From the NCBI RefSeq assembly GCF_036017915.1, contig NZ_CP107929.1:496001-560000 (forward strand): DNA of 64,000 bases, in the 5' to 3' direction. The position numbers and the translations under genes were made by a program. Positions 1 to 64,000 of this stretch are shown here, piece by piece; the first letter of the stretch is position 1; the number at the start of each line of letters is the position of its first letter. The stretch comes from Micromonospora sp. NBC_00421 (GTDB taxonomy: Bacteria; Actinomycetota; Actinomycetes; Mycobacteriales; Micromonosporaceae). The notes under the pieces are model-generated. The model made no database searches and had not been told where the DNA came from. It saw nothing but the letters and a program-made list of their open reading frames with translations.

Positions 1-378
1 CGGCTCGGCTCGGGCGGCCCCTGGGAGGCCGTGTACGGCTACTCCCGGGTGGTCCGGGCCGGTCGGTCGGCCTGGACGGCCGGCTGCACGTCCACGGTCG
101 ACGGGGTGGTGACGCACGTCGGTGACGCCGCCGCGCAGACCGCGCAGGCGTTGCGGATCGGCCTGGCCGCCCTGGCCGAGGTGGGCGCGTCCGCCGCCGA
201 CGTGGTGCGGACCCGGATGTACGTGACCGACCGGCTCTTCGCCGACGAGGTCGGCCGGGCGCACAACGCCGTCTTCGGCGCGATCCGGCCCGCCGCCACC
301 ATGGTCGTGGTCGCCGGCCTGCTCGACCCCGACCACCTGGTGGAGATCGAGCTGGAGGCACACCTGCCCCCGGCCTGA
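1..378 (+). CDS. RidA/YjgF/Rid-family protein, 5' end outside window
   Basis: The reading frame is open from base 1 and stops at TGA 376-378, so the start codon lies upstream of the window. About 125 residues are visible, nearly a full Rid-family length (about 130). The visible start, GPWEAVYGYSRVV, is the typical first strand of the fold, and the C-terminal half carries the family pattern VRTRMYVTD followed by RPAATMVVV and a final hydrophobic/acidic strand (VEIELEA). RidA proteins hydrolyse reactive enamine/imine intermediates released by PLP enzymes, but this family has many subgroups. The catalytic Arg of RidA may correspond to the Arg in IRPAAT; that is inference. It lies upstream of, and in the same direction as, ohrR, separated by about 100 bp with its own ohrR promoter, so probably not one operon. 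Confidence 0.85.
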   Translation, partial: RLGSGGPWEAVYGYSRVVRAGRSAWTAGCTSTVDGVVTHVGDAAAQTAQALRIGLAALAEVGASAADVVRTRMYVTDRLFADEVGRAHNAVFGAIRPAATMVVVAGLLDPDHLVEIELEAHLPPA

Positions 379-454
379 TCCTCCGGTCGGCGTCGTCCTC
401 CGGTCGGCGACCCGGGCGGGTGACGGGGGCCACCTCCGGCCAGATGAGTTGTGC

Positions 455-483
455 ACAATTTAATTGCGGGCTACAGTTTCCGG
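455..483 (+). promoter_or_regulatory. ohrR promoter with OhrR-type operator
   Basis: CAATTTAATTG at 456-466 is a near-perfect palindrome and matches the AT-rich core of known OhrR boxes; it is striking in such GC-rich DNA. TACAGT at 472-477 fits a -10 box exactly 6 nt before GTG 484, the spacing of leaderless actinobacterial genes. The operator therefore lies just upstream of the -10, as expected for autorepression. Seen: both motifs and the spacing. Inferred: OhrR binding. Confidence 0.7.
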
Positions 484-930
484 GTGAGTGAGAATCTGGT
501 GCTGCGTCGGCAGGTGTGCTTCGCCCTCTATGCGGCGTCCCGCGCGCTCACCGACGTCTACCGGCCCATCCTCGACGAGTTCGGGCTCACCTACCCGCAG
601 TACCTGGTGCTGCTGGTGCTCTGGGAGCGGGGCGACGACCCACCCACGGTCTCCGAGCTGGGGGCGGCGCTGCGGCTCGACTCCGGCACGCTCTCCCCGC
701 TGCTCAAGCGGTTGGCGGCGGCGGGCCTGGTGGTCCGCACCCGCTCCGCGCACGACGAACGCCGGGTGGAGGTGGGGCTCACCGCCGACGGCGCGGCCCT
801 GCGCCAGCGGATGACCGACGTGCCGCTGCGGGTGGCCTGTGCCACCGGCCTCGACGAGGCCGAACTCGTCGCGTTGCGCGACATCCTCACCCGCGTCACC
901 GAGACGATCCACCGACAGAAGGAGCAGTGA
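484..930 (+). CDS. ohrR: MarR-family organic hydroperoxide regulator OhrR
   Basis: This is a 148-residue MarR-type winged-helix repressor. The conserved peroxide-sensing Cys is at residue 12 (RRQVCFAL), followed by the OhrR-typical YPQYLVLLVLWE segment, a recognition region around residues 55-80 (TVSELGAALRLDSGTLSPLLKRL) and the wing with RTRSAHDERRVEVGLT. A second Cys at 119 would suit a two-Cys sensor that forms a disulfide on oxidation; that is inference from the family. GTG 484 is chosen as start because a -10 box sits 6 nt upstream and because an earlier in-frame GTG at 451 would put the operator inside the gene. ohr follows 5 bp downstream, so the two are almost surely co-transcribed and derepressed by organic peroxides. 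Confidence 0.9.
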   Translation: MSENLVLRRQVCFALYAASRALTDVYRPILDEFGLTYPQYLVLLVLWERGDDPPTVSELGAALRLDSGTLSPLLKRLAAAGLVVRTRSAHDERRVEVGLTADGAALRQRMTDVPLRVACATGLDEAELVALRDILTRVTETIHRQKEQ

Positions 931-935
931 TCCCC

Positions 936-1367
936 ATGCAGGTGCTCTACACCGCCTCCGCGACGGCCACCGGCGACGGCCGTGACGGCCACGTCCGCAC
1001 CTCCGACGCCACGGTCGAGCTGGACCTGGCCATCCCGAAGGAGATGGGCGGCGCGGGCGGCGCGGCCAACCCCGAGCAGCTCTTCGCCGCCGGCTACGCG
1101 GCCTGCTTCCACTCCGCGCTGCGCCTGGTCGCCCGCCGGGCCAAGGCCGACGTGACCGGCTCGGTCGTCGAGGCCGAGGTCGGCATCGGCCCGAACGGCA
1201 GCGGTGGCTTCGGCCTGGCCGTCACCCTGGTGGTGGACCTGCCTGCCGTCGAGCGCTCTGCCGCACAGCAGTTGGTCGAGGCCGCCCATCAGGTCTGCCC
1301 GTACTCGAACGCCACCCGGGGCAACATCGAGGTGGCGCTCACCGTGCGCGAGGCCGCCGCGGCCTGA
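936..1367 (+). CDS. ohr: Organic hydroperoxide resistance protein Ohr
   Basis: This 143-residue protein is a normal-length member of the Ohr/OsmC family of thiol peroxidases that reduce organic hydroperoxides in the cytoplasm using lipoyl-type thiols. The two catalytic cysteines are present: Cys57 in YAACFHSAL and Cys121 in VCPYSNATRGN, the latter the diagnostic Ohr signature separating it from OsmC. The N-terminus (MQVLYTASATATGDGRDGHVRT) and the NPEQLFAAGYAACF block are canonical. ATG 936 is preceded by the Shine-Dalgarno-like AAGGAG at the end of ohrR, so translation is likely coupled. Function is well established for the family; nothing is abnormal here. Confidence 0.95.
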   Translation: MQVLYTASATATGDGRDGHVRTSDATVELDLAIPKEMGGAGGAANPEQLFAAGYAACFHSALRLVARRAKADVTGSVVEAEVGIGPNGSGGFGLAVTLVVDLPAVERSAAQQLVEAAHQVCPYSNATRGNIEVALTVREAAAA

Positions 1368-1413
1368 GCGCCGCACCGGCCCACCACCATCGCGTACGAG
1401 AGGACGACACCGG

Positions 1414-2412
1414 ATGACCAGCAACCGTGAGATCCACCTGGCCTCCCGCCCACAGGGGTGGCCGACCGCAGACGACTTCCGCCTCGTCGAGACCGAGGTG
1501 CCCACCCCGGGTCCGGGGCAGATCGTGGTCCGCAACCAGTTCATGTCGGTCGACCCGTACATGCGCGGCCGGATGAACGACGCCAAGTCCTACGTGCCGC
1601 CGTTCGCCCTGGACGCCCCGCTCGACGGCGGCGCGATCGGCGAGGTGGTGGCCGGTGGTGCCGACGGGATCAGTGTCGGCGACACCGTGCTGCACGGGCT
1701 CGGCTGGCGGGAGTACGCGCTGCTCGACGGTGCGTCCGCCCGCCGGGTCGACCCGACCGCCGCCCCGGTGAGTGCCTACCTGAGCGTGCTCGGGATGACC
1801 GGGCTGACCGCGTACGCCGGGCTGCTCGACGTGGCGGCGATGCAGCCGGGGGAGACCGTGTTCGTCTCCGGCGCGGCCGGCGCGGTGGGCAGCATGGTCG
1901 GCCAGATCGCCAAGCTCCGGGGTGCCGGCCGGGTGATCGGCAGCGCCGGTTCGCCGGCCAAGGTGAAGCGGCTGACGGCGCTCGGCTTCGACGCCGCCTT
2001 CGACTACCACGACGGCCCGGTGCGGGATTCGCTGAAGGCCGCCGCCCCGGACGGGATCGACGTCTACTTCGACAACGTCGGTGGCGAGCACCTGGAGGCC
2101 GCCATCGGCGCGATGAAGCTGCACGGTCGGGCCGCCATCTGCGGCATGATCGCGCAGTACAACTCGGCTGAGCCGCCGGCCGCACCGCGCAACCTGGCGC
2201 TTGTCATCGGCAAGCGGCTGACCCTGCGTGGTTTCCTGGTCGGCGACCACGGCGACCTGCGCGAGCAGTTCGTCGCCGAGGTGGCCGGCTGGCTGCGCGA
2301 GGGCCGGCTCTCCTACGACGAGACGATCGTCGACGGCATCGGCAACGCCCCCGAGGCGTTCCTCGGCCTACTACGCGGCGAAAACCTCGGCAAGATGCTG
2401 GTCCGCCTCTAA
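1414..2412 (+). CDS. NADP-dependent oxidoreductase, MDR superfamily (alkenal/curcumin reductase-like)
   Basis: The 332-residue product is a zinc-free medium-chain dehydrogenase/reductase. Visible family marks are RNQFMSVDPYMRGRM near the N-terminus, the nucleotide-binding glycine motif SGAAGAVGSMVGQIAK around residues 150-165, and YFDNVGGEHL and GMIAQYN further on, as in plant double-bond reductases and bacterial YncB/CurA. Such enzymes use NADPH to reduce activated C=C bonds of aldehydes, ketones or quinones; the exact substrate cannot be read from sequence. It follows ohr by 46 bp on the same strand, which suggests it may share the peroxide-stress transcript and detoxify lipid-derived enals, but this is inference. 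ATG 1414 is the first Met of the conserved N-terminus. Confidence 0.9.
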   Translation: MTSNREIHLASRPQGWPTADDFRLVETEVPTPGPGQIVVRNQFMSVDPYMRGRMNDAKSYVPPFALDAPLDGGAIGEVVAGGADGISVGDTVLHGLGWREYALLDGASARRVDPTAAPVSAYLSVLGMTGLTAYAGLLDVAAMQPGETVFVSGAAGAVGSMVGQIAKLRGAGRVIGSAGSPAKVKRLTALGFDAAFDYHDGPVRDSLKAAAPDGIDVYFDNVGGEHLEAAIGAMKLHGRAAICGMIAQYNSAEPPAAPRNLALVIGKRLTLRGFLVGDHGDLREQFVAEVAGWLREGRLSYDETIVDGIGNAPEAFLGLLRGENLGKMLVRL

Positions 2413-2472
2413 CCCCCCCACCCCCACCCCCCACCCCCACCCCCCGGCGGGTGGTGACCAGGATGACCGTGT

Positions 2473-2528
2473 TGATCAAGAGGTTTGCGTCATTCTTGAA
2501 GATCGAACTGACGCAAACCTCTTGATCA
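2473..2528. repeat. Palindromic repeat family A, copy 1
   Basis: The 20-nt arm TGATCAAGAGGTTTGCGTCA (2473-2492) is repeated perfectly inverted at 2509-2528, around a 16-nt loop. The same element occurs at 15302-15369 and 27577-27667. It sits after the oxidoreductase and before hisF. It could act as a terminator, though no U-tract follows, or be a REP-like mobile palindrome. Confidence 0.9.
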
Positions 2529-2584
2529 CCGGCGCCTCCCGGGGGCGGACACACGGGGCGGTCGTCGGTGTGACCGGGGTTGGA

Positions 2585-2596
2585 TAGGCTCACGGC
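2585..2596 (+). promoter_or_regulatory. hisF -10 box, leaderless arrangement
   Basis: TAGGCT at 2585-2590 lies exactly 6 nt before ATG 2597. This is the layout of leaderless transcripts, in which transcription starts at the A of the start codon. No Shine-Dalgarno sequence is visible before hisF, in agreement. Confidence 0.6.
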
Positions 2597-3364
2597 ATGA
2601 CGGTGGCGGTGCGGGTGATCCCGTGTCTGGACGTGGACGCCGGTCGGGTGGTCAAGGGGGTCAACTTCCTCGACCTGCGCGACGCCGGTGACCCGGTGGA
2701 GCTGGCGGCGGCGTACGACCGGGCCGGCGCGGACGAGTTGACCTTCCTGGACGTCACCGCGTCCTCCAGCGACCGGGGCACCATGCTCGACGTGGTACGC
2801 CGTACCGCCGAGTCCGTCTTCATCCCGCTCACCGTCGGCGGCGGCGTCCGGCAGGTCGCCGACGTGGACACCCTGCTGCGGGCCGGAGCCGACAAGGTGG
2901 GGGTGAACACCGCCGCCATCGCCCGCCCCGAGCTGATCGCCGAGATCGCCGACCGGTTCGGCCGGCAGGTGCTGGTGCTCTCGCTGGACGTCAGGCGGGC
3001 CCCCGCCGGCACCACCCCCAGCGGTTTCGAGGTGACCACCCACGGTGGCCGCCGGGGCACCGGGCTCGACGCGGTCGAGTGGGCGGCGCGTGGGGCCGAG
3101 TTGGGCGCGGGGGAGATCCTGCTCAATTCGATGGATGCCGACGGCACCAAGGCCGGCTTCGACCTGACCCTGATCGAGGCGGTCCGGGCGGTGGTCGACG
3201 TGCCGGTGATCGCCAGCGGCGGGGCCGGCCGGGTCGCGCACTTCCCACCCGCGATCGGCGCGGGCGCCGACGCGGTGCTCGCCGCCAGCGTGTTCCACTT
3301 CGGCGAGTTGACCGTCGGCGAGGTCAAGGACGCCCTGCGCGCCGCCGGCCACCCCGTCCGCTGA
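2597..3364 (+). CDS. hisF: Imidazole glycerol phosphate synthase cyclase subunit HisF
   Basis: HisF (255 residues, standard length) is the cyclase half of imidazole glycerol phosphate synthase. It uses ammonia from the HisH glutaminase to convert PRFAR to IGP and AICAR in histidine synthesis. The TIM-barrel start [18 protein letters not shown] carries the first catalytic Asp, and LSLDVRR near residue 130 carries the second. The phosphate-binding loops [15 protein letters not shown] and VIASGGAG are all intact. The start ATG 2597 is at the usual family start and has a leaderless -10 box. It stands alone here: hisH and hisA are not in the window, and hisI is 15 kb downstream next to trpE. Confidence 0.97.
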
Positions 3365-3389
3365 CGATCCGCGCCGCCATTCACCCGGC

Positions 3390-3462
3390 CCCCTGATCCG
3401 GACCGCCGGCCCACCCGGGCACCCTGATCCGGACCGCCGGCCCACCCGGGCACCCTGATCCG
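3390..3462. repeat. 31-bp tandem repeat, about 2.3 copies
   Basis: A 31-bp unit containing CCTGATCCGGACCGCC is present at 3390-3420 and 3421-3451, with the first 11 bases again at 3452-3462. It fills the gap between the convergent hisF and the minus-strand gene ending at 3481. Confidence 0.85.
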
Positions 3463-3480
3463 CGCGCCGAGCGCGATGCA

Positions 3481-3939
3481 TCAGCGGCCGGTCTGGCCCT
3501 CCGGGGAGCGGCGCGGGGCCGGGATCGACCGGACCACGTACTCCTGCACGGCGGCGGCGTGGTCCTCCTCGGGCAGGTGCCACTGCGCGCTGCCCGGAGC
3601 GTGTCGCCGGACGAGCACCCCCTGGACGCTGTCGACCGTGCCGCCGACCCCGGCCCGGGGCCGGGTACGCCAGAGCTGCTCCCCGTCGGGGGTGATCCGG
3701 AACCAACCGTCGGAGACGGTGACCAGCCCCGCCCCGACCAGCCGCTGGACCGCTGTCTCCACGTCGAGCCGTTCGGGTATCGCCTGGTTGAGGTGGTCGG
3801 CGGTGGACAGCACGTCAGTGAGCCGGACCCCCTCCGGGCGGCGGGAATCCACCGCGCGGCGGTGCCGTCCGGCCCCGCTGGCGATCACCAGTGACACGAA
3901 GATCCAGGCGTCCGTCCAGCGCCACGCGTTCTCCCCCAT
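3481..3939 (-). CDS. Hypothetical protein with winged-helix-like region
   Basis: A 152-residue soluble protein that I do not recognise by name. It opens with WRWTDAWIFVSLVIA. The middle part (about residues 38-90: LTDVLSTADHLNQAIP, then VETAVQRLVGAGLVTVSDGWFRITPDGEQLW) has the helix-turn-helix and wing pattern of a small winged-helix domain often found in uncharacterised actinobacterial proteins. The C-terminus is polar and Arg-rich. DNA binding is inference only. It follows the YczE-like gene on the same strand, separated by a small hairpin. Codon use is like the surrounding genome. ATG 3939 is the only good start; ATG followed by GGGGAG is seen, without a strong ribosome-binding site. Confidence 0.65.
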   Translation of the reverse strand: MGENAWRWTDAWIFVSLVIASGAGRHRRAVDSRRPEGVRLTDVLSTADHLNQAIPERLDVETAVQRLVGAGLVTVSDGWFRITPDGEQLWRTRPRAGVGGTVDSVQGVLVRRHAPGSAQWHLPEEDHAAAVQEYVVRSIPAPRRSPEGQTGR

Positions 3940-3954
3940 GCACGAATGATGCCT

Positions 3955-3981
3955 GTAGGTGTCCGTTGAGGAAACACCTAC
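3955..3981 (-). terminator. Hairpin overlapping the stop of the YczE-like gene
   Basis: GTAGGTGT (3955-3962) and ACACCTAC (3974-3981) form a perfect 8-bp stem with an 11-nt loop. The stem covers the stop codon of the minus-strand gene above. No clear U-run follows, so termination is only likely. Confidence 0.45.
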
Positions 3982-4784
3982 TTTCCCCCTGTCGTGTCAA
4001 CGCAGCTCAGCGTGGTCACCTCCGGACGCCCCGAGCCTGGTTTCGGCGGGAACGGTGCCCGGGGGCCCGGTTCCGCGGCGACCGGTGCCATCTCGCCCGG
4101 TGCGGTGGCGACCGGTGCCGGGTGGCCCGGTGCGGTGGCAGCCGGTGCCGGGTGGCCCCGTTCCGCAGCGCCAGGTGCCGCGGGGACGGCGAAGCGCGGG
4201 ATGAAGAACTGGGCCAACGGGCCGATGCCGAGCGCGTAGGCGACGGTGCCGAGGCCCACCGTGCCGCCGAGCAGCCAGCCCAGGGCCAGCACGGTGACCT
4301 CGATGACGGTGCGGACCAGCCGGACCGAGGGGCCCGGCCGGCGGGCGACGTAGCCGGTCATCAGGCCGTCGCGGGGGCCGGGGCCGAGCCGGGCGCCGAG
4401 GTAGAGGCCGGTGGCGGCACCGTTGGCGACGATGCCGCCGAGCAGCAGGCCGATCCGGGCGGGCAGCGGCAGCCCGGCCGGCAGCAGGGCCACCGTGGCA
4501 TCCACCACCAGGCCGATCACCACCACGTTGCTCACCGTGCCGAGCCCGGGGCGTTGCCGCAGCGGGATCCAGAGCAGCAGCACCACAGCGCCGACCGCGA
4601 TGGTCACGGTGCCGAACGACAGGCCGGTCTGCCGGGCCAACCCCTGGTGGAAGACGTCCCACGGGTCCAGGCCGAGCCCGGAGCGGATCATCATGGCCAT
4701 GCTGACGCCGTAGAGGACCAGCCCGGCGTAGAGCTGGGTGAGCCGCCGGGCGGGGCGGTGCCGGAGATTGCCAATCGAAGCCAT
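3978..4784 (-). CDS. YczE/YitT-like integral membrane protein
   Basis: This is a 268-residue membrane protein with about five hydrophobic segments. The family-typical block LTQLYAGLVLYGVSMAMMIRSGLGLDPWDVFHQGLA, then GTVTIAVGAVVLLLWIPLRQRPGLGTVSNV, identifies the YczE group of small-solute transporter-like proteins; the substrate is unknown. ATG 4784 (MASIGNLRHRP) is chosen: the longer frame to 4919 would run through the promoter of the divergent MocR gene. YczE-like genes next to MocR regulators are a known recurring pair, so its expression is probably controlled by the gene at 4843. The last 65 residues are a low-complexity Pro/Ala/Gly tail encoded by repetitive GC-rich DNA (4030-4180), probably a lineage-specific extension. 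Confidence 0.85.
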   Translation of the reverse strand: MASIGNLRHRPARRLTQLYAGLVLYGVSMAMMIRSGLGLDPWDVFHQGLARQTGLSFGTVTIAVGAVVLLLWIPLRQRPGLGTVSNVVVIGLVVDATVALLPAGLPLPARIGLLLGGIVANGAATGLYLGARLGPGPRDGLMTGYVARRPGPSVRLVRTVIEVTVLALGWLLGGTVGLGTVAYALGIGPLAQFFIPRFAVPAAPGAAERGHPAPAATAPGHPAPVATAPGEMAPVAAEPGPRAPFPPKPGSGRPEVTTLSCVDTTGGK

Positions 4785-4870
4785 GCATGCCACCCTAGGG
4801 TCCAATACCGCGCAGAGAAGAGCCAATTCTGGAGGGGTGGCCGTGACCAGCCAGGTGCGAGGGGTCCAAT
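4771..4870. promoter_or_regulatory. MocR/YczE divergent control region with four CCAAT repeats
   Basis: CCAAT occurs in direct orientation at 4771, 4802, 4823 and 4866, spaced 31, 21 and 43 bp, close to 3, 2 and 4 helical turns. The last copy is inside a CCAATTGG palindrome. MocR regulators typically bind spaced direct repeats, so these are candidate operator half-sites. This is inference; no -10 was assigned. Confidence 0.5.
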
Positions 4871-6303
4871 TGGCTCGGCTGCTCGGGCAGTGGCACGCCC
4901 TGCCGGGCCGTCGCCGCAACCCCGACTACGCCGCGCTCGCCGCCGCCGTCCGGGGCCTGCTCGCCGACGGTCGCCTCCCCCTGGGGGTACGCCTGCCGGC
5001 CGAGCGGGAGCTGGCCGAGGCGCTGCGGATCAGCCGCACCACGGTCACCGCCGCGTACCGGCAGTTGCGGGAGACCGGCCACCTGGCCAGTCGGCGCGGC
5101 GCGGGGAGCTGGACCATGCTGCCCGGCACCCACCGGGTCGCCAGCACCGGCCTGTGGACCCCGCTGGACGACCGCGACATGATCGACCTCGGGGTGGCCG
5201 CGCTGTCCGCCCCGCCCGAACTGGTGCCGGCGGCCCGCGCCGCCGTGGAGGACCTGCCGCGCTACCTGTCCGGTGCGGGCTACCACCCGACCGGCATCGT
5301 CGAGCTGCGTGAGGCGGTCGCCCGGGCGTACACCGGGCGGGGGTTGCCGACCAGCGCCGAGCAGATCATGGTGACCAGCGGCACCCAGCACGCCCTGGAC
5401 CTGGTGCTGCGGCTGGCCCTCGCGCCCGGCGGGAACGTCCTGGTGGAGTCACCCACCTACCCGAACGCGCTCGCCGCGCTGGCCGCCCGGCGGGCCCGGA
5501 TCAGCACCCACGGCCTTGCCGTCGACGGTGCCGGCTGGGACGCCGACCTGCTGCTGGGCAGCGTCCGGCAGACCCGGCCCAAACTGGCGTACCTGATCCC
5601 CGAGTTCCAGAACCCGACCGGGCACCTGATGCCCGCCGAGCTGCGGGAGCGGCTGGTCGCCACCGCGCACGCCGCCGGCACCGACCTGGTCGTCGACGAG
5701 TCCTTCGTGGACCTGCCGCTGGACGGCACGCCGCTGCCCCCGCCGGTCGCCGTCTTCGACAGGCACTCCCGGGTGATCTCCATCGGGGGGATGAGCAAGC
5801 CGTACTGGGGTGGCCTGCGGATCGGTTGGGTACGCGCCTCAGCCCCGCAGGTGCAGCGGCTGGCCGCGGCCCGGGTCGGGGTGGACATGGCCAGCCCGGT
5901 GCTCGACCAACTGGTGGCGGTGCACCTGCTCGCCCAGGCCCCGGCCATCGTCGCGGCCCGCCGTACCCAGCTCGCCACCCAACGGGACGCCCTGCTCGAC
6001 GTGCTCGCCGAGCGGCTGCCGGACTGGCGGGTCGGCGTGCCCCGCGGCGGCGTCACGCTCTGGGTCGAGCTGGACGGCCCGATCTCCAGCGCCCTGGCCC
6101 GGGCCGCCGAGGAGGTCGGCGTACGGCTGGCTCCCGGCCCCCGGTTCGGCCTGGACGGCACCCTGGAGCGCTTCCTGCGACTGCCCTTCACCCTGCCCGT
6201 CGCCGACCTGGTGGAGGCGGTCGGCCGGCTGGCCGCCATTCGTTACGACCTCGACCGGGGCGCCGGCCGCCCAGGCTGGCGGGAACCGGCCGTCATCGCC
6301 TGA
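4843..6303 (+). CDS. MocR-family (GntR-HTH + aminotransferase-like) transcriptional regulator
   Basis: The 486-residue protein has an N-terminal GntR winged helix (about residues 20-85: LAAAVRGLLADGRLPLGVRLPAERELAEALRISRTTVTAAYRQLRETG) and a large fold-type I aminotransferase-like domain (about 100-475). The PLP-binding Lys is probably in GGMSKPYWGGLRIGW, with the LIPEFQNPTG and VVDESF motifs before it. MocR proteins sense pyridoxal phosphate or amino compounds and activate or repress divergent genes; here the target is likely the YczE-like gene. GTG 4843 is preceded by GGAGG at 4831-4835 at good spacing, which decides the start over the upstream GTG 4837. The effector is unknown. Confidence 0.9.
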   Translation: MTSQVRGVQLARLLGQWHALPGRRRNPDYAALAAAVRGLLADGRLPLGVRLPAERELAEALRISRTTVTAAYRQLRETGHLASRRGAGSWTMLPGTHRVASTGLWTPLDDRDMIDLGVAALSAPPELVPAARAAVEDLPRYLSGAGYHPTGIVELREAVARAYTGRGLPTSAEQIMVTSGTQHALDLVLRLALAPGGNVLVESPTYPNALAALAARRARISTHGLAVDGAGWDADLLLGSVRQTRPKLAYLIPEFQNPTGHLMPAELRERLVATAHAAGTDLVVDESFVDLPLDGTPLPPPVAVFDRHSRVISIGGMSKPYWGGLRIGWVRASAPQVQRLAAARVGVDMASPVLDQLVAVHLLAQAPAIVAARRTQLATQRDALLDVLAERLPDWRVGVPRGGVTLWVELDGPISSALARAAEEVGVRLAPGPRFGLDGTLERFLRLPFTLPVADLVEAVGRLAAIRYDLDRGAGRPGWREPAVIA

Positions 6304-6460
6304 TCCCGGCTTCCGCCCGGGGCCGCCGCCGCGCCCGAGGCCACCGCCCGCGTCCGGCGCCGAAGTAGCCGACCCGCCGGATTGGCCGACCTGCCGGGAG
6401 TGGCCGACCGGTCGGAGTGAACCGGCCTGGCCGGCCGGCGTCGACTGGGAGACTGCCGGT

Positions 6461-7765
6461 GTGGGCAGCCGGAGGTGGTCGCATGGTGTCCGGCTCGGTG
6501 CGCCCGGCTCCCGGACCACCCGGCTGGAACTCTTCTACGACCTGGTCTTCGTCTTCGCCTTCTTCAACGTCACCACGTTGACCTCGCAACAGCCCACCGT
6601 CAGCAACCTGCTGCGCTGCCTGCTGGTGCTGGGATTGCTGTGGTGGTGCTGGACCGGGTTCGCGGGCCTCGGCAACATCGTCCGCGCCGACCAGGGGCTG
6701 CTGCCGGTGGTCGGCTTCCTCACCCTCACCGCCACCTTCCTGCTGGCGCTGACCATGCCCGGGGCGTTCAACGACCGGCCCGGCGGGCTGAACGGCCCGC
6801 TGGTCTTCGTCAGCTGCTACTTCCTGGTCCGGGCCTGTCAGTTGGCCGTCCTAGGCGTGGTGGCCCGGGGCGACCCGGCCCGGTGGCGGCAGTGGAGGCG
6901 GCTCGTGCTGCTGCCGGCGACCGCCACGGCGTTGCTGATCGTCTCCGCGCTGCTGCCGCGGAGGATCGCCGAGGACGGCACCGCGACCGCCCTGCAGCTC
7001 ACCCTCTGGACGGTCGCCCTGCTGGTGGAGTACGTGGCCGGGGTGCGCCTGGGCGGGGCCTACTGGGCGGTGGTCTCCGCCGGGCACTGGGCGGAACGGC
7101 ACGCCCTGATGGTCCTGATCGCGCTCGGCGAGTCGATCATCGCGTTGGGGGTCGGCCCGAACTTCGTCACCGGTCTGCCGCTGACCTGGCCGGTGGTGAT
7201 CGCGGCGGCGCTCGGCATCGTCGTCGTGTCGGTGCTGTGGTGGGCCTACTTCGACACCCTGGCGCTCGCCTTGGAGCAGGCGTTGCACCGCAGCCGTGAC
7301 CCGGCGTCCCGGGCCCGGTTGGCCCGGGACGCCTACACCTACCTGCACCTGCCGATCGTCGCCGGGGTGATCTTCTTCGCCCTCGGGCTCAAGGACCTGC
7401 TGGCCGAGGTGGCCGACCCGGGCACCCCGGAGTGGGGAGTGCCGTTGGGCGGCTACTGGGTGCTGGTGCTCTACGGCGGGGTGAGCCTCTATCTGCTCAG
7501 CCTCGTCGCCTGCGGGCTGCGGGCGGTGCGGGTGCTGCGCTGGCCGCCGGTGCTGGCGGTGCTGGCGTTGGGCGCGCTCGCCCCGCTGGGGGCCCGGGTG
7601 CCCGAGGTGGGCGCGTTGACCCTGCTGGCCCTGGTCTGCGTCGCCCTGGTCGTGGTGGAGACCCGGGGGCAGGGCCGCCGTCGGCACCGGGTGCGCCAGT
7701 TGGCCCTGGAGGAGGAGGAAGCCGCCGAGACCGAGCAGAGCCGGTGGCGTCACGAACACCTATGA
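6461..7765 (+). CDS. Low temperature requirement protein A (LtrA)-like membrane protein
   Basis: A 434-residue polytopic membrane protein with about eleven hydrophobic helices. The N-terminal TTRLELFYDLVFVFAFFNVT and the central SAGHWAERHALMVLIALGESIIALG are the two diagnostic blocks of the LtrA family. LtrA was first noted in Listeria for growth in the cold; its biochemical role is not established. GTG 6461 is taken as the start because it is the last start before the conserved RLELFYDL block with a sensible N-terminus; the alternative GTG at 6482 is possible. The C-terminus is a charged tail (QLALEEEEAAETEQSRWRHEHL). The preceding 157 bp hold nothing I recognise. A strong hairpin follows immediately. 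Confidence 0.85.
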   Translation: MGSRRWSHGVRLGAPGSRTTRLELFYDLVFVFAFFNVTTLTSQQPTVSNLLRCLLVLGLLWWCWTGFAGLGNIVRADQGLLPVVGFLTLTATFLLALTMPGAFNDRPGGLNGPLVFVSCYFLVRACQLAVLGVVARGDPARWRQWRRLVLLPATATALLIVSALLPRRIAEDGTATALQLTLWTVALLVEYVAGVRLGGAYWAVVSAGHWAERHALMVLIALGESIIALGVGPNFVTGLPLTWPVVIAAALGIVVVSVLWWAYFDTLALALEQALHRSRDPASRARLARDAYTYLHLPIVAGVIFFALGLKDLLAEVADPGTPEWGVPLGGYWVLVLYGGVSLYLLSLVACGLRAVRVLRWPPVLAVLALGALAPLGARVPEVGALTLLALVCVALVVVETRGQGRRRHRVRQLALEEEEAAETEQSRWRHEHL

Positions 7766-7815
7766 CCGGCCGGCGGCCGTGTCCCGGGACGGGAGGACAC
7801 GGACGCCGGCCGGTC
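7764..7815. terminator. Bidirectional hairpin between LtrA-like gene and acyl-CoA ligase
   Basis: Arms at 7764-7784 (starting GACCGGCCGGCG) and 7795-7815 pair over about 20 bp with a short bulge. It begins within the stop codon of the plus-strand gene and ends 9 bp before the stop of the minus-strand ligase, the expected place for a shared terminator. Confidence 0.65.
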
Positions 7816-7823
7816 ACCGGCGG

Positions 7824-9650
7824 TCAGATCTCGGCCAGGCTGCCCGCGTACATCCTGTCGATCTCGGCGGCGAAGTTGCTCTCCACCCCGCGGCGCTTGA
7901 TCTTCAGCGACGGGGTCATCTCGCCGTCCTCGATGGTCAGGTCGCGGGGCAGCACGGTGACCTTCTTGATCGTCTCCCAGCGGTTGAGCTTGGCGTTGAG
8001 CTGGGCGACGTGTTCCTCGACCATGGCCCGCGCCTCGGGTGAGGCGACGATCTCGGCGTAGTCACGCCCCTCGAGCGGGCCGCCCACCGCCCAGCCCCGG
8101 ATCGCGTCCGGGTCCAGGCTGACAAGCATGGTGCAGTAGTTGCGGGCCTGACCGATCACGATCGCCTGCGAGGTGTACGGGCAGATCGCCTTGAACATGC
8201 CCTCGATGTGTGACGGCGCGACGTACTTGCCGCCGGAGGTCTTGACCAGGTCCTTCTTCCGGTCGGTGATGCGCAGGTAGCCGTCGTCGGTGAGGCTGCC
8301 GATGTCGCCGGTGCGGAAGAAGCCGTCCCCGGTGAACGCGGCGGCGGTCTCCTCGGGCAGGTTGTGGTAGCCGCGCATCACCGGCCGACCCCGGACCAGG
8401 ATCTCGCCGTCGGTGTCGATCCGGCACTCCAGGTCGCCCATCGCCCGGCCGACGGTGCCGATCCGCAACCCGTCGGGCGGGTTGACGAAGTTGCCGGCGC
8501 TGGTCTCGGTCAGGCCGTACCCCTCGGAGATGGGCAGGTTGGCCGCGGCGAAGAAGGTGGCGATCTCCGCGCTCAGCGGGGCCGCGCCGGAGACGAGCAC
8601 CCGGATCCGCCCGCCGAGCCGGGCCTGGAGCTTGCTGAACACCAGCTTCTCGGCCACCGCGTACCTGAGTTTGAGGCCGCCCGGGACCGGTCGGCCGGCC
8701 TGCTCCAGGGCGACCTTCTCCTTGCCGACCGCGACGGCCCAGGCGAAGATCTTGGCCTTCGCGCCGCCGGCGTCCTGTGCGGTGGTGACCGCCTTGTTGT
8801 AGACCTTCTCGTAGACCCGGGGCGCCCCGCACATCAGCGTCGGCCGGATCACCCCGAGCAGGTCGACCAGCCTGTCCACCCGGCCGTCGACGTAGGTCGG
8901 CAGGCCGACGTGCGTCGAGCCGCAGAGCAGCGTCTTGCCGAACGAGTGGGACAGCGGCAACCACAGGTACTGCACGTCGTCGTCGCGCAGCAGGCCCGTC
9001 TCGGCCTGCACCACCCCCTCCCAGCACCAGCCGCCGTGCAGCAGCTCGACCCCCTTCGGCCGGCCGGTGGTGCCCGAGGTGTAGATCAGCGTGGCCAGGT
9101 GCTCCGGGCCGACCGGGGCGACCAGCCGGGCGATCAGGTCGGGATCGGCGGCCAGCGCCCGCGCGCCCTGCTCCTCCAGCTCGGCCAGGGTGAGCTGGGG
9201 CACCGCGGCGGCCGGGTCGGGGGTGCCGTCGAAGAGCACCACGTGGGTCAGCGCGGGCAGCTGCGCCCCGGCGATCTTCGCGGCCTGGGCCGGGTTCTCG
9301 GCGAACAGCACCCGGGAGCCGGAGTCGGCGACGATGTACGTCGCGTCCTGCGGCTCGGTGGTCGGGTAGACGGTGGTGGTCGCGCCGCCCGCGCACATGA
9401 TGCCGAAGTCGGCGATGATCCAGTCCAGCCGGGTGTTGGCCAGGATCGCCACCGGGTCCTCCAGCCCGACCCCGAGCCCGTGCAGGCCGGCGGCGACCGC
9501 GTCGGCCCGCCGGCCGACCTGCGCCCAGGTCAGCCAGACCGGCCCGGAGTCGTCCGCCGCCGGGTGGGCGAAGGCGTGCCGGTCGGGGGTCGCGGCCACC
9601 CGCTTGCGGAACATGTCGGGGATGGAGCGGTACGGGACATCGAGAGCCAT
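7824..9650 (-). CDS. Long-chain acyl-CoA synthetase (AMP-dependent ligase, FadD15-like)
   Basis: This 608-residue adenylate-forming enzyme activates long-chain fatty acids to acyl-AMP and then acyl-CoA. Motifs in order: YTSGTTGRPKGVEL (ATP/AMP loop, about residues 190-203), SGAAPLSAEI, GYGLTETSAGNFVN (A5), FRTGDIGSLTDDGYLRITDRKKDLVKTSGGKYV (A7/A8) and a C-terminal lysine in MTPSLKIKRRGVE (A10). Length and motif spacing match the FadD15 type of actinobacterial ligase. ATG 9650 starts MALDVPYRSIPDMF, the usual start. It is monocistronic here: the next minus-strand gene ends 138 bp further on. Chain-length preference cannot be read. Confidence 0.93.
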   Translation of the reverse strand: MALDVPYRSIPDMFRKRVAATPDRHAFAHPAADDSGPVWLTWAQVGRRADAVAAGLHGLGVGLEDPVAILANTRLDWIIADFGIMCAGGATTTVYPTTEPQDATYIVADSGSRVLFAENPAQAAKIAGAQLPALTHVVLFDGTPDPAAAVPQLTLAELEEQGARALAADPDLIARLVAPVGPEHLATLIYTSGTTGRPKGVELLHGGWCWEGVVQAETGLLRDDDVQYLWLPLSHSFGKTLLCGSTHVGLPTYVDGRVDRLVDLLGVIRPTLMCGAPRVYEKVYNKAVTTAQDAGGAKAKIFAWAVAVGKEKVALEQAGRPVPGGLKLRYAVAEKLVFSKLQARLGGRIRVLVSGAAPLSAEIATFFAAANLPISEGYGLTETSAGNFVNPPDGLRIGTVGRAMGDLECRIDTDGEILVRGRPVMRGYHNLPEETAAAFTGDGFFRTGDIGSLTDDGYLRITDRKKDLVKTSGGKYVAPSHIEGMFKAICPYTSQAIVIGQARNYCTMLVSLDPDAIRGWAVGGPLEGRDYAEIVASPEARAMVEEHVAQLNAKLNRWETIKKVTVLPRDLTIEDGEMTPSLKIKRRGVESNFAAEIDRMYAGSLAEI

Positions 9651-9788
9651 CGCGGTAGCCGCCTTCGGGGGTGGGTGACGTGACGGGGGTCACGTCGCTC
9701 TGCGGTTACCGAAGGGTATTGCCTGCACGGGGGCATCGGCTAGCCCTCGAACCTGTGAGGCGGCTGAGTGGTGCGCGCGGTCGGCCGG

Positions 9789-10418
9789 TCAGAGTCCCAG
9801 CGGGGCGGTGCGCAGCCGTTCGGTAAGCGCGGGCGGGCCGTCGAGCTGGACCCGGGCCACCCGTTGCCGGCCGGAGAGGAACAGCACCAGCTCGCCGGGG
9901 GAACCGACCAGTCGTACCCGGTCGCCACCCCGACCGGTGGTCACCTCGCCGTGGCCGGGTGCCTGCACCAGCAGGTTCGCCGGGAAACGTCGGGCCCGGG
10001 TCCGGGCCAGCAGGGCGACCGGCTTCCACAGACGGGCGGCCAGCCCGGCCGGGAGGTCCCGGGGATGCCACCCCGACCGGGCCCGCCGGACGTCCTCGTG
10101 GTGGATGAAGAACTCCATCGTGTTGGCCAGCTCGTCGGCGAGCGGGTTGCTGACCGGGCTCCACAGCGGTGGGCGGCGCACCTGACCGACCAGCTCCGGC
10201 CAGGGCCGGGCGGCCACCCGCAGGCGCACCCGCTCGGCGTACCCGTGCAGGGGCGGCAGCAGGATGCCGCCGGCGGCGTCCGGGCGGCGCTCCCGCACCA
10301 CCAGGTGGGCGGCGAGGTCCCGGGCGGTCCACCCCTCGTTGATCGTGGGGGCGTCCGGGCCCACTTCCAGCATCAGGTCGGCGAGCGCCTCGCGCTCCGA
10401 TCGGGCGTACCGCGGCAT
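9789..10418 (-). CDS. TIGR03085-type DinB/maleylpyruvate isomerase-fold metal-binding protein
   Basis: The 209-residue product starts MPRYARSEREALADLMLEVGPDAPTINEGWTARDLAAHLVVRERRPD, characteristic of the TIGR03085 group of the DinB/mycothiol-dependent maleylpyruvate isomerase fold. Likely metal ligands are the His in DLAAHLVV near residue 37 and the two His in FIHHEDVRRARSGW near residue 110. Members use mycothiol or bind a metal; the reaction is unknown. ATG 10418 is the family start. It is divergent from the ABC exporter operon (165 bp between starts). Confidence 0.8.
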   Translation of the reverse strand: MPRYARSEREALADLMLEVGPDAPTINEGWTARDLAAHLVVRERRPDAAGGILLPPLHGYAERVRLRVAARPWPELVGQVRRPPLWSPVSNPLADELANTMEFFIHHEDVRRARSGWHPRDLPAGLAARLWKPVALLARTRARRFPANLLVQAPGHGEVTTGRGGDRVRLVGSPGELVLFLSGRQRVARVQLDGPPALTERLRTAPLGL

Positions 10419-10554
10419 GCAGCGATCGTAGGTCGGGCGGCCGTCGTCGGCGCGGCGAGTGGCCCGCTGCCGCCCGGCACGCCGGGGCGGCGACGTGATG
10501 GTGGACATACGACGCAGGGCGGCAGAGGTGGCGGCGACCGGTAAGGATAAGGGA

Positions 10555-10580
10555 GATAATTGCGGCTTACGGCGGGGGAG
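10555..10580 (+). promoter_or_regulatory. Promoter and ribosome-binding site of the ABC exporter operon
   Basis: GATAAT at 10555-10560 resembles a -10 box, and GGGGGAG at 10574-10580 is a good Shine-Dalgarno for GTG 10584. An in-frame TTG at 10560 overlaps the -10 box and is therefore less likely to be the start. No convincing -35 is seen. Confidence 0.4.
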
Positions 10581-10583
10581 AGC

Positions 10584-12458
10584 GTGGCGAGCGGGACGAG
10601 TCGGGACGTCATCCAGCGGGGGCTGTCGGTCCTCGGCCGGGCGATCCGGGAACAACCGCGCATCTTCGCGGTGGCGGTCGCCGGCAGCGTGCTCTTCGGC
10701 GGGCTGGTGATCGTCAGCGCGTACGTGGTCGGCGCGGTCGTCGGCGACGTGGTGGTGCCGGCGGTGGAGTCCGGTGAGGTCGGTACGGGGACACTGGCCC
10801 TGGCCGCGGTGGCGCTGTTCGGGATCAGCGTGCTGCGGGTGGTGGGCATCTTCGGCCGACGGCTCGGTGCCGGCTACATGCAGTTCCGCCTCCAGGCCGC
10901 CTACCGCCGTCAGGTCACCCGCCGCTACCTGGAGCTGCCGCTGGCCTGGCACCACCGCAACGCCACAGGCACCCTGCTGTCCAACGCCAATTCCGACGTC
11001 GAGGCGGCCTGGTACCCGATCGCGCCGCTGCCGTTCGCGGTCGGCACGCTGGTGATGCTGGTCGGCGCGGTCGGTTCGCTCTTCGCCACCGACTGGGCGC
11101 TCGCCCTGGTCGGGCTCGCCGTGTTCCCCGCCCTGTTCGCGCTCAACGTGGTCTACTCCCGCCGGATGGCCCCCCGCCAGGCCCGCGCGCAGCGGTTGCG
11201 GGCCGAGGTCAGCGGCATCGCCCACGAGAGCTTCGACGGCGCCCTGGTGGTCAAGACCATGGGCCGGGAGGCCCAGGAGACCGCCCGGTTCGCCGGCCGT
11301 GCCGGGCAGCTGCGGGACGCGCTGATCTCGGTCGGCCGGCTGCGGGGGGTCTTCGACCCGCTGCTGGAGACGCTGCCCAGCCTCGGCACCCTGGCCGTAC
11401 TCGTGGTCGGCACGATCCGGCTGCGGCAGGGCGCGATCAGCGTCACCGAGCTGGTCAGCGTCGCCTTCCTCTTCACCGTGCTGGCCTTCCCGGTGCGGGC
11501 CATCGGCTGGGTGCTGGCCGAGCTGCCGCGCAGCGTGGCCGGCTGGGACCGGGTCAGCCGGGTGCTCGACGCCACCGGCGAGATGCCCTACGGAGACGTC
11601 ACCCTGGACCGCGACGGACCGCCCGCCACCCTCGCCTTCGACGGCGTCCACTTCGGGTACGAACCGGCCGAGGCGCACCTGCCCGGGACGCAGGTGCTCG
11701 GCGAGGTCGCTTTCACCGTGCCGGCCGGGCGGACGGTGGCGCTTGTCGGCCCGACCGGCGCCGGCAAGTCCACCATCGCCTCGCTGGCGGTCCGGCTGGT
11801 CGACCCGGACGCCGGCACGGTCACCCTGGACGGGGTGGACGTCCGGCAGCTCACCGCGGAGTCGCTCGCCTCGACCGCCGCCCTGGTCGCCCAGGTGCCG
11901 TTCGTCTTCGACGACACGGTCCGGGCCAACATCGGCCTGGACCGGCCGGGCATCGGCGACGAGGACGTCTGGGCGGCGCTGCGGCTGGCCGAGGCGGACG
12001 GTTTCGTCGCCGCCCTCCCCGACGGGCTCGACACCATGGTCGGTGAGCGGGGCACCTCGCTCTCCGGCGGCCAGCGGCAACGGCTCACCCTGGCCCGCGC
12101 GCTGGCCGGTCGGCCCCGGCTGCTGGTGCTCGACGACGCCACCAGCGCTGTCGACCCCCGGGTCGAGGCCGCCATCCTGGCCGGGCTGCGCGCCCCGGCC
12201 CCCGGCCAGCACGCCGCCGCGTCGATCCTGGTGGTGGCGTACCGGCGGGCCACCATCGCGCTCGCCGACGAGGTGATCTACCTGGAGCAGGGCCGGGTGC
12301 TGGCCCGGGGCACCCACACCGAGCTGCTGGCCACCGTGCCCGGCTACGTCGACCTGGTCACCGCCTACGAGCAGGCCGAGCAGGAACGGGAACAGAACCG
12401 GACATACGACGAGGTCGCCCCGCTGCCGTCGGGCCTGGAAATCGAGGTGGACCGGTGA
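10584..12458 (+). CDS. ABC exporter half-transporter A (degenerate ATP site subunit)
   Basis: This 624-residue protein has an N-terminal exporter membrane domain (about 25-320, six helices) and a nucleotide-binding domain. Walker A is GPTGAGKST near residue 389, the signature LSGGQ near 492, and Walker B LLVLDDATSAVD near 516. The catalytic Glu after Walker B is Asp, and the H-loop His is Tyr (VVAYRRATIALADE), so its own ATP site should be hydrolytically weak, while its intact LSGGQ serves the partner's site. That is the pattern of heterodimeric exporters such as BmrCD and TM287/288. The partner gene follows after a 59-bp duplicated spacer. The substrate (drug, lipid or peptide) is not predictable. 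Confidence 0.9.
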   Translation: MASGTSRDVIQRGLSVLGRAIREQPRIFAVAVAGSVLFGGLVIVSAYVVGAVVGDVVVPAVESGEVGTGTLALAAVALFGISVLRVVGIFGRRLGAGYMQFRLQAAYRRQVTRRYLELPLAWHHRNATGTLLSNANSDVEAAWYPIAPLPFAVGTLVMLVGAVGSLFATDWALALVGLAVFPALFALNVVYSRRMAPRQARAQRLRAEVSGIAHESFDGALVVKTMGREAQETARFAGRAGQLRDALISVGRLRGVFDPLLETLPSLGTLAVLVVGTIRLRQGAISVTELVSVAFLFTVLAFPVRAIGWVLAELPRSVAGWDRVSRVLDATGEMPYGDVTLDRDGPPATLAFDGVHFGYEPAEAHLPGTQVLGEVAFTVPAGRTVALVGPTGAGKSTIASLAVRLVDPDAGTVTLDGVDVRQLTAESLASTAALVAQVPFVFDDTVRANIGLDRPGIGDEDVWAALRLAEADGFVAALPDGLDTMVGERGTSLSGGQRQRLTLARALAGRPRLLVLDDATSAVDPRVEAAILAGLRAPAPGQHAAASILVVAYRRATIALADEVIYLEQGRVLARGTHTELLATVPGYVDLVTAYEQAEQEREQNRTYDEVAPLPSGLEIEVDR

Positions 12459-12572
12459 GTGCGAGGAGTGCAGCGCAGCGGAGCCCCGCAGTCGCGAACG
12501 GAAGGTCGGTCCGGTGAGTGCGAGGAGTGCAGCGCAGCGGAGCCCCGCAGTCGCGAACGAGAGGTCGGCACC
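12455..12572 (+). repeat. 59-bp tandem duplication carrying RBS and GTG start
   Basis: The segment beginning GTGAGTGCGAGGAGTGCAGC occurs at 12455 and again at 12514, a period of 59 bp, with only a few differences. Each unit ends in a GGAAGG or GAGAGG-like Shine-Dalgarno followed by GTG. Because 59 is not a multiple of three, only the second GTG (12514) is in frame with the next gene. Confidence 0.9.
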
Positions 12573-14361
12573 GGTGGGCGTGGGTACGGGTGACGGGGAG
12601 GAGCGGGTCGAGGGGACCTGGCAGACGTTGCGGCGGGGGTTGGCGCTCTCGCCGGAGCTGCGTACCGGGCTGGCCGGCACGATCGCCCTGGCGCTCGTCT
12701 ACATGGTCGGCCGGGTGGCCGTACCGGTCGCCGTGCAGCGCGGCATCGACCAGGGGATCGCCGTACCCGGTGGCCCGGATCTCGGGGTGATCGTCACCGT
12801 GGTCACCGCCACGGCGGCGGTGCTGGTGGTCACCACCGCCTGCGGCTACCTGATGATGCGGCGGCTGTTCACGGTCAGCGAGACCGCGCTGGCCAACGTC
12901 CGGACCAGGGCGTTCCGGCACGTGCACGACCTGTCGATGCTGCACCAGCAGTCGGAGCGGCGCGGTTCGCTGGTCTCCCGGGTGACAAGCGACGTCGACC
13001 AGATCACCCAGTTCCTCCAGTGGGGCGGGGTGATCCTCATCGTCAACCTGGGCCAGCTCGCCGTCACCACGGCCGTGATGCTGGCGTACTCCTGGCAGTT
13101 GACGCTCGTGGTGCTCGTCGCGTTCGCGCCGGCGGTGTTGATGATCAGGCTGTTGCAACGCCGGTTGGCCGGCGCCTACGGGATGGTCCGGCAGCGGATG
13201 GGCACCCTGCTCGGCACGATCGCCGAGAGCGTGGTGGGCGCGCCGGTGATCCGGGCGTACGGGGTGTCCGGGCGGACGGCCCGGCGGCTGGACGCGGCGA
13301 TCGAGGGGCAGCGGGTGGCGCAGCAGCGGGCCATCCGGATCAGCATCCTGGGTAGCTCGGTGGGGGAGTTGGCGGCCGGTGTGGCGCTGGCCGGGGTGGT
13401 GGTGGTCGGGGTGTCCCTCGGGGCGGACCGGACGCTGTCCGTCGGCCAGCTCACCGCGTTCCTGTTCCTGGTCACCCTCTTCATCCAGCCGGTGCAGATC
13501 GCCACCGAGGTGCTCAACGAGGCGCAGAACGCGATCGCCGGCTGGCGTCGGGTGCTCGACGTGCTGGACATCGCGCCGGACGTGGCCGACCCGGGGGAGC
13601 AGGGCCGGGAACTGCCGGTGGGGCCGTTGGACATCCGCTTCGCCGAGGTGACGTTCGCCTATCCCGGTGGGCCGCCGGTGCTGCACGGCGTCACCCTGGA
13701 CATCGCGGCGAAGAGCCGGGTGGCGGTGGTCGGCGAGACCGGCAGCGGCAAGACCACCTTCGCCAAGCTGCTCACCCGGCTGATGGATCCGACCGAGGGG
13801 CGGGTGTTGCTGTCCGGGGTGCCGTTGGACGAGGTGCGCTTCGATTCGTTGCGGTCGCGGGTGGTGATGGTGCCGCAGGACGGGTTCCTGTTCGACGCCA
13901 CGGTCGGGGAGAACGTCCGTTTCGCCCGCCCCGAGTTGACCGACGCGGAACTCACCGCCGCCTTCACCGAGCTGGGCCTGGCCGACTGGTTGGACGGCCT
14001 GCCGGCCGGTCTGGCCACCCCGGTGGGCGAGCGGGGGGAGGCGCTGAGCGTCGGGGAGCGGCAGTTGGTCGCGCTGGCGCGGGCGTACGTGGCGGATCCG
14101 GACCTGCTGGTCCTGGACGAGGCGACAAGCGCCGTCGACCCGGCCACCGAGGTACGCCTGCAACGCACCCTGGACGCGGTGACCCGGGGCCGGACCACGC
14201 TGGCCATCGCACACCGGCTCTCCACCGCGCAGGCCGCCGACGAGGTGGTGGTGGTGGACCGGGGCCGGATCGTGCAGCGTGGCCCGCACGAGGAGCTGGT
14301 CCGTGACCCCGACTCGATCTACGGCCTGCTCTACGCCTCCTGGCTGGAACAGACCCGCTGA
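12514..14361 (+). CDS. ABC exporter half-transporter B (catalytic ATP site subunit)
   Basis: The 615-residue partner of the preceding gene has a membrane domain (about 40-335) and a nucleotide-binding domain with Walker A GETGSGKTT near residue 407, Walker B LLVLDEATSAVD with the catalytic Glu near 534, and the H-loop IAHRLST. Its signature is LSVGERQ, a deviation from LSGGQ, which faces the degenerate site of subunit A. Together the two subunits give one competent and one degenerate ATP site. GTG 12514 has GGAAGG at 12500-12505 upstream; its first 20 residues (ARSAAQRSPAVANE) come from the duplicated spacer and are not conserved exporter sequence, so GTG 12574 or 12580 could be the ancestral start. 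Confidence 0.9.
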   Translation: MSARSAAQRSPAVANERSAPVGVGTGDGEERVEGTWQTLRRGLALSPELRTGLAGTIALALVYMVGRVAVPVAVQRGIDQGIAVPGGPDLGVIVTVVTATAAVLVVTTACGYLMMRRLFTVSETALANVRTRAFRHVHDLSMLHQQSERRGSLVSRVTSDVDQITQFLQWGGVILIVNLGQLAVTTAVMLAYSWQLTLVVLVAFAPAVLMIRLLQRRLAGAYGMVRQRMGTLLGTIAESVVGAPVIRAYGVSGRTARRLDAAIEGQRVAQQRAIRISILGSSVGELAAGVALAGVVVVGVSLGADRTLSVGQLTAFLFLVTLFIQPVQIATEVLNEAQNAIAGWRRVLDVLDIAPDVADPGEQGRELPVGPLDIRFAEVTFAYPGGPPVLHGVTLDIAAKSRVAVVGETGSGKTTFAKLLTRLMDPTEGRVLLSGVPLDEVRFDSLRSRVVMVPQDGFLFDATVGENVRFARPELTDAELTAAFTELGLADWLDGLPAGLATPVGERGEALSVGERQLVALARAYVADPDLLVLDEATSAVDPATEVRLQRTLDAVTRGRTTLAIAHRLSTAQAADEVVVVDRGRIVQRGPHEELVRDPDSIYGLLYASWLEQTR

Positions 14362-14439
14362 CGGTCTGCCGCGCTGCCTCCGCCCGGCACCGGCTACGGG
14401 GCCGGGGCGGTCCGCGGCGGGTGGCCGGCTTCCGGGTGC

Positions 14440-14474
14440 TACCCTCCGGGTTAGGTAAGCCTAACCTTCGGAGG
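14440..14474 (+). promoter_or_regulatory. Iron-box (DtxR/IdeR-type) operator over the DUF2470 promoter
   Basis: TTAGGTAAGCCTAACCTT at 14451-14468 is a close match to the palindromic DtxR/IdeR iron box. TACCCT at 14440-14445 could be the -10, placing the box at the transcription start where a repressor would block it. CGGAGG at 14469-14474 is the ribosome-binding site. Inferred: derepressed when iron is scarce. Confidence 0.75.
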
Positions 14475-14480
14475 TGCCCG

Positions 14481-15233
14481 ATGGCCCCGACCCCCGCTGA
14501 GCGGATCCGTACCCTGGTGGCTGGCCGGCTGCCCGGCCTGGTGCACCTCGCCCACCGGCCCGGCCCGTTCCACGTCCGGCACGCCACCGACCGGGAGGGG
14601 CGGGTGTTGCTGCTGGTCCCGGTCTTCAGCGACCTCGCTGCCGAACTGGACCCGGGTGCCGTCCGGGACGTCGCCGTGGTGCTCGACGTGCTCGACCTGC
14701 CCCCGGCCGCCGGAGCGCCGTCCGCCGGGCGGGCCTGGGTGTCGGGCTGGGCGATGCCGCTGCACGGCGGGTCGGCCCGTCGCGCCGCCGCCGACTTCGC
14801 CGCCGTGGACCCGACCGGCGACCTGCTCGACGTCGGCAGCCGTTTCCGGCTGCACCGCTTCGAGGTGGCCGAGGCCCGGTTGGAGACCGCCGGTGTGGTG
14901 CACCGGGTCGACCCCGGCGAGTACGCCGCCGCCGAACCGGATCCGCTGCACGCCGACGAGGCCGCGTTGCTGGCCGACCTCGCCGACCACCACGGGCCGG
15001 CGGTGGTCGCGTACCTGCGCCGTCGGCTCGACCTGACCGACGACGAACCCCGGGTGGTACGCCTCGACCGCTACGGCCTGGTCGTGGCGTACGGCCGACC
15101 CGGCGATCGCCGCCGAGCCCGCCTCCCCTTCCCCCACCCGGTGACCCACCCGGCGCAACTGCCCCACCTCCTGCACCCCATGCTCTGCACCCACCCCACC
15201 CCCCACCTCCAACCCACCCACCCCCACCCCTGA
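14481..15233 (+). CDS. DUF2470-domain, heme/iron-associated protein
   Basis: A 250-residue protein whose C-terminal part (about 155-232: DEAALLADLADHHGPAVVAYLRRRL, then VVRLDRYGLVVAYG and the HPVTHPAQLPHLLHPML end) is a DUF2470 domain, as found at the C-terminus of HugZ-type heme-utilisation proteins. The N-terminal 150 residues have the strand pattern of the split-barrel half of such proteins, though I see no confident heme ligand. The upstream iron box strongly suggests a role in iron or heme use; that is inference. The last 15 residues (THPTPHLQPTHPHP) are encoded by a C-rich repeat tract and are probably an accidental extension. Confidence 0.8.
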   Translation: MAPTPAERIRTLVAGRLPGLVHLAHRPGPFHVRHATDREGRVLLLVPVFSDLAAELDPGAVRDVAVVLDVLDLPPAAGAPSAGRAWVSGWAMPLHGGSARRAAADFAAVDPTGDLLDVGSRFRLHRFEVAEARLETAGVVHRVDPGEYAAAEPDPLHADEAALLADLADHHGPAVVAYLRRRLDLTDDEPRVVRLDRYGLVVAYGRPGDRRRARLPFPHPVTHPAQLPHLLHPMLCTHPTPHLQPTHPHP

Positions 15234-15300
15234 CCCCCCACCCCCCACCCCCCCCCCCCCCCCCCCACCTCCCGCCCTCCCGCCCTCCCGCCCCCCTTTG
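15195..15300. repeat. C-rich low-complexity tract
   Basis: Nearly pure C with scattered A, T and G, including an uninterrupted C run around 15249-15266. It begins inside the 3' end of the preceding gene. Length-variable tracts of this kind are prone to replication slippage and to assembly error. Confidence 0.8.
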
Positions 15301-15301
15301 T

Positions 15302-15369
15302 CCCCGGTGATCAAGAGGTTTGCGTCACGACAGACGTCTGGCATGACGCAAACCTCTTGATCACCGGGG
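15302..15369. repeat. Palindromic repeat family A, copy 2
   Basis: A perfect 26-bp inverted repeat: arms 15302-15327 and 15344-15369 around a 16-nt loop. It contains the same 20-nt core as copy 1 and adds CCCCGG at the outer edge. It separates the convergent DUF2470 gene and tetR-like gene. The next 56 bp are GGGGACGGGGC-type low complexity. Confidence 0.92.
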
Positions 15370-15425
15370 TGGGGACGGGGCGGGGACGGGGCGGGGACGG
15401 GGCGGGGTGGGGGGTGGGTGGGTGG

Positions 15426-16031
15426 TCAGGGGGTGGTGGGGGGTAGGGGGGCGGTGAGGTAGCGGTGGATGGTGGGGCCGAGGGTGGCGGCCAGGGTGTC
15501 GGGGGTCGCGGAGGCGACCGGTTCCAGCCGGATCACGTAGCGCATCATGGCCAGGCCGATCATCTGGGTGGCCACCAGGGCGCCGCGCAGCGGCAGCTCC
15601 GCCGGGGGCAGGTCGAGGTGGTCGAGCACCCGGCGTAGCACCTGGGTGACCAGGAACTCGCGCATCAGCCGGGCGGTCCACTCGTTGCCGGTCGCCGACC
15701 GGAGCAGGGCCACCGCCGCCGCCCCGGCCGGCGAGTCCCACACCCCGAGGAACGTGCGGACCAGTCGTTGCCCGATCTCGTCCGGGTCGCCGGCCAGCAC
15801 GGCGGGCAGCAGCGCGGCCGGGTCGACCGGGATGTCGACGGTGGCCCGGAACAGCTCCTCCTTGCTGCCGAAGTAATGGTGCACCAGGGCCGGGTCGACC
15901 CCGGCGGCGGTGGCGATCTGCCGGATCGAGGTGGCGTCGAAGCCGCGCTCGGCGAATGCCGACCGGGCGGCGGCGAGGATCGCCTCCCGGGTGTCGGGGT
16001 TGCCGGGGCGGCGGCCGGTCCGGCGGGGCAT
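15426..16031 (-). CDS. TetR-family transcriptional regulator
   Basis: The 201-residue regulator starts MPRRTGRRPGNPDTREAIL and has the TetR helix-turn-helix at about residues 15-62 (ILAAARSAFAERGFDATSIRQIATAAGVDPALVHHYFGSKEELF). The C-terminal ligand domain matches the common actinobacterial TetR_C group. It is the third gene of a minus-strand operon behind an ABC-2 ATPase and permease, with 5 bp between permease stop and its ATG. It most likely represses this operon through the 42-bp nested palindrome in front of the ATPase gene. The drug or metabolite ligand is not predictable. ATG 16031 is chosen because the longer frame overlaps the permease. Confidence 0.92.
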   Translation of the reverse strand: MPRRTGRRPGNPDTREAILAAARSAFAERGFDATSIRQIATAAGVDPALVHHYFGSKEELFRATVDIPVDPAALLPAVLAGDPDEIGQRLVRTFLGVWDSPAGAAAVALLRSATGNEWTARLMREFLVTQVLRRVLDHLDLPPAELPLRGALVATQMIGLAMMRYVIRLEPVASATPDTLAATLGPTIHRYLTAPLPPTTP

Positions 16032-16036
16032 CGGGC

Positions 16037-16792
16037 TCAACCGCTGCGCCGGCGCAGGGTCGCCGCCGCCAGCACCAGGGCCACCAGCGCCGCGCCGGCC
16101 ACGATCGCGAGGTCCCGCCACATCAGGCCGGTCGGTTCGGGGTGCGCGCCGACCTCCTGGAGCGCCTCCACCGCGTACGACAGGGGCAGCGCGTCGCTGA
16201 CCGCCTGGAGCCAGCCGGCCATCTGCCCGCGCGGCACGAAGAGCCCGCACAGCAGCAGTTGCGGGGCGACCACCACCGGCATGAACTGCACCGCCTGGAA
16301 CTCGGTACGGGCGAAGGCGCTGCAGAACAGCCCCAGCGCGACGGCCAGCACCGCGTTCACGGCGGCGATTCCGACCACCAACCCGGCGGATCCGGCAGTG
16401 GTCAACCCGAGCAGCTGGTACGCCACCGCGGCGGCGACTGTCGACTGCACCACCCCGGCCAGCCCGAATGCGATGCCGTAACCGAAGAGCAGGTCGAGCT
16501 TGCCCAGCGGGGTGGTGAGCAGTCGTTCCAACGTCCCGCTGGTGCGCTCACGCAGCATCGCGATACTGGTCACCAGGAACATGATGATGAACGGGAAGAA
16601 GCCCAGCATCACCAGGGCGACCCGGTCGAAGGGGGCCGGCTGGCCGGGCGGGGCGGGCTGGTCGTCGTACATGTAGTAGACCAGGGTGAGCAGCACCGTG
16701 GGCACCACCACCAGCAGCGCCACCGTACGCCTGTCGTGCCGCAGTTGGCGCAGGATGCGCCAGGTGGTGGCGGCCAGGATCGTCGGGTTCAC
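16037..16792 (-). CDS. ABC-2 type transporter permease
   Basis: The 251-residue membrane protein has six hydrophobic segments and the ABC-2 exporter motif RERTSGTLERLLTTPLGKLDLLFGYGIAFG at about residues 88-117. The N-terminus TTWRILRQLRHDRRTVALLVVVPTVLLTLVYYMY is also typical of drug or antibiotic exporters of this family. GTG 16792 overlaps the ATPase stop by GTGA, implying translational coupling and a fixed ratio with the ATPase. It acts in the inner membrane as the translocation channel. Confidence 0.92.
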   Translation of the reverse strand: MNPTILAATTWRILRQLRHDRRTVALLVVVPTVLLTLVYYMYDDQPAPPGQPAPFDRVALVMLGFFPFIIMFLVTSIAMLRERTSGTLERLLTTPLGKLDLLFGYGIAFGLAGVVQSTVAAAVAYQLLGLTTAGSAGLVVGIAAVNAVLAVALGLFCSAFARTEFQAVQFMPVVVAPQLLLCGLFVPRGQMAGWLQAVSDALPLSYAVEALQEVGAHPEPTGLMWRDLAIVAGAALVALVLAAATLRRRSG

Positions 16793-17532
16793 GCCGCCGC
16801 CTCCCCGGTGGTCGACGGGCCGGCCTCGCCGGCCCGGATCAGCCGCAGGAACGCCTCCTCCAGGTCGTCCACCCCGGTGGCGGCGCGGACGGCGTCCGGG
16901 GTGTCGTCGGCGATCAGCCGGCCGTGGCGGATCAGCAGCAGCCGGTCGCAGCGGGCCGCCTCGTCCATCACGTGGCTGGACACCAGCAGGGTGGTCCCGG
17001 CGGCCGCCAGGGCGTGGAACCGGGCCCACAGGTCGGCCCGCAGCACCGGGTCCTGCCCGACCGTGGGCTCGTCCAGGACGACCAGTTCCGGCTCGCCGAC
17101 CAGCGCGCAGGCCAACGAGGCGCGGCTGCGTTGCCCGCCGGAGAGGGTGCCGACCAGTTGCCCGGCGGCGGCGGCCAGGCCGACGTCGGTGACCGCCCGG
17201 TCTGCGTCGGCGGCGGTACGCCCCTGGAGGGCGGCGAAGTACCTGGCGTTCTCCCGGACGGTCAGGTCGGCGTAGACGCTGGGCGCCTGGGTCAGGTAGC
17301 CGACCCGGTGGCGCAGCTCGGCCGCGCCGGCCGGACGACCCAGCACGGTGACCGTGCCCGAGCTGACGGTCTGCACCCCGACCACGGCCCGCATCAGGGT
17401 GGTCTTGCCGCTGCCGCTCGGGCCGAGCAGCCCGGTGACCGCGCCGCGCGGCACCGCGCAGCCGATGCCGTCCAGCACCCGTCGTCGACCCCGGTCGACC
17501 ACCAGGTCACGGACGGCGATGGCGTCGTCCAT
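16789..17532 (-). CDS. ABC-2 transporter ATP-binding protein
   Basis: The 247-residue ATPase has Walker A GPSGSGKTT near residue 37, Q-loop YLTQAPSVYADLTVRENARYF, signature LSGGQRSRASLACAL near 135, Walker B LVVLDEPTVGQDP and the H-loop SSHVMDEAARCD. All are intact, so the site is competent. It pairs with the permease to export a small molecule, as in DrrAB-type systems; the substrate is unknown. ATG 17532 has GAGGAGG upstream and is chosen over ATG 17556, which would run into the operator. First gene of the ATPase-permease-tetR operon. Confidence 0.94.
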   Translation of the reverse strand: MDDAIAVRDLVVDRGRRRVLDGIGCAVPRGAVTGLLGPSGSGKTTLMRAVVGVQTVSSGTVTVLGRPAGAAELRHRVGYLTQAPSVYADLTVRENARYFAALQGRTAADADRAVTDVGLAAAAGQLVGTLSGGQRSRASLACALVGEPELVVLDEPTVGQDPVLRADLWARFHALAAAGTTLLVSSHVMDEAARCDRLLLIRHGRLIADDTPDAVRAATGVDDLEEAFLRLIRAGEAGPSTTGEAAA

Positions 17533-17543
17533 CGCACCTCCTC

Positions 17544-17585
17544 GGTAATTCATCACCTGTTGAACTCAACGATAGATGAATTACC
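17544..17585. promoter_or_regulatory. Nested 42-bp palindromic operator of the TetR/ABC-2 operon
   Basis: GGTAATTCATC (17544-17554) and GATGAATTACC (17575-17585) are perfect 11-bp inverted repeats. A second palindrome, GTTGAACTCAAC (17559-17570), has exactly the same centre. The AT-rich block is conspicuous here and lies next to the ribosome-binding site of the ATPase gene, fitting a TetR operator occupied by one or two dimers. Confidence 0.7.
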
Positions 17586-17661
17586 CGGTGCTTCGCAACG
17601 ACCTGTCACCGGGTGCCCCCGGGGCGCGGCGGTCCCCGACACGCCCGGGTCTGGAAGTCGG

Positions 17662-17739
17662 GCACCAGCCTTCGGATCGGGCGTCAGCCTTCGGACCAGG
17701 GCACTAGCCTTCGGATCGGGCGTCAGCCTCCGGACCGGA
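17662..17739. repeat. 39-bp tandem repeat upstream of the nucleotidyltransferase
   Basis: Two copies (17662-17700 and 17701-17739) of a unit built from two half-units containing AGCCTTCGGA. The 210-bp gap between the ABC-2 operator and the plus-strand gene otherwise shows no feature I can name. Confidence 0.75.
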
Positions 17740-17795
17740 CAGGTGGTCCGCCTTCGGGCATTGCGCCCCGATCGGGCCTGCGGCACGATGGCGCG

Positions 17796-19070
17796 GTGGA
17801 TCACGCTCCGTTGCCGGAGGCCGCCTTCCTGGCCGACTGGACCGACCGGTTGCGCGCGTCCGCCGAGCGCCCGGTGGTCGGAATCCTGCTGCGCGGCAGC
17901 CACGCCCGGGGGGCCGCCACCGTGTGCAGCGACGTCGATCTCGACGTCCTGGTCGCCGCGATCGCCCCGCCCACCCCGCCGTACGACGTCCGGCTCGCCT
18001 ACCTGGCCGAGGCCGACGGGCGGATCGTGCACGTCTCGGTGGCCGCCCGGGACGTCCGCTCCTGGGTCGACCGGCTCGGCGAGCCGGCCGACTGGGCGTT
18101 CGGCTTGCCGGTGACCACCCCGGCCCGACTGCTCTGGGCCGACCCGACCTGGCGCCGGCGGATCGACCTGCCGGTGCTCTGCCAGCCCGCCGACCAGCCC
18201 CGCCTGGAGGAACTGGTCGCCACCCTCGGCAAGGTGGCCGGGGCCTGCGCCGGTGACGACCCGCTCGGCGTCCGGCTGGCCGCCGCCGACCTGGCCCGGC
18301 TCTGCCCGAGCGTGCTGCGCCCGGCCAACCCCGGTGTCCGGGTGGCGTCCCGGCGGACCGCCTTCGCCGCCGCCCTGGACCTGCCGGTCGCGCCGCCGGG
18401 TTACCGCGACGACATGTTGCTCTGCCTGGGGGTACGCCCCGGTCTGACCGTCGAGGTCGCCGCCGCCGCGGCCCGCCTGGTGACCGGGGTGCTCCCGCTG
18501 GTCCGCCCGTACGCCGACCGGATCGCCGAGACGGCCGGCGCGGACCTCGCCCTGGCCCTGCTCGACGGCCGGTTGGACAGGTACGTCGCCCAGTTGTCCC
18601 GGGCGGTCGGGGACGGGGCGCAGGTGCCCGCGCCGCGTGCGGGACAATCGGTAACTGTGCCCGTACCTGACTCTGCTTCCAGCGACGGCGGACCCGCCGG
18701 CGCGGTCCGCCCGTCCCGTCTCGATCCGGCCGTCGCCGCCCGGCTGCGCCGCACCCCGGACGGCCTGGTCGCCGCGGTCGTGCGCCAGCACGACACCGGC
18801 GAGGTGCTGATGGTCGCCTGGATGGACGACGAGGCGCTGCACCGCACCCTCACCACCGGCCGGGCCACCTACTGGTCGCGCAGCCGCCAGGAGTACTGGG
18901 TCAAGGGGGCCACCTCCGGCCACCACCAGTACGTCCGCTCGGTGGCGCTGGACTGCGACGGCGACGCGCTGCTGGTCGGCGTGGACCAGGTCGGCGCGGC
19001 CTGCCACACCGGCGAGCGCACCTGCTTCTTCACCGAACTCCCGGTCACCACCCAGGGGGCCCGCTCATGA
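17796..19070 (+). CDS. Nucleotidyltransferase-domain protein reading in frame into HisI
   Basis: From GTG 17796 the frame encodes a nucleotidyltransferase-fold domain: [25 protein letters not shown] at about residues 28-52 has the GS...D-x-D metal/nucleotide signature of the MNT/kanamycin nucleotidyltransferase group, followed by an alpha-helical region to about residue 275. There is no stop codon before HisI: the frame runs through a linker ([10 protein letters not shown]) into the complete HisI sequence and ends at 19070. As read, the product is a 424-residue fusion. HisI probably also has its own start at GTG 18657. A missed stop from a sequencing or frame error is the main alternative. 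Substrate of the transferase domain is unknown. Confidence 0.65.
18657..19070 (+). CDS. hisI: Phosphoribosyl-AMP cyclohydrolase HisI
   Basis: The 137-residue sequence from GTG 18657 is a normal-length HisI, which opens the purine ring of PR-AMP in histidine synthesis. Key blocks are [31 protein letters not shown], the metal-binding [10 protein letters not shown] near residue 99 and [13 protein letters not shown] with the zinc cysteines. A -10-like GACAAT at 18643-18648 precedes GTG 18657, in line with an almost leaderless start, but the frame is open upstream and joined to a nucleotidyltransferase domain. The stop overlaps the trpE start by ATGA, so hisI and trpE are translationally coupled. 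HisE (PR-ATP pyrophosphatase) is not fused here, as usual in actinobacteria. Confidence 0.95.
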
Positions 19071-20620
19071 CCGACGGTGCGCTCAGCCCGGATCTGCCGG
19101 CGTTCGTCGAGGCGGCGGCCCGGTGGCGGGTGGTGCCGGTGACCCGGCGGTTGCTTGCCGACGCGGAGACCCCGGTGGGGGTCTACCGCAAGCTGGCCGG
19201 CGGGCCGGGCACCTTCCTGCTGGAGTCCGCCGAGCAGGGTGTCGGCTCGGCCGGGATGGCCTGGTCGCGGTACTCGTTCATCGGGGTGCGCAGCAGCGCC
19301 ACCCTGGTCGAGCGGGACGGTGTCGCGACGTGGACCGGCACCCCGCCGGCCGGCGTGCCGGTCTCCGGCGACCCGGTGCACGTGCTGCGGGAGACCGTCG
19401 CGGCGCTCGCCGGTGGCACCCCGGACCCGGCCGCCGGGCTGCCGCCGCTGACCGGCGGCATGGTGGGCTACCTGGGGTACGACCTGATCCGCCGGTTCGA
19501 GCGGCTGCCCGAGCTGACCGAGGACGACCTCGGAGTGCCGGAGCTGGGCATGATGCTCGCCACCGACCTGGTGGTGCTCGACCACTACGACGGCTCGGCG
19601 ATCCTGGTCGCCAACGCGGTGCTGCCGCCGCTGGACGACCCGGACCGGGCGGCCCGGGTCACCGCCGCCTACCACCACGCGGTGGGTCGGCTCGACGCGA
19701 TGACCACCGCTCTGTCCCGACCGATTCCGCCCATGATCTCGACGGTGGGCCGACCGCCGGCCGGCGACGTGGTCAGCCGGACCGCCGAGGGTGGCTACCC
19801 GAAGGCGGTCGAGGCGGCGAAGGAGGCGATCCGGGCCGGCGAGTGCTTCCAGATCGTGCTGGCCCAGCGGTTCGAGCGGGTCACCGACGCCGACCCGCTG
19901 GACGTCTACCGGGTGCTGCGGACCACCAACCCGAGCCCCTACATGTACCTGCTGCGCTTCGACGGGTTCGACATCGTGGGCTCGTCCCCGGAGGCGCACC
20001 TCAAGGTCAACACCGACACCGACGGGCAGCGGCGGGCGATGCTGCACCCGATCGCCGGCACCCGGCCGCGCGGGGCCACCCCGGTCGCCGACGCCCGGCT
20101 CGCCACCGAGCTGCTGGCCGACCCGAAGGAGCGGGCCGAGCACGTGATGCTCGTCGACCTGGGCCGCAACGACCTGGGTCGGGTGTGCCGACCGGGCACC
20201 GTCCAGGTGCCGGAGTTCGCCACCATCGAGCGGTACAGCCACGTGATGCACATCGTCTCCACTGTGGTGGGCACCCTGCGCGACGACCGGACGGCCTTCG
20301 ACGCGCTGGCCGCCACCTTCCCGGCCGGCACGCTGTCCGGGGCGCCGAAGGTCCGGGCCATGGAGATCATCGAGGAGTTGGAACCGGTCCGCCGGGGGCT
20401 CTACGGCGGCACCGTCGGCTATTTCGGGTTCGGCGGCGACCTCGACATGGCGATCGCGATCCGTACCGCGCTGATCCGCGACGGCCGGGCGTACGTGCAG
20501 GCCGGGGCGGGGGTGGTGGCCGATTCCGATCCGGCCGCCGAGGACCAGGAGACCCGGAACAAGGCTGCCGCCGTGTTGGCCGCCATCGCCGCCGCCGAGA
20601 CCCTGCGGCCGGCCCGGTGA
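19067..20620 (+). CDS. trpE: Anthranilate synthase component I TrpE
   Basis: The 517-residue enzyme converts chorismate and ammonia to anthranilate, the first step of tryptophan synthesis, together with a glutaminase subunit (TrpG/PabA) that is not in this window. The chorismate-binding domain shows [64 protein letters not shown] and [23 protein letters not shown] in the usual order. The N-terminal LLESAEQG motif of the feedback site (Trp binding) is present as well. ATG 19067 overlaps the hisI stop. The next gene overlaps its stop (GTGA), so hisI, trpE and the membrane protein form one unit. The trpD gene is not here. Confidence 0.96.
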
Positions 20621-21207
20621 GCAGCACCGGGACCACCGCGACGACGGCCACCGACGGTGCGTCGACCGGGCGGCGCGAGCTGACGTACGCGGTGCTGCTC
20701 TGTCTGGTGGGCGCGGGCCTGGCCTGCTGGGCGGCGACCCGCACCTGGTCGGTGGAGGTGCTCGCCCGGGGCGCGTTGCCGCCGTCGCGGCAGGGCCGCT
20801 CCGGGGCGGACCTGCTGCCCTGGCTCTCCGCGTTGGCGCTTGTCGCGCTGGCCGGTGGGGGTGCGGTGCTGGCCACCCGGGGGCGGATCCGTCGGCTGCT
20901 GGGTGGCCTGGTCACCCTGCTCGGTCTGGCGGTGGCCCTCGGCGGCGGCTACGGGCTGGTCGCCGACCTGGGTGCCGAGGCCCACCGGCAGTGGCCCGCG
21001 CTCTGTCTGCTCGGGGGGCTGGTGGCGGTCGGCGGCGGGCTGCTCACCGCGCGGCGCGGCGGGCGCTGGCCGGCGATGGGTGCCCGCTACGAGCGGACGG
21101 TCCGCGCCGGCACGCCGGACCGGCCCGACGGGCGGCCGGCCGCCGACCGGGGCAACCGGGAGGCGTGGGACGCGCTCGACCGGGGTGAGGATCCGACGGT
21201 CAGCTGA
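20617..21207 (+). CDS. Tryptophan-associated transmembrane protein (Trp_oprn_chp/TIGR02234 type)
   Basis: This 196-residue protein has four hydrophobic helices (about 20-42, 68-88, 94-115 and 125-146) and the conserved TRTWSVEVL after the first helix. The family is defined by its location beside trp genes in actinobacteria and its function is unknown. GTG 20617 overlaps the trpE stop as GTGA. The C-terminal 45 residues are soluble and charged ([20 protein letters not shown]). Its gene end overlaps the end of the convergent gene on the minus strand by 8 bp. Confidence 0.88.
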
Positions 21208-21508
21208 CCGGCTGCGCCGCGCGGGCCGGTTGCCGCCGGTCCCGGGCGGTGTGCCGGGCCTGGGTCACCTGCCGGGCCGCGGCCCGGGTGGCGGCCAGTT
21301 CGGCGACCAGCCGGTCCAGTTCGGCGCGCTGGTCGGCGCGGGCCCGGTCGGCGCAGACCGCCTCCCAGGCGTTGCCCCGGGCGGTCCGCACCCGGCCCTC
21401 GCCCGCCACGACACGTTCGAGGGTGTGCACCACCTCGACCGCCAGCGAGGCGACGGTCCGGGAGATGGTGGTGAGTCCGATGCCGGCGTTCGGCTCCGCA
21501 GTGCTCAT
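21200..21508 (-). CDS. Small hypothetical protein in the trp cluster
   Basis: A 102-residue protein from ATG 21508 (MSTAEPNAGIGLTTISRTVASLAVEVVHTLERVVAG). The first 50 residues may form an amphipathic helix, and the second half is a strongly helical Arg/Ala/Glu-rich stretch (RADQRAELDRLVAELAATRAAARQV) consistent with a coiled coil. No domain is recognised. It is the only minus-strand gene between trpE and trpC, and the two 3' ends overlap by 8 bp with the membrane protein gene. The antisense arrangement within the trp region might matter for transcript 3' ends. Confidence 0.6.
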   Translation of the reverse strand: MSTAEPNAGIGLTTISRTVASLAVEVVHTLERVVAGEGRVRTARGNAWEAVCADRARADQRAELDRLVAELAATRAAARQVTQARHTARDRRQPARAAQPVS

Positions 21509-21884
21509 GGTCACCCCGCACGATGAGATCCGATGATGGGCAGGCGCGTCGTCGAGTCTGCCCGAAACCGATGCTGCCGGGTTGACGTTTCGCCCGGGTG
21601 ACGGGCAGGTCAACGGCCCCCACCAGCGCCGCAGGGTCGTCCTTGACCTTGGTCACAGGTCGCCGGGACCGGGCCGAGCTGCGCGGTGGACCGGATCGTG
21701 ATCTCATATCGTATGGGCATCGATCGATGGTCCGGAGGACTCCTGAGGACGGATGTCGATGACACCGACCGGCAGGTCCGGTGGCGCTGCGTGACATTCC
21801 GTTCACCGGAGGTCCGGCATCATGCCACAGCCCATCTCGTGAGGAGCGCCATACCCCCGGCGCATGTCGCCAGGTGGCGCCCCC
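21509..21884. other. 376-bp non-coding gap upstream of trpC
   Basis: No gene with convincing coding character is seen. Some short frames with scattered Trp codons exist (for example 21686-21934), but there is no run of adjacent Trp codons and no matching terminator/antiterminator pair that would make a clear attenuator. It contains the AT-richer stretch ATCTCATATCGTATGGGC at about 21701-21719, a possible upstream promoter element. Both trpC and the minus-strand gene are likely expressed from this gap. Confidence 0.4.
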
Positions 21885-21896
21885 TAGCATCGGCCC
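21885..21896 (+). promoter_or_regulatory. trpC -10 box
   Basis: TAGCAT at 21885-21890 is 6 nt before ATG 21897. Transcription starting at 21897 would give either a leaderless trpC from that ATG or a 27-nt leader with GGGGAG at 21911-21916 serving GTG 21924. Confidence 0.6.
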
Positions 21897-21923
21897 ATGA
21901 CACCCGGAGAGGGGAGTCCGTTG

Positions 21924-22787
21924 GTGACTGCTGAGCATGCGCACGCGGAGGGGGACGGGGCCGGTTCGGCGGCGTCCGGAAGCGTGCTCGACGAGATCCT
22001 GGCCGGCGTCCGCGAGGACGTGGCGCGACGGCAGGAGCAGCTTCCGCTGGAGCGGCTGCGCGAGCTGGCCGCCGCCGCGCCGCCGCCGTTGGACGCCTAT
22101 GCGGCCCTGCGTAAACCCGGGGTGGCGGTGATCGCCGAGGTGAAGCGCTCGTCGCCGAGCCGGGGCCGGCTCGCCGAGATCGCCGATCCGGCCGAGCTGG
22201 CCGGTGAGTACGCCTCCGGCGGTGCCCGCGCGATCAGCGTGCTGACCGAGGGCCGTTGGTTCGGCGGCTCGCTCGACGATCTGGCCGCGGTCCGTGCCGC
22301 CGTCAAGGTGCCGGTCCTGCGCAAGGACTTCGTGGTCTCCAGCTACCAGGTGCACGAGGCCCGGGCGCACGGGGCCGACCTGGTGCTGCTGATCGTCGCC
22401 GCGCTGGAGCAGAACGCCCTCGTCGGTCTGCTGGAGCGGATCGAGTCGCTCGGCATGTGCGCGCTTGTCGAGGTGCACACCGAGGAGGAGGCCGACCGGG
22501 CCCTGGAGGCCGGCGCGCAGGTGATCGGGGTCAACGCCCGTGACCTGCGTACCCTTCAGGTCGACCGGTCGGTGTTCGAGCGGATCGCCCCCGGCCTGCC
22601 GAGCAGCGTCGTCAAGATCGCCGAGTCCGGCGTGCGGGGCCCGCACGACCTGATCCGGTACGCCTCGGCCGGCGCCGACGCCGTCCTGGTGGGCGAGGGC
22701 CTGGTCACCCAGAAGAGCCCCCGTGAGGCGGTCGCCGAGCTGGTCAACGCCGGGAACCACCCGGCGACGCCCCGCCCGGCACGCTGA
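21924..22787 (+). CDS. trpC: Indole-3-glycerol phosphate synthase TrpC
   Basis: TrpC closes the indole ring from CdRP, the fourth step after chorismate. The conserved part begins [18 protein letters not shown], with [12 protein letters not shown] (catalytic Lys), [21 protein letters not shown]-type [13 protein letters not shown] and [12 protein letters not shown] as the phosphate-binding loops. The barrel is complete. GTG 21924 is chosen for its strong GGAGAGGGGAG upstream; ATG 21897 is an alternative giving nine more residues. In either case the N-terminus has a 20-30 residue acidic/Ala-rich extension not needed for the barrel. First gene of trpC-(X)-B-A. Confidence 0.95.
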
Positions 22788-22824
22788 CCCGACGGGCAGA
22801 TCTGCGCAGCGAGAGGACATCGCG

Positions 22825-22929
22825 ATGAGCGAACGCGAGCGATTCGTCACCGGCGACGCGACGGGGCGTCAGGTCACCGGCGACGCGACCGGGCGTCGGA
22901 GCGCGACCGGTCGGGGAGCGGCGGCATGA
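22825..22929 (+). CDS. TrpX-position mini-protein with internal repeat
   Basis: A 34-residue frame, ATG 22825 ([21 protein letters not shown]) to TGA 22929, with GAGAGGA upstream as ribosome-binding site and an ATGA overlap with trpB. Streptomyces coelicolor has a small gene of unclear regulatory role, trpX/trpM, at this exact position (trpC-X-B-A). The present protein contains a direct repeat VTGDATGR, encoded by about 27-bp repeats (around 22846-22899). Position, ribosome-binding site and overlap support translation; similarity to TrpX could not be tested, and the tandem DNA repeat might equally be a non-coding spacer. Confidence 0.5.
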
Positions 22930-24158
22930 GCGCCGACGTGTCCACGCCGGGGCGGTTCCCCGACTCCGCCGGTCACTTCGGCCGGTTCGGTGGCCGCTTC
23001 GTCCCCGAGGCGCTCGTCGCCGCGCTCGACGAGCTGGACGCCGCGTACCGCAAGGCGATGACCGACGAGGAGTTCCGCGCCGAGTTCGACGCCCTGCTGC
23101 GGGACTACGCCGGCACCCCCTCGCTGCTGTACTCCGCCGAGCGGTTCTCTGCCAAGATCGGCGCCCGGGTGCTGCTCAAGCGGGAGGACCTCAACCACAC
23201 CGGCGCGCACAAGGTGCGCAACGTGCTGGGCCAGGCGCTGCTCACCCGGCGGATGGGCAAGCGGCGGGTGATCGCCGAGACCGGCGCCGGCCAGCACGGC
23301 GTGGCCACCGCCACCGCCGCCGCCCTGTTCGACCTCGAGTGCGTGGTCTACATGGGCGAGGTGGACACCGAGCGGCAGGCGCTCAACGTGGCCCGGATGC
23401 GGATGCTCGGCGCCACCGTCGTCCCGGTGACCACCGGCTCGCGCACCCTCAAGGACGCGATGAACGAGGCGATGCGGGACTGGGTCGCCAACGTCGACGA
23501 CACCCACTACCTGATCGGCACCGCCGCCGGCCCGCACCCTTTCCCGGAGATGGTCCGGGACTTCGTGCGCGGCATCGGCGACGAGGCCCGTCAGCAGTGC
23601 CTCGACCTGACCGGCGGGCTGCCCGACGCGGTGCTGGCCTGCGTCGGCGGCGGCTCCAACGCGCTGGGCATCTTCCACGCCTTCGTCCCCGACACCGGGG
23701 TGCGGCTGTACGGCTTCGAGGCCGGCGGCGAGGGTGTGGAGACCGGCCGGCACGCGGCCAGCATCACCGGCGGTAGTGCCGGGGTGCTGCACGGCACCCG
23801 CACGTACGTGCTCCAGAACGCCGACGGCCAGACCATCGAGTCGCACTCCATCTCGGCCGGGCTGGACTACCCAGGGGTCGGCCCGGAGCACGCCTGGCTG
23901 CACGACAGCGGCCGGGCGAACTACCTGCCGGTGACCGACCGGGAGGCGATGGCCGCGTTCGAGCTGCTCTGCCGTACCGAGGGGATCATCCCGGCGATCG
24001 AGAGCGCGCACGCGCTGGCCGGCGCGGTGACTGTCGCCCCGCGGCTCGCCGCCGAGCTGGGCCGCGAGCCGCTCCTGGTGGTCAACCTCTCCGGTCGCGG
24101 CGACAAGGACGTGCACACCGCCGGCGAGTACTTCGGCATCCTCGACAAGGAGCAGTGA
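22926..24158 (+). CDS. trpB: Tryptophan synthase beta chain TrpB
   Basis: The 410-residue PLP enzyme condenses indole with serine to tryptophan in the alpha2-beta2 complex. Marks: [19 protein letters not shown] at the start, the PLP Lys in [13 protein letters not shown] near residue 95, [17 protein letters not shown], the phosphate-binding [10 protein letters not shown], and [16 protein letters not shown]. The length is standard for the TrpB1 type. ATG 22926 overlaps the mini-protein stop. It is followed by trpA after 4 bp. Confidence 0.97.
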
Positions 24159-24162
24159 GATC

Positions 24163-24972
24163 GTGAGCCGGATCGGGGTGGCCTTCGACAAGGCCCGTGC
24201 CGACGGGCGGGCCGTGCTGGTCGGCTGCATGCCGGCCGGGTTCCCCACCGTCGAGGGCAGCATCGCCGCGATGACCGCCATGGTCGAGGCCGGGGTGGAC
24301 GTCATCGAGATGGAGATCCCCTACTCCGACCCGGTGATGGACGGCCCGGTGATCCAGAAGGCCAGCGACATCGCCCTGGCCGGCGGCGTCCGCACCGCCG
24401 ACGCGCTGCGCATCGTCGAGGCGGTCGCGGCAGCCGGTGCGCCGGTGGTCACCATGACCTACTGGAACCCGATCGAGCAGTACGGGGTGGACGCCTTCGC
24501 CCGGGACCTGGCCGCCGCCGGGGGCACCGGCCTGATCACCCCCGACCTGATCCCCGAGGAGGCCGGCGAGTGGCTGGCCGCCTCCGAGGCGTACGGACTG
24601 GACCGGACGTTCCTGGTCTCCCCGTCGTCCACCGACGCCCGGTTGCGGATGACCGTGGAACACTGCCGGGGCTTCGTCTACGCCACCGCCATCATGGGGG
24701 TCACCGGCGCCCGGTCGCAGACCTCGGACGCCGCGCCGGTGCTGGTCTCCCGGCTGCGGGAGGTCACCGAGCTGCCCGTCGGGGTGGGGCTCGGGGTCGG
24801 CACGGGTGCGCAGGCGGCCACCGTCGCCGGGTACGCCGACGGGGTGATCGTGGGCAGCGCGCTGATCCGCTGCCTGCTGGACGCACCGGATCTCGACACC
24901 GGCCTGACCGCCCTGCGGGCGCTCTCCGCCGACCTCGCCGAGGGCGTCCGGGCGGGCGGGTCGCGGGTCTGA
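24163..24972 (+). CDS. trpA: Tryptophan synthase alpha chain TrpA
   Basis: The 269-residue TIM barrel cleaves indole-3-glycerol phosphate and channels indole to TrpB. The catalytic Glu and Asp are in VIEMEIPYSDPVMDGPVI near residues 49-60, with the phosphate loop GVGLGVGTGAQA and VIVGSAL. GTG 24163 starts SRIGVAFDKARADGRAVLVGCMPAGFP, the normal N-terminus. The spacing of 4 bp to trpB implies coupled expression. Confidence 0.97.
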   Translation: MSRIGVAFDKARADGRAVLVGCMPAGFPTVEGSIAAMTAMVEAGVDVIEMEIPYSDPVMDGPVIQKASDIALAGGVRTADALRIVEAVAAAGAPVVTMTYWNPIEQYGVDAFARDLAAAGGTGLITPDLIPEEAGEWLAASEAYGLDRTFLVSPSSTDARLRMTVEHCRGFVYATAIMGVTGARSQTSDAAPVLVSRLREVTELPVGVGLGVGTGAQAATVAGYADGVIVGSALIRCLLDAPDLDTGLTALRALSADLAEGVRAGGSRV

Positions 24973-25021
24973 CCGGACCGGGGTGCCACCGTGGGGCTGC
25001 GCAGCGGTAGCCTGTGCACCC

Positions 25022-26311
25022 GTGACCCTCGTCTCGATGACGCCCCTGGCGGCGCTGCCCAGCCCGACGACCGCCGTCTGGCAGCTCGGGCCGGTCCCCA
25101 TCCGGGCGTACGCCCTCTGCATCGTGGCCGGCATCGTGCTCGCCTGCCTGGTGACCGACTACCGGCTCCGCCGGCGCGGCGTGGCCCCCGGCGCGGTGCT
25201 CGACATCGCGGTCTGGGCCGTCCCGACCGGCATCATCGGCGCCCGGATCTACCACGTGATCACCTCGCCCGAGAAGTACTTCGGCACCGGTGGCGACCCG
25301 TGGAAGGCGTTCGCCATCTGGGAGGGGGGTCTCGGTATCTGGGGCGCCGTCGCCGGTGGCGCGGTCGGCGCCTGGATCGCCGCCCGGCAGCTCGGCATCC
25401 CGCTGTCGGTGGTGGCCGACGCCCTGGCCCCGGGCCTGCCGCTGGCCCAGGCGGTGGGCCGGTTCGGCAACTGGTTCAACAACGAGCTGTACGGCGGCCG
25501 GACCAGCCTGCCGTGGGGCCTGGAGATCCACCGGATGGACCCGGACAATCCCGGGCACGCACTGCGCGACGACGCCAACCAACCCATCCTGGAGCCCGGC
25601 CTCTACCACCCGACGTTCGCCTACGAGGCGCTGTGGAACCTCGGCGTCGCCGGTCTGGTGTTCGCCGTTGACCGCCGGTTCAAGCTGGGCCGTGGCCGGG
25701 CCTTCGCGCTCTACGTGATGGGGTACACCGCCGGCCGGTTCTGGATCGAGCTGATGCGCAGCGACGAGGCGAACCGCATTCTCGGCGTACGCCTCAACGT
25801 GTGGACGGCCGGTCTGGTCTTCGTCGGCGCGTTGATCTACTTCCTGCGGGTCCGTGGCCCCCGCGACTATCTGATCCCGATCGACGCCCCGACGGCCCCG
25901 GCCCCGGTGACCGGTGGCGACGTCTCCCAGGTCGATCTGTCCCGGACCGGAAAGGGGTCCCCGACGGCCGCCGCCCCGGTGGGCTACCAGGTGGTCGACG
26001 AGGAACAGTTCACCGCGTACCGGGAGACCGGGGTGCGACCCGACGAACCCGCCGCCGACGACGTGCCGGCGACCGGCGACGAGGTCGCGCAGCCGGCCCC
26101 GGACGCCGCCGACCAGGCCCCGGCGACCGCCGACGCGGCCCCGGCGACCGGTGACCAGGCCCCGGCGACCGCCGACCAGGCCCCGGCGACCGCCGACGCG
26201 GCCCCGGCGACCGGTGACCGGGCCGCAGGCCCCGGTGACCGACCCGCCGCCACCGACGACGGCACGCCCGCCGGGGCGGGCGGCAACCGGTCCGCCGACC
26301 GGGACAGCTGA
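25022..26311 (+). CDS. lgt: Prolipoprotein diacylglyceryl transferase Lgt with long C-terminal tail
   Basis: Lgt transfers diacylglycerol from phosphatidylglycerol to the lipobox Cys of prolipoproteins in the membrane. The first 290 residues hold seven membrane segments and the signature GRFGNWFNNELYGG, plus IYHVITSPEKYF, HPTFAYEALWN and RSDEANRILG. After the last helix come about 140 extra residues, Pro/Ala/Thr/Asp-rich with repeated ATADAAPATGD-type units (about 26060-26225), predicted disordered. GTG 25022 has TAGCCT at 25008-25013 as a likely -10; ATG 25037 (TPLAALPSP) is the alternative start. Lgt beside trpA is a common actinobacterial order. Confidence 0.94.
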   Translation: MTLVSMTPLAALPSPTTAVWQLGPVPIRAYALCIVAGIVLACLVTDYRLRRRGVAPGAVLDIAVWAVPTGIIGARIYHVITSPEKYFGTGGDPWKAFAIWEGGLGIWGAVAGGAVGAWIAARQLGIPLSVVADALAPGLPLAQAVGRFGNWFNNELYGGRTSLPWGLEIHRMDPDNPGHALRDDANQPILEPGLYHPTFAYEALWNLGVAGLVFAVDRRFKLGRGRAFALYVMGYTAGRFWIELMRSDEANRILGVRLNVWTAGLVFVGALIYFLRVRGPRDYLIPIDAPTAPAPVTGGDVSQVDLSRTGKGSPTAAAPVGYQVVDEEQFTAYRETGVRPDEPAADDVPATGDEVAQPAPDAADQAPATADAAPATGDQAPATADQAPATADAAPATGDRAAGPGDRPAATDDGTPAGAGGNRSADRDS

Positions 26312-26322
26312 GCGGGCGCGGC

Positions 26323-27513
26323 GTGCGCAGCGCGGTGGTGGTCGGCGCCGGGCTCGGCGGGCTGGCGGTGGCCGGCGCGCTGGCCCGCTCCGGATGGCAG
26401 GTCACCCTGCTGGAACGCGCCGACCGGGTGCGCCCGGAGCCCACCGCCGTGGTGCTCTGGCCCAACGGGGTACGCGCGTTGCAGGTGCTCGGCCTCGGTG
26501 CCGGCCTGGACGCCATCGCCACCCCGCTGCCCGACGGCGGCATCCGTCGCCCCGACGGTCACTGGCTGGTGCAGCCCCGACCCACCCCGGCCGACCGGAT
26601 GCCGGTGGTGGTGCACCGGGAGGATCTGCACGACGCCCTGATCGCCGGCCTCGGTGACCGGGTCGAGCTGCGGACCGGGGTCGCGGTGGACGACGTCCGG
26701 GCGGATGCCGGCGAGCGGCCCGGGGTGGGGCTGGACGGGCAGTTCGTCGAGGCGGACCTGGTGGTCGCCGCCGACGGCACGGACAGCGTGCTGCGCCGTC
26801 AGCTCGCTCCCGAGGCCGCCGTGGTCAGCTCCGGCTGCGCCGCCTGGCGGGCGGTGATCCCCTGGTACCGGGCGCCCCTGCCGGCCGACCAGCCGGTCGG
26901 TGGCGAGGTGCTGGGTGCCGGCTACCGCTTCGTGGCCGCCTCACTCGGCGAGCGTGGTTCCTCCGGCGCGTCCCGCCGGGGTGGCATCTACTGGGTGGCC
27001 ACCGCCGCCGGAGCGCCCCGACCGGAGCCGGCAGAGACCCAGCTCACCCTGCTCAAACGCTGGTACGACGGTTGGCCCGCGCCGATCGGGGAGCTGTTGG
27101 CGGCCACCGATCCCGCCGACCTGGTGCAGCAGGAGGTCCGCGAACTGCGCCCGCTGCCCCGGTCGTACGGCTTCCCGGCCGGGCCGGGCGGGGTGGTGCT
27201 GCTCGGTGACGCCGCCCACGCCATGCCGCCCCACCTCGGGCAGGGCGCCTGCCTGGCCTTCGAGGACGCGGCCACCCTCGCCTCGCTGCTGCGCGAATCC
27301 CGGCTCCCCGACGCCGTGCAGGCGTACGACCGGCTGCGTCGTCCCCGGGCGGCCACCGTGGTCCGGCAGACCCGCCGGATGTCGGCGGTGCTCCAGGCCC
27401 GGGGCCGGCTGGCCCTGCGCGCCCGCGACGCGGCCCTCGGCACGATCACCACCCGCCTGCTCTCCGGCGCCGCCACCACCGCCGCCGCCTGGCGCCCCCC
27501 ACCCACCTCCTAA
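26323..27513 (+). CDS. FAD-dependent monooxygenase (aromatic hydroxylase type)
   Basis: The 396-residue flavoprotein has the dinucleotide motif VVVGAGLGGLAVAGALARSG at the N-terminus, VVAADGTDSVLR (the DG motif) near residue 147, and the FAD-ribityl motif LLGDAAHAMPPHLGQGACLAFEDA near residue 290. This is group A, related to salicylate/6-hydroxynicotinate-type hydroxylases. The substrate cannot be predicted. GTG 26323 is 9 bp after lgt; whether co-transcribed is unclear. The end (AAWRPPPTS) enters C-rich DNA. Confidence 0.9.
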   Translation: MRSAVVVGAGLGGLAVAGALARSGWQVTLLERADRVRPEPTAVVLWPNGVRALQVLGLGAGLDAIATPLPDGGIRRPDGHWLVQPRPTPADRMPVVVHREDLHDALIAGLGDRVELRTGVAVDDVRADAGERPGVGLDGQFVEADLVVAADGTDSVLRRQLAPEAAVVSSGCAAWRAVIPWYRAPLPADQPVGGEVLGAGYRFVAASLGERGSSGASRRGGIYWVATAAGAPRPEPAETQLTLLKRWYDGWPAPIGELLAATDPADLVQQEVRELRPLPRSYGFPAGPGGVVLLGDAAHAMPPHLGQGACLAFEDAATLASLLRESRLPDAVQAYDRLRRPRAATVVRQTRRMSAVLQARGRLALRARDAALGTITTRLLSGAATTAAAWRPPPTS

Positions 27514-27576
27514 CCCCACCGCCCCCGCGCGCCCCGCCCCGCCCCCGCGCGCCCCGCCCCGCCCCGCCCCGCGCGC

Positions 27577-27667
27577 GGTGATCAAGAGGTTTAGGTCACC
27601 CGCCGCCGATTTCGTGACGCAAACCTCTTGATCACGGAGGTTCGTGACGCAAACCTCTTGATCACCG
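27577..27667. repeat. Palindromic repeat family A, copy 3 (three-armed)
   Basis: The left arm, 27577-27599, reads GGTGATCAAGAGGTTTAGGTCAC, a variant with AG in place of GC. Two right arms follow at 27614-27635 and 27644-27667, each ending CAAACCTCTTGATCAC, with a 30-bp period including GGAGGTTC. A partial tandem duplication has produced two possible hairpins. It lies between convergent genes. Confidence 0.88.
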
Positions 27668-27747
27668 GGGGCGGGCGCGGGCGCGGGTGGGGGTGGGGGT
27701 GGGGGGAGGGCGGCGCGAGGGGTGGGGGTGGGCGGGAGGGTGGGGTG

Positions 27748-28590
27748 TTAGAGGAGGGCGGTGGGTTCGGCCAGGCAGGCGGTGCCGATGCGGCGGAAGC
27801 CGATGCGGAGGTAGACCCTCGCGATCTCCTCGCTGCCGGCGGAGAGGAAGACCAGGTCGGTGCCGGCGTCGCGCAGGGCGTGGGCGAGGGTGGCGGTCAC
27901 TGCCGAGGCGAGCCCGCGGCGGCGGGCGGAGGGCAGGGTGGCCACCCCGGCGATCTCGGCGACGTCGTCGACCCGCATCGCCATGCCGCTGGCCAGCGCG
28001 CCGTCGTCGGGCGTACCGGCGATCGCCGACAGTCGCCGGCCGTCGGCGATCCGGACCCGTTCCTCGTCCAGGGCGGCCATGTCCAGCTCGGTCATCGCGG
28101 CGTCCCGTTCGGCCGGGCCGGCGTCGCCCCGGGTGGTGCCGGCGGCGGAGAACCCGACCGCGGCGACCGCGCGTCGGGCCGCCACGTCGAGCGCGAAGCC
28201 GGGCGCGTCCGGGTCCAGCACCCGCACGGGTACGTCGGTGAGCGTCGCCGGGTCGGGCAGGGCGGCCGGGTCGAGCACCAGCAGCGGTGCCTCCAGGACG
28301 CCCAGCCCGGCGGCGCGGGCGGTGGCGAGCAGGTCCGGGGTGGTCTCGTGCACCCACTCGAACGCCTCCGGCAGGCCCAGCTCCCGTTGCCGTTCGCGTA
28401 CCGCGTGCACGTCGGCCAGCGACGGTGGTGCGGTGGCGTCGAGGCGCGGTCGCGCGTAGAACGGCCAACCCTCCCCATCCCGGGCAAACAGCACCAGCGC
28501 GCCGTGTTCCTCGGGGCGGGCGGCGTCCCGGGGTACGGCATCGTAGAAGCGTTCCAACCGGTCGAACAGGTCGCGGTGTGCAGGATCCAC
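27748..28590 (-). CDS. GNAT-family N-acetyltransferase
   Basis: A 280-residue protein with the GNAT acetyl-CoA-binding motif at about residues 215-245 (IAGVATLPSARRRGLASAVTATLAHAL, the R/Q-x-x-G-x-A motif as RRRGLA) and the closing IARVYLRIGFRRIGTA. The first 130 residues form a second, poorly conserved GNAT-like or unrelated domain. The acceptor substrate is unknown. ATG 28590 begins MDPAHRDLFDRLERFY. The gene is on its own, convergent with the monooxygenase gene and divergent from gltB. Confidence 0.85.
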   Translation of the reverse strand: MDPAHRDLFDRLERFYDAVPRDAARPEEHGALVLFARDGEGWPFYARPRLDATAPPSLADVHAVRERQRELGLPEAFEWVHETTPDLLATARAAGLGVLEAPLLVLDPAALPDPATLTDVPVRVLDPDAPGFALDVAARRAVAAVGFSAAGTTRGDAGPAERDAAMTELDMAALDEERVRIADGRRLSAIAGTPDDGALASGMAMRVDDVAEIAGVATLPSARRRGLASAVTATLAHALRDAGTDLVFLSAGSEEIARVYLRIGFRRIGTACLAEPTALL

Positions 28591-28664
28591 CGCGCGAGAC
28601 TACATGTCCCAGAGTCTGGACGGTGTGATCAATCCGCACTGGCCCCGCCGGGGTCGCCCTAACG

Positions 28665-28670
28665 TAGACT
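28665..28670 (+). promoter_or_regulatory. Probable gltB -10 box
   Basis: TAGACT at 28665-28670 precedes gltB by about 66 bp, and AGGAG at 28727-28731 is a good ribosome-binding site for GTG 28737. No -35 is assigned. Confidence 0.4.
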
Positions 28671-28736
28671 CAACAGACTGCCAAGGGCCGACGTCGTCCC
28701 GACCACGAAACAACCTGAGTGACGACAGGAGACCCG

Positions 28737-31700
28737 GTGGCCCTTCCGTACCCGCACACCCCGCAGCCGGTCCCGTCCGCGACCGGTCTGTACGACCCGG
28801 CGCACGAGCATGACGCGTGCGGGGTGGCCTTCGTGGCCGACCTGTACGGACGGCGCTCCCATGCGGTGGTGGCGAACGGCCTCGGTGCGCTCTGCCGGCT
28901 GGATCATCGCGGCGCCCGGGGTGCCGAGCAGAACACCGGCGACGGCGCAGGCATCATGATCCAGATTCCGGACGCGTTCCTGCGCGCGGTGGTGGACTTC
29001 CCGCTGCCTCCCGCCGGTCAGTACGCCACCGGCCTGGTCTTCCTCCCCGACGACGACGGCGGCGAGGCCCGCGCCCGTCGGGTGGTGGAGAAGTACGCCC
29101 TGGTCGAGGGGGCCGAGGTGCTGGGCTGGCGGGAGGTGCCGACCGACCCGAGCGGGCTCGGCGCGACCGCGCTGGCGGCGATGCCCCGGATCCGGCAGGT
29201 CTTCCTGGCCGCGCACCGGCTCACCGACACCCCGGCCGGTCCGGCCGGCTCCCCGCTGGCCGGCATCGACCTGGACCGGGTGGCGTTCTGCGTCCGCAAG
29301 CAGGCCGAGCGGGAGACCGCCGAGCGGGGGGTGACCGCCTACTTCCCGTCGCTGTCGGCGCGGACGATGACCTGGAAGGGCATGCTCACCCCCGACCAGC
29401 TGCCGGAGTACTTCCCGGAGCTGACCGACGAGCGGGTCGACAGCGCTATCGCGCTGGTGCACTCCCGGTTCTCCACCAACACCTTCCCGTCCTGGCCGCT
29501 GGCCCACCCCTACCGGTTCATCGCGCACAACGGCGAGATCAACACGATCCGCGGCAACCGGAACTGGATGCAGGCCCGCGAGGCTCTGCTGCGCAGCCCC
29601 GGGATCCCCGGCAACATCCGGCGGGTCTTCCCGGTCTGCACCCCGGCCGCCTCCGACTCGGCCAACTTCGACGAGGTGCTGGAGCTGCTGCACCTGGCCG
29701 GTCGGAGCCTGCCGCACGCGGTGCTGATGATGATCCCGGAGGCCTGGGAGAACGACCCGGGCATGCGCCCGGACAAGCGCGCGTTCTACCGGTTCCACGC
29801 CAGCCTGATGGAGCCGTGGGACGGCCCGGCGTCGGTCGCCTTCACCGACGGTGAGATCGTCGGCGCGGTGCTGGACCGCAACGGCCTGCGGCCGGGCCGC
29901 TGGTGGCGTACCGCCGACGGGCTGGTGGTGCTGGGCAGCGAGGCGGGGGTGCTCGACCTCGACCCGGCCACCGTGGTCGCCAAGGGCCGCCTCCAGCCGG
30001 GCCGGATGTTCCTGGTCGACACGGTCAACGGCCGGATCGTCTCGGACGACGAGATCAAGACCGAGCTGGCCGCCGCCCAGCCGTACGACGAGTGGCTGCA
30101 CGCCGGCCTGATCGACCTCGGTGACCTGCCCGCCCGCGAGCACGTGGTCTACACCCACGACTCGGTGCGGCGGCGGCAGCAGACCTTCGGGTACACCGAG
30201 GAGGAGCTGAAGATCCTGCTCGCCCCGATGGCGCGTACCGGGGCGGAGCCGCTCGGCTCGATGGGCACCGACACCCCGATCGCGCCGCTGTCGACCCGGC
30301 CCCGGCTGCTCTACGACTACTTCCACCAGCTCTTCGCCCAGGTCACCAATCCGCCGCTGGACGCCATCCGGGAGGAACTGGTGACCAGCCTGGCGTCGAC
30401 CATCGGCCCGGAGGGCAACCTGCTGGACCCGGGCGCGGCGAGCTGCCGCCAGATCGTGCTGCCCTACCCGGTGATCGACAACGACGAGCTGGCCAAGCTG
30501 CTCGACGTCGACGAGGACGGCGACCTGCCCGGCTTCAAGGCGGTCCGGGTCTCCGGGCTCTACCGGATCCGCGACGGCGGTGCCGGCATCAAGGCTCGGC
30601 TGACCGAGATCTGCCGGCACGTCTCCGAGGCGATCGAGGACGGCGTACGCATCCTGGTGTTGTCCGACCGGGACTCCAACGCCGATCTGGCGCCGATCCC
30701 GTCGCTGCTGCTCACCGCGGCGGTGCACCAGCACCTGGTGCGGGAGCAGACCCGGACCCAGGTGGCGCTGATCGTGGAGTCCGGCGACTGCCGCGAGGTG
30801 CACCACGCGGCGGTGCTCATCGGGTACGGCGCGGCGGCGGTCAACCCCTACCTGGCCTTCGAGTCGGTGGAGGACATGATCACCACCGGGGCGCTGGCCG
30901 GGGTGGAGCCGGCGAAGGCGGTCCGCAACTACGTCAAGGCGCTCGGCAAGGGCGTCCTGAAGATCATGTCCAAGATGGGCATCTCGACCGTGTCCTCGTA
31001 CTGTGGCGCCCAGGTCTTCGAGGCCGTCGGCCTGGACACCCGGCTGGTCGACCGTTATTTCCGGGGCACACCCAGCACCATCGGCGGGATCGGGCTGGTC
31101 GAGATCCACGCCGAGGTCGCCGCCCGGCACGGGCAGGCCTGGCCGGCCCCCGGCGCCGTCGGCTCCGACCGGCTGGAGGTGGGCGGCGAGTACCAGTGGC
31201 GGCGCGAGGGTGAGCTGCACCTGTTCAACCCGGAGACGGTGTTCCTGCTCCAGCACGCCACCCGCAGCCGCCAGTACGACGTGTTCCGCCAGTACACCGC
31301 CAAGGTCGACGAGCTGGCCGCGCAGGCCGGTTCGCTGCGCGGGCTGTTCACCCTGCGTACCGGGCTGCGCCCGGCGGTGCCGATCGACGAGGTCGAGCCG
31401 GCCACCGAGATCGTCAAGCGGTTCGCTACCGGGGCGATGTCCTACGGGTCGATCTCGGCCGAGGCGCACGAGACCCTGGCCATCGCGATGAACCGGCTCG
31501 GCGGCAAGTCCAACACCGGTGAGGGCGGCGAGGACGTCGACCGGCTGCACGACCCGGCCCGCCGTTCCGCGGTCAAGCAGATCGCCAGCGGCCGCTTCGG
31601 GGTGACGAGCGAATACCTGGTCAACGCCGACGACCTCCAGATCAAGATGGCGCAGGGTGCCAAGCCCGGCGAGGGCGGGCAGCTACCCGGCAACAAGGTC

Positions 31701-33384
31701 TGGCCGTGGATCGCCAGGACCCGGCACGCCACCCCCGGCGTCGGCCTGATCTCCCCGCCGCCGCACCACGACATCTACTCCATCGAGGACCTCGCCCAGC
31801 TCGTACACGACCTCAAGTGCGTCAACCCGGCCGCCCGGGTGCACGTCAAGCTGGTCAGCGAGGTCGGCGTGGGCACGGTCGCGGCCGGGGTCGCCAAGCT
31901 CAAGGCCGACGTCATCCTGATCTCCGGGCACGACGGCGGCACCGGCGCGTCCCCGCTCAACTCGCTCAAGCACGCCGGCACCCCCTGGGAGCTGGGCCTG
32001 GCCGAGGCGCAGCAGACGCTGCTGCTCAACAAGCTGCGGGACCGGGTCACCGTGCAGGTCGACGGCCAGCTCAAGACCGGTCGGGACGTGGTGGTGGCGA
32101 TGCTGCTCGGCGCGGAGGAGTTCGGCTTCGCCACCGCCCCGCTGATCGTCGAGGGCTGCGTGATGATGCGGGTCTGCCACCTGGACACCTGCCCGGTCGG
32201 CATCGCCACCCAGAACCCGGTGCTGCGGGAACGCTTCACCGGCCGCCCGGAGTTCGTGGAGAACTTCTTCCTCTTCCTCGCCGAGGAGGTCCGCGGCTAC
32301 CTGGCCGAGCTGGGCTTCCGCAGCATCGAAGAGGCGATCGGGCAGACCGAGGTGCTCGACGTCGTACCGGCGATCGACCACTGGAAGGGCCACGGCCTCG
32401 ACCTGGCCCGGGTGCTGCACACCCCGGAGCTGCCCGAGGGCGCGGCCCGGCGCGGCGTCCGCGCCCAGGACCACGGCCTGGAGCTGGCGCTCGACAACGA
32501 GCTGATCGCGCTGGCCCAGCCGGCGCTGCGCGACGGCAGCCCGGTCCGGGTGGAGGTGGCGGTGCGCAACGAGCACCGCAGCGTCGGCGCGATGCTCGGC
32601 GGCGAGGTGACCCGCCGGCACGGCGGTGCCGGCCTGCCGGACGACACCGTCGAGTTCGTGCTGCGCGGCACCGCCGGGCAGTCCTTCGGCGCGTTCCTGC
32701 CGCGCGGGGTGACCCTGCGGCTGCACGGCGACGCCAACGACTACGTCGGCAAGGGGCTCTCCGGCGGGCGGATCATCGTCCGCCCGGACGCCGCCGCGCC
32801 GTTCGTCGACCCCGAGGCCACCGCCGGGCAGCGCGCCGAGGACCAGATCATCGCCGGCAACACCATTCTCTACGGGGCCACCGGCGGTGAGCTGTTCCTG
32901 CGCGGCCGGGTGGGGGAGCGCTTCGCGGTCCGCAACTCGGGCGCGGTGGCCGTCGTCGAGGGCGTCGGTGACCACGGTTGCGAGTACATGACCGGCGGCA
33001 CGGTGGTGGTGCTCGGTGAGACCGGCCGCAACTTCGCCGCCGGCATGTCCGGCGGTACGGCGTACGTGCACCGGTTGGACACCGGCCGGGTCAACGCCGA
33101 GCTGGTCGACCTGGCCCCGCTGCGCGACGCCGAGCGTGAGATGCTGCACGACCTGGTGCAACGGCACGTCGCCGAGACCGACTCGGCAGTCGGCGCGGAG
33201 CTGCTCAAGCGCTGGCCGGAGGCGGTGGAGGAGTTCACGGCAGTGGTCCCCCGGGACTACCGCCGGGTGATGGAGATCATGAAGGCCGCCGAAGCCGCCG
33301 GCCGCGACGTCGACGACGCGGTCATGTCTGCGCTGACCGCGTCGGTGCCGCCCGCCACGCGGGTGGTCGCCCAGGAGGTGGCCC

Positions 33385-33392
<8 letters not shown>
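28737..33392 (+). CDS. gltB: Glutamate synthase (NADPH) large subunit GltB
   Basis: A 1551-residue GOGAT alpha subunit, forming two glutamates from glutamine and 2-oxoglutarate. The N-terminal glutaminase nucleophile is Cys28 ([13 protein letters not shown]), exposed after removal of a 27-residue propeptide. The central and synthase domains follow, with FMN-binding regions and the 3Fe-4S cysteines in [15 protein letters not shown] from about residue 1141, then a beta-helix C-terminal domain with repeated G-x-x-x-G units. GTG 28737 with AGGAG upstream is preferred over GTG 28719, which would add six residues. gltD overlaps its end by 8 bp. Confidence 0.97.
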
Positions 33393-34962
<1,570 letters not shown>

Positions 34963-35015
34963 TCCCCCGACCCGCCGAATCCCTCGCCGCCCGCTGGTCC
35001 GTCCGCTTCGCTGGT

Positions 35016-35052
35016 GCTGTCAGCCGACCTGGTCCGCAGGTCGGCTGACAGC
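35016..35052 (+). terminator. Strong hairpin after gltD
   Basis: GCTGTCAGCCGACCT (35016-35030) and AGGTCGGCTGACAGC (35038-35052) form a perfect 15-bp stem with a 7-nt loop, 53 bp after the gltD stop. There is no T-run, as is common for actinobacterial terminators. Confidence 0.75.
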
Positions 35053-35624
35053 GTCCGGAGCCGGGATCGGCCCGCACGCCCGCCTGGGCCCGCCGGGTCC
35101 ACTCCGTCAGCTGGCAGCCGGTCTCGCGGCACTACCTGTCCCGGTTCTCGTGCTGGGTGCCGGTACCGCTCCGGGCCGGCGGGTCCGCCGGTGCGGGTGC
35201 TGGTGCTGGTGCGGATGCGGGACAGCAGGGACCGTGCCCACCGGGAGGCGAGCTGGCTCGGGTTGGGCACTGTCCGCAGAGGCTGCTATGCCCAGCAGGC
35301 ATATTCATGCCTGCTGGGCATACTGCTCTCCGGGGTTACTGTTCCGGCTGGCGTAAAGGCGGTCCGGGGTTGGTCTGCGGGGCTACTGTTCCGGCCGGGT
35401 CGAAGCCGGCCCGGGGCTGGCCCAAGCCGAGCCGGAGCAGGGGTCAGAACCAAGACCGGGACCAGTGCAAGCCGGGGCGAAGGCAAGGCCAGACCGTCGT
35501 GAGAAGGCTGGAGTCGGGGCCAGCGCATGCTCTGGAGCAGAGTCAGGTCGGGGCCGGGGCCGCCGGCAGGACTGTCGGGAATGTCGGGCCGGTCGGGTGC
35601 CCCGTGAGATGCGCAGGGGTGGGG
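35053..35624. other. Non-coding gap between gltD and the M1 peptidase gene
   Basis: About 570 bp with no frame of coding character; several open frames exist but their codon use and composition look random. The stretch holds one strong palindrome (35287-35322) and loosely repetitive CCGGGGC/GGTC-rich DNA around 35340-35480. I see no RNA gene. Confidence 0.5.
35287..35322. repeat. 16-bp perfect palindromic hairpin, related to family B
   Basis: TATGCCCAGCAGGCAT (35287-35302) is followed after ATTC by its exact reverse complement (35307-35322). The TATGCC outer edge and AT-rich centre recall the family B palindromes at 48099 and 61532, but the stem sequence differs. Confidence 0.8.
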
Positions 35625-35673
35625 CCGGTTCGGGCTGCCCGCCCCGGTGCCTGGGGCAGGCAGCCCGAACCGG
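35625..35673 (-). terminator. Hairpin terminator of the M1 peptidase gene
   Basis: CCGGTTCGGGCTGCC (35625-35639) and GGCAGCCCGAACCGG (35659-35673) pair perfectly over 15 bp, 7 bp after the minus-strand stop at 35680. Confidence 0.75.
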
Positions 35674-35679
35674 GGTCGG

Positions 35680-37218
35680 TCAGCGCGCCATCAGCTGGTG
35701 CGCCGCCCGGATCTGTGACCACGACTTCGGCTGTGCCGGAGCGGTCGCGGTGCGGGTGGCGGCGGCCGGGGTGGGGCGGCCGGGGGTGAACAGCCAGGTG
35801 GTGAAGACCGGGTCCAGGTCGACGCCGGAGATCCGCTCGGCGAGGGCCTGGAACTGGGCGATGCTGCCGTTGCCGTACTGGTGCTCGGCGGTCCAGGCGG
35901 GCAGGATCCGGAAGAACGCGTCGTCACCGACAGCCCGCCGGAGCTGGTGCAGCGCCATTGCGCCCCGGTCGTAGACCGCGTCGTCGAAGATCGCACCGGC
36001 ACCCGGGTTGCCCGGCAGGACCTGCCAGAACGGGTCGTCGGCGGGGTAGTTGCCGTACGTGAAGTCGAACAGCTCCTGCGCGGTGCCCTCACCCTGCGCC
36101 TCCGACCAGAGCCACTCGGCGTACGAGGCGAAGCCCTCGTTCAACCAGATGTTGCTCCAGTTCGCCACCGAGACCGAGTCGCCGAACCACTGGTGGGCGT
36201 TCTCGTGCACCACCACGTACGGGTTGCTGCCGCGTCGCCAGAAGCCGGGCCCGTACACCGGGCGGGTCTGCGTCTCGAGGGCGAAGCCGATGCCGTCGAC
36301 CGGCCCGGCCACGCCACCCTGCGCCTCGAACGGGTACGGCCCGAAGAGGCCGCTCTCCCAGTCGACGATCTCGGCGGTGCGTTCGATGCTGGCCCGGGCG
36401 GCGGGCCCCTGCACGCCCAGCGTGGTGCTGTAGGCGTTGATCACCGGCTGCCCGTTCGGCGCGGTGTCGGTGACGATGTCGTACTGGCCGATCGCCAGGA
36501 ACGCCTGGTAGGTGGCGCCCGGCTTGGTGCTGCGCCAGCTCCACCGGGTCCGGTTGCCGGCCTCGGCCAGCGGGGGCCGGGGCTGCACGCCGTTGCTGAC
36601 CACCTCGACGCCGGTGGGCACCGACACCGAGATGTCCCAGGTGGCCTTGTCGAGCGGGTGGTCGTTGGCCGGGAACCACCACCAGGCCGATTCGGGCTCG
36701 TTGACGGCGAGCGCCCCGTCACCCGTGCGGGTCCAGCCGGAGTAACCGTCGACCAGGGTTTCCGACGGCACACCGGAGTAGGTGACCACGATGGTCATCG
36801 CCTGGCCGGTGGTGAGACCACGCGGCGCCGTCACCACCAGCTCGTGGACGCCCTCCCGGCTGAACCGGGCGGTCCACCCGTTGACCCGCACCGACTCCAC
36901 GTCGAGCAGGAAGTCGAGGTTGAACCGGGAGAGGTCCTGGGTGGCGGTGGCCAGGATGGTGGTGGTGCCACTGAGCCGGTCGCTCGCCGGTTCGTAGCGG
37001 AGCCGCACGTCGTAGTGGTCGACGTCGTAGCCGCCGTTGCCGTAGTCGGGGAAGTAGGGGTCGCCGAGCCCGGGGCTGCCGGGTTTCGGGGCGGCCGAGA
37101 CCGCGACCGACCGGCTCTTGCCCGGTCGGGCGTCGGCCTGGCCGGGGGTGCCGGTCACCAGGGTGCCGGCGGTGGTGACGGTCAGGGCGGCGATGGCCGC
37201 CGTGAAAACACGTCGCAC
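35680..37218 (-). CDS. Secreted M1-family zinc metallopeptidase
   Basis: A 512-residue protein with a signal peptide (VRRVFTAAIAALTVTTAGTLVTGTPGQADA) and an M1 aminopeptidase domain. The zinc site HENAHQWFGDSVSVANWSNIWLNEGFASYAEW near residue 337 has HExxH and the third ligand Glu, and the exopeptidase-type region FALETQTRPVYG precedes it, though the classic GAMEN reads GFALE. It lacks the C-terminal ERAP-like domain, as usual for short secreted actinobacterial M1 proteins. GTG 37218 has GGAGGGAG upstream. It is divergent from the receptor-FtsK operon (149 bp), but I see no direct functional link. Confidence 0.92.
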   Translation of the reverse strand: MRRVFTAAIAALTVTTAGTLVTGTPGQADARPGKSRSVAVSAAPKPGSPGLGDPYFPDYGNGGYDVDHYDVRLRYEPASDRLSGTTTILATATQDLSRFNLDFLLDVESVRVNGWTARFSREGVHELVVTAPRGLTTGQAMTIVVTYSGVPSETLVDGYSGWTRTGDGALAVNEPESAWWWFPANDHPLDKATWDISVSVPTGVEVVSNGVQPRPPLAEAGNRTRWSWRSTKPGATYQAFLAIGQYDIVTDTAPNGQPVINAYSTTLGVQGPAARASIERTAEIVDWESGLFGPYPFEAQGGVAGPVDGIGFALETQTRPVYGPGFWRRGSNPYVVVHENAHQWFGDSVSVANWSNIWLNEGFASYAEWLWSEAQGEGTAQELFDFTYGNYPADDPFWQVLPGNPGAGAIFDDAVYDRGAMALHQLRRAVGDDAFFRILPAWTAEHQYGNGSIAQFQALAERISGVDLDPVFTTWLFTPGRPTPAAATRTATAPAQPKSWSQIRAAHQLMAR

Positions 37219-37367
37219 GGGTGGACTCCCTCCATCGGGGTGTTCGCACCGACAACCTAATCGACGGCGGTGGAACCGTCCGCCCCGCATCGGTGGCGAT
37301 CCGCTACTTGCCCCGGACGTCGACAATGGGGGGTCTGGAGCTCCCGAGAGCACGGCGGAGGTGCCCG

Positions 37368-40082
37368 ATGGTCGAGCCGGTGACTCCGGAGCCTTCCGGG
37401 TCCGTTCCGGACGGGCTCCCGGCGGGTGGCGTCGAACTGCTCTCCCTGCTGACCCGGTTGCTGCGCCGGCCCCGCCGGGGCGACCACCGGCTGCCGGTGA
37501 TCTGGCTGGTCCGGGCCGTCGCCGGTAGTGACCCGGGTGCGCTGTTGCGGCGCTTCGTCGGGCGGGGCGTCGGTCGTCGGGTGCCGCATGCCGTACTGGA
37601 TCTGGCGGTCCGTCGCGACATCTCGGACGTGCCGGCGTTGCTGCGGGAACTGCACAGGCAGTTGTCGCTGGAGGCGTTCGGGGCGGCCCGGCTGCGGTTC
37701 CGGCACTACCCGCTGGCCGACTGGCTCATGCAGCAGACCCTGGGCGTGGGCACCGGCCCTGCCGGCCCGGCCGACTCTGCCGACCCGGCCGACCCCGCCG
37801 ACAGCGGCCGGGCCACCCTGGTCCGTCGCCTGCGTGACCGGCGGGGCCGGCGGCCCGTCGACGAGCCGCAGGTCAGCGGGGAATCGGGGGTCGGCACGGC
37901 GCTCCAGGTGCTGCTCTGGCTGCTGCGCCGCGCGGTGCCCAGCGTGGTGTTCCGGATCGCCGTCTCCGGCCGGGTGCCGGTCGTCGGAGGTCAGTACCGC
38001 TGGTTCATGCGGCAGCAGTACCTGGCCCCCCGCCAGTCGGTGACCTTCCTCGGGTTCGCCGAACGCCTCACCGCCGGTTGGCGCGACGGCGAGCAACCGG
38101 CCCAGGTGGACAAGCTGCTGTTGCACGCCTTCCTGGAGGACCTGCGGCAGGCGTACCGGCGACGGGTCTGGCGGCCCGGGGACTGGCGACGGACCGCCTA
38201 CCCGGTGCTGCTGCTCGACGGGGTGACCGTCGGCAGCGTCGGGCACACCCTGGCCCGGCTGCTCAACGACGTCCGCAACGAGACCGGGCGCAACGATCCG
38301 CTGCTGGTGGTGGCGCTCGCCGCCGAACCGCCACCGGAGCTGCCCGGCACCCGCCCGCTGCGCGAGGCGGACGACGCGGTCGACGAGTGGGCCGAGGCGG
38401 TGACCGAGACCCGACGGCTGCGGCGGCCGGCAGCCTGGCTGGTGGCGTTACGGCCGGACGCCGACGACGCCACGCCGCCGCCGGGGGTGGTCCCGCCCGC
38501 GCTGGTCGCCCCCGATCCGCCGTGGTGGGCGCGGCGGTTCCTACCGGCGGCGGTGGTGCTGGCGCTGCTGGTCGGGGCCGGTGCATGGGCGGACAGCCGC
38601 TGGACGACCGACTGCCATCCGGCGCTGACCGGTCAGGTGCGGGTGCGGTTGATCGCCGGGGAGTGCGTCGGCTACAGCGACGGCGCGGCGCAGGTGTTCA
38701 ACAGCGAGCCCGGCCAGGACCGGCTGCGGGCGGTGCAGCGGCGGATCTTCGCGCAGAACCGGGCCGCCGAGGAGGTGTGGCGGCGCAGCGACCACCGTCG
38801 CCCATACCTCACCCTGGTCTACCTGGGCACCCTCACCGGAAACCGGACCCGGGCGGACGAGGAGTCGTACGTCTCTGAACGGGAGGAGCTGGAGGGTCTG
38901 GCCACCACCCAGTACGCCCTGCTCAAGGAGTCGGCGGCGGCCGACGGCGCGGCCCTGCTGCACGTGGTGGTCGCCAACGGGGGCCGGCAGATGCGCCACG
39001 CCGGGCCGGCGGTGGCCATGCTGGAGGGTCTGGCCCGTGAGGATCCGACGGTGCTCGGGGTGGTGGGGCTGGTGGAGAGCCGGACCAGCACCGCCTCGGC
39101 GTTACGGGAACTCAACCGGGTCGGCCTGCCGGTGCTCGCGCCCACCCTGTCCGCCGACCGGATGGATCAGAACTCCAGCCTCTACCTGCAGATCTCCGCG
39201 CCCAACTCGGCGCAGGCCGCGATGATCGAGGTGTACGCCCGGCAGGTGCTGCGGGTGACCGAGGCGCACGCCTACTACAGCACCGGGGAGGACAGCTCCC
39301 TCACCGAGGACCTCTACGTCGGCACCCTGGTCGACGGGTTGCGCCAGCGGTTCGGCACCCGGCTCACCCGGCTCGACGAGTGGCGTACCGGGCAACGGTT
39401 GACAGGCGAGTGCGGTTACCGGGGGGTGCTGGTGTTCGCCGGGCGTTGGTCGGAGTTCGACGGTTTCCTGCGGGCGTTGAAGGAGTGCGGCGGCAACCCG
39501 CCCCGGCACCTGGTCGGCGACGATTCGGTCAACAGGTACATGGCCAACCCGGGGCTGCGGGTAAGCGCCCCGGGCAACCTGCCGGTGACGTACGTGTCGA
39601 AGGCGGCCCTGGCCACCTGCGCCGCGCTGCGGGCCGCGCAGGCCGCCGGGGACGACGCCCGGGGCAGCTTCCTGACCTGGGTCGGCTCCGCCGGCCTGCT
39701 CGATCCGCCGCGCTGCCGCGACGGTGCCGGCGCGCCGGTCGGCGAGCGGGTCAGTCTCGCCTACGACGCGGCGATGATGGTGGTGCGGGCGGTGGAGAGC
39801 CTCGCCGCCCGGCTGCGGCACGCCGATACCGGTCGGCGCTGGGAACCCCGCGCGGTCAACCCGGTCGGGGTGCACGCGGAGGTGCTGCGGCAGAACGCCG
39901 CCGCCGGCTACCCGGGGGTGGCCGGGGTGGTCCGGTACGCCCCCGACTCCGGGGAGCCGGTCGCCAAGCGGTTGGCGTTGCTGCGGGTGGCCCGGGTGCC
40001 GGACGTCGTCGCCGAACCGGTCGAGGTGTTCCACTGCGGTGCCGCCGACAGCGGGCCGGACCCGGGCTGCCGGCCGGTCTGA
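37368..40082 (+). CDS. Membrane-anchored periplasmic-binding-fold (type I) receptor with large cytosolic domain
   Basis: A 904-residue protein from ATG 37368 (CGGAGG upstream). Residues 1-385 are predicted cytosolic, with no recognisable Walker A; the stretch YPVLLLDGVTVGSVGHTLARLLNDVRNE near 280 resembles a Walker-B-like strand. One membrane helix follows (about 389-408, RFLPAAVVLALLVGAGAW), and residues 409-904 are extracellular. The outer part has the pattern of a type I periplasmic binding fold as in Leu/Ile/Val-binding and receptor-ligand domains (LVYLGTLTGNRTRADEESYV, VLGVVGLVESRTSTASALRELNRVGLPVLAPT). This is not an ABC transporter component: no permease is nearby; instead an FtsK-like ATPase follows. 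Role unknown; an envelope sensor is the simplest idea. Confidence 0.75.
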   Translation: MVEPVTPEPSGSVPDGLPAGGVELLSLLTRLLRRPRRGDHRLPVIWLVRAVAGSDPGALLRRFVGRGVGRRVPHAVLDLAVRRDISDVPALLRELHRQLSLEAFGAARLRFRHYPLADWLMQQTLGVGTGPAGPADSADPADPADSGRATLVRRLRDRRGRRPVDEPQVSGESGVGTALQVLLWLLRRAVPSVVFRIAVSGRVPVVGGQYRWFMRQQYLAPRQSVTFLGFAERLTAGWRDGEQPAQVDKLLLHAFLEDLRQAYRRRVWRPGDWRRTAYPVLLLDGVTVGSVGHTLARLLNDVRNETGRNDPLLVVALAAEPPPELPGTRPLREADDAVDEWAEAVTETRRLRRPAAWLVALRPDADDATPPPGVVPPALVAPDPPWWARRFLPAAVVLALLVGAGAWADSRWTTDCHPALTGQVRVRLIAGECVGYSDGAAQVFNSEPGQDRLRAVQRRIFAQNRAAEEVWRRSDHRRPYLTLVYLGTLTGNRTRADEESYVSEREELEGLATTQYALLKESAAADGAALLHVVVANGGRQMRHAGPAVAMLEGLAREDPTVLGVVGLVESRTSTASALRELNRVGLPVLAPTLSADRMDQNSSLYLQISAPNSAQAAMIEVYARQVLRVTEAHAYYSTGEDSSLTEDLYVGTLVDGLRQRFGTRLTRLDEWRTGQRLTGECGYRGVLVFAGRWSEFDGFLRALKECGGNPPRHLVGDDSVNRYMANPGLRVSAPGNLPVTYVSKAALATCAALRAAQAAGDDARGSFLTWVGSAGLLDPPRCRDGAGAPVGERVSLAYDAAMMVVRAVESLAARLRHADTGRRWEPRAVNPVGVHAEVLRQNAAAGYPGVAGVVRYAPDSGEPVAKRLALLRVARVPDVVAEPVEVFHCGAADSGPDPGCRPV

Positions 40083-40120
40083 CCGGTGGGCGGGTCGTGC
40101 GCCGCGACCCGGTGGGGCGC

Positions 40121-40126
40121 TAGGGT
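40121..40126 (+). promoter_or_regulatory. Possible internal promoter before the FtsK-like gene
   Basis: TAGGGT at 40121-40126 fits a -10, 34 nt before GTG 40160, with GGGGAG at 40152-40157 as ribosome-binding site. The 77-bp gap therefore may hold a second promoter, though readthrough from the receptor gene is likely too. Confidence 0.35.
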
Positions 40127-40159
40127 TCCCTCGATTCGTCCGCGCGTCGGTGGGGAGCA

Positions 40160-42670
40160 GTGGTGGGCAGGCTCGCATCGGCGTACGGGCAGGCGGTCGC
40201 CGCGCACCGGCAGGCCCGGCAGCGGTGGACGGCGGCCCGTGCGCTGCTGGACCGGTTGGCCGGGCAGCCCGTCCCGGAACGCACCGCCGACCTGGTCGCC
40301 CGGCTGGCGCGGCTCGCCGACGCGCTGGCCGCCCCGCAGGCGTCCGGGGGTCCGGCGCCGGTGCGCATCGGGGAGGCGTCCACGGCGGACGGTCGGTTCC
40401 CACTGCTGTTGCCGTTGGGTGCCGGCCGGCACCTGGCGGTCGACCGGGACGCCCGCGATCCCCGGGTGGCGGTGCTGTTGCGGGTGCTGGTGCTGCGGCT
40501 GCTCACCACGGCCGCACCGGGCAGCGTGCGGGTGGTCGGCATCGACCCGGCCGCCTGGGGTGCCACCTTCATCCCGCTGCGCCCGTTGCGCGACGCCGGG
40601 GTGCTCGGCGGCGTCGCCACCACCGAGGCGGAGATCGGCGCGCTGCTGGACACCGCCGAGGCGCACGCCCGCGCCGGTGCGGGGGAGGCGGAGCTGCTGC
40701 TGGTGGTGGCCGCGTCCGCGCCCGGCCCGCGGGAACTGGCCCGGCTCGCCGCGCTCACCCACGCCGGGCCGACCGCCGGGGTGTGCGTGCTGTTCGCCGG
40801 GCGCGCGGTGACGACGCCCGGCCAGGCCGCCCCGGTGTTGGGCGGCACCACCGAGGTACGCCTGGACGAACGCTACGCCCGGATCGGCGACCCGCCGGGG
40901 CAGCCGTTCAGCGACGACGGCACCGGGCTGGCCGTGCCGGTGTTGCTCGACGGCGATCCGCCCGCCCCGGCCGTGCAGGCGTTGGCCGACCGGCTGGGCG
41001 CGCAGGTGCGCCGGGACACCGCCCTGCACCTGGCCGACCTGCTGCCCGAGCGGCGCTGGACCGGCTCCGCCCGCGCCGGCCTGTCGACAGTGGTCGGCCG
41101 CTCCGGTCGTACCCCGGTGGGTCTGGCGTTCGACGACGCGACCCCGCACTGGCTGGTCGGTGGCCGCACCGGCGCGGGCAAGACGGTCTTCCTGCTCGAC
41201 GTGCTGTACGGGCTGGCGGCCCGGTATTCGCCGACGGAGCTCCAGCTGTGGTTGCTCGACTTCAAGGAGGGGGTGAGCTTCACCGAGTTCGTCCCCACCG
41301 ACCGGGACCCGTCGTTCCTGCCGCACGCGCGGGCCGTCGGCGTCGAGTCCGACCGGGAGTACGGCCTGGCTGTGCTCCGGGAGCTGCGCCGGGAGCTGGG
41401 CCGGCGGGCCGGGCTGTTCAAGCGGCACGGGGTGACCAAGCTCGCCGACCTGCCGGACACCGAGCCGGTGCCCCGCACGGTGGTCGTGATCGACGAGTTC
41501 CACGTGCTGTTCGCCGGCAACGACCGGCTGGCCCGGGAGGCCGTCGACCTGCTGGAGGAGCTGGGCCGCAAGGGCCGCTCGTACGGCGTACACCTGGTGC
41601 TGGCAAGCCAGAGCACAAGCGGCGTGGAGGCCCTGTACGGCCGGGCCGAGTCGTTGTTCGGGCAGTTCGCGTTGCGGGTGGCGCTGCCCGGCGGCGAGGC
41701 GGTGCTCGGCCCGCGCGGGGTGGTCACCGGCGCGACGGAGATCGGCACGGCGGTGGTCAACACCGCTGCCGGGGCGGCCGGCGCGGACACCCTGCTGCGG
41801 TTCCCCGACGCGCACGCCGACGCCCGGCAGCTCGCCCGGCTGCGCTACGAGCTGTGGGACGCGCGTCCTGACGACAACGGCCCGCCCGCGGTCTTCCGTG
41901 GCTACGCCACCGCCCACCTGGAGGACGAGCCGGTCCCGGCCACCGCTGCCGCCGCCCGCCGCCCGACGGTGCTGGTGGGCCGCACTGTCGACGTGGCCGG
42001 CAGCACCGCCCGGTTCGACCTGGACGCCTCGCCCGGCCGGCACCTGGGCGTGGTGGGCACCTCGGCGACCGGCGGGCACGTGCTGCGGGCCGCCGCGCTG
42101 AGCCTGGCCGGTCAGCACCGGCCCGGGGAGGCCGATTTCGTGTTGGCGTCGCTGGTGGCCGCCGCCGACGAACTTGCCGACGACACGGCCGTCGGGCTGA
42201 AGGCCGCCGGGCACCCGGTGACCCGGGTCGACGCGGCCGGGCTGCGCGCCCGGATCGGTGCGCTGGTGGCCGACCCGGGCGGGGGCGGCCGGACGTACCT
42301 GGTGGTCTTCGGGGTGGACGCGGCAGGTGCGGCGCTCGCCGTCGCCGACCCCGACACCTTCCGGTCCGGCCACGACGACCTGCGGTCGCTGCTCCGGACG
42401 GGGCCGGGGCACGGGGTGCACCTGCTCGGCTGGTGGCGGGGCCTGCGCCGGCTCGCCGACGACCTCGGCGGCAGCCAGAACCGCGACGACGTGGCCTGCC
42501 TGGTGGCGTTGAACGTGCCCGCCGACGATCTCGGGCTCTATCTCGGGGTGACCGACCTGACCTGGACGCCACGCCCCGACCGGGCGCTGCTGGTCGACAG
42601 GCACGCCCAGCGCACCGCGCTGATCGTGCCGTTCGTCCGCCCCGGGTACCACCCCGAAGAGGAGCGCTGA
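40160..42670 (+). CDS. FtsK/SpoIIIE-domain ATPase, soluble, with two ATPase modules
   Basis: An 836-residue protein without membrane helices. Residues 1-60 look like a coiled coil (SAYGQAVAAHRQARQRWTAA); the main FtsK/SpoIIIE ATPase has Walker A GGRTGAGKTVF near 334, LWLLDFKEGVSFTEF near 365 and Walker B TVVVIDEFHVLFAGND near 441, plus VLASQSTSGVEAL. A second module (about 590-800) has a degenerate P-loop (GVVGTSATGGHVL). It lacks the FtsK membrane domain and the DNA-reading gamma domain, so it is not the chromosome translocase; tandem ATPase modules recall EccC of type VII secretion, but no Esx partner is near. GTG 40160 or 40163 starts. Substrate, DNA or protein, is unknown. Confidence 0.85.
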   Translation: MVGRLASAYGQAVAAHRQARQRWTAARALLDRLAGQPVPERTADLVARLARLADALAAPQASGGPAPVRIGEASTADGRFPLLLPLGAGRHLAVDRDARDPRVAVLLRVLVLRLLTTAAPGSVRVVGIDPAAWGATFIPLRPLRDAGVLGGVATTEAEIGALLDTAEAHARAGAGEAELLLVVAASAPGPRELARLAALTHAGPTAGVCVLFAGRAVTTPGQAAPVLGGTTEVRLDERYARIGDPPGQPFSDDGTGLAVPVLLDGDPPAPAVQALADRLGAQVRRDTALHLADLLPERRWTGSARAGLSTVVGRSGRTPVGLAFDDATPHWLVGGRTGAGKTVFLLDVLYGLAARYSPTELQLWLLDFKEGVSFTEFVPTDRDPSFLPHARAVGVESDREYGLAVLRELRRELGRRAGLFKRHGVTKLADLPDTEPVPRTVVVIDEFHVLFAGNDRLAREAVDLLEELGRKGRSYGVHLVLASQSTSGVEALYGRAESLFGQFALRVALPGGEAVLGPRGVVTGATEIGTAVVNTAAGAAGADTLLRFPDAHADARQLARLRYELWDARPDDNGPPAVFRGYATAHLEDEPVPATAAAARRPTVLVGRTVDVAGSTARFDLDASPGRHLGVVGTSATGGHVLRAAALSLAGQHRPGEADFVLASLVAAADELADDTAVGLKAAGHPVTRVDAAGLRARIGALVADPGGGGRTYLVVFGVDAAGAALAVADPDTFRSGHDDLRSLLRTGPGHGVHLLGWWRGLRRLADDLGGSQNRDDVACLVALNVPADDLGLYLGVTDLTWTPRPDRALLVDRHAQRTALIVPFVRPGYHPEEER

Positions 42671-43378
42671 GTGGCCGGCTACGACGAGTACGCGGCGGCG
42701 GTCCGTCAGCTCTCCGCCCGGATCCGGGAGGGCGAGCGGGGTGCCGCCGCCGAGGCGGAACGCCGGCGCACCCTGCACGCCGGGGTGACCCGGCTCGGTC
42801 AGCGGCTGGCCGCCCAGGAGCAGCGCCTCGGCCAGCTCGGGGCCGCCGCCGGCCTGCCCCCGGCGACCGACCCCGCTCCGGGTGCTGTTCCCGCTCCGGA
42901 GTCGATCGCCGGGGCCGGGGCTGCTTCCGGGGCCGGGGTGGCTCCCGGGTCCGGAGCGGACGGTGATCCGGCGGTGGTGTTGGCGGAGGCGGCCCGGCTG
43001 GTCGACGAGGCGGACCGGCTGGGGCAGCAGGCCGAGGCGCTGGCCCAGCGGCCTGCTCTGCTGCCCACCTGGTCACCGACGGCCCGCGCGGTCGCCGTCT
43101 ACGTCGGCTGTGCCGCCGTCGGGGCGCTGACCATGCTGGTGCTGGTGGTCGCCAACGGCATCGGCGTGGTCGACGGCTTCACCCTGGCCACGCTGACCTG
43201 CGCCGGCCTGCCGCTGGTCTCCTTCGTCGCCGGTTGGCTGATCCTCGGGCGGTGGGGACGACCGGCCCTGGCCGACACCGATCCGCCCCGGTACGCCCCG
43301 CTGGGCTTTCTCGTCTGCGCCCTGCTGGTGCCGCTGGCGTACTGCGTGACCCTGCTGCTGTTCCGCCTGGTGCGCTGA
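42671..43378 (+). CDS. Coiled-coil protein with three C-terminal membrane helices
   Basis: The 235-residue protein starts with GTG directly after the FtsK-like stop, so it is translationally coupled. Residues 1-60 are a strong coiled coil (EYAAAVRQLSARIREGERGA), residues 60-97 a Pro/Ala/Gly linker, and 98-127 a second coil. Three membrane helices follow (about 139-160, 168-190 and 208-232). The N-terminal coil resembles that of the FtsK-like protein, suggesting it might recruit the ATPase to the membrane; that is inference. I do not recognise the family. Last gene of the three-gene operon. Confidence 0.75.
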   Translation: MAGYDEYAAAVRQLSARIREGERGAAAEAERRRTLHAGVTRLGQRLAAQEQRLGQLGAAAGLPPATDPAPGAVPAPESIAGAGAASGAGVAPGSGADGDPAVVLAEAARLVDEADRLGQQAEALAQRPALLPTWSPTARAVAVYVGCAAVGALTMLVLVVANGIGVVDGFTLATLTCAGLPLVSFVAGWLILGRWGRPALADTDPPRYAPLGFLVCALLVPLAYCVTLLLFRLVR

Positions 43379-43485
43379 GGTGCCTGCGGGGCCGGTGGCG
43401 GCTGCTGCGCGGCAGCCGTTTCGGCGGTGGTGAAGAAGGGACCTCGTCCCGGTGGTCGTCCGGGAACGACCACCGGGAATGCTGG

Positions 43486-43833
43486 TCAGCCGGCCCGATA
43501 GGAGAGGTAGTAGCCCTCGTACGGCCAACTGTGGAAGTTGTTCAGTTCGGACGCGGTACCGGTGCAGTCGGAGGTCCGATAGCCGAAGACGGAACCGAAG
43601 CCGTTCCAGCCGATCGCCCAGATCGCCTCTGCCGGGACCGGGCGGCAGATACCGTCGGGCGTGGCCTGCCTGCCGACGATGATCTGCGTGGTGGCCTGGT
43701 AGAAGACGAGGCCGACGTCGGGGACCTTGAGCGTCTCGACAGCGGCTGCGGGCGACGCCGGTACCGTCACGGCCAGCGTGGTGATCAGTGCGGCGGCGAG
43801 ACCCGCAGCGATTCGGCTGGTGAAACTGCGCAT
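43486..43833 (-). CDS. Small secreted protein of unknown function
   Basis: A 115-residue protein with a clear signal peptide (MRSFTSRIAAGLAAALITTL, ending near PASPAAA at about residue 30). The mature part of about 85 residues has two cysteines (GICRPV and TSDCTG) likely bridged, and is rich in aromatic residues (YQATT, IWAIGWNGFG, FHSWPYEGYYLSYRAG). I do not recognise the family; crystallin-like or lectin-like folds are possible. AGGAAGGGAAG before ATG 43833 is a strong ribosome-binding site, and the upstream DNA is AT-rich. GC content is a little lower than its neighbours. Confidence 0.7.
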   Translation of the reverse strand: MRSFTSRIAAGLAAALITTLAVTVPASPAAAVETLKVPDVGLVFYQATTQIIVGRQATPDGICRPVPAEAIWAIGWNGFGSVFGYRTSDCTGTASELNNFHSWPYEGYYLSYRAG

Positions 43834-44203
43834 GAGCTTCCCTTCCTAACGGTTTTCAGGAACGGGGCCGGAGCTCGTTCAGTCCCGGAATAAATTGATC
43901 TGGATCGACTATATTCCCCGTGTCAACCAACCCCGTCGCTGATCGCTGTCGCCGGCTGCTGCCCGGGAGTGCCAGGTACTTGACGGTGAAACCTGCCGGC
44001 GGTAGCTTGGAGTCCGATCCACTCACATCAATGTGGTTAGATAGCTGTGCTGTTTATGCCGGCACGGACTGCGCCACGCCTGGTGACGGATTCTTCTACG
44101 TTCCCATGACCGTGACTAAGGTGAGTTGGCAGACGCACGTCTGCTGAATCCCGCCGTTTCCGCTCTCCCGGTGCCGCTGACCCGCCGCCTACCGCCTCGG
44201 CAT
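43834..44203. other. AT-richer gap with a possible gene remnant
   Basis: The stretch 43890-44110 is clearly less GC-rich than its surroundings. It carries the promoter of the minus-strand secreted protein gene and an open frame 43920-44147 (75 residues, GTG start, MSTNPVADRCRRLL, ending VSWQTHVC) that resembles no family I know. It has no ribosome-binding site and may be a fragment of a lost secreted protein. The rest holds nothing recognisable. Confidence 0.35.
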
Positions 44204-44665
44204 CTACTGTGGTGTCGGTGCCTGCGGCGGCTTCGGCGGTGTTGGTTTCGCGGTGTCGGTTGCGGCAGTTTCGGCGGCGGTGAGGAAGGCGTCCAGTTCG
44301 GTGGGGAGCAGCCCCTCGTCCTCCAGCAGCCCGAGCAGCAGCACCGTCCGGGCGACCACGGCCGTCGGGTCGTCCGGCACCGGTGGCTGTTCGCCGAGGG
44401 CCGCCCAGATCAGCGCCTCGGCGCGTACCGGGTCGACGTCGCGGCCGGTCGGGTCGTAGCGTTCCCGGGCCGCCGCCACGAACCGGATCACCGGGGCGCG
44501 GTCCTGGCCGGCGACGAAGCGCCGCCGCACGGCGACCAGCAGCGCCCCGGCGAGCAGGTCGCCGTACCGTCGCCACTGGGGTTCGGTGAACCGGCGCAGC
44601 CGCCGGTCGTGGCTGCGGAGCCGGCCGGTGAGCAGGCCGCGCAGCGCGGCGGTCGGATCGTTCAC
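44204..44665 (-). CDS. Hypothetical helical protein, third gene of minus-strand operon
   Basis: A 153-residue protein, mostly alpha-helical (ALRGLLTGRLRSHDRRLRRF, YGDLLAGALLVAVRRRFVAG, AVVARTVLLLGLLEDEGLL), with a Pro/Thr/Ala-rich tail. No domain is recognised. GTG 44665 overlaps the upstream gene stop by GTGA. Its C-terminal coding region is followed by about 55 bp to the AT-rich gap. It may partner the two Cys-motif proteins upstream. Confidence 0.6.
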   Translation of the reverse strand: MNDPTAALRGLLTGRLRSHDRRLRRFTEPQWRRYGDLLAGALLVAVRRRFVAGQDRAPVIRFVAAARERYDPTGRDVDPVRAEALIWAALGEQPPVPDDPTAVVARTVLLLGLLEDEGLLPTELDAFLTAAETAATDTAKPTPPKPPQAPTPQ

Positions 44666-45462
44666 CAGGTGTCCTCTCGGGAAGGGTGGCGCGGGTACGG
44701 GCCGGGGCGCGAGCGGAGCAGGCTCAGCGGGCCGGGGCGGAGCAGGCCGAGTGGGCCGGGGCGCTGGCGGCGGCGTCGGGCGGCGACCAGGCGTACCGCC
44801 GCTCTGCTGCCCGTGGCCACGGCGGCGACCGAACCGGTTGCCGGCGGTGGCGGCGGCTCCGGCTCCGGCGAGCCGGACACGTTCGCGGCGTACCGGTCGA
44901 CGCGCCGGCCGCCGACCGCGAGCCGGGCGGCGGCCAGGTCGAGCCGGTGCCGAGCCGCACCGAGCCGCCGGGCCGCGACCAGATCCGCCGCCCCGCCGGT
45001 ACGACGGAGCCGATCCTCGGCCGCGCCGAGCCGGTGCCTGACCACGCCGACGAGCGCGGTGGCCAGCTCGGCGTCGAGTCGCGCCGCCCGCAGCCCGGCC
45101 AGCAGCTCACCGGCCGAACCACCAGCATCGTCCGGTACCGCGTGGGCCAGGTTCAGCGCCCGCCAGCACTCGACGACGGCGTCCTGCCAGGGCACCTGCC
45201 GACCCGGCGGCCCCGCCCCGTGCAGTTGCGCTCCGGCCCGGTCGGCCGCCGCGAGCGTCGACAGCCAGGCGACCCGCAGATCGTCCACCGTGCCGCCGTA
45301 GTGCGCCAGCCAGGCCCGCGCCGCCCGCTGCGCGTCACAAGGCCCCGGCCGCCCGCAGCTCCGACAGACCCCGGTGTACGCCTCGATGCCGTGCTCGGCG
45401 AGCGTCCGCCGCGCCTCGGCGGCCCGTTCGGCGGCGTACCGGCGCAGCTCGGTGGCGTTCAC
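44662..45462 (-). CDS. Hypothetical protein with CxxC-G-PC motif
   Basis: A 266-residue protein starting at GTG 45462 (NATELRRYAAERAAEARRTL). Residues 30-45 contain TGVCRSCGRPGPCDAQ, a short Cys cluster that could bind zinc. The middle is helical (LRVAWLSTLAAADRAG, ALNLAHAVPDDAGG), and the C-terminal 90 residues are Arg/Pro-rich low complexity (PEPEPPPPPATGS, ARRRRQRPGPLGLLRPG). GTGA overlaps on both sides show operon structure. The function is unknown; the Cys motif recurs in the upstream gene and in a gene at 56011. Confidence 0.65.
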   Translation of the reverse strand: MNATELRRYAAERAAEARRTLAEHGIEAYTGVCRSCGRPGPCDAQRAARAWLAHYGGTVDDLRVAWLSTLAAADRAGAQLHGAGPPGRQVPWQDAVVECWRALNLAHAVPDDAGGSAGELLAGLRAARLDAELATALVGVVRHRLGAAEDRLRRTGGAADLVAARRLGAARHRLDLAAARLAVGGRRVDRYAANVSGSPEPEPPPPPATGSVAAVATGSRAAVRLVAARRRRQRPGPLGLLRPGPLSLLRSRPGPYPRHPSREDTW

Positions 45463-45839
45463 CGGCGTCCCCTGGCGGCGACGGCCTTGATCAGCCGGGC
45501 GTACCGCACCTGCTCGCACGGGTAGTCGTCGCCGCAGCCGCAGATCCTGTGGGTCACCACGCGCGGGGGATGGGCGAACAGGATGTCGTCGGCGTCCTCG
45601 ACGTCCTGGTCGGAGACGAGCAGACCGAGGTCACCGCCGGGTTCGGGGGGACCGTCGGCGGTCGAGCGCTGGTTGTCGTACGGGCGGCGGTTGTCGGGCT
45701 CGCGGTGGTTGTCGTGCGCTCGTTGGTTGTCGTGCGCTCGGCGGGTGGGGTGTGCTCGGTGCCGTCGGTCGGCGTGGCGCTGTTGGTCGGGGCCGGTTCG
45801 GTTGTCGGGGTGGTCGTCGGGGTCGGGTCGGTTGTCCAT
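45459..45839 (-). CDS. Hypothetical protein with polar repeats and CxCG-PC motif
   Basis: The 126-residue first gene of the operon. Residues 1-60 are a His/Asp/Asn/Arg-rich repetitive stretch (RAHDNQRAHDNHREPDNRRP), encoded by tandem-like DNA at about 45660-45780. Residues 60-126 look like a compact domain: GGDLGLLVSDQDVEDADDILFAH then RICGCGDDYPCEQVRYARLIKAV, with three Cys. The ATG 45839 has GGGAGC upstream. The repetitive N-terminus could be a disordered linker; a later start inside it cannot be excluded. Function unknown. Confidence 0.6.
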   Translation of the reverse strand: MDNRPDPDDHPDNRTGPDQQRHADRRHRAHPTRRAHDNQRAHDNHREPDNRRPYDNQRSTADGPPEPGGDLGLLVSDQDVEDADDILFAHPPRVVTHRICGCGDDYPCEQVRYARLIKAVAARGRR

Positions 45840-45996
45840 CGGGGCAGCTCCCGGTTTGTTCGGTCACCTCGGGCGGGGTCTGGTGGGTCGGGTAGCAGGG
45901 CTGTGTGGGCAGAGCGCATGCAAGCGGGCTTCTGGTCGGGTGAGCCTTGTTCGGGGGCGGGCTTCCGGTTGGGTGTGGGTGGGCAGGCTTCGGCAC

Positions 45997-46029
45997 GCCC
46001 GGTCGGGTCGGGGGATGACCCGACCGGGC
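45997..46029. terminator. Hairpin in the 45.8-46.1 kb gap
   Basis: GCCCGGTCGGGTC (45997-46009) and GACCCGACCGGGC (46017-46029) are a perfect 13-bp stem with a 7-nt loop. It lies between divergent genes, in the probable 5' leader of the minus-strand operon, so it could be an attenuator rather than a terminator. Otherwise the gap 45840-46102 holds no gene. Confidence 0.55.
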
Positions 46030-46102
46030 GCTCTGTGCGGGTGCGGAACAGACCAACTCCGGGTTTGCAGACCAGGGAGCCAGTCAGGGGCGACTTTGCC
46101 AC

Positions 46103-46118
46103 ACTAGTATGTACAAGT
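46103..46118. promoter_or_regulatory. Palindromic GntR-type operator candidate
   Basis: ACTAGTATGTACAAGT is an imperfect 16-bp palindrome of the form ACTWGTAY-RTACWAGT. TTGACT, read on the minus strand, overlaps its edge. It sits between the divergent three-gene operon and the small GntR gene, and resembles the ACTTGTAC-type operators of plasmid-transfer GntR repressors (KorSA). Binding is inferred. Confidence 0.55.
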
Positions 46119-46194
46119 CAATGACGTAGTGGTCCCGTCTTGTCCTGACTAGTGCGATGTGATCAAATGGCGGCGCAGACCAGGGAGACCACAC

Positions 46195-46416
46195 ATGCCC
46201 GCCAAACCCAAGTGGGCGCAGCTCGCGGACAACATCCGCGAGAAGATCGCGTCCGGTGAGCTCGCCCCGGGGGATCAACTCCCCTCAACCGCGCAACTCC
46301 GCGCCGAACACGGAGTCTCGGCGGGCGTTGTCCGACAGGCGATCCTCGTGCTTCAGACACAGGGCCTCGTCGAGGGCGTTCATGGGCTCGGGGTGTTCGT
46401 CGCCGAGCGGGAGTGA
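46195..46416 (+). CDS. Minimal GntR-family winged-helix regulator
   Basis: A 73-residue protein that is little more than a GntR DNA-binding domain: WAQLADNIREKIASGELAPGDQLPSTAQLRAEHGVSAGVVRQAILVLQTQGLVEGVHGLGVFVAERE. There is no effector domain, so it may act constitutively or by dimerising with another protein. AGGGAG precedes ATG 46195. It is divergent from the Cys-motif operon and separated from it by a palindromic operator candidate, so it probably represses itself and/or that operon. Such single-domain GntR genes are common on actinobacterial integrative elements. Confidence 0.85.
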   Translation: MPAKPKWAQLADNIREKIASGELAPGDQLPSTAQLRAEHGVSAGVVRQAILVLQTQGLVEGVHGLGVFVAERE

Positions 46417-46585
46417 TCGACGACGGGCTTTCCGCCGACAGGCCGTCGGTGGCGGTGGCCCTGCCGGGCGGGGTGCGGTTCCGTTACGGGGTGGCTGCGT
46501 TCGGTGTTCACCTCGTAGGCTCTCTGTGGTCATCGCCGGTGCGGCGGCGTGACTGTGGTGTGTCGACAGACCTGGGGGAATGTGT

Positions 46586-46849
46586 GTGAGCGCGGCGGAG
46601 ATGATCGCGAAGCTGGCAGCGGCCTCGCAGAAGTTGGACGAGGCGCGGGCGAAGACGGCAGCGGCGGCGCAGGACGCCGCCGAGGCACGGTCCCTGGTCG
46701 CCGGGGCGTTGCAGGGCATCGCCGCCGGTCCGCTGATCGGCATGATCGACAGCTACCGGCAGGCGCTCACCCAGGCCGCCCAGGGTGGTCAGCCAGCCAA
46801 GCAGCAGGTCCAGGAGACGATCACGAAGGTTCGTGCGCTGGGAAACTGA
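46586..46849 (+). CDS. DUF6244-like small helical protein
   Basis: An 87-residue protein from GTG 46586 (SAAEMIAKLAAASQKLDEARAKTAA), preceded by GGGGGAA; ATG 46580 would add two residues. The first 60 residues form a long helix or coiled coil, then AGPLIGMIDSYRQALTQAAQ and KQQVQETITKVRAL. The size and pattern match the DUF6244 family of small actinobacterial proteins of unknown function; this assignment is from memory of the family and could not be searched. It is loosely reminiscent of WXG100-like helical hairpins in size but lacks the WxG turn. First gene of a cluster with lower GC. Confidence 0.65.
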   Translation: MSAAEMIAKLAAASQKLDEARAKTAAAAQDAAEARSLVAGALQGIAAGPLIGMIDSYRQALTQAAQGGQPAKQQVQETITKVRALGN

Positions 46850-46890
46850 GCGGGGGTGCTGGCAGCGCCACCCGCCAGCCACCCGAATTC

Positions 46891-47202
46891 GTGGTGCCCG
46901 TCCTTCGGAAATCAGTGCCACCGTCAGCTTCTGCTCTGCCGATCCCTGCCAGCACGCTCGGTGACGCCCGGAGTCGAGAGGCGAACCGAGCACCGCAGCC
47001 GACACGTCGGCAGCGCATCAGCCCGGAAGCTCTAGCTCTCGGTGGTTCCGCTGCGGGAACGGCATGGGCTTCGGTGGCAGAGTTCCTACCGGCTCTACCG
47101 AAGGCTGTTGCTGGCGTGGTCCTCGGTCTCGTTGCGACGTGGGGATCAGTCAAGGCATACAAGGCGAGGTCACGGCAAGATGGAGGTTCCGATGAAGGTT
47201 GA
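46891..47202 (+). CDS. Small protein with one membrane helix
   Basis: Frame 46891-47202 encodes about 103 residues: a Pro/Ser/Arg-rich N-terminus (VPPSASALPIPASTLGD) and a membrane-like segment, PALPKAVAGVVLGLVATWGS, followed by a charged tail. The start is uncertain (GTG 46891 or 46894; no clear ribosome-binding site). Codon use is less GC-rich at third positions than in core genes, but is not random. The end overlaps the next gene by 11 bp. The protein is unknown; it may anchor the neighbouring soluble proteins. Confidence 0.45.
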   Translation: MVPVLRKSVPPSASALPIPASTLGDARSREANRAPQPTRRQRISPEALALGGSAAGTAWASVAEFLPALPKAVAGVVLGLVATWGSVKAYKARSRQDGGSDEG

Positions 47203-47641
47203 CGATGACGTCGAGCAGTTCGTTCGCGACACACTGCACTTCGCTGTGAAGCAGCAGCCGGCCGAGTTCGATCAATCTCTCAGTCGAGTCTCCGGCGAGC
47301 GGGAGCGTCAAGCTGCTCTCGAATTGCTCGTTGCGATCTCGCTCTATGTCGCCATCGACATCTGCGGCGAAAGGCCGTCGGCACAGCAGGTCAGAGAGCT
47401 TGCCGTGAGGGTCGCTGATGCGGAGTCATGGAGTTCGGCCACTCCGGACGACGTCGAGAAGTTTCTCACCACGGCATTGGCGGGTGGCCGCCTGATCGAC
47501 GAACTACCTGCGAACACTGTCGTCGTCCTCGCCTTTGTGATTGCCGCGAGTCTGCTTGCGTCAAAGCCCAAGGCGGAAGGGGAGTGGTGGTTCAACTACC
47601 TGGACAAGGTGGAGGCGGCTATCGAGGTGGCGGGGCGATGA
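47192..47641 (+). CDS. Hypothetical helical protein with hydrophobic segment
   Basis: A 149-residue protein from ATG 47192 (MKVDDDVEQFVRDTLHFAVK), with GGAGG at 47182-47186 deciding the start. It is mostly helical; segments ALELLVAISLYVAIDICGE and TVVVLAFVIAASLLA are hydrophobic and could be buried or membrane associated. No recognised domain. It overlaps both neighbours (11 bp upstream; ATGA downstream), so the three genes are co-translated. GC is lower than the flanks, hinting at horizontal origin. Confidence 0.65.
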   Translation: MKVDDDVEQFVRDTLHFAVKQQPAEFDQSLSRVSGERERQAALELLVAISLYVAIDICGERPSAQQVRELAVRVADAESWSSATPDDVEKFLTTALAGGRLIDELPANTVVVLAFVIAASLLASKPKAEGEWWFNYLDKVEAAIEVAGR

Positions 47642-48078
47642 CAGTGGCTGAGGTGGGCGGGCGCGACGGTGGCGAGTTGGACGGGTTCCAGGTGGGGCGG
47701 GTGCCGGAGGGTGCCGGGGAGTTGGTGTCGGACTTCGCCTCCGAGTGGGAGGACGTCAGCTTCGCCAGCCGGGTCTGGGAACGTGCGGTGGAGGACGGCT
47801 TCCGGGTCGACCTGCGGGTGCACGTGTTGCGGGGCGAACGGTTGACCACACTGGTGCAGTTGCGCGAGTTCCTGGCGGGCTACCACGAGCGCGATTCCGC
47901 CGAGTGGCCCCTGGCCGAGTTCGGTCGCGGCGACGGCGTCGGGCTGGCCGGTGGGGGCGAGGCGTTCTGGCTCGTCCGGCCGGGCCTCGCGGTCGACGTG
48001 CTGGTGGACGTCGAGCGGTTCGACGCGGAAACCGCCATCGAGGTCGCCAGCTCCATCACGGAGCTACCCCACGGCTGA
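47638..48078 (+). CDS. Hypothetical soluble protein
   Basis: The 146-residue last gene of the cluster, ATG 47638 (MTVAEVGGRDGGELDGFQVG), with ATGA overlap to its neighbour. It is acidic and globular: LVSDFASEWEDVSFASRVWERAVEDGFRVDLRVHVLRGERL, then FLAGYHERDSAEWPLAEFG and FWLVRPGLAVDVLVDVERFDAETAIEVASSI. No family is recognised; the alternating strand/helix pattern suggests an alpha/beta fold. It is followed by a family B palindrome and then the restriction-modification operon. Confidence 0.65.
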   Translation: MTVAEVGGRDGGELDGFQVGRVPEGAGELVSDFASEWEDVSFASRVWERAVEDGFRVDLRVHVLRGERLTTLVQLREFLAGYHERDSAEWPLAEFGRGDGVGLAGGGEAFWLVRPGLAVDVLVDVERFDAETAIEVASSITELPHG

Positions 48079-48098
48079 CCCCGGGCGGGGTGATTCCT

Positions 48099-48156
48099 GG
48101 GGAAGGTCGTATGCCTGTCCGTCATATTTATGACGCTGCGGCATAAGACCTTCCCC
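48099..48156. repeat. Palindromic repeat family B, copy 1 (imperfect)
   Basis: Arms 48099-48126 and 48129-48156 pair over 28 bp with one single mismatch and one 4-nt mismatch. The inner core is CCGTCATA-TT-TATGACG and the outer part GGGGAAGGTC. It shares GTCCGTCATA with copy 2 at 61532. It lies 21 bp after a gene 3' end, so it may terminate that operon. Confidence 0.8.
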
Positions 48157-48182
48157 ACGTATTACGTCTGGGCGGCGGCACC

Positions 48183-48288
48183 CCCGCGCCGCTCGGAGGC
48201 ACCGCCTACTCCCGCGCCGCTCGGAGGCACCGCCTACTCCCGCGCCGCCCGGAGGCACCGCCTGCTCCCGCGCCGCCGGGGGCACCGG
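48183..48288. repeat. 28-bp tandem repeat, 3.8 copies
   Basis: Unit with CTCGGAGGCACCGCCTACT at 48183-48210, 48211-48238, 48239-48266 (two changes) and a partial, diverged unit at 48267-48288. The 355-bp gap 48079-48433 has no gene. TATTCT at 48393-48398 could be the -10 of the restriction operon. Confidence 0.85.
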
Positions 48289-48433
48289 AGCACCCCCGCA
48301 CCGCCCCGGTCACACCCCGCGACGCCGGGCGCTACCGGAGTGCTGTCGGGTTTCCGATAACGCGCGGGGCCACGAAGATGTACGCCCGTTCATATTCTGA
48401 CGTGTTCACCGTCGGCTATGGACGTGGAGAGTC

Positions 48434-51400
48434 GTGGATCATCGACAGGTACGCCGCTTGGCGGAGCAGTCTGCCAACTTCGGGTTCTTGGCGGAGCACC
48501 CGCTGCTGGTCTGGTACGGCGCAGGGGCGGAACTGCTCGTCTACGTCGACGCGCAGTCGGCGATGCTCAAGACCCGCAGTTTCGGCGAGGTGCTGGCAAA
48601 GGACCTGGTGCGCCGCACCAACGCCAAGGCGGTCAGCGGCAAGTTCGTCCACCAGGTGCAGGCCCTCAACGCCGACGGTGCCCTGAAACCGAACGTGTAC
48701 GCCGCGTTCGAGAGGTTGCGCAACGTCGGAAACGAGGCGGCGCACGAGCATCTCAGCGAGGTGCGGGAGGCGTTGACGCTGCTGCGTACCTGCTTCGAGT
48801 TGGGGTTGTGGTTCCACCGGGCGGTGACCGACGACCGTGCCCCGATCGGGTTCGTGCCGCCGTCCCCGCCGCAGCGGCAGGTGCCGGCCGAGGCGGTGGC
48901 CGGTCTCCAGGCGGAGCTCGATCGCTACCAGCGGGAGCTTGCCGAGACGAAGTTGCTGTTGGCGGGGCAGCCGTCGCTGGCCCTGGCCCAGGCCGCCGCG
49001 AGTGTCGCCGCCGAGCAGGCGGTACGGGACGCCGACGCCCGCCGGCCGCAGGCCGCCGCCCTGCTCGCCAGCCTGGAACCGGCCGCCGAGGCGGCGCGGC
49101 AGGCGTTCGACAGCGCGAAGGTGGCGAGGGTGTCCGCCGCGAGGCGCGAGGACTTCATCGCCCGCGCCCGTCGTGCCTCCCAGGAACCGCTGAACGAGGT
49201 GCAGACCCGGGTCGAGATCGACCGCCAGCTCACCGCCGCCGGTTGGCAGGTCCAGGATCAGAGCCAACTCAACCTGTACGCGGGCAGCGGCGTCGCCGTC
49301 CGTGAGGTGACCCTGGCGACGGGCCGGGCCGACTACCTGCTCTACGTCCACCAGCGGCTGGTCGGGGTGATCGAGGCCAAGCGGGAGGGCACCGCCCCGC
49401 GTGGTGTGGAGGCGCAGCTCGACCGCTACCTCGACGGGTTGACCGCCGAGCAGCGGCTCAGTGCCTGGCGGCGGGACGCGGCGTTGCCGTTCGGGTACGT
49501 CGCCACCGGCACCGAGACCGCCTTCGTCAACCGGCTCGACCCGTTTCCGCGTACCCGGGAGGTGTTCGCGTTCCATCGGCCGGAGACGCTCGCGCGGTGG
49601 ATGCGCGAGGCGGACGACGAGCCGGACGCGCCGACGCTGCGGGCCCGGCTGCGCCGGATGCCGGCGCTGGACCGGCTCGGCCTACGCCCGGCGCAGGTCG
49701 AGGCGGTCGACGGTCTGGAACGGTCGTTGGCCGACAACCGGCCCCGGGCGCTGATCCAGATGGCCACCGGGGCGGGGAAGACCTTCACCGCGGTCACCAG
49801 CAGCTACCGGCTGCTCAAGCATGCCCGCGCCCGCCGCATCCTGTTCCTGGTCGACCGGAACAACCTCGGCAAGCAGACCCTGCGCGAGTACGCCGGCTAC
49901 CAGACCCCCGACGACGGGCGGAAGTTCACCGAGTTGTACACGGTGGACCGGCTCTCCGGAGCCGGCCTGCTCGAATCGTCCAACGTGGTGACCTCGACGA
50001 TCCAGCGCCTGTACGGGGCGTTGCGCGGCAGCGAGTTGCCCGACGTCGACCTCGACGATCGGGCCTACGACAGCTACGACCTCGACGAACCGGCCGAGGT
50101 CGGCTACAACCCGCAGTTGCCGCCGGAGACGTTCGACCTGATCGTGGTGGACGAGTGCCACCGTTCGATCTACGGCAAGTGGCGAGCGGTGATCGAATAC
50201 TTCGACGCCTTCGTGGTGGGGCTGACGGCGACCCCGGTGAAGCAGACCCTCGGCTTCTTCCAGCAGAACCTGGTGTCGGAATACACCTACGAGCAGGCGG
50301 TCGCCGACGGGGTGAACGTCAACTTCGACGTCTACCGGATCAAGACCGAGATCACCGAGGGCGGGCAGAAGATCGAGGCCGGCACCGTCGTGCCGCTGCG
50401 CGACCGCCGCACCCGGGCCGAGCGCTACCAGGAGCTGGAAGACGACTTCACCTACGCGGGCCGCCAGGTCGGCCGGTCGGTGATCTCCAAGGGGCAGCTC
50501 AAGCTGGTGCTGGACACCTTCCGCGAGCGGCTGTTCACCGAGATCTTCCCCGGCCGCTCCACGGTGCCCAAGACGCTGATCTTCGCGTGCGACGACAACC
50601 ACGCCGAGGAGATCGTCGCCATGGTGCGGCTGGTGTTCGGGCGCGGCAACGAGTTCGCCAGGAAGATCACCTATTCCTCCCGGCGGGACGGCGACAACCC
50701 CGACACCCTCATCCAGGCGTTCCGCAACAGCCCCGAGCTGCGCGTCGCGGTCACCGTCGACATGATCGCCACCGGCACCGACGTCCGGCCGCTGGAGTGT
50801 GTGTTCTTCCTCCGGCCGGTGCGCAGCGCCACCTACTTCGAGCAGATGAAGGGGCGCGGGGCACGCACCATCGACCCGGCCGACTTCCAGTCGGTCACCC
50901 CCGACGCCCAGGTCAAGGAGCGGTTCGTCATCGTCGACGCGGTAGGCGTCACCGAGGCCGACCTCGACGAGGCGGTGCCGCTGCAACGGCACACCGAACA
51001 GCAGATCTCGCTGCGTGACCTGCTGCGCAAGGCCGGCACCCTGACCGCCGACCCGAACGAGGTGGCGACCCTCGCGTCCCGGCTGTCCCGCCTCGACCGG
51101 CAGCTCACCGACGACGAACGCGCCGAGTTGGCCGAGCTGGGCGGGCAGCCGCTCAAGGGCATCGTGCGCGGCCTGGTCGACGCCGTCGCCCCCGAACAGC
51201 TCAACCCGGCGACCCAGGCCGGGCCGGACGCCGTCCGCGACCTGCTGGCCGGCGCGCTGCGCCCGCTCGCCGCGAACCCGCAGCTGCGCGACCGCATCCT
51301 GGAGATCCGCCGCGCCCACGACATCACCATCGACGAGGTCAACGTCGACAACCTGGTGTCGGCCGCCGGGGTGCCCGCCGCCGATCGTGCCCAGGTGACC

Positions 51401-51925
51401 GTGCGGAGCTGGCACGACTACCTGGAACAGCACCGCGACGAGATCACCGCGTTGCAGGTGTTCTATGAGGGCAAGGGGCGGGTCAGCTACGACCAGCTCA
51501 AGGAGTTGGCAGCCCGGATCGCCCGGCCCCCGCAGGCGTGGACGCCGGATTCGCTGTGGCAGGCGTACGTGCTGCTCGGCCGGACCGCCGAGCAGTCCGG
51601 GCCGCGCGGGGTCACCGACCTGGTCGCCCTCATCCGCTACGAACTGGGCTACGACCAGGAGCTTCGTCCATTTCGTACGGCCACAGAGGAGCGTTTCCGT
51701 GGGTGGCTGCTGCGGCAGCAACAGGCGGGCGCTACCTTCACTGCCGATCAGGTGTGGTGGCTGGAGAGGATCAAGGACGTGATAGCGGTCAGCGTGGAGA
51801 TCACCCCCGACGACCTGGAAGGGGCACCCTTCACCGAACGCGGCGGCATCGACGGCTACGCGGGCGCCTTCGGCAACCGCGCCGAACCCCTCCTCACCGA
51901 ACTCAACCAGGAGCTAACCGCGTGA
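48434..51925 (+). CDS. hsdR: Type I restriction endonuclease subunit R HsdR (EcoEI type)
   Basis: An 1163-residue motor-nuclease. Residues 10-130 are DUF4145-like, about 150-245 a coiled coil, then the PD-(D/E)xK nuclease with RADYLLYVHQRLVGVIEAKREG (Glu/Lys near 314-316). The helicase has Walker A QMATGAGKTFTAV near 445, the DEAD-box variant VVDECHRSIYG near 573, LTATP near 597 and the C-terminal helicase lobe with RSATYFEQMKGRGART; an EcoEI_R_C domain ends the protein. It cleaves unmodified foreign DNA after ATP-driven translocation, using HsdS and HsdM. GTG 48434 is the first start before the conserved N-terminus. hsdS overlaps by GTGA. Confidence 0.95.
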   Translation: MDHRQVRRLAEQSANFGFLAEHPLLVWYGAGAELLVYVDAQSAMLKTRSFGEVLAKDLVRRTNAKAVSGKFVHQVQALNADGALKPNVYAAFERLRNVGNEAAHEHLSEVREALTLLRTCFELGLWFHRAVTDDRAPIGFVPPSPPQRQVPAEAVAGLQAELDRYQRELAETKLLLAGQPSLALAQAAASVAAEQAVRDADARRPQAAALLASLEPAAEAARQAFDSAKVARVSAARREDFIARARRASQEPLNEVQTRVEIDRQLTAAGWQVQDQSQLNLYAGSGVAVREVTLATGRADYLLYVHQRLVGVIEAKREGTAPRGVEAQLDRYLDGLTAEQRLSAWRRDAALPFGYVATGTETAFVNRLDPFPRTREVFAFHRPETLARWMREADDEPDAPTLRARLRRMPALDRLGLRPAQVEAVDGLERSLADNRPRALIQMATGAGKTFTAVTSSYRLLKHARARRILFLVDRNNLGKQTLREYAGYQTPDDGRKFTELYTVDRLSGAGLLESSNVVTSTIQRLYGALRGSELPDVDLDDRAYDSYDLDEPAEVGYNPQLPPETFDLIVVDECHRSIYGKWRAVIEYFDAFVVGLTATPVKQTLGFFQQNLVSEYTYEQAVADGVNVNFDVYRIKTEITEGGQKIEAGTVVPLRDRRTRAERYQELEDDFTYAGRQVGRSVISKGQLKLVLDTFRERLFTEIFPGRSTVPKTLIFACDDNHAEEIVAMVRLVFGRGNEFARKITYSSRRDGDNPDTLIQAFRNSPELRVAVTVDMIATGTDVRPLECVFFLRPVRSATYFEQMKGRGARTIDPADFQSVTPDAQVKERFVIVDAVGVTEADLDEAVPLQRHTEQQISLRDLLRKAGTLTADPNEVATLASRLSRLDRQLTDDERAELAELGGQPLKGIVRGLVDAVAPEQLNPATQAGPDAVRDLLAGALRPLAANPQLRDRILEIRRAHDITIDEVNVDNLVSAAGVPAADRAQVTVRSWHDYLEQHRDEITALQVFYEGKGRVSYDQLKELAARIARPPQAWTPDSLWQAYVLLGRTAEQSGPRGVTDLVALIRYELGYDQELRPFRTATEERFRGWLLRQQQAGATFTADQVWWLERIKDVIAVSVEITPDDLEGAPFTERGGIDGYAGAFGNRAEPLLTELNQELTA

Positions 51926-53412
51926 CCGACCTGCCACCTGGTTGGGAATGGTGCACGCTCGGCGATCTGGTCACCCGCATCGAGGCCGGAAAATCGTTTA
52001 CGTGTCACCCGCGCCCCGCACGCGACAATGAGTGGGGCGTGCTCAAGGTCAGCGCGATGACCTGGGGTGAGTTCCGTGAGCAGGAGAACAAGGCAGTTCC
52101 TGAGGGTCGAGAATTCGACCCGAGGTATGAGGTTCGGCCTGGGGACATCCTCGTAAGCCGCGCGAACACGGAACAGTATGTAGGCGCTCCGGTCCTGGTC
52201 CGCAAGTGCCGTCCCCGACTTCTGCTCAGTGACAAGAGCCTGCGATTGGTGCCGTCTCCCGAGATTGATTCCGCCTGGCTGCTTCGAGTTCTTTCCTCGC
52301 CGTCGATCAGGCGTCAGATATCCGCCCGCGCCAGCGGCCAGCAGGACTCGATGCGGAACATCTCCCAACAAGCGCTCCTGTCCCTGGAACTGCCCATCCC
52401 GCCGCTCGCCGAGCAGCGCCGCATCGTCGCGGCCCTAGAAGGTTATCTGTCTAAGGTCAAGGGAGCGGATGCACTTCTTGCTTCTGCCATGTCGAAACTG
52501 ATCTGCCACCGTCAAGCAACTGCACTCGCTGCTATCCGTGGTTCACTTGTATCGGATGACTCGACTGATCTCTCCGCGAGTTTACTGGTGGAGAAGATCG
52601 CTGGGCGGGCTGGGATTCTTCCTAGTGGCGATTGGCCTGTTCCTGCGTCGTGGGCGTGGTCGACGTTGGGGGACCTGTTCGAGATCTATGTCGGCTTCAC
52701 TCCGCGTAGGTCTGATCCGACATTATGGCAGGGTGATGTGCCCTGGGTGTCGAGCGGAGAGGTTGCTTTCGGGCGAATTAAAGCCACGAGAGAGAGCATC
52801 GCTCGGCAAGCAATTGGCAATACCGCTACCAAATTGCATGCCCCAGGCACCTTACTTCTTGCCATGATCGGTGAAGGCAAGACGCGCGGTCAGGTGGCAA
52901 TCCTTGACATCGAAGCTGCCCATAACCAAAATTGTGCATCAATACGCGTATCAAATACTCCGATTCTCCCCGAGTTTGTTTACATCTTTTTGATGGCGCG
53001 ATATGATCAGACGCGGCGTGCTGCTGCGGGCGGAAATCAGCTCGCCTTGAATCGAGGCATGATCCGCGAAATCCGGATTCCAGTTCCGCCAGTTGAAATG
53101 CAGGTGCGGATCGTTGAAGTCGCGAATGAAGCATTCTCTGCAAACGATCGGTTAAGCCTGGAGTTGGAGCGCGCTGTAGAGCGATCCGCACGGCTGGTGT
53201 CGTCGCTGTTGGCGGAGGCGTTTGCGGGGCGGTTGGTACCGCAGGATCCGAACGACGAGCCGGCCGCCGGACTGCTCGCCCGGATCAGGGCCGAGCGCTC
53301 GGCCACCATCCCGAAGCAGCGGACGCGCTCCCGGCGTACCCCCAAGGAGTTGGCGGCACCGCCGACCAGGGTGACCGGCGACGACTATCAGCAGGAGACC
53401 TTGCCACTGTGA
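51922..53412 (+). CDS. hsdS: Type I restriction-modification specificity subunit HsdS
   Basis: The 496-residue DNA-recognition subunit. It has two target-recognition domains: half 1 begins LPPGWEWCTLGDLVTRIEAG, half 2 VPASWAWSTLGDLFEIYVGF near residue 225. Each is followed by a conserved helix (LPIPPLAEQRRIVAALEGYL near 150; IRIPVPPVEMQVRIVEVANE near 375) that forms the central spacer. Bases 52440-53170 have clearly lower GC than hsdR and hsdM, as expected if the recognition domain was acquired by recombination. GTG 51922 overlaps hsdR by GTGA. The recognised sequence cannot be read. Confidence 0.94.
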   Translation: MTDLPPGWEWCTLGDLVTRIEAGKSFTCHPRPARDNEWGVLKVSAMTWGEFREQENKAVPEGREFDPRYEVRPGDILVSRANTEQYVGAPVLVRKCRPRLLLSDKSLRLVPSPEIDSAWLLRVLSSPSIRRQISARASGQQDSMRNISQQALLSLELPIPPLAEQRRIVAALEGYLSKVKGADALLASAMSKLICHRQATALAAIRGSLVSDDSTDLSASLLVEKIAGRAGILPSGDWPVPASWAWSTLGDLFEIYVGFTPRRSDPTLWQGDVPWVSSGEVAFGRIKATRESIARQAIGNTATKLHAPGTLLLAMIGEGKTRGQVAILDIEAAHNQNCASIRVSNTPILPEFVYIFLMARYDQTRRAAAGGNQLALNRGMIREIRIPVPPVEMQVRIVEVANEAFSANDRLSLELERAVERSARLVSSLLAEAFAGRLVPQDPNDEPAAGLLARIRAERSATIPKQRTRSRRTPKELAAPPTRVTGDDYQQETLPL

Positions 53413-54908
53413 GCACTGTGGATTCGCGCCGTCTGGTGCAGAAGCTGTGGAACTACTGTGACGTGCTGCGCGACGACGGCGTGTCGACCATCGATTATGT
53501 GGAGCAGTTGACGTTCCTGCTGTTCCTCAAGATGGCCGACGAGCGGGCCAGGCGGACGTTCCGGCCGGAGCAGATCGTGCCCGACGAGTTGAGCTGGCAG
53601 ACCCTGCTGGACGCCGAGGGCGACGACCTGGAGGTGCAGTACCGGCACATCCTCACCGGGCTGGCCCGGGAGGGCGGCACCCTCGGCACCATCTTCCGCA
53701 AGGCGCAGAACAAGATCCAGGACCCGGCGAAGCTCAAGCGGCTGATCGTCGACCTGATCGACAAGCAGGAATGGTCGGGCACCGGGGTCGACGTCAAGGG
53801 CGACGCCTACGAGGAGTTGCTGGCCAAGGGCGCGGAGGACGCGAAATCCGGCGCGGGGCAATACTTCACCCCGCGTGCGTTGACCGTCGCGATGGTCGAC
53901 TGCATGCTGCCCACCCCCGACGACACGATCACCGACCCGGCCTGCGGCACCGGCGGGTTCCTGCTGGCCGCCTACGACCACATCCAGCGTAACCACGGCA
54001 GCACCCTCACCCCCGACCAGCGGCGACGGCTCGCGGGCGGCGCGATCTCCGGCACCGAGCTGGTCGACGGCACGGCCCGCCTGGCGGCGATGAACATGCT
54101 GCTGCACGGCATCGGCACCCCGAACGGCCCGTCGCTGATCGCCGTGCGCGACGCCCTCGGCCGGGAGCCTGACCAGCGGGTCAGCCTGGTGCTGGCCAAC
54201 CCGCCGTTCGGGCGCAGTTCGTCGATCCGGATGGTGGGGGAGGACGGCCGGTCCTCCCGCGAGGAACGCGAGATCGAGCGTGCCGACTTCTGGGCCACCA
54301 CCGCCAACAAGCAGCTCAACTTCGTCCAGCACATCGCCGCGCTGCTGGAGATCGACGGCCGGGCGGCGGTCGTCCTGCCCGACAACGTGCTGTTCGAGGG
54401 CGGCGCGGGGGAGACCATCCGCCGCCGGCTGCTCAAGCAGTACGACCTGCACACCATGCTGCGCCTGCCCACCGGCATCTTCTACGCCGGCGGCGTCAAG
54501 GCCAACGTGCTGTTCTTCGAGCGCAAGCGCGCCCGCGAGGAACCCTGGACCCAAACCCTCTGGGTGTACGACTTCCGCACCAACCAGCACTTCACCCTCA
54601 AGCAGAACCCGCTGCGCCGGGAACACCTCCAGGATTTCGTCGACTGCTACCTGCCCGGCAAGGACCGCGCCGAGCGGGTGGAGACCGAACGTTTCCGCCC
54701 CTTCTCCTACGACGAGCTGATTGCCCGCGACAAGGTGAACCTGGACATCACCTGGCTCAAGGACGCCTCCCTGGAGGACGCCGACGCGCTGCTGCCACCC
54801 GAGGTGATCGCCCAGGAGATCGTCGAGGACCTCCAGGCGGCCCTACGCGAGTTCGCCGCCATCGCCGAAGCCCTCGGCGCGACAGCCTCACGGGTCGACA
54901 CCGACTGA
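53409..54908 (+). CDS. hsdM: Type I restriction-modification methyltransferase subunit HsdM
   Basis: A 499-residue N6-adenine methyltransferase: an N-terminal helical HsdM_N domain (YVEQLTFLLFLKMADE) and the catalytic domain with SAM motif DPACGTGGFLLAAYD near residue 176 and catalytic NPPFG near 263. It protects the host DNA at the HsdS target. GTG 53409 overlaps the hsdS stop by GTGA. The gene order R-S-M is less common than M-S-R, but all three are intact. Confidence 0.95.
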   Translation: MSTVDSRRLVQKLWNYCDVLRDDGVSTIDYVEQLTFLLFLKMADERARRTFRPEQIVPDELSWQTLLDAEGDDLEVQYRHILTGLAREGGTLGTIFRKAQNKIQDPAKLKRLIVDLIDKQEWSGTGVDVKGDAYEELLAKGAEDAKSGAGQYFTPRALTVAMVDCMLPTPDDTITDPACGTGGFLLAAYDHIQRNHGSTLTPDQRRRLAGGAISGTELVDGTARLAAMNMLLHGIGTPNGPSLIAVRDALGREPDQRVSLVLANPPFGRSSSIRMVGEDGRSSREEREIERADFWATTANKQLNFVQHIAALLEIDGRAAVVLPDNVLFEGGAGETIRRRLLKQYDLHTMLRLPTGIFYAGGVKANVLFFERKRAREEPWTQTLWVYDFRTNQHFTLKQNPLRREHLQDFVDCYLPGKDRAERVETERFRPFSYDELIARDKVNLDITWLKDASLEDADALLPPEVIAQEIVEDLQAALREFAAIAEALGATASRVDTD

Positions 54909-55092
54909 GTCGTGGGGCGCACCGCTGGGGAAAAGCGCAGGCGTGCTGGTGGCCCTCCCGGTAGGGTCGCCAGCGCGTGCCGTACCGGCCGGTCGGTGCC
55001 GTGGTGCCCCGTGACCTGCCGGCCTTCCTTCCGGTCGCGCCAGCTCTCCCGTCCGATGTCGTCGTGCTCAGCAGGAGCCGGAGGTCCCCACC

Positions 55093-55428
55093 ATGGCCGC
55101 TAAGACCTACCAGGTCATCGTGCGCGGCAAGTTCGCGCCGCTCGGTGACGAGCAGCGTGCCGCGCTGCTCGCCAGGGCGGACGACCATGAGGTGTTCCAG
55201 GCGAGGTTCACCGAGGAGGGCACCGTGACCTATGAGCGGTCCCTGCTCGGGTTCACCTTCCGCTGCCTGATCCCGGCCACCGGGGAGGAGTCAGAGGCGG
55301 TGGTGATCGGTAGGGCGGAAGCGCTGGCTGCGGCCGCCGTCGCGGAACTCGGTGCCGGCCACCGTGACCTCAGGTCGGTGTCGACCGACCTCGACAACAT
55401 CAAGATCCGCCACCGCGCACACCCGTAA
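55093..55428 (+). CDS. DUF6204-like small protein
   Basis: A 111-residue protein from ATG 55093 (AAKTYQVIVRGKFAPLGDEQRAALLARADDHEVFQARFTEEG), with GGAGG before the start. The body has the pattern of DUF6204, an actinobacterial family of unknown function: TYERSLLGFTFRCLIP and AVVIGRAEALAAAAVAELGAGHRDLRS. The assignment is from memory. It is soluble with no catalytic motif evident. It follows the restriction operon by 184 bp, probably with its own promoter. Confidence 0.75.
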   Translation: MAAKTYQVIVRGKFAPLGDEQRAALLARADDHEVFQARFTEEGTVTYERSLLGFTFRCLIPATGEESEAVVIGRAEALAAAAVAELGAGHRDLRSVSTDLDNIKIRHRAHP

Positions 55429-55467
55429 CGGTCAGCCACCTCTCACAGCCGTCGCCGCGAATACCTT

Positions 55468-55508
55468 TGTGGAGAGTTGTTGTCGCCCTGGGCGCAACAA
55501 GTTTCCAC
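55468..55508. terminator. Bulged inverted repeat after DUF6204-like gene
   Basis: TGTGGA...TTGTTG (55468-55482) pairs with CAACAA...TCCACA (55495-55508) with one 3-nt internal loop, around an inner CGCCC-TG-GGCG. Possible terminator or recombination site. Confidence 0.5.
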
Positions 55509-55540
55509 AAACCTGGCCTGCTCGTGGCTCGCCCACCCGC

Positions 55541-55675
55541 AAATCGACTCTCCAGCAGATTGCCGACCGCCCGCGTGTCGCCGAGGGGCGCGTCTCGCAC
55601 ATCGAGCAAGGCAAGCTCACCGCAGACCGGATCCGGCCGATGGCATCGGCCGGCACGATCACCGCGTTGCCGTGA
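55541..55675 (+). pseudogene. Remnant of an XRE-type helix-turn-helix regulator
   Basis: The frame here reads STLQQIADRPRVAEGRVSHIEQGKLTADRIRPMASAG, the middle and end of an XRE/HigA-like helix-turn-helix. No start codon or N-terminal helix remains upstream, and the C-terminal part stops early at TGA 55675. It is a decayed regulator, perhaps of a lost toxin-antitoxin pair or mobile element. Confidence 0.6.
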
Positions 55676-55715
55676 CGTCCTCGCCCGCTATGCGGGCGTG
55701 CTCGGGTACGGTCGC

Positions 55716-55931
55716 TTACTCCGGGGTGTCGCCATCGGTGGGGCGTGGCGGCCGGTGCTTCGTGATCCACTCTTCGACGTCCTCGGCCAGCCACACCTTC
55801 ATGCCGCGTAGCTCCTGGTAGGGCCTCGGGAAGGTGGGGTGCCGGGTGAGCTGCTGGAACCGTTGCCGCGAGACACTCATCCGCTGGGCGATCTCGTAGG
55901 GACCCATCAGCAGCACCGGGTCACGACTCAT
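55716..55931 (-). CDS. AlpA/MerR-like helix-turn-helix DNA-binding protein
   Basis: A 71-residue protein from ATG 55931 (MSRDPVLLMGPYEIAQRMSV). The segment GPYEIAQRMSVSRQRFQQLTRHPTFPRPYQELRGMKVWLAEDVEEWITKH is the winged helix-turn-helix of AlpA/excisionase-like proteins. Such genes usually regulate or assist excision of phages and integrative elements; here no integrase is near. It faces the two small Cys-motif genes in the opposite direction. Confidence 0.8.
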   Translation of the reverse strand: MSRDPVLLMGPYEIAQRMSVSRQRFQQLTRHPTFPRPYQELRGMKVWLAEDVEEWITKHRPPRPTDGDTPE

Positions 55932-56010
55932 GTGGCCGACGGTAGTGGGTTGCGTACTTTCCGATCGGCTATTGCCAGCTGACTAAAGCTCCACCGGGGA
56001 CCGTGTCGGC

Positions 56011-56202
56011 ATGTCTCGACGAGTGTCCTACCACGAGTATCTGCTCGCCACCGCGATGACGTTGGCGCGGCGGCACCGGCCGGCGTGGTCGTGGCGGCGG
56101 TGGCGGTTCGTCTGCCGGTGCGGCAACGAACTGCCCTGCCGCTACCGGCACCGCATCCCGATCAACCAGCGGCACTGGCCGAGCCAGGACGGGCCGCGAT
56201 GA
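56011..56202 (+). CDS. Small basic protein with CxCG-xxxPC motif
   Basis: A 63-residue, very Arg-rich protein (MSRRVSYHEYLLATAMTLAR), with FVCRCGNELPCRYRHRIPINQ near residue 33. The CxCG-PC block resembles those of the proteins encoded at 45459 and 44662. A zinc-binding role is possible. It overlaps the next gene by ATGA. No ribosome-binding site stands out. Unknown function; common beside AlpA-like genes in related genomes by my recollection. Confidence 0.55.
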   Translation: MSRRVSYHEYLLATAMTLARRHRPAWSWRRWRFVCRCGNELPCRYRHRIPINQRHWPSQDGPR

Positions 56203-56606
56203 TCGCGCTACGAGCCGGGGTGCTCGTGTACGTGACGCGGAAGGCGAGCCCGCAGTTCGTCAAGCCGATCCTGTTCCGCCTGATCCGGGTCCGCACCGAG
56301 TGGATCACGTACGACGGGTGGGCCTGGCTCGACGGCTACCAGATCGACGCCAAGGGCGACGCGGTGGCCCGCCGGTTGATCTACGTCCAGCCGGCCGAAC
56401 TCCAGCCCCCGAGCCCACCCCGCAAACCACCCCGCCCCGCCGCCCCGCCCCCGCTTCCCGCCCCGCCCCGCCCCGCCCCGTCGGATGTCAGGCGGAGTAG
56501 ACGGCGGGAAGCCAATCGAGATACGTCGATTGACAGAAGTTTGTCCGATCGGGACACTGGCGGAAACATAACTGTGCGTGCAAGGGCCGATCGGGAGTAC
56601 AGATGA
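56199..56606 (+). CDS. Hypothetical protein, 3' end probably over-extended
   Basis: A 135-residue frame from ATG 56199. The first 75 residues look like a genuine domain: ALRAGVLVYVTRKASPQFVKPILFRLIRV and YDGWAWLDGYQIDAKGDAVARRLIYVQPAEL. After that comes a Pro-rich run and an unlikely tail (residues about 98-135) that overlaps the promoter of the next gene and its first codons. The natural end was perhaps earlier, with a frame change in the C-rich repeat near 56420-56480. The function is unknown. Confidence 0.5.
   Translation: MIALRAGVLVYVTRKASPQFVKPILFRLIRVRTEWITYDGWAWLDGYQIDAKGDAVARRLIYVQPAELQPPSPPRKPPRPAAPPPLPAPPRPAPSDVRRSRRREANRDTSIDRSLSDRDTGGNITVRARADREYR
56530..56558 (+). promoter_or_regulatory. 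Promoter of the CBM2 protein gene
   Basis: TTGACA (56530-56535), a 17-nt spacer and GACACT (56553-56558) form a vegetative-type promoter. It lies inside the tail of the preceding open frame, which is one reason to doubt that tail. Confidence 0.55.
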
Positions 56607-58087
56607 GGCTCGTACACCGTCGGTCCCTGCTCGCCGGAGCGCTCGCCGTCGCCACCCTGGTCGGTGCCGGCGGCCTCGCCACCTCGGCCTCCGCCGCCGC
56701 CGGCTGCCGGGTCACCTACACCGTCTCCAGCCAGTGGAACGGCGGCTTCGGAGCCAACGTCGCCGTCACCAACCTCGGCGACCCGCTCAACGGCTGGCAG
56801 CTCACCTGGTCGTTCACCGCCGGCCAGCAGGTCACCCAGTACTGGAACGGCACCGCCACTCAGAACGGCGGTCGGGTCACCGTCGGCAACACCACCTGGA
56901 ACGCCGCGCTCGGCACCGGGGCGAGCGCGGCGTTCGGGTTCAACGGCTCGTGGAACGGCGTCAGCAACCCGGCACCCACCGACTTCGCACTCAACGGCAC
57001 CCCCTGCACCGGCGGCACCACCACGCCCACGGCACCGACCACACCCACCCCGGGCACCCCGCCACCCACCACGCCGCCACCCACCCCGACCACGCCGCCG
57101 CCGTCGAGCACCCCGCTGCCCACCCCGAGCACCACCCCGAGCGGCGCGGAGGCGACGATCGTGCCCGACCCGTCCTGGACCTGCGGCCGGTCCGCCGGCA
57201 TCGTGCCACCGGCGCGCGGCCGGCTGGTCCTCCGCGCCACCGCCCAGCTCGGTGCGATCCGTGACGTGGGGCTCACCCAGTACGGCCACCGCCGCATCCT
57301 CGACATCAGGGGCGGCACGATCACCGGGGGCCGGATCAACGGCACCATCCTCACCGGCGGGCTGGACCTCGAACTCACCCTCGGCAACGGTGCGACCGAG
57401 CTGGAACAGGTCGCCATCCTGCGTACCAACGACGGCACCCTCATCTACCTGCGCAGCTGCGGAGTCGCGCCGGCCGGCGACTCCACCGTCCGGATCGTGC
57501 CCGACTTCGAGGCCCCGAACTCCAGCGCGTACGCCTGGTTGAACACCGGGACGTACGCCGGCACCCGGACGGTCGACACCGCGACGAACACCCTGCACCT
57601 GGCCGTGTACGACGTCTCCGGGGTGACCCCGGCCGACCCGCGCGTGCAGCTCACCGACCCGGCCGGCGTCGCCAACCAGTCGTGGGACTGCGCGACGGGC
57701 AGCGGCACCCGGGGCGCGGCGGTGTTCACCGAGACCGTCACGCTCGGTGCCAGCGTCTCGATCGGGGCCAGCAAGCGCGGCACCCGCAACATCATCCCCA
57801 TCACCGGCGGCACCGTGACCGGCCGGGTGACCGGGACCGTCCTGCCCGGCGGCGCGGACTACCAGCTCATCGGCGCGACCAGCACGCTTGACGCCCGCTA
57901 CGTGCTGTCCACGGACGACCGGGAGCTGATCCTGGTCCGCAACTGCGGGGCGTTCGGCCGGCTGGTGCCGACCTTCGAGGCCCGCGCCGCCGGCCCGTAC
58001 GCCTTCCTCAACGCCAACACCTGGCTCAGCTCCGACCCGGGTTCCGCCCAGGGCGGCGTGAGCATCACCTTCTACGAACGCCGGTGA
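56603..58087 (+). CDS. Secreted CBM2 protein with two DUF3237 domains
   Basis: A 494-residue exported protein. The signal peptide (1-32) carries HRRSLLAGALAVATLVGAGG, Sec or possibly Tat. Residues 35-133 are a family 2 carbohydrate-binding module (CRVTYTVSSQWNGGFGANVAVTN, GWQLTWSF, WNGTA, bridged by terminal Cys), which usually binds cellulose or chitin. A Pro/Thr linker (134-183) leads to two DUF3237-like barrels (about 187-333 and 345-494), each with RRILDIRGGTITGGRINGTI or TRNIIPITGGTVTGRVTGTV. No glycosidase motif is seen; DUF3237 has no known activity. Starts at ATG 56603. Confidence 0.85.
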   Translation: MRLVHRRSLLAGALAVATLVGAGGLATSASAAAGCRVTYTVSSQWNGGFGANVAVTNLGDPLNGWQLTWSFTAGQQVTQYWNGTATQNGGRVTVGNTTWNAALGTGASAAFGFNGSWNGVSNPAPTDFALNGTPCTGGTTTPTAPTTPTPGTPPPTTPPPTPTTPPPSSTPLPTPSTTPSGAEATIVPDPSWTCGRSAGIVPPARGRLVLRATAQLGAIRDVGLTQYGHRRILDIRGGTITGGRINGTILTGGLDLELTLGNGATELEQVAILRTNDGTLIYLRSCGVAPAGDSTVRIVPDFEAPNSSAYAWLNTGTYAGTRTVDTATNTLHLAVYDVSGVTPADPRVQLTDPAGVANQSWDCATGSGTRGAAVFTETVTLGASVSIGASKRGTRNIIPITGGTVTGRVTGTVLPGGADYQLIGATSTLDARYVLSTDDRELILVRNCGAFGRLVPTFEARAAGPYAFLNANTWLSSDPGSAQGGVSITFYERR

Positions 58088-58109
58088 CGCGGGGGAGTGC
58101 GCCGGCCGG

Positions 58110-59060
58110 TCAGCCGTCCAGGGCCAGCCGGGCCACCTCGTCCGCGCAGCCCCAGGCCAGGGTCACCCCGGCGCCCCCGTGGCCGTACGCGTGCACCAGC
58201 CGCTGCCCCGGGGCCGCCCCGGCCTGCACCGCCACCCTCGGCCCACCGTGCCGGGCCGGGCGCAGCCCCACCCGGGACCGCAGCACGGGGGCGTCGGCCA
58301 GCTCCGGCACCAGCGCCACGCACCGGTCCCGGATCGCCGCCGAGGTGGCCGGGTCGGGGCTGGTGTCCCACTCGCCCGGCTCGAAGGTGCCGCCGAGCAC
58401 CACGTCGTGCCGGCGCGGGTGCACGTAGGTGATGCCGGCCGGGTTCTCCTCGTCGCGTACCGAGGTGGTCAGGCCGGGGTTCGCCACCAGCACCAGCTGC
58501 CCGCGTACCGGATGCACGGCCGGGTCGTCGGCGAGCCGGCCGGCGGCCAGGCCGGTCGCGTTGACCACCGTCGGGGCGAGGGCGAACCCGTCGACGAGCC
58601 GGTCCAGCCGGCCGGTCTTGACCACCCCACCGGCCGCCGTGAACCGGTCCCGCAGCCAGCCCAGGTAGGGCGACATCTCCACCGTCGGCGCGGTGAACCG
58701 CAACTCCGCCGCGTACGGCCCGAAGCCCGGCCCGGTCGCCAGGTCACCGGTCGCCGCCGCCCACCACGGCGGGCCGGTCCACGGGCGGCGTAGCAGCATC
58801 CGGGTCGGCCGGGCCACCACCCCGGGCACCCCCGTGGTGGCCTGCCAGCTCAGCTCCGCGTGTGTCTCGACGGCCCAGCGCAGCACCCGGGGATCGGCGT
58901 CGGTGTGGCTGGGATACCAGACCGCGGCGGCCACCGCCGACACCGTGTCGTCGGGCGGGTCGGCGGTCAGCAGCGTCACCTGCGCCCCCCGCTCCCGCAG
59001 CCGCACCGCCGCCGTCGACCCGATGATCCCGCCCCCGACCACAAGCACGTCCACGTCCAT
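58110..59060 (-). CDS. D-amino-acid oxidase-like FAD oxidoreductase
   Basis: A 316-residue flavoprotein from ATG 59060 (MDVDVLVVGGGIIGSTAAVRL). The Rossmann glycine motif, VVNATGLAAGRL near residue 185, VRGQLVLV and the C-terminal HAYGHGGAGVTLAWGCADEV are those of D-amino-acid oxidase. It would oxidise D-amino acids to keto acids, ammonia and H2O2. It is divergent from a LysR regulator with a shared control region at 59159, which suggests induction by an amino acid. Confidence 0.9.
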   Translation of the reverse strand: MDVDVLVVGGGIIGSTAAVRLRERGAQVTLLTADPPDDTVSAVAAAVWYPSHTDADPRVLRWAVETHAELSWQATTGVPGVVARPTRMLLRRPWTGPPWWAAATGDLATGPGFGPYAAELRFTAPTVEMSPYLGWLRDRFTAAGGVVKTGRLDRLVDGFALAPTVVNATGLAAGRLADDPAVHPVRGQLVLVANPGLTTSVRDEENPAGITYVHPRRHDVVLGGTFEPGEWDTSPDPATSAAIRDRCVALVPELADAPVLRSRVGLRPARHGGPRVAVQAGAAPGQRLVHAYGHGGAGVTLAWGCADEVARLALDG

Positions 59061-59158
59061 CGTCGACCTCCCGTCGGCGCCGCCCGAGGTGGAGCGGCCG
59101 GACCCCGATCGTCTCCCCCGCCCGACGGTCCGGTCCAAGACAGAATCGGCAGTCGGCG

Positions 59159-59176
59159 ATAAGCCCCGCTTATGCT
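59159..59176. promoter_or_regulatory. LysR operator overlapping the lysR -10 box
   Basis: ATAAGC-CCC-GCTTAT at 59159-59173 is a perfect palindrome fitting the LysR T-N11-A rule. TATGCT at 59171-59176 is 6 nt before ATG 59183, a leaderless -10. A bound regulator would cover its own promoter and face the divergent oxidase gene. Confidence 0.65.
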
Positions 59177-59182
59177 CGTCGG

Positions 59183-60103
59183 ATGGGGGTGCCACCGCCC
59201 GACGGACCGCCCCGGCCGGACGACGTGGACCTGCGCCGGTGGCGGTACTTCGTGGTGCTCGCCGACGAGCTGCACTTCACCCGCGCCGCCGCCCGGCTGC
59301 GGATCGCCCAACCGGCGCTCAGCCAGCAGATCCGCGCCCTCGAACGGCAGCTCGGAGTGACCCTGCTGCACCGCGACAGCCACGGTTGCACGCTGACCGG
59401 GGTGGGCGCGCAGGTGGCCGGCGAAGCCCGTCGGCTGCTCGCCGAGGTGGACGCCGCCAGCACCCGGATCCGTGACCTGGTCGGTGGGCGCGGCGGCCGG
59501 CTGCGGTTGGCGTACACCAGGTCGGCCCGGGGTGGTCGGGTGGACGCGCTGGTGGCCCGGTTCCGGGCGGCCCACCCCGAGGTGGAGGTGGTCCCCGAGA
59601 CCGGCTGGACGGCACCGAACGTGACCGGGCTGCTCACCGGCCGGCTCGACGTCGCCTTCGTCCGTCCGCCGTTGCCGGAGGCGGGCCTGACCTGCCGTAC
59701 CGTCGATCGCGAGGAGCTGTTGCTGGCGGTGCCGGTCGGGCATCCGCTCGCCGCCGGGCGGGGCCGGGTGCGCCGGGCCGAGGTGGTCGGCCTGCCCGCG
59801 GTGATGTGGCCCCGCGAGAACGGCCCCGGCATGTTCGACCGCACCATCGCCCAGGTCTGGCCCGACGGCGGTTTCCACCTGGTCCGCCAGGAACCCGACG
59901 ACGAACAGTTGCTGCGCGCGGTGGCCGACGGCGACGTGGTCGCGGCCGTCCCCGCCGGCCGGGCCCGCGCCCTGAAAGTCCCGGGTGTACGCCTGCGGCG
60001 CTTCGCCGCCCCGCTGCCGACCGTCGACGTCGCCCTGGCCTGGCGTCGCGGCACCACCAACCCCGCCGTACGCCACCTCGCCGCCCTGCTCGCCACCGCC
60101 TGA
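59183..60103 (+). CDS. LysR-family transcriptional regulator
   Basis: A 306-residue regulator. The N-terminal helix-turn-helix (about residues 20-70: RRWRYFVVLADELHFTRAAARLRIAQPALSQQIRALERQLGVTLLHRD) is canonical LysR, followed by the effector domain with LLTGRLDVAFVRPPL and LPAVMWPRENGPGMF. The linker helix is present. The gene is divergent from the D-amino-acid oxidase, its likely target. ATG 59183 has a leaderless -10 box. The effector is unknown. Confidence 0.93.
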   Translation: MGVPPPDGPPRPDDVDLRRWRYFVVLADELHFTRAAARLRIAQPALSQQIRALERQLGVTLLHRDSHGCTLTGVGAQVAGEARRLLAEVDAASTRIRDLVGGRGGRLRLAYTRSARGGRVDALVARFRAAHPEVEVVPETGWTAPNVTGLLTGRLDVAFVRPPLPEAGLTCRTVDREELLLAVPVGHPLAAGRGRVRRAEVVGLPAVMWPRENGPGMFDRTIAQVWPDGGFHLVRQEPDDEQLLRAVADGDVVAAVPAGRARALKVPGVRLRRFAAPLPTVDVALAWRRGTTNPAVRHLAALLATA

Positions 60104-60115
60104 GCCGGTTCCGCC

Positions 60116-60183
60116 GTGCCGGGTGGGACTGCGTCGTGCCGGGTGGGACTGCGTCGTGCTGGGCGGGACTGCGTCGTGCCGGG
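60116..60183. repeat. 20-bp tandem repeat, about 3.4 copies
   Basis: GTGCCGGGTGGGACTGCGTC is repeated at 60116, 60136 and 60156 (two changes in the third), with a partial copy at 60176. The 240-bp gap 60104-60343 also has GTTAC-cgaggc-GTAAC (60220-60235) and TTGACG at 60242, a possible -35 of the lipase gene. Confidence 0.8.
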
Positions 60184-60343
60184 CCGTTGTGCCGGTTTGT
60201 GCGGTGGGCGCGACAAGAGGTTACCGAGGCGTAACTTTCCATTGACGGGTGTGAAACAGGCCACGCATCATCGGTCCCACGATCGATCGGATCCCCCGCC
60301 CGCCGTCCCGGGTCACCGGGTACCTCCCACCGGAGGCGCAGCC

Positions 60344-61228
60344 ATGCTGCTCCGCACGATCCTCGCCGCCACCACCCTCGCCGCCGCCCTGCTCGCCCCG
60401 GCCACCGCCGCCGTGGCCACCCCACCCACCCCACCCACCCCATCCGTCCCCGTCGTTCCCGCCGCCCCCGCTGACCGGACCGCCGCCACTGGTCGAGCCG
60501 CTCCCGCCGCCGACCCCGCCGCCGCCGACGCTGCGGGTGGTGAGCCGGGGTTCGCCCGGGTCGCCGCGACCGCCAACCCGGTCATCGTGGTCGGAGGGCT
60601 GGTAGGTGTCGCGATCGCCTACGAACCCATCGCCGCCCGGCTGCGCGCCGACGGCTTCCGGGTGTACGTCTACCAGCTCCCCGGACTCGGGTTCGGCGAC
60701 ATCACCGACTCCGCCCGCGCCTTCGCCGGCTTCGTCGACCAGGTGCGGACCGCCACCGGGGCGGCCCGGGTGGACATCGTCGGCCACTCAGAGGGTGGCC
60801 TGGTCTCCCGCTGGTACGCCAAATTCCTCGGCGGTACCGACCGGATCGGCCGGTACGTCAGCCTGGGCAGCCCACAGCAGGGCACCTACGTGGCGAACAT
60901 CATCGCGTTCGCCGGGCTGGGGGACTGCGTCGGCATCATCGCCTGCCAGCAGATGTCCATCGGCTCGGACTTCCTGACCAGCCTCAACGCCGGCGACGAC
61001 ACCCCGGGGTCGGTGCGCTGGACCACCATCCGCACCAACCAGGACGAACTCGTCCGCCCGGTCGGCAACGCCACCCTCGCCGACGGGGCCACCAACGTCC
61101 TGGTGCAGGCATGGTGCCCACTGCGGGTGGTCGGCCACCTTGGTCTCGTGCTCGACGGCACCACGTACACGGTGGTCCGTCAGGCGCTCACCGACGCCGC
61201 GATCCGCCCCAACTGCCTGGCCCTGTGA
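60344..61228 (+). CDS. Secreted triacylglycerol lipase/esterase
   Basis: A 294-residue exported hydrolase. It has a signal peptide (1-26, MLLRTILAATTLAAALLAP) and a Pro/Ala-rich spacer to about residue 70. The alpha/beta-hydrolase core has NPVIVVGGL, YVYQLPGLGFGDI, the nucleophile elbow GHSEGG near 147 and a late His (VVGHLGLVLD) as the likely catalytic base. Cys pairs (DCVGIIACQQ, WCPL and PNC) suit an extracellular protein. It resembles secreted lipases of actinomycetes of the LipA/Lip2 type. CGGAGG precedes ATG 60344. Confidence 0.9.
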   Translation: MLLRTILAATTLAAALLAPATAAVATPPTPPTPSVPVVPAAPADRTAATGRAAPAADPAAADAAGGEPGFARVAATANPVIVVGGLVGVAIAYEPIAARLRADGFRVYVYQLPGLGFGDITDSARAFAGFVDQVRTATGAARVDIVGHSEGGLVSRWYAKFLGGTDRIGRYVSLGSPQQGTYVANIIAFAGLGDCVGIIACQQMSIGSDFLTSLNAGDDTPGSVRWTTIRTNQDELVRPVGNATLADGATNVLVQAWCPLRVVGHLGLVLDGTTYTVVRQALTDAAIRPNCLAL

Positions 61229-61980
61229 CGCCCGGGCCGGGCCCTGTGTCGGCCGGGCTGCCTGTGCCGGTCGAGCCTGGCCTCGTGTCGGTCGAGCTGG
61301 CCTCGTGTCGGTAGTGCCGGGTCCGCGCTGGTCGCGCCGGGTCGGGCCGGTCGGGTCGGGTCGTGCCGGGTGGTCGGGCCGGGTCGGCCGGGTCGGTCGG
61401 GTCGGGTCGGTCGGGTCGGTCGGGCCGGGTCGGTCGGGTCGGGGTCGGTCGGGTCGGGGTCGGTCGGGTCGCAGACCGGGCGGCACCGCGGGAGCCTCGC
61501 GCCGGGAGCCTGCGCCGGGGCATGTTCCTCTGTAGTCCTCATGCCCGTCCGTCATAAATATGACGGACGGGCATGAGGACTACTCGACATACTGTGGCCC
61601 GGCGCGACACGCCGACGCGAAAGCTTGCCATCGCCACATCACAGCCGTCCGCCGCCGCCAGCCGTCCGCCGCCAGCCGTCCGCCGTCCGCCGCCCGCCGT
61701 CCGCCGTCCGCCGCCCGCCGCCCGCCGTCCGCCGCCCGCCGTCCGCCGCCCGCCGCCGCCCGCCGCCAGCCGTCCGCCGCCGCCCGCCGTCCGCCGCCCG
61801 CCGCCAGCCGTCCGCCGCCGCTAGCCGCCGTCGGCCGCCAGCAGCCGGTAGTCGGTCAGCCGTGAGCCGGCGCCGTCAGCCGGTCAGCCGCGAGCCGCGA
61901 GTCGGGAGTCGGGAGCCAGCATGCGGTCAGCCGGCAGCGGCAGCGGGGGTCGGCCGCGGCCGGGCCGGGGCCGGGTCGGG
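61229..61980. repeat. Highly repetitive 750-bp intergenic region
   Basis: No gene. At 61320-61475 there are irregular GGTCGGGTCGGTCGGG repeats, at 61532-61583 a long palindrome (listed separately), and at 61640-61825 repeats of CCGTCCGCCG and CCGCCCGC. From 61850 to 61925 there are short GTCAGCC and CGAGTCGGGAG repeats. The whole stretch separates convergent genes. Confidence 0.8.
61532..61583. repeat. Palindromic repeat family B, copy 2 (25-bp perfect arms)
   Basis: A left arm at 61532-61556 (containing CATGCCCGTCCGTCATA) and a perfect inverted right arm at 61559-61583, with only AA between. The arms share CCGTCATA/TATGACGG with copy 1. It is AT-centred in GC-rich repeats and lies between convergent genes. 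Confidence 0.92.
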
Positions 61981-62847
61981 TCAGGCGGCCTTGGCCAGGG
62001 CCTCGTACTCGGCGTCGGTGAGCTCGACCTGGGCGGCGGCCACGTTCTCCTCCAGGTGACCGACCGAGGACGTACCCGGGATGGGCAGCATGACCGGCGA
62101 GCGGCGCAACAGCCAGGCGAGCGCGAGCTGGGCGGGCGTCGCGTCGTGGCCGGCGGAGATGGCGTCCAGCGGACCGCCCGGCTTGGCCAGGTTGCCGGTG
62201 GCGATCGGGAACCACGGGATGAACGCCAGGTCGTTGCGCTCACAGTGGTCCAGGACGTCCTCGGCGCTGCGGTCGGCCAGGTTGTAGAGGTTCTGCACCG
62301 ACACGATCGGGGTGATCTTCTGGGCCGCCTCGATCTGCGCGACGGTCACCTCGGACAGCCCGATGTGCCGGATCTTGCCCTCCTGCTTGAGCAGGGCCAG
62401 CTCGCCGAGCTGGTCGGCCAGCGGGACCTTCGCGTCGATCCGGTGCAGCTGGTAGAGGCCGATCGACTCCAGGCCCAGGTGCCGCAGGCTCAGCTCGCAC
62501 TGCTGGCGCAGGTACTCCGGGCGCCCCACCGGCCGCCAGTCGCCCGGCCCGGAGCGGGTCAGGCCGGCCTTGGTCGCGATGACCAGGTCGTCGGCGTACG
62601 GGTGCAGCGCCTCCTTGATCAGCAGCTCCGAGACGAACGGCCCGTACGAGTCGGCGGTGTCGATGAACGTGACACCCAGCTCGTACGCCCGGCGCAGCAC
62701 CCGGACCGCCTCGGCCGGGTCCTTCGGGTCACCCCACACCCCCGGCCCGGTGAGCTGCATGGCCCCGTAGCCGAGCCGGTCGACCTGGAGGTCGCCACCG
62801 ATCCGGTAGGTGCCGGACGCCTTGGCGGGTTGTGCGTGGGTACCCAT
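61981..62847 (-). CDS. Aldo/keto reductase
   Basis: A 288-residue NADP(H)-dependent oxidoreductase of the AKR fold. The tetrad is visible: DTADSYG (Asp and Tyr, near residues 60-65), IATKAGL (Lys near 88) and LYQLHRID (His near 130). NADP-binding [16 protein letters not shown] is at the C-terminus. ATG 62847 has GAGGTAAG upstream and starts [18 protein letters not shown]. Substrate unknown. It resembles general pyridoxal/oxidoreductase AKRs in actinobacteria. Confidence 0.92.
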
Positions 62848-62963
62848 GAGTCTTACCTCGATCCTGTGCGTTGTCGTCAGCGGCAAATCTAGCCACCACC
62901 TCCATGGCTTTCCCGGAGATCGCCGTCGGCAACACCTGCGCGCCCGATGTGGGCACCGACACC

Positions 62964-64000
62964 TCAGCCGGCGTGCCGGATGACCACCAGCGCCTGGTCG
63001 TCGTCGGAGCCGGAGAGCTTGGTCAGGATGGTGTCCGCGATGACCTCCACCGGCTGGTCGCGCACCGGCACGAGCACCTCGTGCAGTGCCGCCACCCCGG
63101 CCTCGTACGCCTGGTCGCGCCGCTCCACCAGCCCGTCGGTGTACGCCACCAGCAGGTCACCCGGGCCGAACGCCACGGTGGTCACCGGCACCGGGTCGCG
63201 GACCAGCCCCAGCGGCAGCGAGTGCCCCGTCCAGACCGTCTCCGGCGGGTGGCCCGGCCGCAGCAGCACCGGATGCGGGTGCCCCACCCGGGCGATCTGC
63301 GCCTCGCCGGCGACCGGGTCGACCACCATCGCCAGGCAGGTGCCGAGGAACCCGACCCCGAGCAGCCCGGTCAACCGGGGGAACACCTCGGCCAGCGGCA
63401 CCCCCGAGCGGATCAGGGTGTTCACCACCGTACGGAGCTGGGCCATGTCGGCGGCCGCCTCGACCTGGTGACCCACCACGTCGCCGACCACCACGCCCAG
63501 CCGGCCCTCGTCCAGTTCGACCAGGTCGTACCAGTCACCGCCCAGGTGCAGGCCGCTCATCGCCGGCTGGTACCTGGTGGCCAGCTCCAGGCCGGGCGAC
63601 CCGACCGTGTCCGAGGTGCGTAGCCGATCCGCCAACCGGGTCACCAGGTTGTGCTCGGCGGCGACCAACCGGACCCGCTCCAGGGTCTGCTCGCACAGGT
63701 CGGCGATGGTGTCCAGCAACGCCAGGTCGTCGTCGTGCAGCGGCCGTTCCCGGGGCCAGCCGAAACCCAGTGCGGCGATGGGCCGCCTCGACGCGTCCAA
63801 CAACGGCAGCACCACGGTGGTCACCATGCCGTACGTCGCGGCCAGGTCCGGCAGGTCGGGATGGCGGGCGGCGAACTCGGCCCGGTTGCGCAGGATGATC
63901 CGCTCACCGGTGCGCAGCGCGCGGGCGATCGGCCGCGGATCGTCGATGGTCAGGTCGTCGAAGGTGGCGACCAGCCCGGTCGGCAGCTCGCCGTGCCACA
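62964..64000 (-). CDS. SpoIIE-type (PP2C) serine phosphatase, 5' end outside window
   Basis: The frame is open to base 64000, so the N-terminus is missing; about 345 residues are visible. The first part ([22 protein letters not shown] to LVAAEHNLV) is the end of a GAF domain; the rest is a PP2C/SpoIIE phosphatase with [20 protein letters not shown] (Asp of the metal site), [28 protein letters not shown] and [14 protein letters not shown]. Such proteins act in partner-switching control of anti-sigma factors. The ATG at 63827 is internal, not the start. Confidence 0.92.

Follow-up and report, generated by a model that had tools for sequence, protein, structure and literature searches.

A soluble EccC-like ATPase and its coil-plus-three-helix membrane partner in Micromonosporaceae as parts of a possible minimal type VII-like export module

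What is a receptor gene doing in front of an FtsK-like ATPase and a small membrane protein, and do the three genes work together? The window, i.e. the whole 64-kb stretch of DNA analyzed here, is part of a 7.23 Mb Micromonospora chromosome and carries these genes on the forward strand: P1 (37368 to 40082, 904 amino acids), P2 (40160 to 42670, 836 amino acids), and P3 (42671 to 43378, 235 amino acids). The first-pass annotation had suggested a ligand-sensing envelope machine moving DNA or protein, and all three open reading frames are present where it had placed them. P1 and P2 are separated by a gap of 77 nt; P2 begins at 40160 or 40163 (GTGGTG, preceded by GGGGAG), and the start of P3 directly abuts the P2 stop. 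Most listed homologues of P1 (43 to 90% identity) and of P2 (65 to 92%, leaving aside the copy in the window itself) align over the full length, so both are real genes. A promoter and terminator scan gave a result not above that of shuffled controls.

The model of P2 consists of an N-terminal coil followed by three tandem motor-like α/β folds, namely, D1 (residues 68 to 213; forward strand, 40361 to 40798), D2 (residues 308 to 534; 41081 to 41761), and D3 (residues 603 to 759; 41966 to 42436). D2 is the only domain with both Walker A (GGRTGAGKT, residues 334 to 342) and Walker B (VVVIDE), and D1 and D3 lack Walker A. The tandem repeat rests on the model, since profile comparison among the domains gave no usable D1-D2, D2-D3, or D1-D3 match. 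D2 shows the motor fold of the FtsK/SpoIIIE DNA translocases; unlike them, P2 has neither a membrane domain nor a gamma domain and carries two extra inactive domains. As annotated, the protein is soluble: there are no N-terminal membrane helices, the sole hydrophobic window (residues 103 to 121) is a helix within D1, and the FtsK gamma-domain family found no match. The best whole-chain PDB match is EccC, the ATPase of type VII secretion (PDB accession number 4nh0, E = 4.3e-30), and the whole-protein architecture fits EccC better than FtsK; the NCBIfam equivalog cut-offs were not reached. Profile alignment places D1-D2 on the N-terminal fold and ATPase 1 of EccC, structural alignment spreads the three domains over residues 424 to 1315 of 4nh0, and the domain-by-domain correspondence is ambiguous. 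From the predicted model, we show P2 to be a soluble relative of EccC with three tandem motor-like domains.

P3 has a coil-like N-terminal part and three hydrophobic helices (residues 141 to 159, 175 to 193, and 213 to 231), again as annotated. To count it, we looked for a protein adjoining P2 with at least two hydrophobic helices in the 70 of 80 named P2 loci with enough flank (1.8 kb or more beyond P2). In 68 of these 70 loci, P2 has such a membrane protein of P3-like size next to it; the exceptions are L133, in which the protein of P3-like size and position is an enzyme, and L139. P2 and P3 are thus the core pair across Micromonosporaceae. The genome under study holds two paralogous pairs, at 1.755 Mb (L012) and at about 6.217 to 6.218 Mb (L011). 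In the L011 pair (L011:8924-12451), the P2 copy has lost its Walker A, and the neighbors are ftsH- and folE-like genes (folE by Pfam) and a chromosomal VirB4-like/M23/multi-helix gene set. Loci L061, L062, and L065 of other genera hold a P2-P3-hairpin set at a place like that of L011. The L012 set (L012:8103-12776) comprises a P3-like protein, a P2-like protein with intact Walker A, a proline-rich coil protein of 356 residues, and a helical hairpin of 86 residues that matches WXG100 weakly (E = 0.011).

The earlier description took the three genes as the whole set and overlooked a small gene downstream of P3 that we count as a third core part. Across the window and 38 loci, the order of genes revealed families of 86- to 87-residue helical proteins after P3, which in Micromonospora are DUF6244 and elsewhere an 86-residue family without a Pfam name. 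The hairpin gene lies within 6 kb downstream of P2 in 52 of the 70 loci with enough flank (within 2.5 kb in 44), and none was detected in the other 18. In other families of the class, it is found within 5 kb of P2 in 13 of 20 loci. Among the remaining seven, L201 encodes an 88-residue protein whose WXG100 match (1.6e-5) falls narrowly short of the family cut-off, and in four (L200, L203, L204, and L205), a 201-residue coil-like protein replaces the short hairpin. These four loci belong to one family, and the module there adjoins trxB/trxA-like genes.

In the window, the DUF6244 gene (46586 to 46849, forward strand, 87 amino acids; PF19757, E = 3.3e-30) is separated from P3 by other-strand genes and by the gene of a short GntR-type DNA-binding protein immediately 5' of it (46159 to 46416, forward strand; PF00392, 2.2e-17). 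The same order, with a GntR-like gene before the DUF6244 gene, recurs in at least four further loci of Micromonospora (L087, L089, L102, and L112). We found no paper naming DUF6244 in the open-access literature. A 146-residue protein encoded at 47638 to 48078 of the window has no Pfam or NCBIfam match, and genes for its relatives come after the DUF6244 gene in several loci of Micromonospora. In L129 (L129:11350-13322) and the Salinispora loci L123, L125, and L126, the hairpin is followed by a protein of 211 residues ("MPTVIVPVG...") and then by another, weaker hairpin match, which in L129 is preceded by a glycine-rich hydrophobic stretch; a client of the module may be encoded here.

The hairpins outside Micromonospora resemble WXG100 proteins at the level of sequence profiles. 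A profile of 26 such hairpins, from which the outlier L139 had been dropped, aligned over 72 columns with a profile built from 22 WXG100 proteins of relatives (probability = 85.4%, score = 32.0). The alignment is collinear (9 to 80 on 7 to 78), with the turn glycine matched and the helices predicted from sequence. The score was about twice that of the best shuffled control: 100 column shuffles gave at most 16.6, the reversed profile 16.9, and the P2 and P3 coils 11.1 and 11.7, respectively; a smaller set gave a probability of 56 to 60%. An aromatic residue stands five from the C terminus in 26 of 27 hairpins, the exception being L139; all 26 used end in aromatic-x-x-x-hydrophobic, and this end is kept in 17 of 17 after removal of relatives above 60% identity; elsewhere, aromatics make up 1.2%. 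In 25 of 26 hairpins, the aromatic lies 37 residues after the turn glycine, and in 12 of the 22 WXG100 proteins, a tyrosine lies 38 residues after it, mostly followed by xxx and D or E. The hairpin aromatic is thus one residue nearer the turn than the tyrosine of the WXG100 YxxxD/E signal, and where that signal has its acidic residue, all 26 hairpins have a hydrophobic one. Moreover, 25 of the 26 are without any tryptophan and hence without the W-x-G motif, and none of the scanned hairpins reached the Pfam or NCBIfam WXG100 cut-offs. The window's DUF6244 protein did not match the WXG100 profile, and the C-terminal aromatic was found in 0 of 24 DUF6244 proteins; the link between DUF6244 and the 86-residue family is of moderate strength.

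Several known systems share features with this set. The ESX systems (T7SSa) and types T7SSb to T7SSj have an FtsK-related ATPase with tandem nucleotide-binding folds and a small helical hairpin encoded alongside. According to the accessible part of the 2024 survey of T7SSa to T7SSj (Garrett, Higginson, and Palmer, PMC11217815), the ATPase of these types is membrane bound with four nucleotide-binding folds, and each type includes additional core components; here, in contrast to that description, P2 is soluble with three folds and has P3 as its partner. The word "Micromonospora" occurs 0 times in the main text of that survey. A footnote of 2012, on other phyla, describes a similar ATPase accompanied by solo WXG proteins. 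What the available portion says of it agrees with P2 in the three-domain layout with only the middle domain active and in the solo small hairpin, but this description has no coil-plus-helix partner and calls the system mobile, whereas P2 is near-universal in one family. An ordinary ESX cluster was considered and not adopted. The genome paper of Micromonospora lupini (PMC4182475) lists, in the part at hand, a third "T7SS cluster" with eccC, eccD, and mycP labels; a simple pattern search of the M. lupini P2 locus (L091) found no subtilase-like motif. Among ten neighboring proteins, none matched an Ecc (EccB, EccD, or EccE) or mycosin model, and in the whole genome, EccD rose above the cut-off only at 6.20 and 6.88 Mb, which are the two EccC sites. 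Among the open-access papers listed, we noticed none that describes the P2-P3-hairpin set.

We propose, at a probability of roughly 45%, that P2, P3, and the 86- to 87-residue hairpin constitute a minimal type VII-like export module, in which P3 would anchor, P2 would drive, and the hairpin would be the substrate or co-substrate. P2 would be held at the membrane via its own N-terminal coil and that of P3 and would assemble as a ring. Its middle domain would hydrolyze ATP and pass hairpin dimers, or the clients they carry, across the membrane through P3. By analogy with EccC, which reads its signal, the outer inactive domains may read the C-terminal end of the hairpin. It is a more tentative step to a distinct and widespread actinobacterial type VII-like type. 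In it, a separate coil-plus-three-helix protein would bring a soluble EccC-like ATPase to the membrane, and the ATPase would export WXG100-like hairpins that carry an aromatic-x-x-x-hydrophobic signal at the C terminus; in some Micromonospora, this type would have come under a receptor of the periplasmic-binding kind whose NTPase domain is dead. We hold this fuller account somewhat doubtful. If the module is a protein exporter, it would rank with the smallest type VII-like machines, with one motor, one small membrane protein, and one hairpin. It would offer a test of which parts of EccC suffice for translocation and of whether the ATPase must be membrane embedded, and DUF6244 and the unnamed 86-residue family would gain a function, as would an ATPase present alongside the ordinary EccC in most sampled Micromonosporaceae.

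Two other readings of the P2-P3 pair have to be weighed. P2 might be a DNA pump of the FtsK/TcpA type, anchored by P3 and serving segregation, sporulation, or transfer, with the hairpin as a structural cofactor. The missing gamma-domain match, an overall architecture closer to EccC, and the recurrence of the small hairpin gene all speak against this reading, which we regard as unlikely. The second reading, also one to which we give little weight, is a cytosolic scaffold or signaling ATPase at the membrane, i.e., a coiled-coil assembly of P2, P3, and the hairpin that takes part in envelope growth or division without export. It would suit the partly coiled look of all three proteins, the lack of a hydrophobic segment in P2 other than the helix in D1, and the seemingly housekeeping surroundings of some loci (folE by Pfam; trxA/trxB-, gcvH-, and trehalose synthase-like genes by eye); however, it leaves unexplained both the EccC architecture and a WXG100-like partner with a conserved C-terminal aromatic.

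The remaining gene, P1, encodes a single-pass receptor with a cytosolic N-terminal domain, one helix, and an extracellular domain. The type I periplasmic-binding fold that had been annotated was recovered, with its single helix, as a two-lobed LivK/LivJ-like domain in the predicted model and by fold search (residues 478 to 904; forward strand, 38799 to 40079). In contrast to LivK/LivJ-type substrate-binding proteins and receptors of the same fold, P1 has one helix tethering this domain to a cytosolic P-loop-like one. The N-terminal domain (residues 44 to 362; 37497 to 38453) has strands in the predicted model at 44 to 48, 74 to 78, 280 to 286, 313 to 318, and 358 to 362, and its modeled order of strands and helices would agree with the topology of a P-loop (STAND-like) NTPase; Walker A (GxxxxGK[ST]) is absent from it in 37 of 37 members. 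A Pfam scan of these 37 assigned ANF_receptor in 13 and named no family for the N-terminal part, and the listed matches of the fold search cover the periplasmic-binding part only. As a region-search query, the N-terminal part gave 290 matches, and the 120 listed resemble receptors of the same family or their fragments. No paralogue of P1 was detected in its own genome at E 1e-3, and no ABC permease was recognized next to it. An M1-type aminopeptidase-like gene (35680 to 37218) is divergent from P1, and a relative of it lies near a distant P1 homologue in L054.

The proposal that P1, P2, and P3 are one ligand-gated envelope machine draws on the short same-strand gap in the window and on a P1 gene of at least 750 amino acids within 600 nt upstream in 11 of the 80 named P2 loci, all Micromonospora and one split. 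Further Micromonospora loci hold P1 remnants beside P2-P3, or an opposite-strand gene between P1 and P2. The family sample comprised 150 genomes, 16 of them of the same genus as the window. Full-length P1 was found in 8 of the 16 (in two of them, the aligned stretch contains an in-frame stop), and all eight genes lie 0.1 to 4.4 kb from P2. The 14 genomes from the family's other genera that carry P1 (counted at 900 bits or more) show it beside P2 in no case: in 11, P1 and P2 share a contig but are separated by 170 kb or more; in two, P1 is on another contig; and in one, it is on a 9.4-kb contig. Class-wide, P1 was found in 18 of 394 genomes (E 1e-25 or better) and P2 in 55 (E 1e-40 or better). 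Ten class genomes outside the genus carry both, two on a shared contig, 34 and 38 kb apart, and eight on separate contigs of fragmented assemblies.

P1 adjoins P2-P3 only inside Micromonospora. A conserved P1-P2-P3 operon was rejected on the distance between P1 and P2 outside the genus and the remnants inside it, and the ligand-gated machine is very improbable. The annotated neighborhood thus holds for P2 and P3 and fails for P1; likewise, P2, P3, and the hairpin, with their likeness to a type VII export core, fit a protein mover, whereas the ligand-sensing set of three gains no support as a conserved unit. The best reading of P1 is a recent, dispensable neighbor, i.e., a separate ligand receptor that would be placed in front of the module within Micromonospora, that the module would not need, and that may tune it there. 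It is a caution that conservation is lowest for the most conspicuous gene, the receptor.

An anti-phage or conflict system, suggested by PADLOC matches of P2 (SspH, 67 bits; mad8, 61 bits) and by type I restriction genes downstream in the window, is highly improbable, and PADLOC defense-system membership was rejected: the matches are restricted to the ATPase domain, P1 and P3 have none, and P2 is near-universal in the family rather than patchy (at E 1e-40 or better, 137 of the 150 genomes have a match, paralogues included). The conflict systems of PMC7159879 were set aside as distinct because their FtsK domains are described, in the accessible part of that paper, as predicted to be inactive. 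The HsdR- and HsdM-like genes of type I restriction-modification lie at 48458 to 54908 of the window, in a stretch of lower G+C.
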